From positions 1 through 51,615 of the forward strand of contig JAHDCS010000010.1 in NCBI GenBank assembly GCA_020629755.1: a DNA stretch of 51,615 bases, read 5' to 3'. This document shows, one piece after another, positions 1 through 51,615 of the stretch. How positions within the stretch are numbered: position 1 is the first letter of the stretch; every line of letters starts with the position of its first letter. The position numbers and the translations under genes are program-made. The DNA comes from Flavobacteriales bacterium (GTDB taxonomy: Bacteria > Bacteroidota > Bacteroidia > Flavobacteriales_G > JALEGO01). The notes beneath the pieces are model-generated. The model did not search any database, had not been told where the DNA came from, and was given only the letters and a program-made list of their open reading frames with translations.

Positions 1-68
1 ATAAATTAGTATTGCAAATGTTAAGAAATTTACCTCTTAACTAGTCAAGACCCTTGTTTTTTTTTCAT

Positions 69-100
69 AAATAGCTGGGTTTTTGTCAATCCAGCTATTT
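69..100. terminator. Bidirectional hairpin terminator
   Basis: A 10-bp perfect stem (69-78 with 91-100) with a 12-base loop is followed by T-rich sequence on the plus strand. It overlaps the stop codon of the minus-strand acyl-protein synthetase gene, so it probably ends that transcript and any plus-strand transcript arriving from the left. Confidence 0.6.
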
Positions 101-1096
101 TTCATACATCAAATTGCACCCTCTTATATCTGCATCTTTCATCCTCCCTAAAACAGTAAAGGATCCATCCTCAAATACCTCTCCTACATCTTCTGTGGCA
201 ATAAACGAGCAAGAATAGACATTCGCCAAATCTATGATATTTAATGCCCCTCTGCCTGTCTTTAAAACGTTTAACGGATCATTCACATCTCGAACGCTAA
301 CCTTCATCCAGGCAGGGAGTCTAAATCGCAAATCAGATTTCGTTAGGTAAGCTTGAGAAAGAAGTTCAGTCATACCATATTCAGAATACACTGACTTTAG
401 TCCTAATCCTTGTTTTAATGTTTGATGTAAGGCCTCTTTTGACATGTCTTGGCGCGTGCCTTTCATTCCGCCGGTTTCAATAACTATAAAGCTTTCTAAA
501 TCAAACTCTAAAGCCTCAGCTAAATCGAGCAACGCATAGCTCACCCCTAATAATACGGTCTTAATATTGTGCGCTTTCAAATAACGTAGATGATCGATGA
601 GTGTTTGGTCTATTTTTTTTGAAAAAAGCGTAAGGTCAGAATGTTTACTACTTTGCCCTAAAGCATTTGCCATATAAATCAAAGAAGAGCCTTTTCGCTC
701 TAAATAAGAGGGCAATAAAAACACAAAGGCATAGGCTTTAGGATCACCAAAAAAAAGAGAAAAGCAAGTTTGAAAGCTTTGCTCGTATAAGTTTAAATCT
801 TTAACAAAATGTTGACTTGGAGTGCCTGAGGTGGTTTGGCTACTTAGAAAAATCTGATCAGGCTTCTGATCAAAAGAGGTGACTTTATGACTTTTAAAAA
901 AAGAGATAGGCAAGAATGGAAATTGGGTATAATGGTCAATAGACTCATCATATAGATTAAGCAAATCAACATATTGTCGGTACACCTTATTGTGCTTGTA
1001 TTGATACTGAAATATATCTTTTGAAAGTCTTAAAAAATCATTAGAACTTTGTATATTGAAAATAGCCTGAGCGTTATGTTTTATAGCAAAATCCAA
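95..1096 (-). CDS. LuxE-like acyl-protein synthetase / acyltransferase
   Basis: A 333-residue protein that resembles the LuxE / acyl-protein synthetase family (PF04443), adenylate-forming enzymes related to the ligase that activates fatty acids for the lux reductase. Family-like features are the N-terminal IFNI...F.YQ..HNKVY region, TTSGTPS near residue 88 (Ser/Thr-rich nucleotide loop), the ETGGMKG segment near residue 208, SEYGMTELLSQAY near 238, and a C-terminal LGRMKDADIRGCN segment. No luxCDAB genes are nearby, so a role in bioluminescence is not supported; Bacteroidota homologues are usually orphan and their substrate is unknown. No ATG is available before the conserved N terminus, so a TTG start at 1096 is the best choice. 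Its 5' end overlaps the divergent lipoprotein gene by about 21 bases. Confidence 0.8.
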   Translation of the reverse strand: MDFAIKHNAQAIFNIQSSNDFLRLSKDIFQYQYKHNKVYRQYVDLLNLYDESIDHYTQFPFLPISFFKSHKVTSFDQKPDQIFLSSQTTSGTPSQHFVKDLNLYEQSFQTCFSLFFGDPKAYAFVFLLPSYLERKGSSLIYMANALGQSSKHSDLTLFSKKIDQTLIDHLRYLKAHNIKTVLLGVSYALLDLAEALEFDLESFIVIETGGMKGTRQDMSKEALHQTLKQGLGLKSVYSEYGMTELLSQAYLTKSDLRFRLPAWMKVSVRDVNDPLNVLKTGRGALNIIDLANVYSCSFIATEDVGEVFEDGSFTVLGRMKDADIRGCNLMYEK

Positions 1097-1585
1097 AATA
1101 AAATTAAAATGTGCGTGTGCTTTAGCATGTTTCTATATTTGAGTGCTTGCAAAGATAAACCTTGCGCGTCAACAATTCCAGAAATATCATTTGAAGATTT
1201 TATTATCTATGAAGACAATACCGCGCAATTGTTTTTAAATCTGTACGATTGCGATGGGGATATTGGGCTTAATGAAAACGATACCTTAGCGCCTTTTGAT
1301 CTTTCATCTACCTACCATTACAACCTAAAACTCACTTACCTTGAAAAGCAAAATGGGTCTTGGATACGGTTTGATAGTTTAGAACCTCCTTTTTATTACC
1401 GCATCCCTCGACTCAATAAAACCGACAACCCAAATACAACAGAAGGGTCTATTCATGTAACTTTAGAGCCTTTTTATTATGTCCCTATTGGTAGTTTTGA
1501 TACAATAAAGTATGAAATTATCGTTATAGATAGGGCTCTGCAATCAAGTACTGTAATTGAAACTCCTGAAATATACAAACCATGA
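1076..1585 (+). CDS. Small lipoprotein of unknown function
   Basis: A predicted lipoprotein of about 169 residues. The signal peptide ends in the lipobox LSAC followed by KDKPC. The mature part contains a DCDGDIG segment, an acidic pattern seen in many Bacteroidota surface lipoproteins and possibly Ca-binding. The start at 1076 gives a signal peptide with several lysines; an alternative start at 1109 gives a very short one. The stop overlaps the start of the downstream DUF6089 gene (ATGA), so the two are translationally coupled and may act together at the envelope. I do not recognise a named family. Confidence 0.75.
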   Translation: MFYSKIQNKIKMCVCFSMFLYLSACKDKPCASTIPEISFEDFIIYEDNTAQLFLNLYDCDGDIGLNENDTLAPFDLSSTYHYNLKLTYLEKQNGSWIRFDSLEPPFYYRIPRLNKTDNPNTTEGSIHVTLEPFYYVPIGSFDTIKYEIIVIDRALQSSTVIETPEIYKP

Positions 1586-2412
1586 AACGCATTCTTACCA
1601 TTCTTTTACTGCATTTGATCACGACCTCTGTTTTTGCGGAGCAATATCCCAGAAATAAAGAAATTGGGCTTATGCCAGGCATATCCTACTATATGGGCGA
1701 ATTAAATCCTGAAGGGCACTTCAGAAATCTAGGCTTTTTTCATTTTGCGGGTGGATTATACTACAAGGTCAACTACAACCCAAGGTGGTCTCAACGCTTT
1801 ATGTTAATGCGCGGAAAAGTGTCTGGGGATGATGACTTTATTTTTGGGAGTTACCCTCAATGGCGGAATTTGAATTTCACCTCTTCAATTACAGAAATCT
1901 CTACCACCTTTGAATTTAATTTTTTTGAGTTTTCTTTTGTGGAATCTCGCTCAGAAATTGCCTCACCATATCTGTTTTTTGGGGTGTCTGGGTTTTATTT
2001 TAATCCAAAAGGAGAGATCAATGGACGCACCATTGATCTGCAAAGTCAAAATAACGAACCCACTGAGTATTCTAAATTAAACATTGCCATTCCGTTTGGG
2101 TTTGGCGCAAAATTAAGGGTAAGCGATAGAATCTCTCTAGGATTTGAATACGGGATGCGAAAAACATTCACCGACTATATTGACGATGTCAGCACTATTT
2201 CATCTGTCAACCCTTATCAAAGAGGCGATTCGCAACACAACGACTGGTATCAATTCACAGGGCTATCTCTTTCTTTGCGTGTAGGGTCTAAATTCACGGA
2301 TTGTTATTTTGATGGCAAGCGGGTTGTTCGACAAAAAATGACCGATAAAAAAAGTAAGAAAGCCAAAAAACAAAGAGCCAAATACTCTAAGGAAGATAAA
2401 GTGAAAAACTAA
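1582..2412 (+). CDS. DUF6089-type outer-membrane beta-barrel (PorG-like)
   Basis: A 276-residue protein with a cleavable signal peptide (MKRILTILLLHLITTSVFA) followed by the pattern IGLMPGISYYMGELNP, typical of the DUF6089 family of Bacteroidota that includes PorG-like proteins. Alternating aromatic strands and repeated glycine turns fit an 8-10-stranded barrel. The C terminus is unusual: after the last strand comes a lysine-rich tail of about 30 residues (KKSKKAKKQRAKYSKEDK), which would be periplasmic and might contact peptidoglycan or nucleic acid. It overlaps the upstream lipoprotein gene by 4 bases, so a lipoprotein-barrel pair is likely. A T9SS role is possible but not shown. Confidence 0.65.
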   Translation: MKRILTILLLHLITTSVFAEQYPRNKEIGLMPGISYYMGELNPEGHFRNLGFFHFAGGLYYKVNYNPRWSQRFMLMRGKVSGDDDFIFGSYPQWRNLNFTSSITEISTTFEFNFFEFSFVESRSEIASPYLFFGVSGFYFNPKGEINGRTIDLQSQNNEPTEYSKLNIAIPFGFGAKLRVSDRISLGFEYGMRKTFTDYIDDVSTISSVNPYQRGDSQHNDWYQFTGLSLSLRVGSKFTDCYFDGKRVVRQKMTDKKSKKAKKQRAKYSKEDKVKN

Positions 2413-2416
2413 ACCC

Positions 2417-4459
2417 GTGGCTCGGCATAAAAACAAAGAAGAAAGCTGGCTTTCATTTAACGAACGGGTTTTACAAGAAGCTGAAGATAAAAGTGTTCCG
2501 CTCATTGAGCGCTTGCGCTTTTTAGGTATTTATTCTAACAATAGAGATGAATTTTTTAGAGTACGTATTGCCGGCTTAAGAAGACTTGTCAATCTAAAAA
2601 AGAAAGAACTTAAAACGCTAACTCAAAAACCAGAAGCGACCCTAAAAACACTTCAAAAAATAGTCGTCAAACAAGAAGCCCGCTTTCAAAAAACCTATGC
2701 CAAGATCATATCAGAACTTGAAAAAGAAAAAATCCACATCCTTAGTGATACACAGATTAAAGAGGAACATATCCCTTATTTAAATCATTTATTCAAAAAT
2801 GAAATCCGGCCACAACTCGTGCCCATTATGCTAGGGAATCAGATTGACTTTCCTTGGCTTAAAGACCGCGTATCTTACCTCGCCTTTCACTTGTCAGGAG
2901 TAAAACATAAAGCCCAATTTGCATTGATTGAATTGCCCTCAAAAAAAATTGGTCGTTTTTTTGAATTGCCTTCTGTTGAAGATAAAAAATACCTCATTTT
3001 GTTGGATGATATTGTACGTTTTTTTGCACCTCAAATTTTTCAAATTTTTGATTTCAAAAACTTCGACGCCTACTCTATTAAGGTTACTCGAGATGCTGAA
3101 TTAGATTTAGACGACGATATCTCAAAAAGCATTATAGACAAACTGAGTAAAAGCATCAAAAACAGAACAACCGGCGATCCGGTTCGATTTGTGCACGACA
3201 AAAAAATATCTAAGCCCCTACTCAATTATATTTTACAGAGAATTGACTTTGATCAAAGCTCATATGTGATCTCTACAGGCCGATACCACAACTATAGAGA
3301 TTTTATGCGTTTTCCTTCACTCGGGAAAACAAAACTATTACATCAAAAACAAAACCCCATCCCCCATAAATATTTAGAAGGACAAAAAAGTTATTTAAAT
3401 ACAATAGAGAAAAAAGACATTCTTCTGTATTATCCATATCATGATTTTAGTTATTTGATTAACCTTTTAAGAGAGGCCGCTATTGATCCAGAGGTCACTA
3501 AAATTAAAATCAACCTGTATAGAGTGGCTGAAAATTCAATGATTGTGAACACGCTCATTAATGCTGTTCGTAACGGAAAAGAAGTTTTGGCAGTGATAGA
3601 ATTAAAAGCCAGATTCGATGAAGAAGCCAATATTGAATGGTCAGAAAAACTTCAAGAAGAAGGCGTTCGGGTTATCTTTGGCGTACAGGGCCTAAAAGTA
3701 CATGCCAAACTCATTTTAATTGAAAAAAAGAAAAAAAGAACACCCATAAGGTACGCCCATATTGGCACTGGAAATTTCAATGAAAAAACCGCCCATATTT
3801 ATACCGACATTTCACTGCTTACAGCACACAAAGGCATTACAAGCGAAGTTGAACGGGTATTTGACTTTTTTGAAAACCCTTATAAAGTTAAGCGCTACTC
3901 GCATCTTTTTGTTTCGCCCTTTACCACCAGACGAAAATTTTTGTCTTTGATTGATAATGAAATTAGAAATGCTCAAAAAGGACGAGAGGCTTATATTATT
4001 TTAAAGGTCAATAATTTAGTAGACAAAGAGCTTATTGAAAAGCTCTATGAAGCAAGTGATTTTGGCGTAAAAATAAAGCTCATTGTTCGTGGCATGTGTG
4101 GCATTATAGCGTCTCAAAAAAAGTTATCTGAACAAATTTCAGCCATCAGTATTATAGATAAATTTTTAGAACACACAAGAATTGCCATCTTTTGCAACAA
4201 TAAAAACGAGCTGCAATTTATTTCATCTGCAGATTGGATGGCACGAAATTTAGACAACCGTGTTGAAGTCACTGTTCCTATCTATGATAGTAAAATAAAA
4301 AAACTCCTTAAGAAAATTACAGAAATTCAACTTTCTGATAATGTCAAAGCCAGAATAATTGACAAAGACTTTACCAATAAATACAAAAAACAAACAGGCA
4401 AAGCAATACGGTCTCAAAATCAAGTATATCAATATTTAATTGAAAACTACACCTCTTAG
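2417..4459 (+). CDS. ppk1: Polyphosphate kinase 1
   Basis: A 680-residue enzyme that reversibly polymerises the ATP gamma-phosphate into inorganic polyphosphate. The N-terminal domain shows ESWLSFNERVLQEAEDKS and RLRFLGIYSNNRDEFF. The catalytic C-terminal domains carry the two conserved histidines, His429 in GLKVHAKL and His448 in YAHIGTGNFNEKTAHIYTD, 19 residues apart as in the E. coli enzyme (H435 and H454). Length is normal for PPK1. The start is GTG at 2417, 4 bases after the stop of the barrel gene, so the gene is read through from that operon. No ppx gene is adjacent. Confidence 0.96.
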   Translation: MARHKNKEESWLSFNERVLQEAEDKSVPLIERLRFLGIYSNNRDEFFRVRIAGLRRLVNLKKKELKTLTQKPEATLKTLQKIVVKQEARFQKTYAKIISELEKEKIHILSDTQIKEEHIPYLNHLFKNEIRPQLVPIMLGNQIDFPWLKDRVSYLAFHLSGVKHKAQFALIELPSKKIGRFFELPSVEDKKYLILLDDIVRFFAPQIFQIFDFKNFDAYSIKVTRDAELDLDDDISKSIIDKLSKSIKNRTTGDPVRFVHDKKISKPLLNYILQRIDFDQSSYVISTGRYHNYRDFMRFPSLGKTKLLHQKQNPIPHKYLEGQKSYLNTIEKKDILLYYPYHDFSYLINLLREAAIDPEVTKIKINLYRVAENSMIVNTLINAVRNGKEVLAVIELKARFDEEANIEWSEKLQEEGVRVIFGVQGLKVHAKLILIEKKKKRTPIRYAHIGTGNFNEKTAHIYTDISLLTAHKGITSEVERVFDFFENPYKVKRYSHLFVSPFTTRRKFLSLIDNEIRNAQKGREAYIILKVNNLVDKELIEKLYEASDFGVKIKLIVRGMCGIIASQKKLSEQISAISIIDKFLEHTRIAIFCNNKNELQFISSADWMARNLDNRVEVTVPIYDSKIKKLLKKITEIQLSDNVKARIIDKDFTNKYKKQTGKAIRSQNQVYQYLIENYTS

Positions 4460-4492
4460 AAAGAAAACAAGACCTATGGTTTTTATTTTCGG

Positions 4493-6283
4493 TTAGTCAC
4501 TCTTAAACGCACTGAATACTTTATGTGCCTTTGCTTTTCCAAGTAACACTTCTAGTTCTTTAAGCTCAGCTTTTTTTATGCGATCAACCGATTTAAAATG
4601 CCTTAACAAGCTTTGTTTAGTTTTATCGCCAATACCTTTAATCTCTGTGAGCGTTGACTGGCGTATGCGTTTTGTTTTTATATTTCGATGATGTTCTATC
4701 CCAAAGCGATGCGCTTCGTTTCTAAGTTGCTGAATCAATTTTAAACTCTCAGATCGCTTATCTATATACAAAGGCAAAGAATCATTCGGGAAATAAATTT
4801 CTTCTAATTTTTTAGCGATGCCTATAATGGCTACTTTTCCAAAAATAGACAGCTGCTTTAAGCTCTCAACCGCAGAAGAGAGCTGTCCTTTTCCGCCATC
4901 TACAACAATAAGCTGAGGCAACTCTTTATTCTCTTGAATAAGGCGCTTATATCTTCGAAAAACAACTTCTTGCATAGAAGCAAAATCATCAGGCCCTTTA
5001 ACTGTTTTGATTAAAAAATGACGATAATCTTTTTTTGAAGGTTTTGCATTTTTAAACACAACGCATGCCGCTACAGCGTCTGTACCTGCATGATTAGAAT
5101 TATCAAAACACTCAATGTGCACAGGAGTCTGTTTTAATTTTAAATCTTTTTTTAGTGTTTCAAGAATTCGATTAGTGTGCCTATTCGGATCAATTAAACT
5201 TTGTTTTTTCTTTTTATCTAAAAGGAAGTATTTGGTGTTTTTTTCAGCCAAATCTAAAAGCGCTTTTTTATCGCCTTTAATGGGGTTTGTGATTTTAAAC
5301 CCCATATCAAATTCAATTTTTTCTGGACAAATCACTTCAGATGCTAAAGATTGAAACTTCTCTCTTAAATGCATAATAACCCCTGGATACATCTCTTTTA
5401 CCTCTTGATGCATGGGTATTTTTACATCTATAGTTTGAGCGTAAATGACCGCGCCATGATGTACACGCATGTAATTCACTGCAGCCAGTTTGTCTTGTTT
5501 TTGAATATATACCACATCTACATTCTGAATAGTGGGGCTCACAAGTGTAGACTTGCTTTGATAATTTTTAAGCAGCTCTATTTTTTCTTTAATCTGTCCA
5601 GCTTTTTCAAACTTTAATGCATCAGAAGCTTTTAGCATTTCTTGTTCTAAGACTTTTTTTACAGGCGCAATATTGCCTTTTAAAATGTGCTTTACTTTTT
5701 CTATATCCTCAATATAGTCTTCTAAGGATTGTTTATGTTCGCAGGGGGCTTTGCATTTTTTAATCTGATACTCTAAACAAGCACTGTATTTTTTCTTTAG
5801 AATATGTTTTTCAGACAAATCATAGGTACATGTTCTTAAAGAAAAAAGTTTGTGCAGCATCTCTAAAATGGTCCGCATAATTTTAGTGTTCGGATAGGGG
5901 CCATAATATTTGGAGCCGTCTTTTATTATTTTTCTAGTAGAAAACACCCTGGGAAAACGCTCATTTTTAATACAAATCCACGGAAAGGTTTTATCGTCTT
6001 TAAGTAGAATATTGTATTTGGGTTGATGTTTTTTTATTAGGCTGTTCTCTAAAATAAGCGCATCTAATTCTGTTTTAACCACAATATATTCTATGCGGCA
6101 AATTTGTTTTACTAAAATTTTTGTTTTTGCAGAATCAAGAGTTCTATTAAAATAAGAACGGACTCGTTTTTTCAAGCTTTTCGCTTTTCCAATATAAATA
6201 CGTTGATCATTGGCATTAAAATACTGATACACCCCTGGCTTATCTGGTAAATTTTTTAGGGTGGATGTTAACGCGTCTTTCAT
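4493..6283 (-). CDS. uvrC: Excinuclease ABC subunit C
   Basis: A 596-residue nuclease subunit that makes both incisions in nucleotide excision repair with UvrB. The N-terminal GIY-YIG domain is visible (PGVYQYF, then IYIGKAKSLKKRVRSYF). A cluster of cysteines lies near residues 150-185, a UVR helix-pair (EKAGQIKEKIELLKN) near 220, the RNase H-like domain with CFDNSNHAGTDAVAACVVF and VVDGGKGQL in the second half, and a C-terminal helix-hairpin-helix (LTEIKGIGDKTKQSLLRHF). Length is typical. It is convergent with ppk1 and divergent from the Tae4-like gene. Confidence 0.97.
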   Translation of the reverse strand: MKDALTSTLKNLPDKPGVYQYFNANDQRIYIGKAKSLKKRVRSYFNRTLDSAKTKILVKQICRIEYIVVKTELDALILENSLIKKHQPKYNILLKDDKTFPWICIKNERFPRVFSTRKIIKDGSKYYGPYPNTKIMRTILEMLHKLFSLRTCTYDLSEKHILKKKYSACLEYQIKKCKAPCEHKQSLEDYIEDIEKVKHILKGNIAPVKKVLEQEMLKASDALKFEKAGQIKEKIELLKNYQSKSTLVSPTIQNVDVVYIQKQDKLAAVNYMRVHHGAVIYAQTIDVKIPMHQEVKEMYPGVIMHLREKFQSLASEVICPEKIEFDMGFKITNPIKGDKKALLDLAEKNTKYFLLDKKKKQSLIDPNRHTNRILETLKKDLKLKQTPVHIECFDNSNHAGTDAVAACVVFKNAKPSKKDYRHFLIKTVKGPDDFASMQEVVFRRYKRLIQENKELPQLIVVDGGKGQLSSAVESLKQLSIFGKVAIIGIAKKLEEIYFPNDSLPLYIDKRSESLKLIQQLRNEAHRFGIEHHRNIKTKRIRQSTLTEIKGIGDKTKQSLLRHFKSVDRIKKAELKELEVLLGKAKAHKVFSAFKSD

Positions 6284-6294
6284 GAGCCTATGCT

Positions 6295-6302
6295 CAAAGG
6301 TA
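6295..6302 (-). promoter_or_regulatory. Bacteroidota -7 box of uvrC
   Basis: TACCTTTG on the minus strand matches TAnnTTTG exactly. TTG trinucleotides lie 17 and 20 bases upstream. The box ends 11 bases before the uvrC ATG, implying a leader of only about 8 bases. Confidence 0.6.
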
Positions 6303-6379
6303 TTCTTCCTTTAGGTAAACAACAAGATTAATTTACGGTGTTCAAAATAAGATTTTGTTAATAAATAGTTTTGTTATTT

Positions 6380-6387
6380 TAATTTTG
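6380..6387 (+). promoter_or_regulatory. Possible -7 box for the Tae4-like gene
   Basis: TAATTTTG fits TAnnTTTG. An upstream TTTG at 6354-6357 is 22 bases away, slightly long. The box lies 37 bases before the ATG, in the 141-base divergent region shared with uvrC. Confidence 0.3.
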
Positions 6388-6424
6388 TTTTTTGATATTT
6401 GGATTTCTTCAAACTAAACTAAAT

Positions 6425-7081
6425 ATGTTTTTAAAGAAATTATCTTTTTTCATCATTGGCTTATCTACGATTTGTGTGCTTTCAAATGCCTCTTCGTGTT
6501 CATCAAATCAAAACAACAATAACAACACGCCAAACAACAACACCAACAACCCAGGTTCTGGATCAACAGGCTCAAACAATTACACTTCTAACTTACCCTC
6601 ATATAGCTGTTTAAAATCACACTACTTAAGATACGGCAACAACATCCCTGTATCTGAAGATGTGATAGATCCGGCCTTAGGTGATTTACTTGGTGGTTAT
6701 GTGGAATACAATATCGATGCGGGTATCTTTTTAAACACATGTGCTATTCGTGTAAGCCACATGCTTAACAGCTGTGGACACACCATCCCTTACATTGCCG
6801 ATCAAACCTCATCGTCTGCCAATAACGATAAAAACATTTACCGTGTTGTGATCATGGAAGACTACCTCACAAATCGCTACGGGCCTGCCCAAATAACCAG
6901 CTCTAACAAAAGTAGTTTTATAGGTGAAAAAGGCATATTACTCATCCATATGCCAGGCACATGGTCTGATGCAACTGGGCATGTTGCGCTTTGGGATGGC
7001 CAGAAAACTTTGGGTGGATTTGCCACTGATAACTTTATGTTTGCTAATGCGCAGTATGCCAAGCTTTGGGTGGCTAATTAA
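6425..7081 (+). CDS. Secreted Tae4-like peptidoglycan amidase lipoprotein
   Basis: A 218-residue protein whose C-terminal domain resembles T6SS amidase effector 4 (Tae4, PF14113), papain-like enzymes that cut peptide stems of peptidoglycan. The family signature is visible as NTCAIRVSHMLN (putative nucleophile Cys106) and DATGHVALWDG (His186, Asp191). Tae4 effectors normally lack a signal peptide. This one starts with a hydrophobic leader ending in ASSC (a weak lipobox, Cys25), then an Asn/Gly/Ser-rich linker at residues about 26-53. I read it as exported and tethered, or secreted, rather than injected. No Tai4 immunity gene or T6SS component is in the window. The ATG at 6425 is preferred over an upstream in-frame start because the leader begins there. 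It could be a self-wall remodelling enzyme or an interbacterial toxin. Confidence 0.7.
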   Translation: MFLKKLSFFIIGLSTICVLSNASSCSSNQNNNNNTPNNNTNNPGSGSTGSNNYTSNLPSYSCLKSHYLRYGNNIPVSEDVIDPALGDLLGGYVEYNIDAGIFLNTCAIRVSHMLNSCGHTIPYIADQTSSSANNDKNIYRVVIMEDYLTNRYGPAQITSSNKSSFIGEKGILLIHMPGTWSDATGHVALWDGQKTLGGFATDNFMFANAQYAKLWVAN

Positions 7082-7085
7082 TATT

Positions 7086-9905
7086 TCAAAACCGATACCC
7101 TAACTGCACCCCAATATCTCTTCCTCTTTTAAAGGAATTAAAAACATACTCTTCACCTTTATAGCTGTGGGTCATTTTAATGGTCGGATCCAAAATATTT
7201 TTGATATAACACCTAATTTGGAGTTTTTTAAACGTTTTTGACAAAACCCAATCCAGAGACGGAATTTCTCTTGTGTACACATCCGGAATCCCCCCAAGCA
7301 TAACAACGGCAAGTCTTCGTCCAGTCAGATTAAAACTACACATTGAACGTAAATTGCCTTTTAATTCTTGTTCATAAAACACATTGAGTATATAGGGCGA
7401 TTGTCCATACAATGTTCTTGTGTTTTTAGCTGTAGGATTTGAAGAGCGCATCACAACCATTGATAAAGAATCTATTTCAGTAGCAGAGTGCATATAGGCT
7501 ACATTTACCCCTAAAAGCGAAGTCTTCTGATTTATATTTACCTTTTTTCTTACCTCGCATTCTATGCCATACAAATGTGCATATGGGCTTTGCCTATCAT
7601 CGAGTGATCCCGTATTTACCCAAGTGATCTCAGGGGTGGCATTTGCTGCCAAAGGGTTAAAGACCACTTCAATGGGTTTGTGGAAACGCTTATAAAATCC
7701 CCCCAGAGAAAACAACTCTTTGTCTTTAGAATACAGCTCATAACGCAGATCTACATTTTGAATTTTTGTTTGTTCTAGAGAAGCATTTCCAATGCGGACC
7801 CACCCAGTGGCAAAATCATAATCTGCAAAAGGCGCAATTTCTCTAAAGGTAGGTTGGGCAATGGCATGGGAATATACAAAGCGTAAGTTTTGATTTTCCT
7901 TGACTTTGTATGTCAAGTTAAGCGATGGTAAAATGTTAAAATTATCCAGTTTTGCCTTAGCTAAACTCACGTCATTACTTACAAGCTGCATGTGTGTCTT
8001 AAGGGCTCTTATCCCAGCATTAACCCTTATTTTTTCTTTAATTGTTTGATCTAAACAGAGGTAAGAAGCCCATTTACTTAAACTGCCATTGTAGGTATTT
8101 CTTAGTTCAGACACATCTGCAATATACATATACCCATTCTGAGGATTGGTTTGAGAAGCCAAAGGCAAATGCATATTTTGATCAGAAAAAAAATCAGCCA
8201 CCTGTCCATTAAAGTCTAAGCCTTGTAGTTGGTAATTAAAGCGTTGCTGCCTAACAGATCTTTGTTTATTAAGATAGCTAGCCCCTAAACTCAACCGCCC
8301 TTTTTTTGGTAAAGCATAGGTGATTGAAAGATTTGGGTTCAATGTTTTTTCTTTTAAATCTCTGTAAAACCGGGTCGGAACATTGTACAATGCCGACTGT
8401 ACTTTATAAACCGTATCGGCACCAACTACCTGATAATCATTATTAAAAAAACGCAAATCAGGCTGATATTGCCTTGAACGTGCATAGGCTATAGTATATG
8501 CTAAACTTAGATCTTTATGGTTCAACATCTCTCGACTATTCCCTTGAACAGATACATATTCTAACATGCGTTGTGTATAAAGCAATGCGCTTGTCTGATA
8601 GATAATATTAGGCGCATCCGATGGCAAAGGCCCTTCACTAAACTGCACTGTTTTATCAGCATTTTGATGCCTTAACGCATACAGTGTAATATCATGATTG
8701 GCATTTAACATATATTCTAAACTCGCATAGGCTGCCCAAAAGCTTTGCTCATTGCTCTTATTGTTATCTAACAGTCTATTTACAGTAAGTCCGTCTACTT
8801 CGTTTACATTTCCGGTTAGTGTATAACGTCCTATAAAAGCATCTTTTGCGAGATGGGTAAATTTTTTCTGGTATTTGATTCCTACAAAATACCCCAAAGG
8901 TTTGCCAAAGACACGCAACTGATTTGAGATAGAAAAGCGCGTTGAAAAATTAAGAGGAGAGGTCTTCGTGTGAAAGTCCATCTGTTTTGAAAAAGATTGT
9001 GTCACCTTTTCTAGTTGCTCATTATTGGCAAAAAAAACAGGCACCTCGCTATTTTTTACGGTTAGAGGTACATCTCTAGATCCGCCATCAAAAGCTAAAT
9101 GATCTTGAAAAGTGCTTGTATAGGTCAAAAAGTTTTTATTTAAAGAGGATAAAGTATTATAGGCAACTAACTGACTTAACTCTACAGTTAAACTATCTGA
9201 TGCTTTTTTAGTTGCAATAGTCATGATCCCCCCCGAAAAATCACCAGGTAAATTTGCCGAAAAGGATTTGTCAATTCGAATATTTTCAATAAACGTACTC
9301 GGAAAAAAATCGAGCTGAACTGTGTTTCGATCTGGGTCTAATCCTGGAATTTCAGATCCATTTACCAGCGTTTTACTGTAACGATCACTCAAACCCCTCA
9401 CATATATATATTTACCTGCTTCAACATTTACGCCTGTAATGCGTTTCGCCGCAGAAGATATACTGCCATCAGCCCTTTTACTTATTTCTTCTTTTGAGAT
9501 GGCTTCAACCACTCTTGCATCATTTTTTTTAAGAAACATCATAGCATTTTGAGTGTTTTCAAGCTTTTTAGCAGAAACGTTTGCCGCTTGAAGTTGAATG
9601 GTCTTCTCCTTAATGTTAAAATCAACAACAAGAGGCTTTGCATCTGTTACTTCTATGTGTTGTGTGTCATTTTCAAATGACACAAACTGACAAATTATAT
9701 TGTATTGCCCAGGCTGCACATTTGCTGTGATTTGATAAACGCCGTCTATATTTGTAACCCCACCAATTTGACTATTCTGAATCAACACCGTTGCGCCGAT
9801 CACAGGCTCTTTTGTAAGGTAATCCATAACTTTTCCAGAAATGGTATATTGAGAAAACAGGGTAGATGTACACAAAAGAAAGCCCAAAAAATAAATCAAA
9901 CGCAT
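7086..9905 (-). CDS. TonB-dependent receptor with carboxypeptidase-regulatory-like domain
   Basis: A 939-residue outer-membrane receptor for TonB-energised uptake. Signal peptide MRLIYFLGFLLCTSTLFS is followed by a CarboxypepD_reg-like domain at about 22-105 (ISGKVMDYLTKEPVIGATV). The plug has YIYVRGLSDRYSKTLVNGSEIPGLD near residues 165-195 and FSANLPGDFSGGIMTIATK. The barrel ends in the typical final-strand pattern GVQLGYRF. The substrate cannot be read from sequence; no SusD partner is adjacent, so glycan uptake through a SusCD pair is unlikely. It contains three copies of the GGGGGGAT motif described in the findings. The stop is only 5 bases from the convergent Tae4-like gene. Confidence 0.9.
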   Translation of the reverse strand: MRLIYFLGFLLCTSTLFSQYTISGKVMDYLTKEPVIGATVLIQNSQIGGVTNIDGVYQITANVQPGQYNIICQFVSFENDTQHIEVTDAKPLVVDFNIKEKTIQLQAANVSAKKLENTQNAMMFLKKNDARVVEAISKEEISKRADGSISSAAKRITGVNVEAGKYIYVRGLSDRYSKTLVNGSEIPGLDPDRNTVQLDFFPSTFIENIRIDKSFSANLPGDFSGGIMTIATKKASDSLTVELSQLVAYNTLSSLNKNFLTYTSTFQDHLAFDGGSRDVPLTVKNSEVPVFFANNEQLEKVTQSFSKQMDFHTKTSPLNFSTRFSISNQLRVFGKPLGYFVGIKYQKKFTHLAKDAFIGRYTLTGNVNEVDGLTVNRLLDNNKSNEQSFWAAYASLEYMLNANHDITLYALRHQNADKTVQFSEGPLPSDAPNIIYQTSALLYTQRMLEYVSVQGNSREMLNHKDLSLAYTIAYARSRQYQPDLRFFNNDYQVVGADTVYKVQSALYNVPTRFYRDLKEKTLNPNLSITYALPKKGRLSLGASYLNKQRSVRQQRFNYQLQGLDFNGQVADFFSDQNMHLPLASQTNPQNGYMYIADVSELRNTYNGSLSKWASYLCLDQTIKEKIRVNAGIRALKTHMQLVSNDVSLAKAKLDNFNILPSLNLTYKVKENQNLRFVYSHAIAQPTFREIAPFADYDFATGWVRIGNASLEQTKIQNVDLRYELYSKDKELFSLGGFYKRFHKPIEVVFNPLAANATPEITWVNTGSLDDRQSPYAHLYGIECEVRKKVNINQKTSLLGVNVAYMHSATEIDSLSMVVMRSSNPTAKNTRTLYGQSPYILNVFYEQELKGNLRSMCSFNLTGRRLAVVMLGGIPDVYTREIPSLDWVLSKTFKKLQIRCYIKNILDPTIKMTHSYKGEEYVFNSFKRGRDIGVQLGYRF

Positions 9906-9969
9906 AGTTCTTGTTTTATACTAAGGTCTACATCATATATAAGCACAATGTAAAGCCAAGTTTAACTTA

Positions 9970-9996
9970 TTGTTAAATAAAGAGTTTGTACCTTTG
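9970..9996 (+). promoter_or_regulatory. tatC promoter, probably leaderless
   Basis: TTG at 9970-9972 and TACCTTTG at 9989-9996 are separated by 16 bases. The box ends 4 bases before the tatC ATG. Since this box is centred near -7 in Bacteroidota, transcription should begin at about the start codon itself. Confidence 0.55.
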
Positions 9997-10000
9997 AGGC

Positions 10001-10840
10001 ATGTCTTTAGAGCAAGAATTTGATAAAGAAATAGAGATGTCTTTTTTAGACCATCTTGAGGTGCTTAGATGGCATTTAATTCGTTCAATACTTGCAATTT
10101 TTATTGGGGGGATGTTATTATTTATCAATAAAAACCTCTTGTTTGACACTATTATTTTTGGCCCAAAAAAAGGTGATTTTATTACATACAGACTTTTGTG
10201 TAAATGTTCTGCGTGGCTATCAAAAAAATTCCCGAGCCTAGTAGACAACACCACATTATGTATAGGCCAAAACTTGCCTGAATTGCAAAACCTAACCATG
10301 TCTGGGCAATTTACAGCACATATTTTAATCTCTATTGTAGCAGGGTTAATTTTAGCTTTTCCGTATGTGATTTATGAACTATGGAAGTTTATATTACCCG
10401 GACTGAGTAAAAGTGAGCGCAAAAACGCCAAAGGATTTATCTTTTTTACTTCACTTCTGTTTTTACTTGGTGTTTTGTTTTCTTATTTTATTATTGCGCC
10501 CTTGTCGATTCATTTTTTCTTAAATTATCAGGTCAGTGATTCTGTGGCAAATATTCCGCAGCTCTCTTCTTATACAGGTATATTAGTAAATCTGACCCTG
10601 GGGTGTGGCCTTTTATTTGAATTGCCTATTCTGATCTATTTCTTAGCCAAAAGTGGGGTAGTATCGGCTCAAATGTTAGCATCAGGACGAAAACTAGCCT
10701 TAGTAGGATGTTTGTTACTTTCAGCAGTGATTACACCCCCTGATGTCTTTAGCCAAATTTTAGTGACTGGTCCTTTAATGATACTTTATGAAGTAGGCAT
10801 CAAGATTGCCAAAAGGGTTGAATTAAAAATTGTAAAATAA
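10001..10840 (+). CDS. tatC: Sec-independent translocase subunit TatC
   Basis: A 279-residue integral membrane protein of the twin-arginine translocase, the receptor for RR signal peptides on folded cargo. Conserved features are the cytoplasmic N-terminal SFLDHLEVLRWHLIRS and PYVIYELWKFILPGLSKSERK after the second membrane segment. Six hydrophobic segments can be traced. The first periplasmic loop (about residues 45-105) is long and contains two cysteines, as in other Bacteroidota TatC. tatA is not in the window. It carries one GGGGGGAT copy in the first membrane helix. Confidence 0.96.
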   Translation: MSLEQEFDKEIEMSFLDHLEVLRWHLIRSILAIFIGGMLLFINKNLLFDTIIFGPKKGDFITYRLLCKCSAWLSKKFPSLVDNTTLCIGQNLPELQNLTMSGQFTAHILISIVAGLILAFPYVIYELWKFILPGLSKSERKNAKGFIFFTSLLFLLGVLFSYFIIAPLSIHFFLNYQVSDSVANIPQLSSYTGILVNLTLGCGLLFELPILIYFLAKSGVVSAQMLASGRKLALVGCLLLSAVITPPDVFSQILVTGPLMILYEVGIKIAKRVELKIVK

Positions 10841-10843
10841 AAA

Positions 10844-10871
10844 AAGCGCATATCAATTAAAATATGCGCTT
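10844..10871. terminator. Bidirectional terminator after tatC
   Basis: A perfect 10-bp stem (10844-10853 with 10862-10871, core AGCGCATAT) and an 8-base loop, with A-rich flank on the left and T-containing flank on the right. It sits between convergent tatC and the lipocalin-like gene. Confidence 0.75.
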
Positions 10872-10895
10872 GAATAATTTTGAAATTATTTACTC

Positions 10896-11330
10896 TTATT
10901 TTCTTGTAACATTTAAAGTTACAGTGGTTGTAACACCACCTTCAGAAGCATCAAGACTCATAGAAACCGCATCATCTTCTCTGCTAATAACATTTGCTAC
11001 AGTAACATCACCTTCATCGTCAGTGATTGTAACCTGATCGCCTTCATCATTTACAGTATAACTAAACGCACTTGACTGATCGTCTGACCCTATAACAGAA
11101 CCCGTACAATCATCTTTTTTGACTTTACAATCGTCAAAAGTAATCTCTTTCATATTAAGGGCTAACTGAGCCTCTTCTTGATTTAAATTGGTTGTCTGTC
11201 CTGCTTGAGCAACTGATGCTGAAGACAACACCCAAGTGCCTTCTAAATCATTGGCTAATTTTTGATTATCCTTAGTACATGAAGAAAAAAATAACGCAAC
11301 TGCTGCCGCTGACATAATAATTTGTTTCAT
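10896..11330 (-). CDS. Lipocalin-like lipoprotein
   Basis: A 144-residue lipoprotein counted from the ATG at 11330. The signal peptide MKQIIMSAAAVALFFSSC ends in a lipobox (FSSC). The mature start LANDLEGTWVLSSAS matches the opening strand of the small lipocalin-like proteins common in Bacteroidota, and the rest is rich in alternating Thr/Val/Asp strands. Ligand and role are unknown. The longer in-frame extension upstream to 11390 is unlikely because it would put 20 residues before an otherwise complete signal peptide. Confidence 0.7.
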   Translation of the reverse strand: MKQIIMSAAAVALFFSSCTKDNQKLANDLEGTWVLSSASVAQAGQTTNLNQEEAQLALNMKEITFDDCKVKKDDCTGSVIGSDDQSSAFSYTVNDEGDQVTITDDEGDVTVANVISREDDAVSMSLDASEGGVTTTVTLNVTRK

Positions 11331-11423
11331 AATATCGTTTATAAATTTATACGAAAATAAAAAAAAACAACCCTTCCTATTGACTTGCATTCAATAATTT
11401 ATGAACTTTGTATAAAAATTGTC

Positions 11424-11855
11424 ATGAAAAAACATTTTACTACTTTTTTTGGTCTTGCATTGTGCATCATTATCTTATCAGCGGCTGCTTGTACAAATAA
11501 TTCTTCAAACCCTCCTGTGTGTATTGACGCTAATACAAGTGGATCTAACGTATATGATATTTCCTGGGTAAGCACTCACGCGAATAATACAGCACAAAAT
11601 TTTCCAAATAGCGGATACGCACTACAAGGTGTTTATCAGCAAGAAAATTTTCAAACCCCTATCATTTATACATTTTACTATTTAGATGAAACTGTGCCTG
11701 GGGGTGCTGGAAAACACGAAATGCTTTTTGAATGGTACGATTGCGACGGAAATTTATTGTGTAGCGACGATGGAGATCACGCGATCAATGGTTGCACGAC
11801 CTTTCCGGTGCCTATTTTCACAACACCACTAAATTTTTGGGCGTACACGCCTTAA
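11424..11855 (+). CDS. Small lipoprotein of unknown function
   Basis: A 143-residue predicted lipoprotein starting at ATG 11424. Leader MKKHFTTFFGLALCIIILSA leads to the lipobox SAAAC (Cys23). The mature part has aromatic-rich beta strands and paired cysteines near the C terminus (DCDGNLLCSDDG and NGC), which may form a disulfide and an acidic metal-binding loop. I recognise no family. It is divergent from the lipocalin-like gene and convergent with panD. Confidence 0.65.
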   Translation: MKKHFTTFFGLALCIIILSAAACTNNSSNPPVCIDANTSGSNVYDISWVSTHANNTAQNFPNSGYALQGVYQQENFQTPIIYTFYYLDETVPGGAGKHEMLFEWYDCDGNLLCSDDGDHAINGCTTFPVPIFTTPLNFWAYTP

Positions 11856-11879
11856 ACATCACTAAGAAAACTGATTTTT

Positions 11880-11910
11880 AAAACCAAGAGGATATTAAAC
11901 CACTTGGTTT
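11880..11910. terminator. Terminator shared by lipoprotein gene and panD
   Basis: AAACCAAG at 11881-11888 pairs with CTTGGTTT at 11903-11910, followed by a run of T on the plus strand. It overlaps the panD stop codon at 11895, so it serves both convergent genes. Confidence 0.6.
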
Positions 11911-12242
11911 TTTTCGTTTGGGAAAACCACTGTGGGGTTAAATTCTTTGGCTTCTTCAGGTGTCATTAGACCATAAGATATAATAATCACAATATCGCCC
12001 ACCTCGCATTTTCGAGCAGCAGCACCGTTTAAGCAAATCACCCCAGAGTCTGCATCCCCATAAATAACGTAGGTTTCTATACGTTCGCCATTATTTACAT
12101 TAACAACCTGAACACGCTCACCATCATATAAATTAGCGGCTTTAGCCAAGCTCTGATCAATCGTGATTGAGCCTACGTAATTTAAATTAGCTTCTGTGAC
12201 TGTAGCTCTATGAATTTTAGATTTATGAATTTGTAATAACAT
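11895..12242 (-). CDS. panD: Aspartate 1-decarboxylase (proenzyme)
   Basis: A 115-residue protein that makes beta-alanine from L-aspartate for pantothenate and CoA synthesis. The self-cleavage site is present as YVGSITID (Gly24-Ser25), where Ser25 becomes the pyruvoyl group. [17 protein letters not shown] and the NGAAAR segment are standard. It begins 5 bases after the His-rich lipoprotein gene and is the last gene of a long minus-strand unit. panB and panC are not present here. Confidence 0.97.
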
Positions 12243-12247
12243 CTTTA

Positions 12248-12808
12248 TTATTGAATTAAAAGAGGAAAATTAATCTCAATATCTGTGGCGCCTGGCTCAC
12301 AGGTTCCATCTTTTTCACCACCAGGTTGGTGTCTAAGGGTAATAGTGATTTGTCCTGAAGACGGATCAAAGGTTTCCCATTCAGAATCAACACCTAACGG
12401 AAATGCCCCATCAGAATCTGTAATACTGATATTCACTAAATTATTTGACGAAGGCTGAAAACAAAACAAATGCTCATCTGCTTCTTCTATGATTTCACCC
12501 GTTATATTTTCTATTGGATCTACTGCTTCATTTAAAAGAGTGATCTGCGCATCATATATTGCATTGGCATTTAACACAATTGTATCAAAAGCTGTGGGCT
12601 CATTACCCCCTGCACCATCAAGGTCTTGGAACTTCGCAACCACGTCCGTAGAATTACCCGATTGATCTGCAAAAAGAATCTCAAAAGTAGTTATAAGCTC
12701 TTCTTCATGATTATGATTGTGCTGATCAACATCACTAGGGTCTTTTTTACAAGACACCAAACACAAAGCAACCACAGCGGTTACTGGAAGTAATTTACAA
12801 AAATTCAT
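12248..12808 (-). CDS. His-rich lipoprotein next to a ZnuD-like receptor
   Basis: A 186-residue lipoprotein from ATG 12808 (a GTG two codons upstream is an alternative). Leader [20 protein letters not shown] ends in the lipobox LVSC, followed by KKD and a histidine/acid cluster [14 protein letters not shown]. The body has the pattern DLDGAGG and a predicted beta-sandwich. Similar lipoproteins occur beside TonB receptors in Bacteroidota. Histidine content and position directly downstream of a ZnuD-like receptor suggest capture of zinc or another transition metal at the cell surface. This is inference; no metal site is proven. Confidence 0.7.
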
Positions 12809-12828
12809 TTCCACAATTCAACATTTTA

Positions 12829-12844
12829 CCCTACGAAAGTAGGG
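12829..12844. promoter_or_regulatory. Hairpin with embedded possible -7 box
   Basis: CCCTAC-GAAA-GTAGGG forms a perfect 6-bp stem with a GNRA tetraloop. Followed by CTTTTTATT on the plus strand it looks like a terminator, but both flanking genes lie on the minus strand. On the minus strand it includes TACTTTCG (12841-12834), one mismatch from TAnnTTTG, 25 bases before the lipoprotein ATG. It may therefore separate expression of the receptor from the lipoprotein and panD. Confidence 0.4.
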
Positions 12845-12848
12845 CTTT

Positions 12849-15173
12849 TTATTCAAAGTTTAGGGGGATTTTAATGCTTAGTCGTATGTTTCTGCCCAGA
12901 TCATCTGCAAAATACCGAAAGCGGTTCATATAATCTCTATACGAATGATCTAACAAATTATCTATTTGAAGATACGCACTTATTGGTGTTTTTTTAACGC
13001 TAAACACACCAGATGCTCCTGCACTTAAAAGTGTATAGGCAGGTGGCGGATCTACAAATTCTGTGTTTGAAGGAACGCGGTTTTGTTCAAACACATAAAG
13101 CACCTGAGCAAACAGAGCCCACTTATCGGGACTTTTCTCTTTAGAGAGCTCTAGCTCTAATCTGTTACTAATACGATTAGAGGGGATGTTAGAGATGGCT
13201 CTTTCACGAGTGATATCTTGGGCGTGTAGATAATTGTAATGAAATGAATACCCAACTCTTTTATGTATCTGTGCTTCAAATGAAATATCGCTGCCATAAA
13301 ATCGCGCATTAAATTGTTGGAAATTAAACACTGGAAACGCCCCATGAATCGTTAACGCTGGCTCTTCTTGTGGAACAAGGCCAATGTAACCGTCAAAAAA
13401 ATACACAAAGGGCTGCACTGTAAACATCCATTTGTCTTTTGTATATAAAAATTCTGAGGTGAATTGATGCGCAATTTCTGTTTCTAATCGACTATCTCCA
13501 ATTTCTAATGCCGCAGCCCCATGATGAAGGCCATCACTAAAAAGCTCATTAATAGAAGGAGGGCGCCAAGCCCTTGCGTAATTGAGTCTAACGGAGGCTT
13601 GATCTGTAAATACTTTACTTATTCCAGCATGCATAGATACATTTGAAAAATCAAGCGGTATTTTAGTCAGCACATTAGCCTTGGGCACAAAGGCATTTAT
13701 GGTGTGCGTTTCAACTCTTACACCCGCCTCAAAGACCCATTTGTCTAGATGAAGATGCTCTGAGGCAAAAAAGGCATACCCCACCGAACTGTAATTAGGC
13801 ACAAAATAGCGCCCCGAGAATGTATTCTTTTGCTTCTGCACACTCAAACCCAGCTGGCCTTCAATTATTTTTTTCTCAGAAAGATGTGCATATATTAGAT
13901 TCGCCTGATGCGTAGTTAATCTTAATTCTAGTTCAGGATCTTTTTCATTAAGATTAGACAAAGGACCATGCTCATCAAATTCTTTACGGCCATTGTATTG
14001 TCTTGAAAAAGAAATTTCAAAGGTACCTTTTTGACCTAAATCTATTCTAGAGTGTAGCGAAAAGAGTTCATGCAAAACATCTTGTTTCGGATTGCCAATA
14101 CCATAGGTAAATCCGACACTATCTATGGGTCTATCTGCCTGGTAGGCGATTAACAAATCGGTTAAATTACCAATATGCGCTCCGCTAAAAACGCCTAAAT
14201 TGGTCTGAAACAAACTGTAATAGGCTTTAATGAAAAAGTTCTTTTTGCGGTAGTCTAAAAGAGCAAAGGCATTCTTTTGATCAAAAGAGGTATTCGATAA
14301 CACATAATCTGGCGCTTGCCTGTTGCCTGCTTTTTGAAAACTCCCACCAGCTTTAAAACGCAAAGACTCAATGTGTTTAAGCATCCCTTCTAGATTTACG
14401 CCTATGCCTGCTGCTCTACCATTGCTTTGTGTATTTAAAAACACCTCAGCCCCAAGACCTGGTGACGTTCTAGAAATATGGGTTTCACTTAAAATAACGC
14501 CCCCCATAGCAGCAGAGCTATACCGCACTACTCCTGCACCCTTTATAAATGAGAGTTCATCGATCACATGAGCATCAATTTCAGGCGCATGCTCTACCCC
14601 CCAATTTTGCCCTTCTTGACGCACGCCTTGCTGATAAAACAATAAACGCTGTGAATGCATGCCATGCACAACTGGTTTTGAAATAGAATTGCCTGTATTA
14701 AACGTTTGTATTTTTCCAGATTTTTCAAGAATCTGTGCTACCGGTAAACTTTGATTTGACTCAATCTCTTTAGGCGCCATTCTCTCTATGAGTTGAGCCG
14801 TATGCTTTTTTTTGTTTTCAATGATTTCAATTTCTGTTAAAAATTCAGCATGATGCTCCGGATAAAAATAAAGACTCGTGTCGCCTTTAATTTGAACTTG
14901 CAAAAAAATAGGCTCACAACCCACGTGTGCACATTCAATTAAATATTTACCCTCACACAGTCCGTCTATCTTGTAATACCCTATACTATCTGCCACCACT
15001 GAAATAGCTAAGTCTTTAATTTGAACCGTTGCAAACGAAAGAACCTCCTCGTTGTGCCGATCAACAACCTGCCCTTCAATACTAATATTACAGTCTTTTT
15101 GAGCGAAAAACCCCATCCCCCCAAATAAAAAAAAGAGAAAAAGAAAACCCCTATAGTATCGTCTATAATGCAT
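12849..15173 (-). CDS. TonB-dependent receptor, ZnuD-like
   Basis: A 774-residue receptor counted from the ATG at 15173 (the longer frame to 15281 overlaps purF and is rejected). The signal peptide ends near GMGFFA. Residues about 26-110 form a carboxypeptidase-regulatory-like domain. The plug contains VVHGMHSQRLLFYQQGVRQEGQNWGVEHAPEID (in two pieces: HGMHSQRLLFYQQGVRQEG, then NWGVEHAPEID), a signature shared with ZnuD-type zinc receptors and relatives. Many loop histidines support metal transport. It lies 8 bases after purF and 34 or more bases before the His-rich lipoprotein, so a receptor-lipoprotein pair for zinc is plausible. Confidence 0.85.
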   Translation of the reverse strand: MHYRRYYRGFLFLFFLFGGMGFFAQKDCNISIEGQVVDRHNEEVLSFATVQIKDLAISVVADSIGYYKIDGLCEGKYLIECAHVGCEPIFLQVQIKGDTSLYFYPEHHAEFLTEIEIIENKKKHTAQLIERMAPKEIESNQSLPVAQILEKSGKIQTFNTGNSISKPVVHGMHSQRLLFYQQGVRQEGQNWGVEHAPEIDAHVIDELSFIKGAGVVRYSSAAMGGVILSETHISRTSPGLGAEVFLNTQSNGRAAGIGVNLEGMLKHIESLRFKAGGSFQKAGNRQAPDYVLSNTSFDQKNAFALLDYRKKNFFIKAYYSLFQTNLGVFSGAHIGNLTDLLIAYQADRPIDSVGFTYGIGNPKQDVLHELFSLHSRIDLGQKGTFEISFSRQYNGRKEFDEHGPLSNLNEKDPELELRLTTHQANLIYAHLSEKKIIEGQLGLSVQKQKNTFSGRYFVPNYSSVGYAFFASEHLHLDKWVFEAGVRVETHTINAFVPKANVLTKIPLDFSNVSMHAGISKVFTDQASVRLNYARAWRPPSINELFSDGLHHGAAALEIGDSRLETEIAHQFTSEFLYTKDKWMFTVQPFVYFFDGYIGLVPQEEPALTIHGAFPVFNFQQFNARFYGSDISFEAQIHKRVGYSFHYNYLHAQDITRERAISNIPSNRISNRLELELSKEKSPDKWALFAQVLYVFEQNRVPSNTEFVDPPPAYTLLSAGASGVFSVKKTPISAYLQIDNLLDHSYRDYMNRFRYFADDLGRNIRLSIKIPLNFE

Positions 15174-15181
15174 TTGTAGAC

Positions 15182-17068
15182 CTAGTAAGCTCGCGTATTT
15201 TTGCCTTCCATAAAATTTACAAAAGCAGTATTTACCACTTTGTTGCCTCCTGGGGTTGGATAATGGCCTGTAAAATACCAATCGCCTTTATGATTCGGAC
15301 ACGCCACATGCAAGTCTTTTACCGATTGATATACAATCTCTACCTCGGCTTTTATTTGATCACCACTTAACAATTGCGCAATGCGTTTTGAAATTTCTTC
15401 ATCTGTAAATGGGGCGTATACCTCTTTAACATAATTCTGCATCTTTATAGAAGGTAAAGACGCTTGATCCTTACATTTTTTATAAATCTTATTCAGCGCA
15501 TTGGGGTCTTTTTCAGTAAGTAGAGACACCGCGGCTTTAAAAGCAATGAAATCGCCTATTTTAGCCATGTCAATGCCGTAACAATCAGGATATCTAATCT
15601 GAGGCGCTGAAGAAAGCACAATAATTTTTTTCGGCCCTAAGCGATCGAGCATTTTTAAGATACTATTCTTTAGTGTAGTGCCTCTGACTATAGAATCATC
15701 AATCACCACAAGGGTATCTTCTCCTTTTTTTAAGGTCCCGTAGGTGATGTCATACACATGGGTCACTAGATCATCACGCGCTGAATCTTCAGTAATAAAG
15801 GTTCTTAACTTCACATCTTTAATGGCAATTTTTTCGACACGTAAATCTTCAGTGATAATCTGCTCTAAGTCTTGGTCTGTATTATCACGACAAGCTAAAA
15901 TTCGCTCTAATTTGCGTTTACTCAAATACTTGTTTAACTCCTGAGTCAATCCATAAAAAGACACTTCAGCTGTATTGGGAATAAATGAAAAGACCGTTTG
16001 ACTTAGCTCATTTTTTATGGCCTTGAGCACTTTTGGTGCCAATAGCTTTCCTAGCGTTTTACGTTCATTATAAATATCTTGATCGCTGCCTCTTGAGAAA
16101 TAAATGCGTTCAAAAGAGCAGGGCGTTTTTTGTTTTTTCGGGAGGATCTCTACCAGCTGTGCAGATTGATTCATTTTAAAAATAAGTGCACTACCCGGCG
16201 TAACTTCTTTAATGTTTTGGTGTGGTATATTAAAACTTGTTTGAATAGCCGGACGCTCAGAGGTTGCCACCAAAACCTCATCGTCTTCAAAATAATACGC
16301 AGGCCTAATGCCATTAGGATCTCTTAACACAAAACCATCGCCATGCCCCATAAGCCCACACATGACATAACCTCCATCAAAGTCAACGGCCGATTGTTTT
16401 AAAATAGAGGCAATATCTAAGTTCTCGGCGATCAATTTGGAAATTTCCACATAACTTTTGCCCTGGTCTTTATACTGTCTAAAGAGCTTTTGATTTTCTT
16501 CATCTAGATAATGGCCAAATTTCTCAAGTACAGTGATGGTGTCTGACTTTTTCCTGGGATGCTGCCCTATATTCACAAGTATATCAAAGAGCCTATCAAC
16601 GTTAGTAAGGTTAAAATTACCGGCCAACATTAGGTTTTTAGTTTTCCAATTGTTTGATCTGATAAACGGATGGCAATAATCTATATTGTTTTTTCCAAAA
16701 GTGCCATAACGCAAATGCCCCAGAAAAACAGAGGCATGAAAGCCAAAATTATTATTTAGCCACTGATCTGATTTTAACCTATCGTTTGGCTGACCTTCTA
16801 AAGACGCGTAGATTTTAGAAAAAATATCTTTAATAGGGGTGGTATGGTTAGACCTCACACGGCTTATAAATTCATGCCCGGGGGCAGAAGAAAATTTAAT
16901 GGCGCCCACTCCGGCACCATCTTGCCCTCTGTTGTGCTGTTTTTGCATAAGCAAATACAACTTATTTAAGCCATAAAAATAGGTGCCATATTTTTTATAG
17001 TAAAATTCTAGTGGCTTTTTAAGCTTTAAGACCACAATACCACACTCGTGTTTTATTTGATCACTCAC
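15182..17068 (-). CDS. purF: Amidophosphoribosyltransferase (long Bacteroidota form)
   Basis: A 628-residue enzyme of the PurF class, making 5-phosphoribosylamine in the first step of de novo purine synthesis. An N-terminal nucleophile is Cys9 in KHECGIVVL, implying removal of an 8-residue propeptide. RGQDGAG, LGHLRYGTFG and LAGNFNLTN belong to the glutaminase domain. The PRPP loop is VVIDDSIVRGTTLKNSI near residue 460. It is longer than the E. coli enzyme (505 residues), with insertions and a C-terminal extension, a form I know from Bacteroidota, where a second, shorter paralogue often exists. The GTG start overlaps the dipeptidase stop by 4 bases. Confidence 0.88.
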   Translation of the reverse strand: MSDQIKHECGIVVLKLKKPLEFYYKKYGTYFYGLNKLYLLMQKQHNRGQDGAGVGAIKFSSAPGHEFISRVRSNHTTPIKDIFSKIYASLEGQPNDRLKSDQWLNNNFGFHASVFLGHLRYGTFGKNNIDYCHPFIRSNNWKTKNLMLAGNFNLTNVDRLFDILVNIGQHPRKKSDTITVLEKFGHYLDEENQKLFRQYKDQGKSYVEISKLIAENLDIASILKQSAVDFDGGYVMCGLMGHGDGFVLRDPNGIRPAYYFEDDEVLVATSERPAIQTSFNIPHQNIKEVTPGSALIFKMNQSAQLVEILPKKQKTPCSFERIYFSRGSDQDIYNERKTLGKLLAPKVLKAIKNELSQTVFSFIPNTAEVSFYGLTQELNKYLSKRKLERILACRDNTDQDLEQIITEDLRVEKIAIKDVKLRTFITEDSARDDLVTHVYDITYGTLKKGEDTLVVIDDSIVRGTTLKNSILKMLDRLGPKKIIVLSSAPQIRYPDCYGIDMAKIGDFIAFKAAVSLLTEKDPNALNKIYKKCKDQASLPSIKMQNYVKEVYAPFTDEEISKRIAQLLSGDQIKAEVEIVYQSVKDLHVACPNHKGDWYFTGHYPTPGGNKVVNTAFVNFMEGKNTRAY

Positions 17069-18426
17069 TGAGCAAAAAACTTATAAAAATAAGGAATGGT
17101 TTCAATGCCTTTTAAGTAATTAAAAATACCATAATGTTCATTGGGCGAATGGATGTCGTCTGAATCAAGCCCAAAGCCCATTAGTATAGATTTTAGCCCC
17201 AATTCTTTTTCAAAAAGAGCCACAATTGGTATGCTTCCGCCTCCCCGTACCGGAATAGGTGTTTTTCCAAAAGTTTGTTCCATGGCTTTTTCAGCCGCTT
17301 TGTATCCCTTAAAATTAGTGGGCACTACAAGTGGCTCTCCACCATGATGTGGCCTAACTTCAACTTTAACGCCTTTAGGTGCAATGGCTTTAAAATGATC
17401 TGAAAAAAGTTGAGTGATCTTATCAGAAGATTGATTGGGTACTAAACGCATGGATATTTTAGCATTGGCTTTTGAAGGCAAAACCGTTTTAGCGCCTTCT
17501 CCTATATATCCTCCCCAAATACCGTTCACGTCTAAAGTAGGGCGAATCGAGGTTAATTCAGGAGCCGTGTACCCTTTTTCTCCATACACCTCGCCAATCT
17601 GGAGCTCTTTAAGATAATCTTGCTCACTGAAAGGTGCCTGGGCTAAAGCCTCTCTTTGAGCTGGTGATAATTCTTCTACATCATCGTAAAAACCAGGAAT
17701 AGTAATTTTATTGTCCGCATCAAAAAGAGACGCAATCATTTTTGAAAGTATATTGATCGGATTAGGCACCGCCCCCCCATACACGCCTGAGTGTAAATCT
17801 CTATTTGGGCCTATCACTTCTACCTCAACATAACTAAGCCCTCTTAATCCTACCGTAATAGACGGTGTTTGATTATCAATAATAGAAGTATCCGAAATTA
17901 AAATTACATCGGCCTTGAGCAGCTCTTTATTTTCTTGAAGCACCACTTCGAGATTATCCGAACCTACTTCTTCTTCTCCCTCAATTAAAAATTTCACATT
18001 ACAAGGCAAACAATCATTTTGCAGCATCAATTCTACCGCTAATACATGCATGTAAGCTTGTCCTTTATCATCACAAGCCCCTCTAGCGTATATTTTATCG
18101 TTTTTAATCACGGGCTCAAAAGGAGGCGAATCCCAAAGTTCTATTGGATCTGGCGGTTGCACATCATAATGCCCATAAACCAAAACAGTCGGCTTAGACG
18201 CATCGATTATTTTTTCTGCATACACTGCCGGATGGCCTTGCGTTTCAATAAGGTGTACATTTTCTAAACCCATCGCTTCAAATTTACCTTGCATATGCAC
18301 CGCGGTTTTGCGTACATCGTCTTTATACGCTGGGTCTGCACTTACTGAAGGAATTTTAAGCAACGTAATCAACTCGTCAATATAACGCTGTTTGTTTTTT
18401 TCTATTTGATGTTTTAATTCATCCAT
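17065..18426 (-). CDS. M20-family dipeptidase
   Basis: A 453-residue cytoplasmic zinc peptidase of the M20 family (CNDP-like). Motifs: VYGHYDVQPPDP (metal His and neighbouring Asp), ARGACDDKGQ (bridging Asp), IEGEEEVGS (catalytic Glu and metal Glu), ISDTS, and DDIHSPNEHYG near the C terminus (last metal His). Residues about 185-300 form the dimerisation insert with DLHSGVYGGAVPNP. It likely cleaves dipeptides or Xaa-His/Gly substrates. It is the first gene of the minus-strand unit that continues into purF. Confidence 0.92.
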   Translation of the reverse strand: MDELKHQIEKNKQRYIDELITLLKIPSVSADPAYKDDVRKTAVHMQGKFEAMGLENVHLIETQGHPAVYAEKIIDASKPTVLVYGHYDVQPPDPIELWDSPPFEPVIKNDKIYARGACDDKGQAYMHVLAVELMLQNDCLPCNVKFLIEGEEEVGSDNLEVVLQENKELLKADVILISDTSIIDNQTPSITVGLRGLSYVEVEVIGPNRDLHSGVYGGAVPNPINILSKMIASLFDADNKITIPGFYDDVEELSPAQREALAQAPFSEQDYLKELQIGEVYGEKGYTAPELTSIRPTLDVNGIWGGYIGEGAKTVLPSKANAKISMRLVPNQSSDKITQLFSDHFKAIAPKGVKVEVRPHHGGEPLVVPTNFKGYKAAEKAMEQTFGKTPIPVRGGGSIPIVALFEKELGLKSILMGFGLDSDDIHSPNEHYGIFNYLKGIETIPYFYKFFAQ

Positions 18427-18443
18427 CCTAAAAAATTAGAACA

Positions 18444-18451
18444 CAAAGGTA
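18444..18451 (-). promoter_or_regulatory. -7 box of the dipeptidase-purF unit
   Basis: TACCTTTG on the minus strand, an exact TAnnTTTG match, ends 17 bases before the dipeptidase ATG. No clear TTG lies at the usual upstream distance. Confidence 0.45.
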
Positions 18452-18474
18452 CCTATTTTATGTGTGTTTTTCAC

Positions 18475-18505
18475 TTGACTCACCTCTGTTATTTAACTAA
18501 TTTAG
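18475..18505 (+). promoter_or_regulatory. lpxD operon promoter
   Basis: TTG at 18475-18477, a 20-base spacer, then TAATTTAG at 18498-18505 (one mismatch to TAnnTTTG). The box ends 9 bases before the lpxD ATG, giving a leader of about 6 bases. It is divergent from the dipeptidase promoter. Confidence 0.45.
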
Positions 18506-18514
18506 AGCCTTAAG

Positions 18515-19546
18515 ATGAAACTTGAACTTTCAGCCCTAGCGCTCTCAAAATTACTCGGCGGCACCCTTCAAGGAGAGCCTAATACCCTTGTGAATGATTT
18601 AGCTAAAATTGAACACGGAAAACCTGGAGCAGTCTCTTTCCTTTCTTCAGAGAAATACATACCGTACACAAAAGATTGCGCGTCTTCATTGCTTATCATA
18701 GACAAACGATTTAAACCACAAATTAAAGACCTTAGTAATACTGTGTTATGGGTGGATGATGCCAGGCAAAGCTTCGGCAAACTGATCGGATTTATTCACG
18801 CTAAACTCAATCCCCCCAAAAAAGGCATTCACACAACTGCCCTTATAGACCAAAGTGCAAAAATTGACTCCGATTGTTTTATCGGCCCTAATGTAGTAGT
18901 GTCTAAAAATGCTATAATTCAAAAGGGGGTTCAAATACAGGGCAATGTGTTTATCGGGGAGGATGTTACCCTTGGAAGCGGCACTGTTGTTTATTCAGGC
19001 GTTAATATTTACGATCGCTCTAAGATTGGCAAGCAATGCGTGATTCAGTCTGGCGCTATAATTGGCTCGGATGGATTCGGTTTTGCACCCAATGCTGAAA
19101 ATAATTACGAAAAAATTTATCACCTAGGCAATGTCATTTTAGAAGATCATGTTGAAATTGGGGCAAACACCACAATTGACAAAGCAACAATGGGCTCTAC
19201 CATCATCAAAAAAGGCGTAAAACTCGACAACCTGATACAAATTGCGCACAATGTTGAAATTGGAGAAAATACCGTGATGGCAGCGCAGTGTGGCGTGGCC
19301 GGATCTACCAAAATTGGCAAAAACTGCATGATTGGCGGGCAAGTAGGAATTGTAGGGCATATTGAAATCGCTGATGGGGTAAAAATTGCAGCCCAGTCTG
19401 GCATCGCACGAAGTGTAAAAAAAGAAAATACCATTTTACAAGGTTCTCCTGCTTTTGAGATTATCGATTACAAAAAATCATACGTACTTTTCAAACATTT
19501 ACCTGCTATAAAGAAACAAATTGACGGATGCTGCGTTAAAGAGTGA
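18515..19546 (+). CDS. lpxD: UDP-3-O-acylglucosamine N-acyltransferase
   Basis: A 343-residue enzyme adding the N-linked acyl chain in lipid A synthesis. After an N-terminal uridine-binding region (to about residue 100), a left-handed beta-helix of hexapeptide repeats runs from about 105 to 310. The conserved segment [10 protein letters not shown] is present near residue 185 and [16 protein letters not shown] supplies the catalytic His. Length is typical. It heads the operon with lpxC/fabZ 16 bases downstream. Confidence 0.97.
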
Positions 19547-19562
19547 TTCAAAACCCCTTTAA

Positions 19563-20945
19563 ATGGAGTTTCAAAAAACATTAAAAAGCGCCTTTACTAT
19601 AGAAGGCACCGGCCTGCATACAGGGCACAAAGTAACGCTCACCATTCACCCAGCAGGTGAAAACCATGGCTTTAAATTTCGACGTATAGACCTCGATGAT
19701 CAGCCCATTATAAAAGCGGATGTCGATTTAGTAGTTTCTACCGAGCGGGGCACTACCCTTGAAAAAAACGGCGTTAAAGTGCATACCACCGAACATGTTC
19801 TAGCTGCCCTTTACGGCTCTGGGATTGACAATGCCTTAATTGATTTAGACGGCGATGAAATACCTATTTTAGATGGAAGTAGCAAGCCCTTTATTGAAAA
19901 AATAACGAAAGTTGGCATAGCCACTCAAAAGGCTGAAAAAAACTTTTTTTACCTCAAAGAAAATCTTAAGTACGAAAACCTAGAAAAACAGGCCGAAATA
20001 TTAGCCGTACCTGACTCTGAAATGCGTGTGACTGTAATGGTAGATTACAATTCTCCGCTATTAGGTACTCAACATGCCTCAATGTACCATTTGGGCGAGT
20101 TTAAAGACAAGATTTCTTCTTGTAGAACGTTTGTGTTTTTAAGAGAAGTTGAAGCGCTTTTAAAACAAGGATTAATCAAAGGCGGCGATGTAAACAATGC
20201 CATTGTTATGGTCGATGAACCAGTTTCTGAAGAACGCATCAAACACCTAAAAAAACTCTTCGATAAACCCAATATTGAACTGCAAGGCATTGGCATGCTC
20301 AACAACATACAACTGCGTTTTGAAAACGAACCTGCCCGACATAAACTTCTGGATATTGTAGGCGACATTGCTCTTATCGGCAGACCTTTAAAGGGCCATA
20401 TTTTAGCCGCCCGCCCAGGACACAAAACCAATGTAGAATTTGCGAAAGTGCTCAAAGAACTAATCAAAAAAGAAAAGCAATCTATTCCATATTTTGATTT
20501 AACAAAAACAGTTAAAGATCTAGGTCAAATAAAAAAATTAATCCCTCACCGGTATCCTTTTTTGCTCGTAGACCGCATTATTGAACTTAATGAAAACAAA
20601 GTAGTAGGCATTAAAAATGTGACCAACACCGAACCTTTTTTTCAAGGCCATTTTCCTGAAGAACCTGTTATGCCGGGTGTTTTAGTAATTGAAGCGATGG
20701 CACAAACCGGAGGAATTTTAGCGCTTTCAATGGTTGACGAACCAGAAAAATACACCACATACTTTTTAAAGATTAATCATACTAAATTTAAACATAAGGT
20801 TGTCCCTGGAGATACGCTAATTATGCATTTAGAACTGACCGATAAAGTGAGGCACGGCATAGTTCAAATGAAAGCCAGAGGCTTTGTAAGAAATAACTTA
20901 GTCGCCGAAGGTGAGTTAACCGCACAAATCACAAAAAACAAATAA
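19563..20945 (+). CDS. lpxC/fabZ: Bifunctional LpxC deacetylase / FabZ dehydratase
   Basis: A 460-residue fusion. Residues 1 to about 305 are LpxC, the Zn deacetylase that commits UDP-3-O-acyl-GlcNAc to lipid A (HTTEHVLAALYGSGIDNA with zinc ligand His, and DGDEIPILDGSSKPF). Residues about 320-460 are FabZ, the 3-hydroxyacyl-ACP dehydratase (LIPHRYPFLLVDRI with the catalytic His; GHFPEEPVMPGVLVIEAMAQ with the catalytic Glu). This fusion is characteristic of Bacteroidota and links the two enzymes competing for 3-hydroxyacyl-ACP. It lies between lpxD and lpxA. Confidence 0.97.
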   Translation: MEFQKTLKSAFTIEGTGLHTGHKVTLTIHPAGENHGFKFRRIDLDDQPIIKADVDLVVSTERGTTLEKNGVKVHTTEHVLAALYGSGIDNALIDLDGDEIPILDGSSKPFIEKITKVGIATQKAEKNFFYLKENLKYENLEKQAEILAVPDSEMRVTVMVDYNSPLLGTQHASMYHLGEFKDKISSCRTFVFLREVEALLKQGLIKGGDVNNAIVMVDEPVSEERIKHLKKLFDKPNIELQGIGMLNNIQLRFENEPARHKLLDIVGDIALIGRPLKGHILAARPGHKTNVEFAKVLKELIKKEKQSIPYFDLTKTVKDLGQIKKLIPHRYPFLLVDRIIELNENKVVGIKNVTNTEPFFQGHFPEEPVMPGVLVIEAMAQTGGILALSMVDEPEKYTTYFLKINHTKFKHKVVPGDTLIMHLELTDKVRHGIVQMKARGFVRNNLVAEGELTAQITKNK

Positions 20946-20951
20946 CCCAGT

Positions 20952-21716
20952 ATGAATCAGGTTAGCAGCAAAGCAAAAATTGCAAAAGGGGTTAATGTTG
21001 GCCCATTCACCACTATTTATGACGATGTTGTCGTTGGAGAAAATACCTGGATAGGTCCTAATGTTACTATTTTTAACGGTGTTACAATTGGAAAAAACTG
21101 TCGGATTTTTCCTGGGGCTGTTATTGGCGCTGTGCCCCAAGATTTAAAATATAAAGATGAAAAAACCAAGGTAGAAATTGGCGATCACACTACTATTCGA
21201 GAATGTGTGACCATTAATTTAGCCACCGATGATAAATGGGTGACCCGAGTGGGCAGCCACTGCTTAATTATGGCTTATGCTCATATTGCGCACGATTGCC
21301 AAGTAGGTAATCATTGCATTTTAGCCAATAGTGTGAATTTAGCAGGGCATGTAGAGATTGACGATTGGGCCATTTTAGAAGGCCTTGTTGCTGTGCAACA
21401 ATTTACCCGAATTGGCGGGCATGTTTTTATTGCGGGGGGATCGTTGATCCGTTCAAATGTTCCGCCCTTTATTCGTGCAGCCAAAGAACCTTTAACCTTT
21501 ATTGGTGTAAATTCTATTGGGCTTAGTCGACGTGGTTTTTCAAAAGAAAGCATTAAAGAAATTGAAGACCTCTACAGGTTACTCTATGTGCACAACAGTA
21601 ATATCTCTAAAGGCATTAAGGCTGCACGAGAACAAGGATTTCATTCAAAAGAGTCTGATGCTATTATCAATTTTATTGAGAGTTCTACCAATGGCGTTAT
21701 TAGAGGGCCACGTTAG
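20952..21716 (+). CDS. lpxA: UDP-GlcNAc acyltransferase
   Basis: A 254-residue enzyme for the first acylation of lipid A synthesis. It shows a left-handed beta-helix of hexapeptide repeats, AHIAHDCQVGNHCILANSVNL with the catalytic His, GGLVAVQQF-like segment EGLVAVQQFTRIGGHVFIAG, and a C-terminal helical part (SLIRSNVPPF... GLSRRGFSKESIKEIEDLYRLL). It follows lpxC/fabZ by 6 bases and ends the operon. Confidence 0.97.
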   Translation: MNQVSSKAKIAKGVNVGPFTTIYDDVVVGENTWIGPNVTIFNGVTIGKNCRIFPGAVIGAVPQDLKYKDEKTKVEIGDHTTIRECVTINLATDDKWVTRVGSHCLIMAYAHIAHDCQVGNHCILANSVNLAGHVEIDDWAILEGLVAVQQFTRIGGHVFIAGGSLIRSNVPPFIRAAKEPLTFIGVNSIGLSRRGFSKESIKEIEDLYRLLYVHNSNISKGIKAAREQGFHSKESDAIINFIESSTNGVIRGPR

Positions 21717-21735
21717 AGTTCAGAACTCTAAAAAA

Positions 21736-21754
21736 CCCCGCCCAATGGGCAGGG
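21736..21754 (-). terminator. Terminator of the FAS1 gene
   Basis: On the minus strand, CCCTGCCC-ATT-GGGCGGGG forms an 8-bp G+C-rich stem followed by six T, about 44 bases past the FAS1 gene stop. A second inverted repeat (TTAGAGTT/AACTCTAA, 21713-21731) directly beside it overlaps the lpxA stop and may help terminate the lpx operon. Confidence 0.75.
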
Positions 21755-21797
21755 TAAAATCAACACTATTCAAATGTAAATGGCCTCTAAGCCTTTT

Positions 21798-22937
21798 TTA
21801 GAACAACACAATTTTTTCAGTATATGTTTTTCCAGTCATCCTAATAGAAAGAAAAAATATTCCATCAGATAAATCTGAAGCATTGACTGAAATTCTATTT
21901 GTGGCTTTATTTGATGAAAATATCTCTTTTCCTGTGATATCATATAATAATACTTGATCAATATAATTCTCAGAAGAGAGAACAACCACTTGATTTTCTT
22001 CTCTAATTACAGAATAGTTATTATCTAGAGCTTTGATAGATTCATTACTGGTAATAACATTTGGAAGAAGCGGAGCATCAATAACATGAACAACACCATT
22101 GTTCGCCTGAATATCCGCAAGAGTAACCTGAGCTTGATTAATAAATACCCCTTGAGCATTGATAGTAACCGTAACATCTTCGCCGAGCAAAGTTGTAGCT
22201 TGTTGACCATCACTTAAATCTGCAGAAAAAACCTCAGTTCCTAATACATGATACGTTAGAACATCAGTTAAACTACCGTTTGGGTCATCAAGTAAATCAT
22301 CAATAGTGCCTGCAGGAAGAGTAGCAAATGCCGCATCTGTAGGCGCAAAAACAGTAAAACTTCCGTTAGGGTCTGCTAAGGTTTGGTCTAAACCTGCTGC
22401 TAAAACTGCCGCTTCTAAAGTAGTGTGATCAGCACTATTGACTATTATATCAACTACTGAACTTGTAAATGCTGTTGGTAAAAGCACTGCATCAATCACA
22501 TGTACCACACCATTGCTTGCTTGTATATCAGCCACTGTAACAAGCGCATTATTAATCATCACCATATTTTGATTAACGCTCACCGTAATATCTTCCCCGA
22601 ATAAAGTAGTCGCTACTTGGCCATCTGATAATTGAGAAGAAAGCACTTCTGCGCCGAGCACGTGATACAAAAGAATATCAGTTAAATCACCAGTAGGGTC
22701 AACTAAAAGTGAATCTATAACTCCGGCTGGCAAAGCAGAAAAAGCAGCATCAGTTGGTGCAAAAACAGTATATTGTGCTGTGGTATCTGAAAGTGTAGGA
22801 GCTAAACCGGCCGCTATTACAGCTGTTTCTAAAATTTCATGATCAGAGCTGTTTACAACAACATCTACAACCGTTTGTGCTTGAATATTTGAAAAAACAA
22901 GAACCGCGAATAAAAAATTTGTCAATCTATTGACCAT
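21798..22937 (-). CDS. Two-domain FAS1 (fasciclin) protein with T9SS sorting tail
   Basis: A 379-residue exported protein. The signal peptide ends near NIQA. Two tandem FAS1 domains occupy about residues 22-155 and 160-290, each with TVFAPTDAAF and LLYHVLG / LTYHVLG plus NGVVHVIDA. The C-terminal 75 residues form a type A T9SS sorting domain (VLLYDITGKEIFSS ... GIFFLSIRMTGKTYTEKIVLF). It is thus probably secreted through T9SS and anchored at the surface, where FAS1 domains mediate adhesion. The two domains are similar enough at DNA level (22060-22470 and 22470-22880) to indicate an internal duplication. The terminator at 21736 ends it. Confidence 0.9.
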   Translation of the reverse strand: MVNRLTNFLFAVLVFSNIQAQTVVDVVVNSSDHEILETAVIAAGLAPTLSDTTAQYTVFAPTDAAFSALPAGVIDSLLVDPTGDLTDILLYHVLGAEVLSSQLSDGQVATTLFGEDITVSVNQNMVMINNALVTVADIQASNGVVHVIDAVLLPTAFTSSVVDIIVNSADHTTLEAAVLAAGLDQTLADPNGSFTVFAPTDAAFATLPAGTIDDLLDDPNGSLTDVLTYHVLGTEVFSADLSDGQQATTLLGEDVTVTINAQGVFINQAQVTLADIQANNGVVHVIDAPLLPNVITSNESIKALDNNYSVIREENQVVVLSSENYIDQVLLYDITGKEIFSSNKATNRISVNASDLSDGIFFLSIRMTGKTYTEKIVLF

Positions 22938-22987
22938 AGTAATAAAATTAAAAAGTTAAACATGTATCAATAACCATGATAAAGACA

Positions 22988-23023
22988 ATTTGTTTAACAT
23001 TTTTTAAAAAATATTAAACAAAT
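22988..23023. repeat. 36-bp near-perfect palindrome
   Basis: ATTTGTTTAA at 22988-22997 is the exact reverse complement of TTAAACAAAT at 23014-23023. The 16 bases between continue the symmetry (T6 then A6) with one mismatched pair. It lies in the 102-base gap between mscS and the FAS1 gene, 51 bases upstream of the FAS1 ATG. It could be an operator for a dimeric regulator or an AT-rich transcription end structure for the mscS operon; it lacks a loop and a downstream T run. Confidence 0.7.
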
Positions 23024-23039
23024 ATGTTTCTTAATGATC

Positions 23040-23870
23040 TTATTTCAGCACGCCCGACTTAATATGAATATCTCTCTGCGGAAAAGCAATGGTAATATCA
23101 TTTTCTCTGAAGAGCTTATCGATAGCAAAACGCAAATCACTTTGCACATCTTCAATTCTAAAGACATGCTCTGACCAAAAAAAGACTTCAAAATCTAGAG
23201 AAGATGTCCCAAAATTTTGAAACCGCACAAAGGGCCTAGGGTTTTTTAATACGCGAGGTTCATTTTGAGCAGCTCTTAATAAAAGTGCTTTGACTTTGTC
23301 GGTTGGCGACCCATAAGCGACACCTACTTTCACGGTAAATCTAATTTTATTTTTGTATTCTGACCAATTGCGTACATTGTCTTTGATAAATTTATGATTG
23401 GGCACAATGATGATTTTATCGTCCCGGTCAATCACTTGGGTGTTTCTCAAATTTAAACGTTTGACTTTGCCGACCATCCCATCTACTTCAACCACATCTC
23501 CCACTTCTATAGTGCCTTCAATTAAAAGAAAAAGACCTGATATAATATCATTAAAAATGTTTTGCAAACCAAAACCGATCCCCACTAAAAGCGCAGCCCC
23601 ACCAGCCATAAAGACCGTAAGTTTAATCCCCAAAATATCTAAACAGGTAAAAAACGTTAACAAGGTAATCACAAAACGCAAGATCAAATACAAGGTATTG
23701 TAACGCGACTCTGAACTCTCAGAGCGCTTAGAGGCTCTTGTAAATGCTTTGCGCAAAATACGTAGTATAAATTGCACGAAGAAAATCAAAAGTATAATCT
23801 TAGAAATGTTCCAGATAGACAAATGAAACGCGCCTATTTGCACAATATTTTTTTCTAATAATTCAACCAC
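23040..23870 (-). CDS. Small-conductance mechanosensitive channel (MscS family)
   Basis: A 276-residue inner-membrane channel that releases solutes at hypo-osmotic shock. Three hydrophobic segments occur in residues 15-110, the last being the pore helix rich in Ala/Gly (FMAGGAALLVGIGFGLQN). The beta domain has GTIEVGDVVEVDGMVGKV and the region NLRNTQVIDRDDKIIIVPNH, as in MscS. Length matches E. coli MscS. GTG start. It is the last gene of a four-gene operon, 2 bases after the hydroxylase gene. Confidence 0.92.
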   Translation of the reverse strand: MVELLEKNIVQIGAFHLSIWNISKIILLIFFVQFILRILRKAFTRASKRSESSESRYNTLYLILRFVITLLTFFTCLDILGIKLTVFMAGGAALLVGIGFGLQNIFNDIISGLFLLIEGTIEVGDVVEVDGMVGKVKRLNLRNTQVIDRDDKIIIVPNHKFIKDNVRNWSEYKNKIRFTVKVGVAYGSPTDKVKALLLRAAQNEPRVLKNPRPFVRFQNFGTSSLDFEVFFWSEHVFRIEDVQSDLRFAIDKLFRENDITIAFPQRDIHIKSGVLK

Positions 23871-23872
23871 GC

Positions 23873-24736
23873 TTAAGAGATTAATTGATTGACAAATTTT
23901 TTAGGATAGCTTTCATCGTGTTCAAAACCAAGCTCTATATCTCTACCATCACTAGGTATATAATTGGTTTTAAACAGATAATCCCACACGCTCAAACTCA
24001 GGGCAAAATTCACCCCAAACCTTCGCTCATAAGGCAGGTGCTTGGCATGATGCCAAATATGCATTTTCGGATTATTCAAAATATATTTCAAAGGTCCATA
24101 ATCAAAGGGTAAATTGGCATGATTCAAATGCCCAATTAAAATGGTAAATAAATGCATGTAAAAAAAATCAGTCAGGCCAAAGCCAAAAAAACTCAAGGGA
24201 ATGTATTGCAAGGTCTTATAAAAAATAGTTTCAAACGGATGAAAGCGCAAGTGCGCCGCAAAGCCCATTTCTTTAACCGAATGGTGGAGCTTATGAAACC
24301 GCCATAAACAATCAAAGCGGTGCAAGAGCCTATGAATATTCCATTGTAAAAAATCACTCACAACAAACATAAGAGCAATTTTTACCCAAAAAGGCAAATG
24401 CGCCACATTAATAGCCACCAGGTTTTTGATGCCAAAAAGGGCTAAAAAATCAGAAAATGCCTCTACCGCCACCATCGATAAACTGTTATAGATAATCAAT
24501 GAGAATAAGAAAAAATTAAAGAACATGTAAAAGGCATCTAAAAAAAAATCTTTACGCAACAGCCCTTGCTTTTTTCGCCACGGAAAAGCCATTTCTAAAC
24601 TCCAAACCAAAAGCGAAATACCAATAAGTAAATAAAAATAATTGTGAAAGCTCGGTTGGGTAATTTCACTGATCAAATAATTAAAATAACCCTTATAGCC
24701 ATCTATAAATATGTCTACATACTTAGTCAAGTGCAT
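23873..24736 (-). CDS. Sterol desaturase / fatty acid hydroxylase family protein
   Basis: A 287-residue membrane protein with the histidine boxes of the di-iron fatty acid hydroxylase superfamily: HRLLHRFDCLWRFHKLHHS, HLNHANLPF and HIWHHAKH. Several membrane helices surround them. It probably hydroxylates or desaturates a lipid; the substrate is unknown. The start at 24736 (MHLTKYVDIF) is preferred to 24760 because it reduces overlap with the rhodanese gene to 14 bases. Confidence 0.85.
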   Translation of the reverse strand: MHLTKYVDIFIDGYKGYFNYLISEITQPSFHNYFYLLIGISLLVWSLEMAFPWRKKQGLLRKDFFLDAFYMFFNFFLFSLIIYNSLSMVAVEAFSDFLALFGIKNLVAINVAHLPFWVKIALMFVVSDFLQWNIHRLLHRFDCLWRFHKLHHSVKEMGFAAHLRFHPFETIFYKTLQYIPLSFFGFGLTDFFYMHLFTILIGHLNHANLPFDYGPLKYILNNPKMHIWHHAKHLPYERRFGVNFALSLSVWDYLFKTNYIPSDGRDIELGFEHDESYPKKFVNQLIS

Positions 24737-25118
24737 ATCCTTTAGCAGTCCATGCTCCAATCCCTCCTTCTAAATTATACACCTCTTTAAAGCCTTTTTC
24801 TTTGAGTATTTCAAATGCTTTAGCGCTTCTTCCGCCCTTGGCGCAATACACAACCGTTGTCTTATCAGGGTCTAAGTCAGCGAGTTTTTCACTAAAATCA
24901 TCGCTGTAAAAATCTAATTGTATAGCCGTTTGTTTGATCACTCCTTCTTGCCATTCTTCAGGTGTTCTAACGTCTAAAAGCGTAATGTCTTTTTTTTGAT
25001 CAAGCCACTCTTTAAGCGTCTTAACACTAATATCAGCGTCTGTTTTTGGCGCAAAAAAACTACAGCCCATTAAGGCCATTAAAGTCAGTACAGCCAAGAA
25101 TAATAATTTATATGTCAT
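24723..25118 (-). CDS. Rhodanese-like lipoprotein
   Basis: A 131-residue lipoprotein from ATG 25118. Leader MTYKLLFLAVLTLMALMGC ends in a lipobox. The single rhodanese domain (LLDVRTPEEWQEG; YCAKGGRSAKAFEIL with active-site Cys) transfers sulfur to a thiophilic acceptor; periplasmic forms may handle sulfur or cyanide. It overlaps the methyltransferase stop (ATGA) and the next start, so translation is coupled. A run of ten A lies just upstream, inside the methyltransferase 3' end. Confidence 0.88.
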   Translation of the reverse strand: MTYKLLFLAVLTLMALMGCSFFAPKTDADISVKTLKEWLDQKKDITLLDVRTPEEWQEGVIKQTAIQLDFYSDDFSEKLADLDPDKTTVVYCAKGGRSAKAFEILKEKGFKEVYNLEGGIGAWTAKGYALD

Positions 25119-25702
25119 TGTTTTTTTTTTGTGCATTCTATCCAAAGTTCGGTATTTTTTCTTGGGGCGATAGAAAGTTGACAATTTTCTAAACAATTTA
25201 TGTGAAAATAGGCCTTAAAAAGACGCTGATACTCTTGTTTGCTGCCTCCAAAAGGTGGATTCACCTCAAATTGCCTATTAAACAACACCCCTACAAGCTT
25301 ACCATTTTGAGTTAATAGTTCAGATGCTTTTTGCACATAGGCCATTCTTTTTTCTGGGGGGATGGCGCAAAAAAAAGTCTGTTCAATAATCACATCAACG
25401 TTCATTGTCAAATCAAAGAAGTCTTCACAAATAATGTGTGTTTTAGGGAGGGAGGGATACCGCTCTACACAGCCCTCTACAGCTTTTTTAGAAAAATCTA
25501 AATAATACACATCTTTAAACCCATTCTCAAAAGCATACGCCACTTCATGTCCATAGCCAGCACCAGGAATAAGTATAGAGAGCTCCTTGTGCTTAAGATG
25601 GTCTAAATAGTGCTTAATGGCAGGCGATGGGGTATTTAAATCCCACCCGGTTTCACCCTTCTTATAACGCGCCGACCAATACGCCGAATTAGCTTGAAAC
25701 AT
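25115..25702 (-). CDS. TPMT-family SAM-dependent methyltransferase
   Basis: A 195-residue class I methyltransferase resembling the thiopurine S-methyltransferase group. N-terminal YWSARYKKGETGWDLNTPSPAI is typical; motif I is ILIPGAGYGHEVAYA; DFSKKAVEG and EQTFFCAIPPEKR follow. The family methylates thiols, selenium/tellurium species or halides. Coupling to a rhodanese suggests a sulfur or chalcogen detoxification role (inference). Confidence 0.85.
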   Translation of the reverse strand: MFQANSAYWSARYKKGETGWDLNTPSPAIKHYLDHLKHKELSILIPGAGYGHEVAYAFENGFKDVYYLDFSKKAVEGCVERYPSLPKTHIICEDFFDLTMNVDVIIEQTFFCAIPPEKRMAYVQKASELLTQNGKLVGVLFNRQFEVNPPFGGSKQEYQRLFKAYFHINCLENCQLSIAPRKNTELWIECTKKKQ

Positions 25703-25750
25703 TTTGGTATAATTATTGTTAAAAAAATTACATTAGAATTTAATTAAATA

Positions 25751-25758
25751 TATTTTTG
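25751..25758 (+). promoter_or_regulatory. -7 box of the carbonic anhydrase gene
   Basis: TATTTTTG matches TAnnTTTG and ends 16 bases before the ATG. No convincing TTG is at the usual upstream distance. Confidence 0.4.
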
Positions 25759-25774
25759 ATAAAAAATTACAGCT

Positions 25775-26341
25775 ATGGAAATACCACAAATTATTGATAG
25801 ACTTAAAGAAGGGAATGCTCGTTTTGTAGAAGATAAACTCGATGGAAAACTACAAGACAGTGCGCGAAGAGAAGAATTAACCTCTGGGCAATCGCCTCAT
25901 ACTATTGTGCTGAGTTGTGCCGATAGCCGCGTAGTGCCTGAACTAGCTTTTGATGCCGGCTTAGGTGAACTTTTTGTAGTGCGTGTAGCTGGCAATGTTG
26001 CCAACAGTTCTTCTATTGGAAGCATTGAATATGCCGTAGCGCATTGTGGTAGTCAAGTGATCGTTGTTCTTGGACACCAAAGTTGTGGCGCTGTTACAGC
26101 TGCTATTAACGGAGGTGATAATGGGTACAACATCAACCATTTACTCTCTCACATTACACCCGCCTTGTCTGCTTGCGGATCTGGTGCTGAAGTTATTGAT
26201 GTGGTTAAGAAAAACGCTCAACTTACCACTGAAGAATTATCAAAACGCTCTAAAATTATTGGCGATGCGGTATCTTCAGGTAAAGTAAAAATAGTGCCAG
26301 CCTATTACAATTTAGATTCTGGAAAAGTAGAGTTTTTGTAA
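25775..26341 (+). CDS. Beta-class carbonic anhydrase
   Basis: A 188-residue cytoplasmic zinc enzyme interconverting CO2 and bicarbonate. Zinc ligands are Cys48 (VLSCADSRV), His101 and Cys104 (GHQSCGAV), and the Asp50-Arg52 dyad is present. There is no signal peptide. It is monocistronic, followed by a strong terminator. Confidence 0.95.
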   Translation: MEIPQIIDRLKEGNARFVEDKLDGKLQDSARREELTSGQSPHTIVLSCADSRVVPELAFDAGLGELFVVRVAGNVANSSSIGSIEYAVAHCGSQVIVVLGHQSCGAVTAAINGGDNGYNINHLLSHITPALSACGSGAEVIDVVKKNAQLTTEELSKRSKIIGDAVSSGKVKIVPAYYNLDSGKVEFL

Positions 26342-26365
26342 CAATCAGAATCAAAAAAATCACAC

Positions 26366-26393
26366 AAAAAAGCCGGCTGTAGCCGGCTTTTTT
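26366..26393. terminator. Strong bidirectional terminator
   Basis: A-run, AGCCGGCT, GT, AGCCGGCT, T-run: a perfect G+C-rich stem flanked by A and T tracts between the convergent carbonic anhydrase gene and the 520-residue secreted protein gene. Confidence 0.9.
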
Positions 26394-26424
26394 GTTCTGA
26401 TGAATTTGAAGCGCCTATTTTAGG

Positions 26425-27987
26425 TTAATAATTAAACTTCTCTAGTCTCATCTCAAGCTTCTTCTCTTTTTTAAAGTATTCTAAAATCACAACATGTCCT
26501 GGTTTAGCACGAAGCGTTCTTAAAGATGTGGCATCGGTCTCTAAAGAAATTTTATCGGTCACAAAATCGCTTTCAGCTTGTTTTGTTGCCGCATAAAATT
26601 TCATTGTTTTTCTTTTTTTGCCTTCGTCTTTATTGTAATCCATATAGCAGACAGTAAAATTGTCTTTCACTTTATTTTGCTGCGTATAGGCATAATCAAA
26701 AAACCCATATCCTTTCGCTAATTTTCCCAAAATTTGAGAACTATAATAGAGCGAACCAGGCCCCATATTTTGATTTGACTTTTCTTTATCAAATACTTTC
26801 ACACCTTCTAATTCAAAGTTTTTTGAAAACTCATACACAAATAAGTCTTCTATCACCAATTTAGCTGAAGGATGGGCGTTTGCACCACTACCTGACCCTA
26901 ACATACTTAAAGCTGAAGCTCCAGCGGCAAATACTTTTTTATATTGTTCTGCTACAGCATAAATTTTGCCTTGAGGAGACCTAAAGATATGATGAAAATA
27001 CATGTTTCCAGCATCTTTAATTTTTAAGCGTTGATCGGCAGTTAAAAGTTTACTAATGTCTCTTGCCCAGCTGACGTGTTTTTTCTCAACATCTTCTCCT
27101 TTACTATTGATGGTATGCATCACTAAGCCTTGGCTTTTGGCTTTTAGAAGTTTGTCGCCTAAATTAAAATACATCCCTAGAAAAGTTGTATGATCAGTGC
27201 CTGGGTGGTTAAAAGCTGAATAATACATATACTGGTACTTGTTGTCTTTTGGCGGAAGATCAAACATGTATTTTCCGTCACTTAAACGATTCGCATAAAC
27301 ATGGTAATCAATATCTCTTGTCATAGCACTCTTCTTTTTTGCGACTAGTGTATAGACAATTTTGTCTGTTGAACATAAATAAGACGGATATAAATGCATC
27401 GATTCAGACGCGGGCGAAGAGTACTTCCATTTTTTACCGCTTTTAGCATCAAAATATTGAACATCAAAACCTGTTTTTTTAGGTTTAGTGGCTTCATAAC
27501 CCACAAAACCACCTGCTTGACCTAATTCAGAAAAGTTTGAAAATGTTTCTAAGTTTTGGTTTAACGCAGCATTTTCCGTCATTAAAGCATATTTGTTTAA
27601 CTCTCCTGATTTTAACTCTTTAACTAAAGAGGCTTTATTGTCATAAAGCTGATAAGAAATTGTTTTTTCTCTAGGGTTAAAAAAACGTAAGCAAAGAGAT
27701 GTGCCGTCATAGGCTGCTTGTGTTAAATTCTCAAATTTTGAAGCTACGATTTCTTTAGTGCCTACAGATTCTAAATTAGGACCTAAAAATTCAATTACAT
27801 AAAGGTTGTTTTTTTTATCGACCTTATCTTTTTGATAAAAGATATAACTCCCTGTAACTTCTCCTGATTGCACAATTGCTCCTGTGTTTCTTATTCTAAA
27901 TTTTCTAATGTCTGAAAATGTTTTTTTTTGAGAAAAAGAAATGCCAGAAAAAAGCATTAACCCTATAATTAATTGATTTCTTTTCAT
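26425..27987 (-). CDS. Secreted protein of unknown function (DUF6770-like)
   Basis: A 520-residue protein with signal peptide MKRNQLIIGLMLFSGISFS. The rest shows repeating beta-strand patterns such as YIFYQKDKVDKKNNLYVIEF and YHVYANRLSDGKYMFDL, consistent with a propeller-like periplasmic protein. I recall similar Bacteroidota proteins named DUF6770, but this is uncertain. There is no T9SS tail. It lies 9 bases downstream of the M48 protease gene, so the two are probably co-expressed. Confidence 0.65.
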   Translation of the reverse strand: MKRNQLIIGLMLFSGISFSQKKTFSDIRKFRIRNTGAIVQSGEVTGSYIFYQKDKVDKKNNLYVIEFLGPNLESVGTKEIVASKFENLTQAAYDGTSLCLRFFNPREKTISYQLYDNKASLVKELKSGELNKYALMTENAALNQNLETFSNFSELGQAGGFVGYEATKPKKTGFDVQYFDAKSGKKWKYSSPASESMHLYPSYLCSTDKIVYTLVAKKKSAMTRDIDYHVYANRLSDGKYMFDLPPKDNKYQYMYYSAFNHPGTDHTTFLGMYFNLGDKLLKAKSQGLVMHTINSKGEDVEKKHVSWARDISKLLTADQRLKIKDAGNMYFHHIFRSPQGKIYAVAEQYKKVFAAGASALSMLGSGSGANAHPSAKLVIEDLFVYEFSKNFELEGVKVFDKEKSNQNMGPGSLYYSSQILGKLAKGYGFFDYAYTQQNKVKDNFTVCYMDYNKDEGKKRKTMKFYAATKQAESDFVTDKISLETDATSLRTLRAKPGHVVILEYFKKEKKLEMRLEKFNY

Positions 27988-27996
27988 ATTAAGTGT

Positions 27997-29400
27997 TTAA
28001 AAATTAAAGTCTAAAAATTTACGTTTGTAATGAGAGGCTACTTTGATTTTAAGTGCTTCATCTTCACATACCTCAAACGCTTGTTTTATGTCATCTGCTA
28101 ACTCTTTAGATAAGAGTTCAATTGGCGTATTTAATATATGTACCAAAGCATGTTTAGCAAAGTCTTTTACGGATTGGTTATGAATAAAAACCACAAATTC
28201 TTTAAAAGCTTCTGGCATATTTGGAGATTTTTTTGGACACAAGCTATTCAATCGATGTTTCTTTTGAGCTTCAGAAAATTGATTGAAAATATTCGCTTTA
28301 TACACTTGATATTCTTTTGCCCAATTTTGATTTTTTTCTAAATACAGTATTCTAGAGTAGCTGTAAGCTAGAGCTCTTTTTTTCAAAAGCCGTTTTAAGG
28401 TGATATCAGCAGATAATTCTTTTATGTTTGAAAACAACTCATCTTCATTACTTGTTTTTGAATCATTAGAAATTGAGCCCTGCAATGTTTTATACCTTTC
28501 AGCACAATCTGGGTGTGTATGCAGAGAATCTTGAAGCTTTTTTTCTTTTTCTGTCTGTTGTTGAAAAAAAGAGAACCCCTTATCTGGATCAGTCAAAAAT
28601 ATATTATCTAAAGGAAATTCAGAAGTCCCGTATAGAGCGCTTAAATTATATTGAACATTCTCATAAAACCAATCTACCTCTTCTAAAACTTCCATTACTT
28701 TGATGGCTTTACTTAAATTAAAGCGCGTGTTTTTTAACAACTCTACCGCTAAAGCGTCAGCATCAGACTCTAATTCCCTGGAGTGAGAAGACGTTTTAAT
28801 GGCCAAATCTTTCATAAGGTTTTCAAATTTTTTAACCTTATTGTATTCCATTCTTTTTATTTCTTTGATTTTCCCTTTAAATTCACTAGACCCCAACACC
28901 CCTAAAGCTTTACTCATAGATGTTTCTGCATGTTTTAAAATAAAATGAGCCAATTCATGTGCTATTACAAAAGCCAATTGATGTTCGTCGTCTACTAGCT
29001 CAATTAACCCTGTGTTTACAACCATAATGCCATTAAAATCGCAAAATGCATTGGGCTGATCAGAAGTACTCAAAATAAAGAAGGGTTTCTGTGTGAATCT
29101 ATCTTGATTGGCATTATAAATAGATTCTGCTATGTCTTGAACTTTTTTATTAATTTCTGTAGAGAATAAATAAAGACTGTCTTTATAATTATATTCTAAT
29201 GTCTTGAAGTAAGAGGTTATATGTGGTTTAAAAATATTAAGTTGCTCTTTACTAAGCCCTTCTAATATTTGCACATCCCCTTTTTTTTCTTCTATAACTC
29301 TATCAAATTGATCAGATTTATAAATAAGCTGCGCATAAGAAATAATCCCGCTAAAAAAAAGCGGTAAAACAGTGGCAATTATCTTAATTGATTTTTTCAT
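27997..29400 (-). CDS. Exported M48-family zinc metalloprotease
   Basis: A 467-residue protease from ATG 29400. Signal peptide MKKSIKIIATVLPLFFSGIISYA. Zinc site HELAH at residues 148-152 and third ligand Glu211 in SRELESDADALAVELL, typical of the M48 family (HtpX/Oma1/BepA relatives). No membrane helices follow, so it is periplasmic and BepA-like in location. The C-terminal 200 residues are helical without recognisable TPR motifs. It may act in outer-membrane quality control. Confidence 0.85.
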   Translation of the reverse strand: MKKSIKIIATVLPLFFSGIISYAQLIYKSDQFDRVIEEKKGDVQILEGLSKEQLNIFKPHITSYFKTLEYNYKDSLYLFSTEINKKVQDIAESIYNANQDRFTQKPFFILSTSDQPNAFCDFNGIMVVNTGLIELVDDEHQLAFVIAHELAHFILKHAETSMSKALGVLGSSEFKGKIKEIKRMEYNKVKKFENLMKDLAIKTSSHSRELESDADALAVELLKNTRFNLSKAIKVMEVLEEVDWFYENVQYNLSALYGTSEFPLDNIFLTDPDKGFSFFQQQTEKEKKLQDSLHTHPDCAERYKTLQGSISNDSKTSNEDELFSNIKELSADITLKRLLKKRALAYSYSRILYLEKNQNWAKEYQVYKANIFNQFSEAQKKHRLNSLCPKKSPNMPEAFKEFVVFIHNQSVKDFAKHALVHILNTPIELLSKELADDIKQAFEVCEDEALKIKVASHYKRKFLDFNF

Positions 29401-29472
29401 CTTAAGCCCCATCAAGAATACAATAATTTTTTTAATCCTTATGAATAGATAAAAAGATTAATCCCAAACATG

Positions 29473-29480
29473 TAAATTTG
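29473..29480 (+). promoter_or_regulatory. -7 box of the fRMsr gene (leaderless)
   Basis: TAAATTTG ends 4 bases before the GTG start at 29485, so transcription should start at or within a base or two of the initiation codon. Confidence 0.45.
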
Positions 29481-29484
29481 TCTA

Positions 29485-29970
29485 GTGATTGATTTGCCGT
29501 CTTCCCAAAAAAACAAAATCCAAACAGACCATACGGCGCTCTTAGGTAATGCGCGAGATCTAATAGATACTCATGTGTTAACTCCAGCAAACCTATTAAA
29601 CGTTCTAGCCCTTTACAAAGAGGCTTTAAACCTTTTATGGATAGGCTTTTATTGGGTGGATCGTGAAAGATTGAAACTAGGACTTTTTCAAGGCCCTGTT
29701 GCGTGTTTATCCATCCCCTTTAACAAAGGAGTATGCGGAAAGGCCTGGGCACAAGAAAAAACAATCATGGTTGATGATGTGCATCAGTTCGATGGGCACA
29801 TTGCCTGTTCGAGTAAGTCTAACTCTGAAATGGTTATCCCCATAAAAAAAGAAAATAAAGTAATCGGGGTGCTGGATATAGATAGTGAGGCTTACGGTTT
29901 TTTTGACGACTCTCACAAAGAGGGTTTTGAAGCCTTAATTGTGTTATTACTTAAAAAAGAGTTGATCTAA
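29485..29970 (+). CDS. msrC: Free methionine-(R)-sulfoxide reductase (GAF domain)
   Basis: A 161-residue GAF-domain enzyme reducing free methionine R-sulfoxide. Three conserved cysteines, Cys74 (PVACLSIP), Cys84 (GVCGKAW) and Cys108 (HIACSSKSNSEMV), have the same spacing (10 and 24) as Cys84, Cys94 and Cys118 of the E. coli enzyme. WIGFYWVD and VIGVLDIDS are family motifs. The start is GTG. The next gene begins 1 base later. Confidence 0.93.
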   Translation: MIDLPSSQKNKIQTDHTALLGNARDLIDTHVLTPANLLNVLALYKEALNLLWIGFYWVDRERLKLGLFQGPVACLSIPFNKGVCGKAWAQEKTIMVDDVHQFDGHIACSSKSNSEMVIPIKKENKVIGVLDIDSEAYGFFDDSHKEGFEALIVLLLKKELI

Positions 29971-29971
29971 C

Positions 29972-31600
29972 ATGACAAGATCGAGTCGTTGCATAGCTTT
30001 TAAGTGTGTGTGTGTGTGCATTGTAAGTATTTGGCTCTATGGTTGTGCTCAAAAATTACAGTTAACAGGTGGGCCAAAAGACAGTGAAGCCCCTTTCTTT
30101 GAGCAATCTACACCGAGTCAAAATCAGACTGAATTTACAGATGATCAGATCACATTTATCTTTAATGAGTTTGTTCAGATTACCTCTCCTGAAAAAAAGA
30201 TTGTGTTTTCGCCTCCGCCGATAGAAAAGCCCTCTTTTAACATCGGGGGTAAAAAATTAAATATCAATGTTAAAGATAAATTAGAAGACAACACCACGTA
30301 TCAGATTTCTTTTTTTGATTGTATTAATGACATTACAGAACAAAACCCATTCGAGAAAAAAACCTTTGTTTTTTCAACCGGCCCAACTATTGACAGTGCT
30401 ATTATTAAAGGCCGTGTATTAGATGCTTACAGTAAAAAGCCCATTGAAAATGCTTTAGTGTATGCCTTTAGATCATCTAGTCTATCTTTAGATAGCGCCA
30501 TTAAAACGCGAGGGGATTATCTGACAAAAACGAACAAAAATGGCCAATTCACTTTATCAAATCTAAAACAGACTGATTATTCTGTTTTTGCACTGATAGA
30601 TTCTGACGAAAACTATATATACAACCCCAATGTTGAATCTTTTGGCTTTAGCACACAAAAACAAAACACTTCTGATTCTAATCACATCACCTTATTGACC
30701 TTTCAAAAGGTGTTTTCAAGTCCCTTGGCCTTTAAAGAGAAAAAAATGATCTCTCCAGGAGTCATCCAACTTTTTTTTACAGATACCCTCTCTTCATTTT
30801 TGATTAAAAATCATCCTCTAGACCACTACCATCATACCTTAAGTGAAAAAGACAGTAGCGTTACCATCACCTTTTTAGACACTTTGTTTTTTAATGAGAG
30901 TTTTAACTTGCATTTGCAACTTAACGACACACTTATTGATACCTTAAAAAACATTCAGTTATCCCCCCATAAAAAAACATCTCTAGATATCGATAGAGCC
31001 AACAATCAATTTACACCCTTTGAGCCGGTTATATTGCAATTTAATGAGCCCATAGAGTCTTTTGATTCTTCTAAAATTGAAATTACATTAGACAGTACAC
31101 TTATTGCGTATAGGTTAGAAAGAGAAGCCCCTAAAGGTTTTATAGTGCGTCTTTTAACAGACAGTATAGCCTATAATAAAAGCTACAACCTAAAAATATT
31201 ACCCAATGCCCTGCAGTCTTATTATAAGAAAACGAATACAGACACACTGATACATTCACTTTCGGTGAAAGACCCAAAACAATTTGCAAATCTGTCTGTT
31301 TATTTGTCTGATTCTTCACATACAATGAAGGGCAAACAAAAAATAGCACAACTTTATAATAGTGGTCAAAAAATGATACAAAAAGTAGTCTTTCAAAATG
31401 ATTCCTGCGCTTTTTCAAATTTAGAGGTAGGCACCTATACATTACAATTAATGGTAGACAACGATAAAAACAAGGCCTGGACTTCAGGCGATTTTTCTGT
31501 GCGAAGGCTTGCCGAAAAAGTGATCTATTACCCTGACATAAATATTCAGTCTGGATTTGATCAAGACATTACCTGGACTATAAAATCTGAACATGAGTAA
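29972..31600 (+). CDS. Ig-like (Big_5) domain lipoprotein with GT-repeat in leader
   Basis: A 542-residue lipoprotein. Leader MTRSSRCIAFKCVCVCIVSI is followed by the lipobox LYGC and AQKLQLTGGPKDSEAPFF, the standard opening of Bacteroidota Big_5 (PF13205) proteins. The Big_5 domain covers about residues 37-135; a carboxypeptidase-regulatory-like domain (IIKGRVLDAYSKKPIENALVYAF) lies near 145-225; the rest is beta-rich. A (GT)7 tract in the leader could switch the gene by slippage. The stop overlaps the hemH start by 8 bases. Confidence 0.85.
   Translation: MTRSSRCIAFKCVCVCIVSIWLYGCAQKLQLTGGPKDSEAPFFEQSTPSQNQTEFTDDQITFIFNEFVQITSPEKKIVFSPPPIEKPSFNIGGKKLNINVKDKLEDNTTYQISFFDCINDITEQNPFEKKTFVFSTGPTIDSAIIKGRVLDAYSKKPIENALVYAFRSSSLSLDSAIKTRGDYLTKTNKNGQFTLSNLKQTDYSVFALIDSDENYIYNPNVESFGFSTQKQNTSDSNHITLLTFQKVFSSPLAFKEKKMISPGVIQLFFTDTLSSFLIKNHPLDHYHHTLSEKDSSVTITFLDTLFFNESFNLHLQLNDTLIDTLKNIQLSPHKKTSLDIDRANNQFTPFEPVILQFNEPIESFDSSKIEITLDSTLIAYRLEREAPKGFIVRLLTDSIAYNKSYNLKILPNALQSYYKKTNTDTLIHSLSVKDPKQFANLSVYLSDSSHTMKGKQKIAQLYNSGQKMIQKVVFQNDSCAFSNLEVGTYTLQLMVDNDKNKAWTSGDFSVRRLAEKVIYYPDINIQSGFDQDITWTIKSEHE
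30004..30018 (+). repeat. Dinucleotide tract (GT)7G in coding sequence
   Basis: Fifteen bases of alternating G and T encode the CVCVC part of the lipoprotein signal peptide, 11-16 codons after the ATG. Gain or loss of one unit would shift the frame. Confidence 0.9.
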
Positions 31601-32594
31601 AAAAGCCATTCTTCTTGTCAACTTGGGCACACCAGATTCGCCGAGTGTTTCAGATGTACGCAGATACCTCAGAGAATTTTTAAACGATTACAGAGTGATA
31701 GACAATCGCTGGCTTAGGTGGTTTGTCATGAATTTGATCGTGATTCCGTTTAGACCCTGGAAATCTGCCAAGATATACAAAGACTTATGGACCCCTGAAG
31801 GTTCACCCTTAAAAATCTATGGATTTAAACTTAGAGATAAGTTGCAAAAAATCGTGTCTAAAGACGCCAAGGTATTTTTGGCGATGCGCTATCAAAATCC
31901 GTCCTTAGATAAAGTTTTAGAAGAGATTAGATGGTACAAACCAAGTGAGATTGTTATTGTGCCCTTATTTCCGCAATATGCCTCTGCCTCAACAGGATCT
32001 GTAGTTGAAAAAGCCATGCAGATTATTTCTAAATGGCAGGCCATTCCAAATCTGAAATTTATCAATCAATTTTATAATGTGGAGGGATTTGCTTCGCTTT
32101 TTGCGCAAAATGCAAGAAACTACGCCCCTCTTGAAAAGTACGATCATATTTTATTTAGTTTTCATGGCATTCCAGAGTCGCAGGTCGATAAGGTATATGA
32201 AAATGGCCCCTGCGCTGAGAAAGGCTGTGAAGAAAGTATTACAGAAGAAAATGCATTGTGCTATAAAGCCACCTGTTATGAAACAGCGCGTTTGATTGCA
32301 GCAAAACTAGGGCTTAAAAAAGAGTCTTATGGGGTGTGTTTTCAATCGCGTTTATACAAAGGATGGCTTGAGCCGTTTAGCGATAAAGTACTCGAAGAAA
32401 GAGCTAAAATGGGCGATAAAAAAATATTGATGTTTTCGCCTTCATTTGTGGCCGATTGCTTAGAAACCACCATAGAAATTGGCGACGAATACCAAGAGCT
32501 CTTTGAGTCGTTTGGCGGCGAAAAGGTGCAATTGGTAGAAAGCTTAAATGACCAGGATAACTGGGTGAAGTTTTTACAAAAGCTGACGGCTTAA
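31593..32594 (+). CDS. hemH: Ferrochelatase
   Basis: A 333-residue enzyme inserting iron into protoporphyrin IX (or the coproporphyrin form). It opens with KKAILLVNLGTPDSPSVSDVRRYLREFLND, contains PLFPQYASASTG and the active-site histidine segment ILFSFHGIPESQVDK, then CCYETARLIA-like CYKATCYETARLIA, and the metal-site Glu in CLETTIEIGDEYQELF. Four cysteines (GPCAEKGCEES, CYKATCYE) are the kind that can hold a [2Fe-2S] cluster, but this is unproven. It overlaps the upstream lipoprotein gene by 8 bases. Confidence 0.96.
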   Translation: MSKKAILLVNLGTPDSPSVSDVRRYLREFLNDYRVIDNRWLRWFVMNLIVIPFRPWKSAKIYKDLWTPEGSPLKIYGFKLRDKLQKIVSKDAKVFLAMRYQNPSLDKVLEEIRWYKPSEIVIVPLFPQYASASTGSVVEKAMQIISKWQAIPNLKFINQFYNVEGFASLFAQNARNYAPLEKYDHILFSFHGIPESQVDKVYENGPCAEKGCEESITEENALCYKATCYETARLIAAKLGLKKESYGVCFQSRLYKGWLEPFSDKVLEERAKMGDKKILMFSPSFVADCLETTIEIGDEYQELFESFGGEKVQLVESLNDQDNWVKFLQKLTA

Positions 32595-32615
32595 CTTAAG
32601 CCTTTAACCCCAAAC

Positions 32616-32945
32616 TCAGGTTTTTAATTTAGCGTTGTGCTTATGTCTTTTGTGGTCTCTAATGGTTTTCTTTTCTAAATTTTTTTTAAATGCTTTTTGA
32701 AGATCTACCCCTGTTTGATTTGCCAAACAGATCAGCACAAACAGAATATCTGCCATCTCGTCGCTAAGACTCCCTTTTTGCGCGCCTTTTTTAAAGTTTT
32801 GTTCGCCGTAGGTTCTAGAGATAATCCGGGCCAACTCACCTACTTCTTCAGTGAGAAGCGCCATGTTGGTTAGTGCATTGAAATAGCGCACACCATAAGA
32901 AGAAATCCAATGGTCTACCTCTTTTTGAGCTTTTTTAATTTTCAT
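32616..32945 (-). CDS. MazG-like nucleotide pyrophosphohydrolase
   Basis: A 109-residue protein of the all-alpha NTP pyrophosphohydrolase group. The metal-binding acidic motifs EEVGEL (near residue 32) and DEMADILFVLICLAN (near 63) are present. It probably hydrolyses dNTPs or damaged nucleotides. A lysine/histidine-rich C terminus (KKNLEKKTIRDHKRHKH) is typical of the Bacteroidota form. Convergent with hemH. Confidence 0.9.
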   Translation of the reverse strand: MKIKKAQKEVDHWISSYGVRYFNALTNMALLTEEVGELARIISRTYGEQNFKKGAQKGSLSDEMADILFVLICLANQTGVDLQKAFKKNLEKKTIRDHKRHKHNAKLKT

Positions 32946-32974
32946 ATTTTATGTTTTTAAACGTCATTCCAAAA

Positions 32975-33002
32975 AAAAAGCCCTCCTAAAGGAGGGCTTT
33001 TT
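32975..33002 (-). terminator. Terminator of the DUF4412 gene
   Basis: GCCCTCC-TAAA-GGAGGGC with flanking A and T runs. It lies 24 bases past the minus-strand DUF4412 gene stop and directly before the MazG-like gene. Confidence 0.9.
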
Positions 33003-33025
33003 GTGTGTCGCTTTTTTTTTGAGAA

Positions 33026-33652
33026 TTATTTTTCAAATTTCACATATCCAGCCGGAATTTTAAAGAGACTGTCGTCTACTTTCTCTTCGCTAAGCTCTAC
33101 CACTTCTAACTTTACTTTTTGCTTGCCGTCTGCATACTTTTCAATGCCCACCATTGTAAATTTATTTTCTATTCCAGGTATTTCTAACCAGTATTTTGAG
33201 AGTTTATCTTTTCTATTTAACGTTCTAAGCATGGGCTCAAAGAATGAAAATTTAGCATCGTCAATTACTTTGTAGGTAATTAACACCCCTTCTTTATCTG
33301 ACACAACCATCCACTCTGTGCAAGAATACCCATTAATGGTCTCTTTTTTACTGGTTTTAGTTACCAGTGGATTTACTTTTGCAGGCTCTCTTGAATTGGT
33401 GGCATCCATGTAAAGCTTTCTTTCTGGACTTAACGCCACCACATCATCTTTGGCTGAATTGATCAGCATAATGCCTTTTAATTTGCCCTCTCGGCCAAAC
33501 TCATCAATCCGCACCATATCCCCCTTCACATAATAGGTATAATCAATGGTTTGCGTGGTTTTGTGTTTCTTAAACTTTATTTTTCCTTCAAATTGTGCCT
33601 GCACTATGCCTACAGTAAGTGCTAAAAATGAGGCTAAAACGTACTTCTTCAT
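33026..33652 (-). CDS. DUF4412 periplasmic protein
   Basis: A 208-residue protein with signal peptide MKKYVLASFLALTVGIVQA. The mature part has FEGKIKFKKH, then YYVKGDMVRIDE, VALSPERKLYMDA and KKETINGYSCTEW, the pattern of DUF4412 (LolA/LolB-like fold). Such proteins are thought to bind hydrophobic ligands in the periplasm, but no function is established. Single gene with its own terminator. Confidence 0.8.
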   Translation of the reverse strand: MKKYVLASFLALTVGIVQAQFEGKIKFKKHKTTQTIDYTYYVKGDMVRIDEFGREGKLKGIMLINSAKDDVVALSPERKLYMDATNSREPAKVNPLVTKTSKKETINGYSCTEWMVVSDKEGVLITYKVIDDAKFSFFEPMLRTLNRKDKLSKYWLEIPGIENKFTMVGIEKYADGKQKVKLEVVELSEEKVDDSLFKIPAGYVKFEK

Positions 33653-33769
33653 CTCTGTGTTGTTATAGGTTTAAAAATAGTTATTTTCAATGTAATACCA
33701 CCTTTTTTTTTCTTAAAAGATGATTTTCTACTTTAAATAAGATACAACAAGAGTCATGCCAAAATTGAT

Positions 33770-33777
33770 TATATTTG
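33770..33777 (+). promoter_or_regulatory. -7 box of the hpt operon
   Basis: TATATTTG matches TAnnTTTG and ends 18 bases before the hpt ATG. This supports ATG 33796 over an in-frame TTG at 33775, which would lie inside the box. Confidence 0.5.
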
Positions 33778-33795
33778 CGTGGATTTAGTTTTTTA

Positions 33796-34335
33796 ATGCC
33801 TAACGAAATCCAACTTCACGATAAAACATTTGTTCCATACATTGGTGCTGATCAGTTAGAGTCGGCCATTGAAAAAACAGCTGCGCAACTCTCTGAGCAT
33901 TACAAAGACAAACAACCTCTCTTTGTGGTTGTTTTAAACGGCGCCTTTATGTTTGCCGCTGAATTATTGAAAAGATGTAATATAAAAGCCGAAGTCGTGT
34001 TTGTGCGGGTGGCCTCCTATTCTGGAACGCAAAGCAGTGGCGATGTTCGCGAAATATTAGGGCTTACCTCTCCTATAGAACACAGAGATGTGATTTTAAT
34101 CGAAGACATTATTGACACGGGGCATACCATTGCCAAATTATTTGAGACTTTATTGCCTAAAAATCCAAAATCTATTAAAGTCGCTAGTCTGCTTTTTAAA
34201 AAATTGGCCTATGAAAAAGCGTACCCGATCGATTATTACGCGCTTGAAATTGAAAATAAATTTGTGGTTGGCTATGGCTTAGATTATAACGAACTTGGGC
34301 GAAACATCCCCAGTATTTATGTGTTAAAATCATAA
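33796..34335 (+). CDS. hpt: Hypoxanthine phosphoribosyltransferase
   Basis: A 179-residue purine salvage enzyme joining hypoxanthine or guanine to PRPP. VVVLNGAFMFAAEL and the PRPP motif DVILIEDIIDTGHTIA are present, with VGYGLDYNELGRNIPSIYVL at the C terminus. Length is typical. It starts a three-gene run with two envelope proteins; the next gene begins 1 base after its stop. Confidence 0.95.
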   Translation: MPNEIQLHDKTFVPYIGADQLESAIEKTAAQLSEHYKDKQPLFVVVLNGAFMFAAELLKRCNIKAEVVFVRVASYSGTQSSGDVREILGLTSPIEHRDVILIEDIIDTGHTIAKLFETLLPKNPKSIKVASLLFKKLAYEKAYPIDYYALEIENKFVVGYGLDYNELGRNIPSIYVLKS

Positions 34336-34336
34336 T

Positions 34337-35161
34337 ATGCGGTGGTTAGTTGCAATTGTTTTTCTTTTTTGGGGGGATGTCAATACACGTGCTCAAGGAC
34401 AATTTGAGCAACTTCTTGGCCCACAAACTGAAGCTATCGGTCAAATCTCAACTACACAATTTTCTTCTTATTCAAGTCTAAACAACCCGTCTTTGTTATC
34501 TAAAAACAAAAAATTTTCTATCGGGGTAGCATTGAAAAATTTATTCTTGATTCAGGCTTTAAACTCTGGCGCATTATCTCTACAAATGCCCTCTAAAATA
34601 GGAACATTTGGCTTATTTGTATCGGGTATTTCTTGGGAGGATTATACCCAGTACTTTTCTGGATTTGCTTTCGGCAAGGAGTTGGGCGGAGGTTTTTCTA
34701 TCGGAGCCAGACTAAAAAACAGCACCACTACATTTGGCAGCCAATACAATTCTACTAATCTATTGTCTAGTGACCTTGGCATGAATATAGAATTAAATGA
34801 ACACCTAGTTTTAGGCGTCTTTTTTTTAAACATCGCTTCACATAACTTTAAAAACAAACTCTTAAGCAATGATTTTCCGTTTACTTCACGGCTTGGTTGT
34901 GCTTATTATTTTTCTGAAAAAGTCGCTCTTTTTACTGAGATAGATAAAAGTGTTCGACATCCTGTAAGCGGAAAACTAGGCGTAACCTACCGCTTAAAAG
35001 AACGTTTCACGCTAAGTGGCGGATATAATTCTTCGCCTAACAGTTTTAGTTTTGGCATTTCTTTTTCGCCTTCTGAAACCCTGGGCATTCATTTTGCAAA
35101 TACACTACATTCTATCTTAGGCCATAGCCCCTCTTTAGGTTTTGAATATGAAAAGCAATAG
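34337..35161 (+). CDS. Outer-membrane barrel protein (PorV/PorQ-like)
   Basis: A 274-residue protein with signal peptide MRWLVAIVFLFWGDVNTRA. The region after it, GPQTEAIGQISTTQFSSYSSLNNPSLLS, resembles the glycine/asparagine-proline opening of PorV/PorQ and FadL-like barrels, and the remainder alternates in barrel fashion (GFSIGARLKN, TSRLGCAYYF, FTLSGGYNSSPNSFSFGISF). A T9SS shuttle role is possible only by analogy. It overlaps the HhH protein gene by 14 bases. Confidence 0.6.
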   Translation: MRWLVAIVFLFWGDVNTRAQGQFEQLLGPQTEAIGQISTTQFSSYSSLNNPSLLSKNKKFSIGVALKNLFLIQALNSGALSLQMPSKIGTFGLFVSGISWEDYTQYFSGFAFGKELGGGFSIGARLKNSTTTFGSQYNSTNLLSSDLGMNIELNEHLVLGVFFLNIASHNFKNKLLSNDFPFTSRLGCAYYFSEKVALFTEIDKSVRHPVSGKLGVTYRLKERFTLSGGYNSSPNSFSFGISFSPSETLGIHFANTLHSILGHSPSLGFEYEKQ

Positions 35162-37211
35162 CCTTTTTTTATGCTTTATTTGCCTTTATTATGCTTGTAC
35201 AAATAGTACATGGGCTCAAACACAAGACCTTGATGTAGAGGGTTTGCTTCAACAACAAATCGAATTTATTTTAGAAAACTCTGATCAGACCCAGGTTGAT
35301 GTTGCCTCCATACAATCGACCTTGCTTTGGCATCTTGAAAATCCATTAGACGTTAATCAGGCTTCTTTTTCAGAATGGCAAGCCTTAGGTATTTTATCGG
35401 ATCTAGAAATCCTTTCATTGCTCAGGCACAAAGAAAAACATGGCGCATTTATGTCGTATTATGAACTGCAATCTATTGATGGATTTAATACGTCTTTAAT
35501 CGATGGACTTTTGCCTTTTATAACACTTAAAGAAAATGAAACCTCTCGCTTTTCTTTTAACGATATTAAGCACGAAATAGCAATCGGATACAATCAAACC
35601 TTGCAGCAAAAACAAGGATACATCAAGAATGATTCTAATGTGTCAAATTACCTGGGTTCTCCTTTGGGGTTAAACTTGCGGTATTTTGCGAAAAACAAAC
35701 ACATTCAATTTGGCTGTATCGCTGAAAAAGACCCAGGTGAAGAATTTTTTACAGGGTCTCAAAAACAGGGTTTCGATTTTTATTCTGCGCATCTTTTTAT
35801 CAAAAATGTTGGCATCATTAAACAATTGGCTATTGGTGATTTTAATCTTGAGTTTGGCCAAGGACTATCGTTATGGACCACCCGAGGACTCAACAAAGGA
35901 TCAGACATTTATAATGTAAAACGAAACGGTCGCGTTTTATCGGCCTCGCGTTCTATTGATGGTAATTTTTTTCTGCGCGGAATAGCTGCTACCCTTCAAA
36001 CAAAAAAGCTACAAACAACGCTTTTTGCCTCTAAAAATGCTTATGATGCAAGCATTGAAAATACAGATGAACTCAGCCAGTCTTTAGGCGAAGGGCTTTT
36101 GGTGTCTTCATTCAGAACCAATGGGTATCACCGAACGCTCTCAGAGGTGTCTAAAAAGAATACATTTAACGACTATATGTTTGGCATTAGCCCATCCCTC
36201 CAACATAAAAAAGGCGAAATCCGTTTACTGGTCTCTCATCAAATTCTAGAAGATTCTGTTGTGCCTAGTCCAGAAATCCACAACCTGTTTGTAGAACCCA
36301 CTTACAGGCAATCTACTCAACTTAGCTTAAGTTACGAGCACCGATTAAACAATGCTATATTATATGGCGAAGCCTCAAAAAATATTCTTGGCGGCATTGG
36401 ATGGGTGCAAGGCATGAGCATTAGTTTAGATCCTAAATTGAGTTTAATTTTACATTATCGTCATTTTCCAAAAAACTTTATCTCTCAAATCCCTCAACCA
36501 ATACGAGAAAACAGTTTTTACAACGAGAAAGGGTTTTACAGTGGCATCGAGTTTAAACTAAACAACAAATGGTGGATCACAGCTTATGTCGATTGGTTTA
36601 AAAATATTTGGGTGAGCCGTACGGTTACAAAACCTTCTCAAGGCAATGAGTATTTAGCACAAATTAACTTTAAGCCCAAACGAAAGACCTTACTGTATGT
36701 CCGGTATAGAATGCAACAAAAAAACAGAAAAATAAGTGACTTTAGTTTTAGCGAAGAAAATCAAGTGCAAACCTTGCAACATTTTAGAATTAATTTTGAT
36801 CATCAAATCGAAAAAAAATGGCGCCTTAGTTCACGCCTAGAATTATCAAAAAGCCTACACAACAATGATGCTTTCAATGGATATTTGTTTTATCAAGACC
36901 TCAGATACAAACCCATCCAAAAACCATTTTCCTGGGTCTTAAGATTGGCTGTTTTCGATGTGCAAGACTGGGATGCCAGAATTTATGCCTTTGAACATCA
37001 AACAAAATATATGTTTAGCATCCCCCCATATTACAGAAAAGGATCACGTGTGTATTTTTTGCCCACATACAAAGCCAACAACAATCTCATTTTACAAGCC
37101 AAAATTGGGCATACTCTTTTAGAAAATGAAAATGAAATCGGGTCTGGGAATGAAAAAATAGTAGGCAATAGAAAAACAGACCTTAACATTTTGATGCGTA
37201 TTCAGTTTTAA
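35148..37211 (+). CDS. Helix-hairpin-helix envelope protein with C-terminal barrel-like region
   Basis: A 687-residue exported protein starting at ATG 35148. Signal peptide MKSNSLFLCFICLYYACTNSTWA. Residues about 55-130 contain two helix-hairpin-helix units (NPLDVNQASFSEWQALGILSDLEILSLL; GAFMSYYELQSIDGFNTSLIDGLLPFI), the ComEA-type non-specific DNA-binding fold. The remaining 550 residues alternate hydrophobic and polar strands and look like an outer-membrane barrel. The family is widespread in Bacteroidota but uncharacterised. DNA binding or uptake at the outer membrane is an attractive inference. Confidence 0.8.
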   Translation: MKSNSLFLCFICLYYACTNSTWAQTQDLDVEGLLQQQIEFILENSDQTQVDVASIQSTLLWHLENPLDVNQASFSEWQALGILSDLEILSLLRHKEKHGAFMSYYELQSIDGFNTSLIDGLLPFITLKENETSRFSFNDIKHEIAIGYNQTLQQKQGYIKNDSNVSNYLGSPLGLNLRYFAKNKHIQFGCIAEKDPGEEFFTGSQKQGFDFYSAHLFIKNVGIIKQLAIGDFNLEFGQGLSLWTTRGLNKGSDIYNVKRNGRVLSASRSIDGNFFLRGIAATLQTKKLQTTLFASKNAYDASIENTDELSQSLGEGLLVSSFRTNGYHRTLSEVSKKNTFNDYMFGISPSLQHKKGEIRLLVSHQILEDSVVPSPEIHNLFVEPTYRQSTQLSLSYEHRLNNAILYGEASKNILGGIGWVQGMSISLDPKLSLILHYRHFPKNFISQIPQPIRENSFYNEKGFYSGIEFKLNNKWWITAYVDWFKNIWVSRTVTKPSQGNEYLAQINFKPKRKTLLYVRYRMQQKNRKISDFSFSEENQVQTLQHFRINFDHQIEKKWRLSSRLELSKSLHNNDAFNGYLFYQDLRYKPIQKPFSWVLRLAVFDVQDWDARIYAFEHQTKYMFSIPPYYRKGSRVYFLPTYKANNNLILQAKIGHTLLENENEIGSGNEKIVGNRKTDLNILMRIQF

Positions 37212-37228
37212 ATCGTTTTTATCTAAAC

Positions 37229-38671
37229 ATGACCATTCAAAATTATATTGGCGGAGTATTTACTGCTCCTAACTCGGGCAAGTATCTAGATAATATTAAT
37301 CCGGCTACCGGACAGGTGTACAGCCAAATTCCTGATTCAGACCAAACCGATGTAGAACAAGCTGTTTTGGCTGCTAAAAAAGCGTTTAAATCATGGCGTG
37401 AAACACCGGTACAAAAGCGCTCTGAGATTCTTTTAAAGATCGCTACACTAATTAAAGAAAATGCAGAAGATTTGGCGCTTTGCGAAACAATAGACAACGG
37501 CAAGCCTCTATGGCTGTGTAAATCGGTTGATATTCCTAGAGCAGCTGCCAACTTTGAATTTTATGCCACCGGGATTCGACATTGGGCTTCAAAAGCACAT
37601 CTTTCAGATGATAAAGCTCTTAATTATACCCTTCACCAACCCATGGGCGTTGCTGCCTGCATCTCGCCCTGGAACTTACCTTTGTATTTATTGACCTGGA
37701 AGATCGCCCCTGCTCTTGCGGTCGGCAATACAGTTGTTGCTAAGCCTTCTGAAATTACACCTATGACGGCCTATAAATTATGTGAAATTGCACATAAAGC
37801 AGGCTTACCAGATGGAGTACTAAATGTAGTGCACGGTTTAGGGCCTAAAGTAGGAGAGCCTTTAATTACGCACAAAGATGTGCCTATTATATCCTTTACT
37901 GGCGGCACTTCAACTGGTTCTCGAATAGCAACTCTAGTGGCCCCAGCATTTAAAAAAGTGTCTCTTGAATTGGGCGGAAAAAACCCCAATATTATTTTTG
38001 CGGACGCCGATTTAAAAAGAGCTGTAGACACTGCCGTTAAGGCAAGTTTTTCAAATCAAGGGCAAATTTGTTTATGCGGATCGCGCATCCTTATAGAATC
38101 TTCTATATATGAGACATTCAAAACAGCGTTTATCGAAAATTCTAAGGCTTTAAAAGTTGGTGATCCTTTAGATGAAAATTCTAATCTAGGGGCTATGGTG
38201 AGTGAAGCACACATGAATAAGGTATTATCCTGTATTGAAACCGCAAAACAAGAAGGCGGAAAAATTCTTTTAGGTGGAGAAAGAGTACATTTAAAAGGCA
38301 ATAATAAAGACGGTTTTTTTATAGCGCCAACCATTATTGAGGGCTTAAGTAATACGTGTAAGACCAATCAAAATGAAATTTTTGGGCCTGTTGTAACTCT
38401 ACAGCCTTTTGACACAGAGCAAGAAGCCGTTGAGCTGGCAAACCAAAGTACTTATGGGTTATCGGCAAGTATCTTTACAGAAAATGCCTCACGGGCGCAT
38501 CGCGTAAGTGCACAAATACATGCAGGTATTGTGTGGGTAAACACTTGGCTGTACCGCGATTTACGCACCCCTTTTGGCGGATACAAGCAATCAGGTTTAG
38601 GAAGAGAAGGCGGATTTAAAGCCTTTGCATTTTTTACAGAGACTAAAAATGTATGCATAAAATATTCTTAA
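37229..38671 (+). CDS. Aldehyde dehydrogenase (aminomuconate-semialdehyde type)
   Basis: A 480-residue NAD-dependent aldehyde dehydrogenase. The general-base Glu is in SLELGGKNPNIIF and the nucleophile Cys in NQGQICLCGSRI; SPWNLPLYLLTWKIAPALA and SFTGGTSTG form the cofactor region. The CLCGSRI context is that of 2-aminomuconic / 2-hydroxymuconic semialdehyde dehydrogenases (ALDH8A1, AmnC) of the kynurenine or catechol route. Other pathway genes are not nearby, so the substrate is an inference from motif resemblance. Confidence 0.85.
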   Translation: MTIQNYIGGVFTAPNSGKYLDNINPATGQVYSQIPDSDQTDVEQAVLAAKKAFKSWRETPVQKRSEILLKIATLIKENAEDLALCETIDNGKPLWLCKSVDIPRAAANFEFYATGIRHWASKAHLSDDKALNYTLHQPMGVAACISPWNLPLYLLTWKIAPALAVGNTVVAKPSEITPMTAYKLCEIAHKAGLPDGVLNVVHGLGPKVGEPLITHKDVPIISFTGGTSTGSRIATLVAPAFKKVSLELGGKNPNIIFADADLKRAVDTAVKASFSNQGQICLCGSRILIESSIYETFKTAFIENSKALKVGDPLDENSNLGAMVSEAHMNKVLSCIETAKQEGGKILLGGERVHLKGNNKDGFFIAPTIIEGLSNTCKTNQNEIFGPVVTLQPFDTEQEAVELANQSTYGLSASIFTENASRAHRVSAQIHAGIVWVNTWLYRDLRTPFGGYKQSGLGREGGFKAFAFFTETKNVCIKYS

Positions 38672-38809
38672 GAATCTTTTTCTAGGCAACCTTTTTTAGC
38701 CCCTTGCGTTTAGAGAGTAATTTTTATTGTTTTTGAGTATTTGTGTAATACGACTGGCACTCTGCCGTCTATGATTTACAAATAAATGGTAACAAAATTT
38801 TAAATTTTA

Positions 38810-38839
38810 TTGTTTAATTCATTAATAAAATTACTTTTG
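38810..38839 (+). promoter_or_regulatory. Full Bacteroidota promoter of the DUF2795 gene
   Basis: TTG at 38810-38812, exactly 19 bases, then TACTTTTG at 38832-38839, a textbook match to the phylum's consensus. Start codon 23 bases downstream. This is the best promoter in the window. The 191-base gap holding it (38672-38862) shows no other feature. Confidence 0.7.
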
Positions 38840-38862
38840 CAAATTAATTAAAAGCTAGAATT

Positions 38863-39084
38863 ATGTACTGGACTCTAGAATTAGCTTCTTATTTAGAAGA
38901 TGCGCCATGGCCGGCTAGCAAAGAAGATCTTGTTGATTTCAGCATTAGAATCGGTGCGCCCCGAGAGGTTCTTGAAAACCTTCAAGAGCTTGAAGACGAT
39001 GATGAAATTTATGAAACCATCGAAGATATTTGGCCCGATTACCCTACCAAAGAAGATTTCTTTTTTAACGAAGACGAATATTAA
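38863..39084 (+). CDS. DUF2795 small acidic protein
   Basis: A 73-residue cytoplasmic protein beginning MYWTLELASYLEDAPWPASK and ending in an acidic tail (FFFNEDEY). The sequence closely matches a DUF2795-like protein that I recall as highly conserved across Bacteroidota. The strong promoter suggests abundant expression. No function is known. recX starts 9 bases downstream and is probably co-transcribed. Confidence 0.88.
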   Translation: MYWTLELASYLEDAPWPASKEDLVDFSIRIGAPREVLENLQELEDDDEIYETIEDIWPDYPTKEDFFFNEDEY

Positions 39085-39093
39085 ATTTGCTCT

Positions 39094-39540
39094 TTGAGCC
39101 TTAAAAATTCTGAAAAATGGCTACACAAGCTTCAAAAAATGTGTGCCAAAAAAGAGTATTGCGCCACAGACATGCTCATAAAACTCTCGAATGCTTTACT
39201 CTCAGAGGCGCAAAAACACTCAATTATTGAACAACTAAAGGCGCAAAAATTTATTGACCATCAACGTTACGCCAATGCCTTTTGCAATGATGCTGTTAAT
39301 TTAAAACGCTGGGGAAAGCTTAAAATAAGAGCTAAATTAACGGCAAAAAAAATTGAGCCTCACTGCATTCAAAATGCACTAGATCAAATTAATCGTGCCA
39401 TTTATTCTGAACGTTTACAGGCGCTAAGCCAAGAGAAAAAAAAACACTTAACCCCTTACACCCAAAAAAACAAAGCTAAACTGATGCGTTTTTTAAGCCA
39501 GCGCGGCTTTTTATATGATGAATTTAAAGACCTTATCTAG
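39094..39540 (+). CDS. recX: RecA regulator RecX
   Basis: A 148-residue modulator of RecA filaments, with tandem three-helix repeats. Family residues are seen in KKEYCATDMLIKLSNALL, FIDHQRYANAFCNDAVNLKRWGKLKIRAKLTAKKI and RFLSQRGFLYDEF. The N-terminal start is TTG at 39094 since no ATG precedes the conserved region. It begins 9 bases after the DUF2795 stop. recA is not in this window. Confidence 0.88.
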   Translation: MSLKNSEKWLHKLQKMCAKKEYCATDMLIKLSNALLSEAQKHSIIEQLKAQKFIDHQRYANAFCNDAVNLKRWGKLKIRAKLTAKKIEPHCIQNALDQINRAIYSERLQALSQEKKKHLTPYTQKNKAKLMRFLSQRGFLYDEFKDLI

Positions 39541-39586
39541 GTCTTTTTTTGTATCTTTTTTTAGAAACTTAGAAACTGTTACTCTT

Positions 39587-42322
39587 ATGCACAACGCTCT
39601 AGTGTCATGTATTATAGCCCTCTTATGTGTTGGGGGGATAAACGCTCAAACCACCATACTCACCACAGATTCATTTCCGTGTTTAAACCAATCTGTTGTT
39701 TTCAGTTTAAGCACAAATGAGCAGGCAGAATGGCTGGTATTCAAAAAAAAGAATATGCCTGGCCATACCGGACCCTTGATTGCCTCTAGCAGCAATTCAA
39801 CCAATCTATTTTCTACCAGTTTTTCTGAGTTTGGCGCTTTTACCGTTAGTGCTATACCCGTTAGTAATCCAGCAGAAACCTTAAGTGTAGAAATCGCTAC
39901 AGGCCCTTCTTTTACAAATACTTCACTGACCATTGAATCGAGTATTCAAGAAATATGCAATGAAACCCAAATGACACTTTCTACACAATCTTTACCTGAA
40001 GTCACTGTAGGCACATCCTATATCTGGTCTGTGAACGATTCTGTACTGCCCACACTTGGTGGGGAAGCCGCAACAGACACCTTGGTGACCTATCAGATTA
40101 AAGACCCTAATAAAGATTTACATATTACCTTACGCGTGTATGAAGACACCTACTGCAACCCAGCCCAGGCTACAAATGTGATTGTCAGTGCTCAAAAAAC
40201 TATTTTATCAAATACCTTAAACTTAAATGCTAGCTCTACCGCAGCCACCTGTGGATTAACAGACGGATCTGCCAGTGTTGTAGCCAATGGCGGAGTACCG
40301 CCTTATACCTATTTATGGAGCAATGGAGCACAAAGCGCCTCTGTAAATGATGTAAAGTCTGGTCTATATACCGTGAGTGTATCTGATGCCAACGGATGCG
40401 AGCGCTTTGCCACCGTGGGGCTAAAAGACCAGATCGGCGGGCCCGAAATTACCGCGATAACGCCTGTAAATCCTACTTGCCATGGCCTTTCTAACGGCAG
40501 CATTTCTATAGATATTTTACCCAATGGCACCAGCCCTCTTTCTATTTTTTGGAGCAACGGAGAGAGAGACATCAACAGTATAAATAACCTAAAAGCAGGC
40601 GATTATTACGTGCGTGTAATAAATCAAAACGGCTGTGGAGACTACAGAAAAATTACGCTCTCAGCACCTGCGCCAATTGCACTAAATAATGCGCTTAGCG
40701 TAGAGCCAACTGCCTGTGGACAAAACACCGGAAGTATAACCATTGAACCCAGTCAAATTACGGGGGGCACTCCTTCATACAGTTTTACATACGGCAACTT
40801 TTCTGGCCCTTCTACCTCTAATTTACCTGCCGGAGCATACACTCTACTCACTACAGACAACAATGGCTGCACACATGAAAGCTATTTTTCTATCAATGAA
40901 ACCACTCCTGAAGACGTCTTAAGCCATTCTGTGGGATATGGCAGCGCAGATTGCAACTTTGCTCAAAGCCCCGTCTGGGGATCTATCTACAGCTATGCCC
41001 TGCACGCCAATGGCGCAACACTAGACTCCGTCTATTTCAACAACACCAAAATAAGTGATGGAGCCTTTTACGGCCGACGATATATCAAACGCCCTGCCAG
41101 CAATCAGCTGACAACCATTACTTACTATTCGCGCCTTGCAAATGGGCAAAGCTGCAGAACCTTTGAGCGGGTCAAGGTAAAAAAAGGCAAAAACAGTTCT
41201 ATGCTAGAAGAATTGTCTGAGATAGACTTATGCGTAGCCAGTGTATACCAAGACAATATTCATGAACTGCAATTTACCACTGACCCTTCTGCTGATGCCG
41301 AGGTAACAAGCTATAATATTTACAGAGAAGACTACAATGCTGGGCAATTTACTCTTATTGACAATATTGCCACCAGCGAAGGCCAAAGCGTAAACCATAA
41401 AGAAGACTTCTCTGACGCCGCCAATAAATCGCATAAATACCTCATTAGCGCTGTGAATGCCTGTGGGCAAGAAAGCTTCTGGAGCAAGGTGCATAAAACC
41501 GTACACCTCAGCCATGTATTAGAAAGCAATGGCGACATTACCCTGAGCTGGACGCCTTATAAAGGGTATATTTTAGACTCGGCCCGCTTAATGTTAGACA
41601 CCACCGGCACTGGCAGTGACTCTTTATTTTTTCTTCACCAAACATTTGCTCCTAGCCAAACCAGTTATACTATTTCTCAGCTAGAGATTTCGAGCACCCC
41701 TTGGCTGCAAACAGCGGTTACTAGCCAAAGCCTCGATTTTTTAATTGAATACTCGCGCCAAGATTCTTGCACTACCTTTTTAAAATCTAACAGCAACAAC
41801 AACAACGGACGTTCTAATAAAGATATGTGTTGTGAAGATGAGAGTATACCGTGGGCGGGCTTTGTGAATACAAGCCCCTCTACCCAAGTGAATTGCAATG
41901 GCAGTATAGCGCTTGAAGTATACGGAGGCAACGCGCCTTATACCTACCAGTGGTCAAATGGCTCTAATGGCAGCGGCGATTCTAATTTATGCCCAGGCGA
42001 TTATTTTATTACCATTACCGATGCTACCGGTGATTTTATCATTGCCTATGGGTATATTGATAATTTAGTGTCGGGCTTTGTGCCTGTGACAAATACTCCT
42101 TTACAGGCCTACCCTAACCCCACTACTGGGCCTTTGTTGTTTTGGGGGGATGAAAAGCCAGAGCATATACGTCTTTTTACTTTGCAAGGCCAAATGGTGT
42201 TTAACACCAGCTATAAGGGCCCAATCTATTTACCCAATAGCCTCGCTAGGTCAGTGTATGTACTAAAGGCACATTTTAAAGAAGGCAAAGAGAAAGTGAT
42301 GCGCCTTATACTAAACGAGTAG
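39587..42322 (+). CDS. SprB-repeat surface protein with T9SS sorting domain
   Basis: A 911-residue secreted protein from ATG 39587. Signal peptide MHNALVSCIIALLCVGGINA. At least three SprB-type repeats lie near residues 200-430 (GVPPYTYLWSNGAQSASVNDVKSG and similar units with LKAGDYYVRVINQNGCG, LPAGAYTLLTTDNNGC), and a fourth near 765-820 (APYTYQWSNGSNGSGD). Between them are fibronectin-like parts. The C terminus AYPNPTTGPLLFWGDEK...VYVLKAHFKEGKEKVMRLIL is a type A T9SS sorting domain. SprB repeats occur in gliding-motility adhesins. The longer frame from 39515 is rejected because the signal peptide begins at 39587. Confidence 0.9.
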   Translation: MHNALVSCIIALLCVGGINAQTTILTTDSFPCLNQSVVFSLSTNEQAEWLVFKKKNMPGHTGPLIASSSNSTNLFSTSFSEFGAFTVSAIPVSNPAETLSVEIATGPSFTNTSLTIESSIQEICNETQMTLSTQSLPEVTVGTSYIWSVNDSVLPTLGGEAATDTLVTYQIKDPNKDLHITLRVYEDTYCNPAQATNVIVSAQKTILSNTLNLNASSTAATCGLTDGSASVVANGGVPPYTYLWSNGAQSASVNDVKSGLYTVSVSDANGCERFATVGLKDQIGGPEITAITPVNPTCHGLSNGSISIDILPNGTSPLSIFWSNGERDINSINNLKAGDYYVRVINQNGCGDYRKITLSAPAPIALNNALSVEPTACGQNTGSITIEPSQITGGTPSYSFTYGNFSGPSTSNLPAGAYTLLTTDNNGCTHESYFSINETTPEDVLSHSVGYGSADCNFAQSPVWGSIYSYALHANGATLDSVYFNNTKISDGAFYGRRYIKRPASNQLTTITYYSRLANGQSCRTFERVKVKKGKNSSMLEELSEIDLCVASVYQDNIHELQFTTDPSADAEVTSYNIYREDYNAGQFTLIDNIATSEGQSVNHKEDFSDAANKSHKYLISAVNACGQESFWSKVHKTVHLSHVLESNGDITLSWTPYKGYILDSARLMLDTTGTGSDSLFFLHQTFAPSQTSYTISQLEISSTPWLQTAVTSQSLDFLIEYSRQDSCTTFLKSNSNNNNGRSNKDMCCEDESIPWAGFVNTSPSTQVNCNGSIALEVYGGNAPYTYQWSNGSNGSGDSNLCPGDYFITITDATGDFIIAYGYIDNLVSGFVPVTNTPLQAYPNPTTGPLLFWGDEKPEHIRLFTLQGQMVFNTSYKGPIYLPNSLARSVYVLKAHFKEGKEKVMRLILNE

Positions 42323-42341
42323 CCACAAAAGATTCAAAAGA

Positions 42342-45300
42342 TTGAAGCGTACACACTATACCGCGTTTTTTGTGTTCTGGCTCTTTGGGTGTATCTGTTT
42401 AGCCCAAGAAAATGGCATTGTCAATTATGCCCCTAAAACCTTAAAAAAATTATCGCCACAAAACTGGTGTGTTGCCACCGACTCTATAGGGGAAGTCTTT
42501 ATTGGCAACAATAAAAACTTGATTCATTTTGATGGAGAACATTTTAATGAAATCAAAATCAAAGACACACGAATTGAAGCACTTTTAAACCATAAAGGAA
42601 CAATTTATATTGGGGGCGACAACTCTTTTGGCTATTTACAAAAACAAAACAATGGCCGTTTTATGTTTTTTAGCCTTTCTGACTCGCTTAAAGATCTTAA
42701 AGCCATCAGTAGTATTGTAGCCTTTAACAATACAATTGTATTTAAACACTATAAGCATTTATACCTTTATAGTCTTAACACACAAACACTTGTAGATCAC
42801 AATACTAAGCATTGGGTAAAACACTTATTTAACGGCCCTAAACAGCCTATTGCTTATTTGCAAGACATTCATACACTTTCGTTTTTAAATGCTGACCACT
42901 CTTTTACACATTTTTATGATGTACCCCAAGATTATTTTGTAAGTGATGTGATATATGACAAGGCCTTTATCTATGTATTGCTTGACCATCATTTTATTTT
43001 ACAATTTTCACACAAGGGCAAACTAATCAAAAAAATTAGGTGCGGTGCTAAACTTGAAAATGCCATTTTTAGAGATTTTCTTCTTTTTAATAAACGCTTT
43101 TACATCAGCTCTTCAAGTGGTTTGTACATAACTGATTTAGACTTTAACCTTCTTAAGCATATTTCTGAAGACGATGGGCTTAGAGATAACAACATCTCGT
43201 CTTTACATATCGATAGTAAGCAAATACTTTGGCTTACGCTAAGCAATGGCCTTAGTAAACTAAATTTAAACCAAGGCCTAAGCCCACTGCCCACCAAAGG
43301 CTTATCAGGGCTTATTGAAGATGTGTCTGGCAGCACTAAAAACCCCATAGTAGCCACCCACGCCGGCTGCTACACAAAACAACACAAACGGTTTACCTCT
43401 GTAAAAGGCGAAGGTATTCGCAATCAAAACTGGGATGTGTTGTCTTTTAGCTATCAAAACCAAAGTTTTTTATTTACAGTATCAAATAGCGGTGTGCATC
43501 AAATCTTACCAAATGGTGAAGGTAAAAGGATTTTAAAACACCCTGGGGTATACCGACTATTTCAGAGCCCCTTGCACCCTAACTGCTTGTATGTAGGCTT
43601 AGATACGGGGCTTATAGCGCTTCGTTTTCAAAACGGCCATTGGCAAAACCAGGGCCTTATCGTGAAAACAGACTTTACTGTCTATACCATTGATTATTAC
43701 GATGGCTTTCTATGGCTGGGCGCCGATTTAAACGGGCAACTGATGCGTTTACACCTAAAAGAAACCCCCACTTCTACTCAGGTAATTAGCCAAACCCTCT
43801 ATGGCCCTAAAGAGGGCTTACCAGAAGGCATGGTCTTGCCTATGCAGGGCTACTTTGGCACCGATAAAGGCATTTATTTGCAAGAGCCCTCAGGTAAGTT
43901 TAGCCCGCATGTAGAATACAATGCGCTCTTGCCCAGTAAAAGCCCTTATGTGCACCGCCTTAGCCAAGACCCTATGGGTAATTTGTGGGCGGTAGTACAA
44001 TGGATAGATTCTCTAGAAGAAACCCCCACTGAAAAACAGCAGGTCGGCTATTTTCACAAAGGTCCGTCGGGCTGGTCATGGGTAAGTGGGCCTTTTGCTG
44101 GGCTTTCGCAAAGTAAAATAGATGCCATCCACCATCCTGATTCATTCACAACCTATCTGGGAGGCACCGATGGGCTGTATAGCTATAACATAAAAGAGCG
44201 TGCAAAAATCACCACCTCGTTTCATACCTCTTTAACGACGATTGAATCTATCGCCACAGGCAAAAAAATAGACTACCTTACTAAAGACAACACCCTTTTA
44301 AGCCCTACATTAGACTATGAACACAACGGCTTGCGGCTTCATTTTTCAGGGCGCGACCACTCTGCCAATGATATTTTATACCGTTATTATTTAGAAGGCT
44401 TTGAACACACATTCTCGGCTTTTGCACCTCAAAATTTCGCGACCTATAAAAACTTAACGGAGGGCACATATACCTTTCACTTAGAGGCGCAAAATGCCTA
44501 TGGCATTATCTCTAAGGCCGAAAGCTTTTCTTTTACTTTAAATCCGCCATGGTACCGCACATGGTGGGCCTACCTTTTATATGTGGCGCTAATAGCCATT
44601 ATTGCGTTTAGCATTTTCTGGATCTGGACCAGTAACCTACGCCATCAAGTCAAAGCTAAAACCAAAGAAGTTGTGGCGCAAAAAGACATCATCCAACTTA
44701 AAAACAAAGAAATGCTTGAATCTATTGAATACGCTGAGCGCATTCAAAAATCGATCTTGCCTTCACGCGCATTTTTAAAACAGCACTTTAAGGATGGCTT
44801 TGTAATTTTTAAACCACGTGATATTGTGAGTGGCGATTTTTATTGGGTCCAAAAAAAAGGCCACCTCTTATTTTTTTCAGTGATGGATTGTACGGGCCAT
44901 GGTGTGCCCGGCGCCTTTATGTCTATGATTGGCAATAGAGGCTTAAATGAAATTGTGCTCGATAAAAACTTTAATGACCCAGGGCTCATCCTTACCGCAC
45001 TAAGAGAATACATCGTGGGCGCGCTTTCTCAAGACGGCACCTCACCTAACCGCGATGGCATGGATGGGTCATTGTGTGTGTTAAACACCAACACTAATCT
45101 ACTCTCATATGCCTCGGCTTATAACGATATGTATTTAATCCGTGCAAACACCTCTAGTGTTGTGATAGAAAAAACACCCATCCCCCCGCATAAAACATCC
45201 ACCCAAAACATAAACATTTATCCGCTTAAAGCGCAAAAAATGCCCATTGGCTACTATCCAGAGAAAGACGAGCCCTTTGTCACACAAACTCTAGAATTAC

Positions 45301-45524
45301 TGAAGGGCGATCGCGTATATCTGAGTACCGATGGCTACCCCGATCAGTTTGGCGGAGAAAAAGGTAAAAAATATAAACGGGTGCGTTTTTTAAAGCTACT
45401 GGCCCTTCATCAAACTAAACACATGAACGAGCAACGTGCGCTTATTTGGCAAGAAATGCTTGGCCATATGGGTACAGCCTACGAACAAACCGACGATATC
45501 TGTGTGCTAGGGATTGAGATGTAA
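42342..45524 (+). CDS. Propeller-sensor SpoIIE-type serine phosphatase
   Basis: A 1060-residue membrane protein. The signal peptide (ending CICLA) is followed by two beta-propeller halves of the two-component-regulator type (residues about 25-640: SIGEVFIGNNKNLIHFDGEHF, SSLHIDSKQILWLTLSNGLSKL). A Y_Y_Y domain covers about 665-730, a transmembrane helix about 739-765, a coiled coil about 765-815, then a SpoIIE/PP2C-type phosphatase (VSGDFYWV, VMDCTGHGVPGAFMSMIGN, MDGSLCVLN, LSTDGYPDQFGG). It should sense an external ligand and dephosphorylate a cytoplasmic partner, for example an anti-sigma-antagonist. The start is TTG. It follows the adhesin gene by 19 bases. Confidence 0.9.
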   Translation: MKRTHYTAFFVFWLFGCICLAQENGIVNYAPKTLKKLSPQNWCVATDSIGEVFIGNNKNLIHFDGEHFNEIKIKDTRIEALLNHKGTIYIGGDNSFGYLQKQNNGRFMFFSLSDSLKDLKAISSIVAFNNTIVFKHYKHLYLYSLNTQTLVDHNTKHWVKHLFNGPKQPIAYLQDIHTLSFLNADHSFTHFYDVPQDYFVSDVIYDKAFIYVLLDHHFILQFSHKGKLIKKIRCGAKLENAIFRDFLLFNKRFYISSSSGLYITDLDFNLLKHISEDDGLRDNNISSLHIDSKQILWLTLSNGLSKLNLNQGLSPLPTKGLSGLIEDVSGSTKNPIVATHAGCYTKQHKRFTSVKGEGIRNQNWDVLSFSYQNQSFLFTVSNSGVHQILPNGEGKRILKHPGVYRLFQSPLHPNCLYVGLDTGLIALRFQNGHWQNQGLIVKTDFTVYTIDYYDGFLWLGADLNGQLMRLHLKETPTSTQVISQTLYGPKEGLPEGMVLPMQGYFGTDKGIYLQEPSGKFSPHVEYNALLPSKSPYVHRLSQDPMGNLWAVVQWIDSLEETPTEKQQVGYFHKGPSGWSWVSGPFAGLSQSKIDAIHHPDSFTTYLGGTDGLYSYNIKERAKITTSFHTSLTTIESIATGKKIDYLTKDNTLLSPTLDYEHNGLRLHFSGRDHSANDILYRYYLEGFEHTFSAFAPQNFATYKNLTEGTYTFHLEAQNAYGIISKAESFSFTLNPPWYRTWWAYLLYVALIAIIAFSIFWIWTSNLRHQVKAKTKEVVAQKDIIQLKNKEMLESIEYAERIQKSILPSRAFLKQHFKDGFVIFKPRDIVSGDFYWVQKKGHLLFFSVMDCTGHGVPGAFMSMIGNRGLNEIVLDKNFNDPGLILTALREYIVGALSQDGTSPNRDGMDGSLCVLNTNTNLLSYASAYNDMYLIRANTSSVVIEKTPIPPHKTSTQNINIYPLKAQKMPIGYYPEKDEPFVTQTLELLKGDRVYLSTDGYPDQFGGEKGKKYKRVRFLKLLALHQTKHMNEQRALIWQEMLGHMGTAYEQTDDICVLGIEM

Positions 45525-45536
45525 ACTAAGTAAAAA

Positions 45537-45935
45537 TTACAAGGCTGTAGTACTCAATGTATTTATGTCGCAACGAATTAAAGAAACATTGCCAGACTCA
45601 ATCACATTACTTGTATCATTATTGGCATACACTTTATAAGAAAATGTGCCGCTTTTCTGAATTTTTAAATTTCTTCTAGACCCATATGTTTGATTTTTTA
45701 AGGTAATACTGGCAATCTTAACCCCATCAATATCTAAACTAAAAACAGTAGTTGAAATATTCTGACAGGCCGCACAATTTAAAAACCAGTCTAAATACGC
45801 ATAATTTTCTATTTCACAATCACACACGCCATCTTCACATGACTCACCAAACGAACAGCTGACCTCTTTACACGCATCTTTGCACGATACAAATAATAAA
45901 CTAGCCACTAGAGAAAAATATAAACCTATTTTCAT
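45537..45935 (-). CDS. Cys-rich EGF-like lipoprotein
   Basis: A 132-residue lipoprotein. Leader MKIGLYFSLVASLLFVSC ends in a lipobox, followed by KDACKEVSCSFGESCEDGVCDC, six or more cysteines in about 25 residues as in EGF-like modules of Bacteroidota surface proteins. Two further cysteine pairs follow (CAAC and a C near the end). The mature C-terminal part is beta-rich. Function unknown; convergent with the phosphatase gene. Confidence 0.75.
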   Translation of the reverse strand: MKIGLYFSLVASLLFVSCKDACKEVSCSFGESCEDGVCDCEIENYAYLDWFLNCAACQNISTTVFSLDIDGVKIASITLKNQTYGSRRNLKIQKSGTFSYKVYANNDTSNVIESGNVSLIRCDINTLSTTAL

Positions 45936-45949
45936 TTTTAATTTTTTTG

Positions 45950-45980
45950 CAAATGTCTTATTTTGTAAGCTAATTTACAA
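45950..45980 (-). promoter_or_regulatory. Promoter of the EGF-like lipoprotein gene
   Basis: On the minus strand, TTG (45980-45978), 20 bases, then GACATTTG (45957-45950), one mismatch to TAnnTTTG. Start codon 14 bases downstream. It occupies the gap shared with the divergent enoyl-CoA hydratase gene. Confidence 0.4.
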
Positions 45981-45984
45981 ACAC

Positions 45985-46764
45985 ATGCCCGCTATTTTAG
46001 AAGGAGAAGTTAAAGTTCAGGTCAGAAATAACATTTCAACCATAGAGTTTTCACACCCTATGAGTAATGCCCTGCCCTCAGAAGTATTAGAAAAATTAGC
46101 TCAAAAAATCAATCAAGAATCTGCCAATGAAAAAAGCAGGGTTATTGTGTTAAAAAGCAGTGGCGAAAGAGCTTTTTGTGCGGGGGCGTCTTTTGATGAA
46201 TTAATTTCGATCAAGTCGGCCGAACAAGGCGCCGCCTTTTTTAGCGGTTTTGCAGGTGTGATTAACGCCATTAGAAAAGCCAATAAGTTTGTGATTGGCC
46301 GCGTACAAGGCAAGGCTGTTGGGGGCGGGGTTGGCATTGCCTCAGCTGTTGATTATTGCTTGGCCACCAAATATGCGGCCGTTAAACTCTCAGAATTGGC
46401 CATTGGCATTGGCCCCTTTGTGGTAGGCCCTGCGGTTGAACGTAAAATAGGCTTATCTGCCTTTTCTTCATTGAGTATAAATGCCACAGAGTTTAAGTCG
46501 GCGCAATGGGCCAAGGACAAGGGCTTGTATGTTGATCTTTTTGAGGATGCCGTTCAATTAGATCATGCGGTAGACGAACTCGCTGAAAAGCTTGCCCAGT
46601 TTAATCCGGAAGCCATGAAGCGCTTAAAGCGTGTGTACTGGAAGGGCACTCAAGATTGGGACGAGCTACTGATGCAAAGAGCTAAAGATAGCGGAGAATT
46701 AGTCTTGTCTAAATTTACCAAAGAAGCCATCTCTGCTTTTAAAGCGAAATTAAACAAAGGCTAA
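45985..46764 (+). CDS. Enoyl-CoA hydratase/isomerase family protein
   Basis: A 259-residue crotonase-fold protein from ATG 45985. Oxyanion-hole segments are CAGASFDELI and GRVQGKAVGGGVGIASAVDYCLA. The latter position has a Gly/Ala-rich stretch, and the first catalytic Glu of classical hydratases is not obvious, so it may be an isomerase or other crotonase-superfamily enzyme. The longer frame from 45880 is rejected because it overlaps the divergent lipoprotein and its promoter. It is convergent with the glycosyltransferase gene. Confidence 0.85.
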   Translation: MPAILEGEVKVQVRNNISTIEFSHPMSNALPSEVLEKLAQKINQESANEKSRVIVLKSSGERAFCAGASFDELISIKSAEQGAAFFSGFAGVINAIRKANKFVIGRVQGKAVGGGVGIASAVDYCLATKYAAVKLSELAIGIGPFVVGPAVERKIGLSAFSSLSINATEFKSAQWAKDKGLYVDLFEDAVQLDHAVDELAEKLAQFNPEAMKRLKRVYWKGTQDWDELLMQRAKDSGELVLSKFTKEAISAFKAKLNKG

Positions 46765-46772
46765 CATGTCGC

Positions 46773-48176
46773 CTACTTGCCGCGGCTTTGTAATACAATA
46801 AGCACCGTGTAGATTAAAATTTTAAGATCTACCATCAAAGACATGTTTTCAATGTAAAGCACATCGTATTTAAGGCGCTCAATCATTTGATCTACATCCG
46901 ACGCATAACCATATTTCACTTGCCCCCAAGAGGTTATACCTGGCCTTACTCTATGTAAAAAAGTATAGTGGGGCGCTTTTTTAACAATTTGATCAATAAA
47001 AAACTGACGCTCAGGCCTTGGGCCCACCAGAGCCATATCTCCTTTTAACACATTATAAAATTGTGGCATTTCATCTATGCGAGTTTTACGCAAAAAACGC
47101 CCTAGTTGAGTAGCTCGCGCATCGTGTTCCTTCGCTAAGACAGGCCCAGAATCTTCAGCGTCGGTGCGCATAGATCTAAATTTGTAAATCTGAAAAGACT
47201 TGCCTTTTCGACCAATCCGCTCCTGAGAATAAAAAACCGGCCCTTTACTATCGAGCTTAATAAGCAGGGCAATAATCAGATAAAATGGCCAACACAAAAA
47301 CAGAACCAATAAGGAGAGTACTACGTCCATCATCCGCTTTACAATCCATTGCCAGCGCGGAATAATCTCTTGATTAATTTCAATAAGCGGCACCCCTAAA
47401 ATAGAGTTCATTTTCACTTGCCCTGCAACCAATTGATACATAGCAGGCATAATTTTAATATACACATCTGTAGCTTTCAATGTGTTTAAAATGGTTTTCA
47501 TAGAACTATGATCTGAAGGTTCTAAGGCAATAATCACATCGGTGATATGGTGTCTTTGAATAAGTGTTTGTATCTGCTCTACGCTGCCTAAACAATCTAG
47601 GTTTTTTATTTTCTGGGGGGATGTGGCACTCACAAAGCCAACCAAATCAAAGCCTATTCCTACTTTATTATGCAAAATCTCATCTGTGATTTCTCTGGCT
47701 TTTTCGGCCGTGCCAATCACAAGAGAAGGGTAGCCAAATTGCTTTCTTAGAATACGCCGAACCGTAATCGAACTTAAGATAAAACGAGGCAGCATGGTAA
47801 AGCAAAAATGCAATCCAAAATAAACCAACAAAATCAAGTAATAACTCTTATATGAGCCAACTGCATCATCAATGAAGATGAAAAAGAAGATCACAATCCC
47901 CCCGAAAAGACTTTGAAAAAAAGTTTGAAAAAATTCGCGAAGACGCGATTTTCTATAGGGCTCTGCATAAAAACCCAGCAGAAAATAAAACATCCCCCAA
48001 AATAAAGGAATAATGATAAGTCCAAGAATAAAGTTTTTGTCTTGCAATAAGTTGCTCAATGCAAATACCTCTTTCTCAATACAGAGGTCTCTAAAAATAA
48101 ATACGCCTATCCAGGCGAGTGCGGCCGCAAGTAAATCAAATAAAACATAGGTGAGCTGTTGACGCCTTTTGTGCAT
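46773..48176 (-). CDS. Polyprenyl-phosphate sugar phosphotransferase (WcaJ-like)
   Basis: A 467-residue membrane protein that starts extracellular or O-polysaccharide repeat synthesis by moving a sugar-1-phosphate to undecaprenyl phosphate. Four or five membrane helices cover residues 1-130; a CoA-binding-like nucleotide fold lies near 145-250; a further helix near 275-300 leads into the bacterial transferase domain (QIYKFRSMRTDAE; RKTRIDEMPQFYNVLKGDMALVGPRPE; RVRPGITSWGQVKYGYA). Other polysaccharide genes are absent. It contains two GGGGGGAT motifs in opposite orientation 281 bases apart. Confidence 0.93.
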   Translation of the reverse strand: MHKRRQQLTYVLFDLLAAALAWIGVFIFRDLCIEKEVFALSNLLQDKNFILGLIIIPLFWGMFYFLLGFYAEPYRKSRLREFFQTFFQSLFGGIVIFFFIFIDDAVGSYKSYYLILLVYFGLHFCFTMLPRFILSSITVRRILRKQFGYPSLVIGTAEKAREITDEILHNKVGIGFDLVGFVSATSPQKIKNLDCLGSVEQIQTLIQRHHITDVIIALEPSDHSSMKTILNTLKATDVYIKIMPAMYQLVAGQVKMNSILGVPLIEINQEIIPRWQWIVKRMMDVVLSLLVLFLCWPFYLIIALLIKLDSKGPVFYSQERIGRKGKSFQIYKFRSMRTDAEDSGPVLAKEHDARATQLGRFLRKTRIDEMPQFYNVLKGDMALVGPRPERQFFIDQIVKKAPHYTFLHRVRPGITSWGQVKYGYASDVDQMIERLKYDVLYIENMSLMVDLKILIYTVLIVLQSRGK

Positions 48177-48185
48177 GCACTTTGA

Positions 48186-49049
48186 TTAGTTGGGATAAAT
48201 AATTTTTAGGTTATCTAAAAATACTTTAGAATTTGTTTGATTGCTCCCATTATAGGCTAAAATGGCAATCTGATGTTTGGTCGCATTAGGGTATTTACTA
48301 ATGGCCAAACCAAGATCTATATAGACTTTGTTCCAATCTTGTTTCGGAAATAAAATAATCTGCGCATCTTCATAAAAATTTCCAGGCAAATAGCTCAGCA
48401 CACGCACTTCAATAAAGGCATCGCCTTTGTAATCAAGTTCAAAATACACATTTTCGCCCAACATCGGAAAGGTCATTTCAGGACTTAATCCATAAAAGGC
48501 ATCCTGATTTTCTGTGAGCTCAATTTTTAAAGACCCGCTCCCCTCTTTGGTTTCTAAAGAGTCATTGGTAATAGTAAAGGGTACGCTTTGATCTGTTAGA
48601 CTTAATGTAGTGGTGGGCGCATCAAAATTTTCTAGCCAAATAAAATTTAAATCTGTTTGGTATGAGACCACTGGTTCTAACTCTATCACACTATCTCTGT
48701 ATAAGCGTATGTTTTGCTCAAACTCTTTATAAAATGAATAATCTACCCGCAAAGCGGTAGCGCCATTGTTTTTAATGCCCGCACGAACTTTAAGGTTTAC
48801 ATCGCCAGAAAATAAAACCGGAAAAGTTGTAGGCAATTCATATCCCCCCACAAACTGATCGTTTATAAATACCCACGCATCTGTGATATTTTCAGAGGCA
48901 GAACCCTCTTGTGCTGTATTCGTTGTAAGACTTATCTTATCAATATGAATATACGAGGGTATCTCTTCGTCTGGATTAATGATTTCACAACTATAAAAAC
49001 TAAAAATTAGAAATAGTCCGTAAGGTATTTTATATATGGCTCGGCGCAT
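48186..49049 (-). CDS. Conserved lipoprotein of unknown function
   Basis: A 287-residue lipoprotein from ATG 49049. Leader MRRAIYKIPYGLFLIFSFYSC ends in a lipobox. The early part EIPSYIHIDKISLTTNTAQEGSASENITDAWVFI (in pieces: IPSYIHIDKISLTTN, ITDAWVFINDQFVGGYELP) resembles a lipoprotein I have seen widely in Flavobacteriales. A jelly-roll-like C-terminal part follows. The TTG at 49061 is rejected because it lies in the predicted -7 box. It is 9 bases upstream of the sugar transferase gene and probably in its operon. Confidence 0.75.
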   Translation of the reverse strand: MRRAIYKIPYGLFLIFSFYSCEIINPDEEIPSYIHIDKISLTTNTAQEGSASENITDAWVFINDQFVGGYELPTTFPVLFSGDVNLKVRAGIKNNGATALRVDYSFYKEFEQNIRLYRDSVIELEPVVSYQTDLNFIWLENFDAPTTTLSLTDQSVPFTITNDSLETKEGSGSLKIELTENQDAFYGLSPEMTFPMLGENVYFELDYKGDAFIEVRVLSYLPGNFYEDAQIILFPKQDWNKVYIDLGLAISKYPNATKHQIAILAYNGSNQTNSKVFLDNLKIIYPN

Positions 49050-49058
49050 CAGAAGTTG

Positions 49059-49066
49059 CAAAATTA
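49059..49066 (-). promoter_or_regulatory. -7 box of the lipoprotein-sugar transferase operon
   Basis: TAATTTTG on the minus strand matches TAnnTTTG, ending 9 bases before the ATG at 49049. It decides between that ATG and the upstream TTG. Confidence 0.4.
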
Positions 49067-49128
49067 CATAGAAACAATTGAAGGGTATTTTCTCAAAGAA
49101 AGTTTTTTATGTAAATTAGCCACATAAT

Positions 49129-49199
49129 GGTCACGTGGCCGAGTGGTTAGGCAGTGGTCTGCAACACCATCTACGGCGGTTCGAATCCGTCCGTGACCT
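49129..49199 (+). tRNA. tRNA-Cys(GCA)
   Basis: A complete cloverleaf: acceptor GGTCACG pairs with CGTGACC, the D arm is GCCGAGTGGTTAGGC, the anticodon stem GTGGT/ACCAT encloses loop CTGCAAC with anticodon GCA, and the T arm has TTCGAAT. The discriminator base is T, as expected for cysteine tRNA. CCA is not encoded. Confidence 0.95.
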
Positions 49200-49214
49200 C
49201 GAAGTAATTTCATT

Positions 49215-49245
49215 AACCCGTTGAAAACCAGTTTTTTGACGGGTT
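49215..49245 (+). terminator. Terminator after tRNA-Cys
   Basis: AACCCGT at 49215-49221 pairs with ACGGGTT at 49239-49245, extended by A/T pairs inside, and is followed by a T run. It ends the tRNA transcript. Confidence 0.85.
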
Positions 49246-49265
49246 TTTTGTTTTTGGGTGTGGCA

Positions 49266-49733
49266 ATGCGTTGTGTCTGTTATGGTTGGGGTAAAGTTAT
49301 ACACGGAAACAAAATTAGTAATGCACCTTGCCCTCAAGATCAAAATCAATTTTGGGAACTTGTGAAGCATGGCTCAGAAATTCGTCAAATCCACTTGTTA
49401 GCATCTCCCGTAGTAGAAGATTTTATCACTAGCTACCCTAAAGACGGTGATAACATCATCACACGAAAACTTGCCAAAACCAGTTTGGGTTATGAAGCAA
49501 CAAGTAGTACCCATGGCAAAGTATGGATAAATGATGAGCAGTATTTTGATAACGTGCCACTCATTGCTTGGGAGTTTTACATAGGAGGCTATCAACCTGC
49601 TCAAAAGTGGTTAAAAGATCGCAGGGGTAGATTACTTAGCTTTGAAGATATTTTACATTATCAGAAGATTATCAAAGCCCTGTCGGAAACAGATAGGATT
49701 ATGAAGTTAATTGATGAGGTTATTACTTTTTAA
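49266..49733 (+). pseudogene. Remnant of a type ISP restriction-modification enzyme (C-terminal)
   Basis: About 155 codons whose last 130 residues resemble the C-terminal specificity region of type ISP restriction-modification enzymes: HGSEIRQIHLLASP, WINDEQYFDNVPLIAWEF, IGGYQPAQKWLKDRRGRLLS and FEDILHYQKIIKALSETDRIM. Intact enzymes exceed 1,000 residues and carry nuclease, helicase and methyltransferase domains; none is here. The upstream part of the frame (from tRNA terminator sequence) is not protein-like. I therefore read it as a 5'-truncated fragment, left where foreign DNA joins the tRNA-Cys locus. Its stop overlaps the convergent DUF3703 gene by 11 bases. Confidence 0.6.
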
Positions 49734-50091
49734 CTGTATCAAAAATTACTTTTAAATCATTTTCTATTACCATAGGTTTTAAAGGTGGAACATTTGCTCC
49801 ACCAGTATTTCCAACAGGTATTTTACCCACAAATGACTTTATTCCACCGACAAGCAATCTTGGAATTTGACCAATAATCTCTCTAATGTTTTTAGTTTTA
49901 AAACCAAAGATTAGCATTTCCCAATGCACCAAGGAGTGATGGTATGGATAGGCTTGACCAATAATGTGCGCTCTTTCTAAATGCTGAAAAGCTCTTTGAT
50001 AGTCTTTTTCCTCAAATGCTTTATCATAAGCAATTAACTCCTTTTTAAAATAGGGCTTGAGAGGACTAGGCATTAATGTGTTGAATTTCAT
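49723..50091 (-). CDS. DUF3703 family protein
   Basis: A 122-residue protein with AFQHLERAHIIGQAYPYHHSLVHWEML and IIGQIPRLLVGGIKSFVGKIPVGNTGGANV, close to the DUF3703 (PF12487) pattern. The several conserved His residues suggest metal binding. In my recollection this family often lies beside heavy-metal efflux genes on mobile regions. It lies 9 bases downstream of the partial TonB receptor gene and is probably in its operon. Confidence 0.85.
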   Translation of the reverse strand: MKFNTLMPSPLKPYFKKELIAYDKAFEEKDYQRAFQHLERAHIIGQAYPYHHSLVHWEMLIFGFKTKNIREIIGQIPRLLVGGIKSFVGKIPVGNTGGANVPPLKPMVIENDLKVIFDTVKK

Positions 50092-50100
50092 ATTCTATGT

Positions 50101-51615
50101 TTAGTGATGATGTTCTTCTGAGCCAAATGGTCTCCAAATAATACCAAAAGAAAATATAAACCCATCAGTTGGGGCATAAAGTTCGGTAAATGTAGGGTTG
50201 TTATGCGGGGGTAAAACAACGCTGGTAAACCTGCTTTGTCTTACATCAGTAAAATTCTCAAAGTTTACATACAAACTACCAAAACCAGTCATCTTTTGCA
50301 CCAATAAGCCCATTGTGGTATAATCACTAGTTTGTGTTCTGTTACTTAAAAACTGCTTCCCTGTATAGTAAAGCTCATAACCCACTCGCCAATCTTCTGT
50401 TTCATACATCAAAATCATCCCTGCATTATGCATTGGTGTGAGAGGCTTTTGAGGAGATCCAGCTAAATAAGTTAACTCCGTTTGAATAAAGGCATAGTTC
50501 AAAAAATACTTAAAGTCCTTATAAGCTAATTTTATATTGGTTTCTGCTCCTATACTCTGAATGGGCTGTAGAGCATTTTCAAAAGCATATGCATTACTGT
50601 CACCCACTAACAATAAGCTATTTTGCAAAGATGTTAGATAAAACAATTGGTTAACACTTAAACTCACTTTATCCCAAAGCGCTGTCTGATAATTAAAATC
50701 AATATTTCCTCCTAATGATCGTTCTGCATTCAATATATTTTTATCAATAGGGAGTACATTGTAGAAATTAAGGGTGGTAGTTTCATCTGTAAATAGGTCT
50801 GGTGTTTTATACCCAAGCCCTCCTCCAATTCTACTTGAAAACTTCTGGCTAGGTGCATACAACAATGAAACTCTAGGCAAGAAAAAAGCCCCCCAGTCTC
50901 TTGTCTGATCTACCCTAAAGCCACTTTCTAACACAAATTTTTCACCTAAATCAAAGGTGTTGTTTACAAAAGCACCAGCAGTTAAATTCTGTTGATCTCT
51001 ATTCAGGCTTGTATTGTCTTCCTTAAAATCATCCGTATAGAGATTAAGTCCAAAGATCCAATCTGATTTTTTATTTAAAAGCCTGTAATTTAATTCTGTA
51101 AAAGAGTTTAATTGCTGCCCTGTGAAAAGTAAATTTGGGGTAAGTATTTCACGATTAAAATACCCAATGCTATTCTTAAACTGAAAACTAGAAGAATCAT
51201 TTATTTGATGATCTGCTACCGCTGTGTAACTTAGTCTTTGAGAAGTATTCGTTTCAAAGAATTGATGTACTCCATTCGCATCATCATTGATTTTACTCAT
51301 GTCTCCACCTTCCCTCTCATCAAAACTTGACTGAATGCCCAATTGAAGGGTGGTTCGCTCATTTGGATAATAAAACAGCTTTGGGTTTATAGCTAAAGAA
51401 CGGGTTTTAGGAATATTGCTAAAGTCATCTCCATCTGGGTCATAGGCTTGTTGGTTATTTGCTGAACCATACAACGTGTAACCTATTTTACCTTTACGGT
51501 TAGATGTAAATGCATTTACTGTTTGTCCTCCTGCTTGTGTTCCTGTAAGCATAAGCTCTAGTTCTCTTTCTTCTGTAGGTGTTTTGGAAACCATATTCAC
51601 AAGCCCAGCAATAGC
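50101..51615 (-). CDS. TonB-dependent receptor, 3' part (cut by window end)
   Basis: The gene runs off the right edge; 504 codons of the C-terminal side are visible. Translation at the edge reads AIAGLVNMVSK, a plug-domain pattern, so the start lies beyond the window and an internal GTG at 51600 is not the true start. The barrel has SFDEREGGDMS, FVLESGFRVDQTRDWGAFFLPRVSLLY and GGGLGYKTPDLFTDE. The C terminus ends in FGIIWRPFG then SEEHHH, three terminal histidines, unlike the usual final phenylalanine. With DUF3703 next to it, a metal-related substrate is plausible. Confidence 0.88.
   Translation of the reverse strand, partial: AIAGLVNMVSKTPTEERELELMLTGTQAGGQTVNAFTSNRKGKIGYTLYGSANNQQAYDPDGDDFSNIPKTRSLAINPKLFYYPNERTTLQLGIQSSFDEREGGDMSKINDDANGVHQFFETNTSQRLSYTAVADHQINDSSSFQFKNSIGYFNREILTPNLLFTGQQLNSFTELNYRLLNKKSDWIFGLNLYTDDFKEDNTSLNRDQQNLTAGAFVNNTFDLGEKFVLESGFRVDQTRDWGAFFLPRVSLLYAPSQKFSSRIGGGLGYKTPDLFTDETTTLNFYNVLPIDKNILNAERSLGGNIDFNYQTALWDKVSLSVNQLFYLTSLQNSLLLVGDSNAYAFENALQPIQSIGAETNIKLAYKDFKYFLNYAFIQTELTYLAGSPQKPLTPMHNAGMILMYETEDWRVGYELYYTGKQFLSNRTQTSDYTTMGLLVQKMTGFGSLYVNFENFTDVRQSRFTSVVLPPHNNPTFTELYAPTDGFIFSFGIIWRPFGSEEHHH

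What the first reader, a model, noticed from the sequence alone, without database searches (positions are those of the whole stretch)
49129..51615. Probable genomic island at tRNA-Cys with a type ISP restriction-modification remnant
Directly past tRNA-Cys and its terminator, a 5'-truncated C-terminal piece of a type ISP enzyme appears, followed in the opposite direction by DUF3703 and a TonB receptor. tRNA genes are common insertion sites. Stops of the remnant and DUF3703 overlap by 11 bases, as at a recombination joint. The region holds no copy of the dispersed octamer, although 2.4 kb is too short to be conclusive.
Basis: partly seen in the sequence, partly recalled or inferred. Interest (0 to 1): 0.5.

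Follow-up and report, generated by a model that had tools for sequence, protein, structure and literature searches.

The report
Mobile metal island beside tRNA-Cys gene
The end of this stretch is the left edge of an 11-kilobase mobile DNA island that inserted at a transfer-RNA gene, carries metal-handling genes and the tail of a broken DNA-defence enzyme, and is an ordinary kind of element although its attachment ends show an instructive layout.

Summary
Confirmed and completed. The window ends inside a genomic island. Contig C17 of the same genome overlaps the window end by 55 exact bases, and the TonB receptor frame runs through the join. C17 holds the missing part: eight more cargo genes, a small unknown gene, an intact-looking tyrosine recombinase, and a second copy of the tRNA-Cys 3' end plus terminator (66 of 71 bases, 15 tRNA-end bases exact). 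Core to core the island is 10,781 bases. A same-family relative keeps the left flank and tRNA-Cys but not the island; a congener has a related integrase and part of the same cargo at tRNA-Cys.

Two corrections. The remnant comes from a helicase-less type IIG restriction-modification enzyme, not a true type ISP one; only the specificity-domain fold is "ISP". It is about the "guide" subdomain alone, so probably inert. The 11-base stop overlap is real but joins two complete 3' ends; the scar is at the remnant's 5' end, 49267-49322.

New detail: these elements bring their own terminator plus integrase arm repeats behind the tRNA core. New member of a known kind.

The parts
49129..49200 (+). tRNA-Cys (GCA), the attachment gene; still reads as an intact tRNA
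   Evidence: ARAGORN
49186..49200 (+). core of attL, TCCGTCCGTGACCTC, repeated exactly at C17:2781-2795 (-)
49201..49256 (+). island-side terminator region following the core; with the core, 66 of 71 bases are identical to the attR copy at C17:2725-2795
   Evidence: hairpin -13.8 kcal/mol, z -2.96
49258..49266 (+). single arm-type repeat GTGTGGCAA; two copies lie on the integrase side of the island (C17)
49267..49322 (.). inferred deletion scar: after the single arm repeat and before the first codon homologous to intact enzymes
49323..49733 (+). C-terminal remnant of a type IIG restriction-modification enzyme (end of the Type_ISP_C specificity domain, about the guide subdomain); mechanical frame 49221-49733
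49723..50091 (-). DUF3703 protein, complete
50101..51615 (-). TonB-dependent receptor, C-terminal part; continues on C17:10475-11201 to a 728-aa protein
51561..51615 (.). exact 55-base overlap with C17:11147-11201 (-), through which the island continues for 8,351 more bases (C17:11146 down to 2796) to the attR copy: DUF6660/CopL-like, CDF transporter, Fur-family regulator, YdjM, NHL protein, double-HMA protein, 260-aa protein, HYC_CC_PP, 195-aa unknown, tyrosine recombinase

Best explanation
The region is the left end of a 10.8-kb integrative genomic island. Its tyrosine recombinase (C17:2949-4241) inserted a circular form by recombination between a 15-base core in the element and the 3' end of the chromosomal tRNA-Cys gene. 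The element supplies the last bases of the tRNA, a new transcription terminator and integrase arm sites, so the tRNA stays functional. The cargo is a metal-handling set (TonB receptor, CDF transporter, Fur-family regulator, HMA proteins, HYC_CC_PP, DUF6660/CopL-like, DUF3703), probably uptake and efflux of zinc or another transition metal. No relaxase, replication or excisionase gene was recognised, so the island is at most mobilised by a helper. The restriction-enzyme piece is a dead remnant: an earlier form of the island, or a neighbour element like the one at tRNA-Arg in a relative, carried a full type IIG enzyme, and a deletion from just after the first arm repeat to about codon 935 of that gene removed the rest. 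Shown: boundaries, repeats, integrase, cargo, truncation point, relatives. Inferred: mobility, metal, deletion history.
For: Contig join: exact 55-base dovetail, no other match in the genome, and the TonB frame runs through it to 728 aa, aligning over 2-716 with one continuous homologue in relative G002. attL/attR repeat with the integrase gene 153 bases from the attR core. In the alignment of three related integrases the residues expected of the tyrosine recombinase active site are invariant (the roles are recalled). The same integrase group sits next to tRNA genes elsewhere: tRNA-Leu on contig C65, a broken copy by tRNA-Leu on C66, tRNA-Cys in congener G001 and twice in tandem in Flavobacteriales AF_MB37. 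Relative G002 keeps EPS transferase, lipoprotein and tRNA-Cys but not the island. The remnant aligns to the C-terminus of enzymes of about 1,000-1,100 aa, up to 71% identity, and homology stops at 49323, where all 14 aligned intact enzymes continue with a highly conserved stretch. G002 has a tRNA-Arg element with a full type IIG gene and a homologue of the 195-aa island gene.
Against: attR carries the same kind of terminator as attL, whereas in G001 and G002 the attR terminator differs from the attL one, so the site before insertion is not settled. The downstream gene order beyond attR is not the same in G000 and G001 (M43 peptidase inverted). GC is barely different (island 0.352, window 1-49200 0.376). 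In G002 the metal genes lie outside the restriction-bearing element, so it is not a direct ancestor. No excision was observed; nothing here tests metal binding.
Confidence: 0.9

Rival explanations
1. Tandem accretion: the island inserted into a tRNA-Cys site already occupied by an older island, so the attR terminator is the older island's left end and the M43/lipoprotein block on C17:1-2724 belongs to that older island.
For: The attR terminator is of the island type (66 of 71 with the core); in AF_MB37 two islands stand in tandem at tRNA-Cys with attL and the middle site 98% identical over 62 bases and a different terminator only at the far end.
Against: No third core was found on C17 or in the first 8 kb of C10, no second integrase lies on C17, and the M43 gene also flanks attR in G001, as a native gene would.
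Confidence: 0.35
2. The restriction-enzyme piece is functional, either as a decoy/regulator or as a spare recognition domain for recombination with full enzymes.
For: It has no stop, and its identity to intact enzymes (55.1-68.5%) is within the range among intact ones (50.0-88.7%, median 67.2, 91 pairs).
Against: It maps to the end of the specificity domain only, about the guide subdomain of LlaGI; the base-reading loops described for LlaGI lie upstream. The genome holds no other Type_ISP_C match, so there is nothing to exchange with. No start codon context was established.
Confidence: 0.05
3. No island: ordinary chromosome, with a restriction gene decayed in place.
For: GC looks like the rest of the window.
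Against: Integrase, arm repeats, attL/attR repeats and an unoccupied relative.
Confidence: 0.03

Closest known systems
tRNA-targeted genomic islands with tyrosine recombinases
   Same: Integrase gene at one end, direct repeat of the tRNA 3' end at both ends, intact tRNA, accessory cargo, unoccupied relative.
   Different: Small (10.8 kb), no recognised transfer or replication gene; terminator and arm repeats directly behind the tRNA core.
Type IIG restriction-modification enzymes (PADLOC PDLC03610)
   Same: Remnant matches positions 939-1073 of 1096 (4.6e-35); a full homologue in the family matches end to end.
   Different: Only the last ~137 residues remain; nuclease and methyltransferase are gone.
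Type ISP enzymes LlaGI / LlaBIII
   Same: Same C-terminal specificity-domain fold (Pfam Type_ISP_C; profile hits to 5ffj and 4xqk).
   Different: The closest intact relatives have no helicase match in Pfam and are about 1,000-1,100 aa instead of about 1,578.
Tandem tRNA-Cys islands of Flavobacteriales AF_MB37 (CALSMU010000004.1)
   Same: Same integrase group, same target gene, same core-terminator-arm layout.
   Different: Different cargo; two islands in tandem.

Membership tests
tRNA-targeted integrative genomic island | integrase gene adjacent to an attachment site | tested here: met
   C17:2949-4241, Phage_integrase PF00589 2.2e-10, 153 bases from the attR core
tRNA-targeted integrative genomic island | direct repeat of the tRNA 3' end at the far end | tested here: met
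   15 of 15 core bases, 66 of 71 overall
tRNA-targeted integrative genomic island | relatives with the site unoccupied | tested here: met
   G002: same left flank and tRNA-Cys, other downstream genes; the right flank was not matched
tRNA-targeted integrative genomic island | excision to a circle | not testable with these tools
   needs PCR or reads
Integrative and conjugative element | relaxase and conjugation genes | tested here: not met
   none among the island genes
Type ISP enzyme | single chain with nuclease, SF2 helicase, methyltransferase and specificity domain | tested here: not met
   no helicase match in three intact relatives examined; the remnant itself holds only the end of the specificity domain
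Type IIG restriction-modification enzyme (origin of the remnant) | best family match along the remnant and its intact relatives | tested here: met
   PDLC03610: remnant 4.6e-35, G002 enzyme E=0 over 3-1068 of 1074
Zinc/transition-metal resistance island | cargo confers metal tolerance or uptake | not testable with these tools
   families only: CDF 2.8e-56, HMA, Fur, TonB, HYC_CC_PP

The most novel reading that the evidence does not exclude
In this group of Bacteroidota integrases the element's attachment site is a compound module, tRNA core + rho-independent terminator + paired arm repeats, so each insertion replaces the tRNA's own terminator; in tandem arrays these terminators are homogenised (93% in G000, 98% in AF_MB37) while the integrases are not, which would let islands stack at one tRNA without read-through. 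The island here would have lost one arm repeat together with its restriction gene and be locked in place.
Probability: 0.3. Interest if true: 0.45.

Novelty: new member of a known kind. Interest (0 to 1): 0.27.

Why it matters
It closes an island across two contigs, gives a clean example of how a tRNA gene survives insertion (terminator and tRNA end both replaced), and shows how a restriction-modification gene can be lost from an island while its last domain stays behind. It also corrects a likely mis-naming: proteins called 'type ISP' by domain can be helicase-less type IIG enzymes.

Tried and rejected
Type ISP as the enzyme class: rejected on domain content. The 11-base overlap as a scar: rejected, since both proteins reach their natural C-termini (PF12487 to 109/109, PF18135 to 342/342). 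A general bias to C-terminal-only leftovers of these enzymes: looked plausible, but several were frameshifted or split full genes (G175 C11, G195 C60); what remains are short extra C-terminal pieces in G166, G170, G271 and G273, not enough to claim. Finding the native right flank: G001's right flank maps to contig C10 of this genome, with no core in its first 8 kb and different genes at its edge, so the pre-insertion order downstream stays open. The tRNA-Val end of C17 has other neighbours in G001. PDB search with the remnant alone found nothing; the profile of four sequences did. Literature: six searches (listings seen) and found passages of three integration papers (PMC12884075, PMC7326022, PMC2784084) showed reconstituted genes including tRNA genes and one tandem-insertion remark, and no statement on element-borne terminators in Bacteroidota; this is not a proof of absence. 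A seventh search (listing seen) concerned type ISP enzymes, with passages of PMC12707154 and PMC4872093 read.

In one search, 14 of 16 chosen enzymes entered the alignment; G279 and G042 were dropped because the script found no long frame with the motif. L158 and L161 attachment sites were read by eye only; the automatic repeat test gave no arm repeat for them.

Full report
What is there. tRNA-Cys lies at 49129-49200, followed by a hairpin with a U run, a frame 49221-49733 that matches only the last third of Pfam Type_ISP_C (221-342 of 342, 1.3e-26), a complete DUF3703 gene and the C-terminal part of a TonB receptor. The stops overlap by 11 bases.

The rest of the island. Contig C17 (11,201 bases) ends with the same 55 bases as the window, in the orientation that continues it, and nothing else in the genome shares them. 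Through the join the TonB gene becomes one 728-aa frame, and it aligns over residues 2-716 with one continuous homologue in relative G002. Reading on along C17 (its - strand): a DUF6660/CopL-like protein, a CDF transporter, a Fur-family regulator, a YdjM membrane protein, an NHL protein, a protein with two HMA domains, a 260-aa protein without family, a HYC_CC_PP protein, a 195-aa protein without family, and a tyrosine recombinase. Just past the recombinase, C17:2725-2795 repeats the tRNA 3' end and terminator (66 of 71 bases; the 15 bases TCCGTCCGTGACCTC exact). From core to core the island is 2,430 + 8,351 = 10,781 bases.

Relatives. In 60 relatives (the own genome included), 25 have some relative of the integrase at E <= 0.001, and the next best genome is the one congener G001, 51% identical. 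G001 has tRNA-Cys with the same left flank (EPS transferase 57%, lipoprotein 49%), an island end behind it on one contig, and on another contig the integrase, HYC_CC_PP, 260-aa, HMA and NHL genes ending at the same core; its middle is not assembled into these two contigs. G001's contig has the same length and match as public record JAHDHZ010000011.1, a Flavobacteriales metagenome assembly. G002, same family, has the left flank and tRNA-Cys, followed by its own terminator, a transposase-like frame and a secreted protein, and none of the island genes. So the site is variable on the right and conserved on the left.

The remnant. A search of 395 genomes of the class with the remnant found matches in 34, the window's own included. 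The best are at the ends of enzymes of about 1,000-1,100 aa, up to 71% identity. In an alignment with 14 intact enzymes homology begins at 49323 and stops sharply there; all 14 continue upstream with a strongly conserved stretch that the window lacks. The three intact enzymes scanned have N6_Mtase and Type_ISP_C and no helicase family; the one scanned against PADLOC, from G002, is type IIG over its full length, and the remnant itself matches the same model. In a profile search of solved structures the best hit is 7lo5, a 1,029-aa methyltransferase, then LlaGI and LlaBIII. By the passages I read of PMC4872093, the LlaGI specificity domain consists of core (1200-1239, 1297-1440), jaw and guide (1440-1578), with its sequence-reading loops before 1375. 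The remnant's start falls at residue 1265 of the 1,406-residue chain 5ffj, about 1437 of LlaGI if that chain lacks the first 172 residues (my inference). So about the guide alone is left, and sequence recognition is not expected to remain. Its identity to intact enzymes (55.1-68.5%) is within that among them (50.0-88.7%, median 67.2, 91 pairs): the loss is not old compared with the family.

How it was probably lost. The integrase side of the island has two GTGTGGCAA repeats, the left end one (49258-49266). In G001, G002 and island A of AF_MB37 both ends have two. The stretch between the surviving repeat and the first homologous codon, 49267-49322, is therefore the likely deletion joint; a second, degenerate repeat cannot be excluded. 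G002 shows that such enzymes ride on elements of this family: its tRNA-Arg element, bounded by a 46-base exact repeat, holds an integrase, a D5-like primase, a full type IIG gene and a homologue (54%) of the island's 195-aa gene. There the metal genes lie just outside the element, and the enzyme reads towards the tRNA, unlike here, so it is a cousin and not the ancestor.

Attachment-site anatomy. In G000, G001, G002 and AF_MB37 the order is tRNA core, hairpin with U run, arm repeats at the left end; integrase, arm repeats, core, another terminator at the right end. All nine terminator stretches that I folded form the hairpin (z -2.8 to -6.7). Thus the insert replaces the tRNA terminator as well as its 3' end. 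In G001, G002 and the outer end of AF_MB37 the right-hand terminator is a different one; in G000 and in the middle site of AF_MB37 it is nearly the same as on the left. In AF_MB37 this is a tandem of two islands. For G000 the same is possible but unproven: no third core was found.

Function. Metal handling is inferred from families only: CDF (2.8e-56 to TIGR01297), HMA, Fur, TonB, HYC_CC_PP. No relaxase, replication or excisionase gene was recognised among the island's frames.

Judgement. The finding is right in substance, with the enzyme class and the meaning of the overlap corrected. It is a new member of a well-known kind; the compound attachment site is the part most worth a survey.

Noticed in passing
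L004 (G000:C17) 4233-4820 and L113 17055-17642, L139 4793-6000: A 195-aa protein without Pfam, NCBIfam, PADLOC or PHROG match sits beside the integrase here, beside the tRNA in the G002 element (54% identity), and twice near a type IIG gene in G042: a candidate mobile-element gene of unknown role.
   Followed up: partly
L116 5189-5275, L118 8345-8491, G271:C64:4766-4873, G273:C27:38968-39156: Short extra C-terminal pieces of type IIG enzymes; in G166, G170 and G271 they lie 0.6-1.9 kb downstream of a full gene on the same strand.
   Followed up: partly
G000:C65 (L064) and G000:C66 (L065): Two more integrases of the same group by tRNA-Leu genes; the C66 one is broken. The C65 one is followed by genes that look like a small replicating element.
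   Followed up: partly
G001:C27 (L115) 6276-8576: A second, shorter copy of the Fur / HYC_CC_PP / 260-aa / HMA cargo in the congener, near tRNA-Leu and tRNA-Gly, without an integrase seen.
   Followed up: partly
L004 1-55: C17 ends exactly in the 3' part of a tRNA-Val gene that faces the island; the rest of this tRNA was not found in the assembly.
   Followed up: partly
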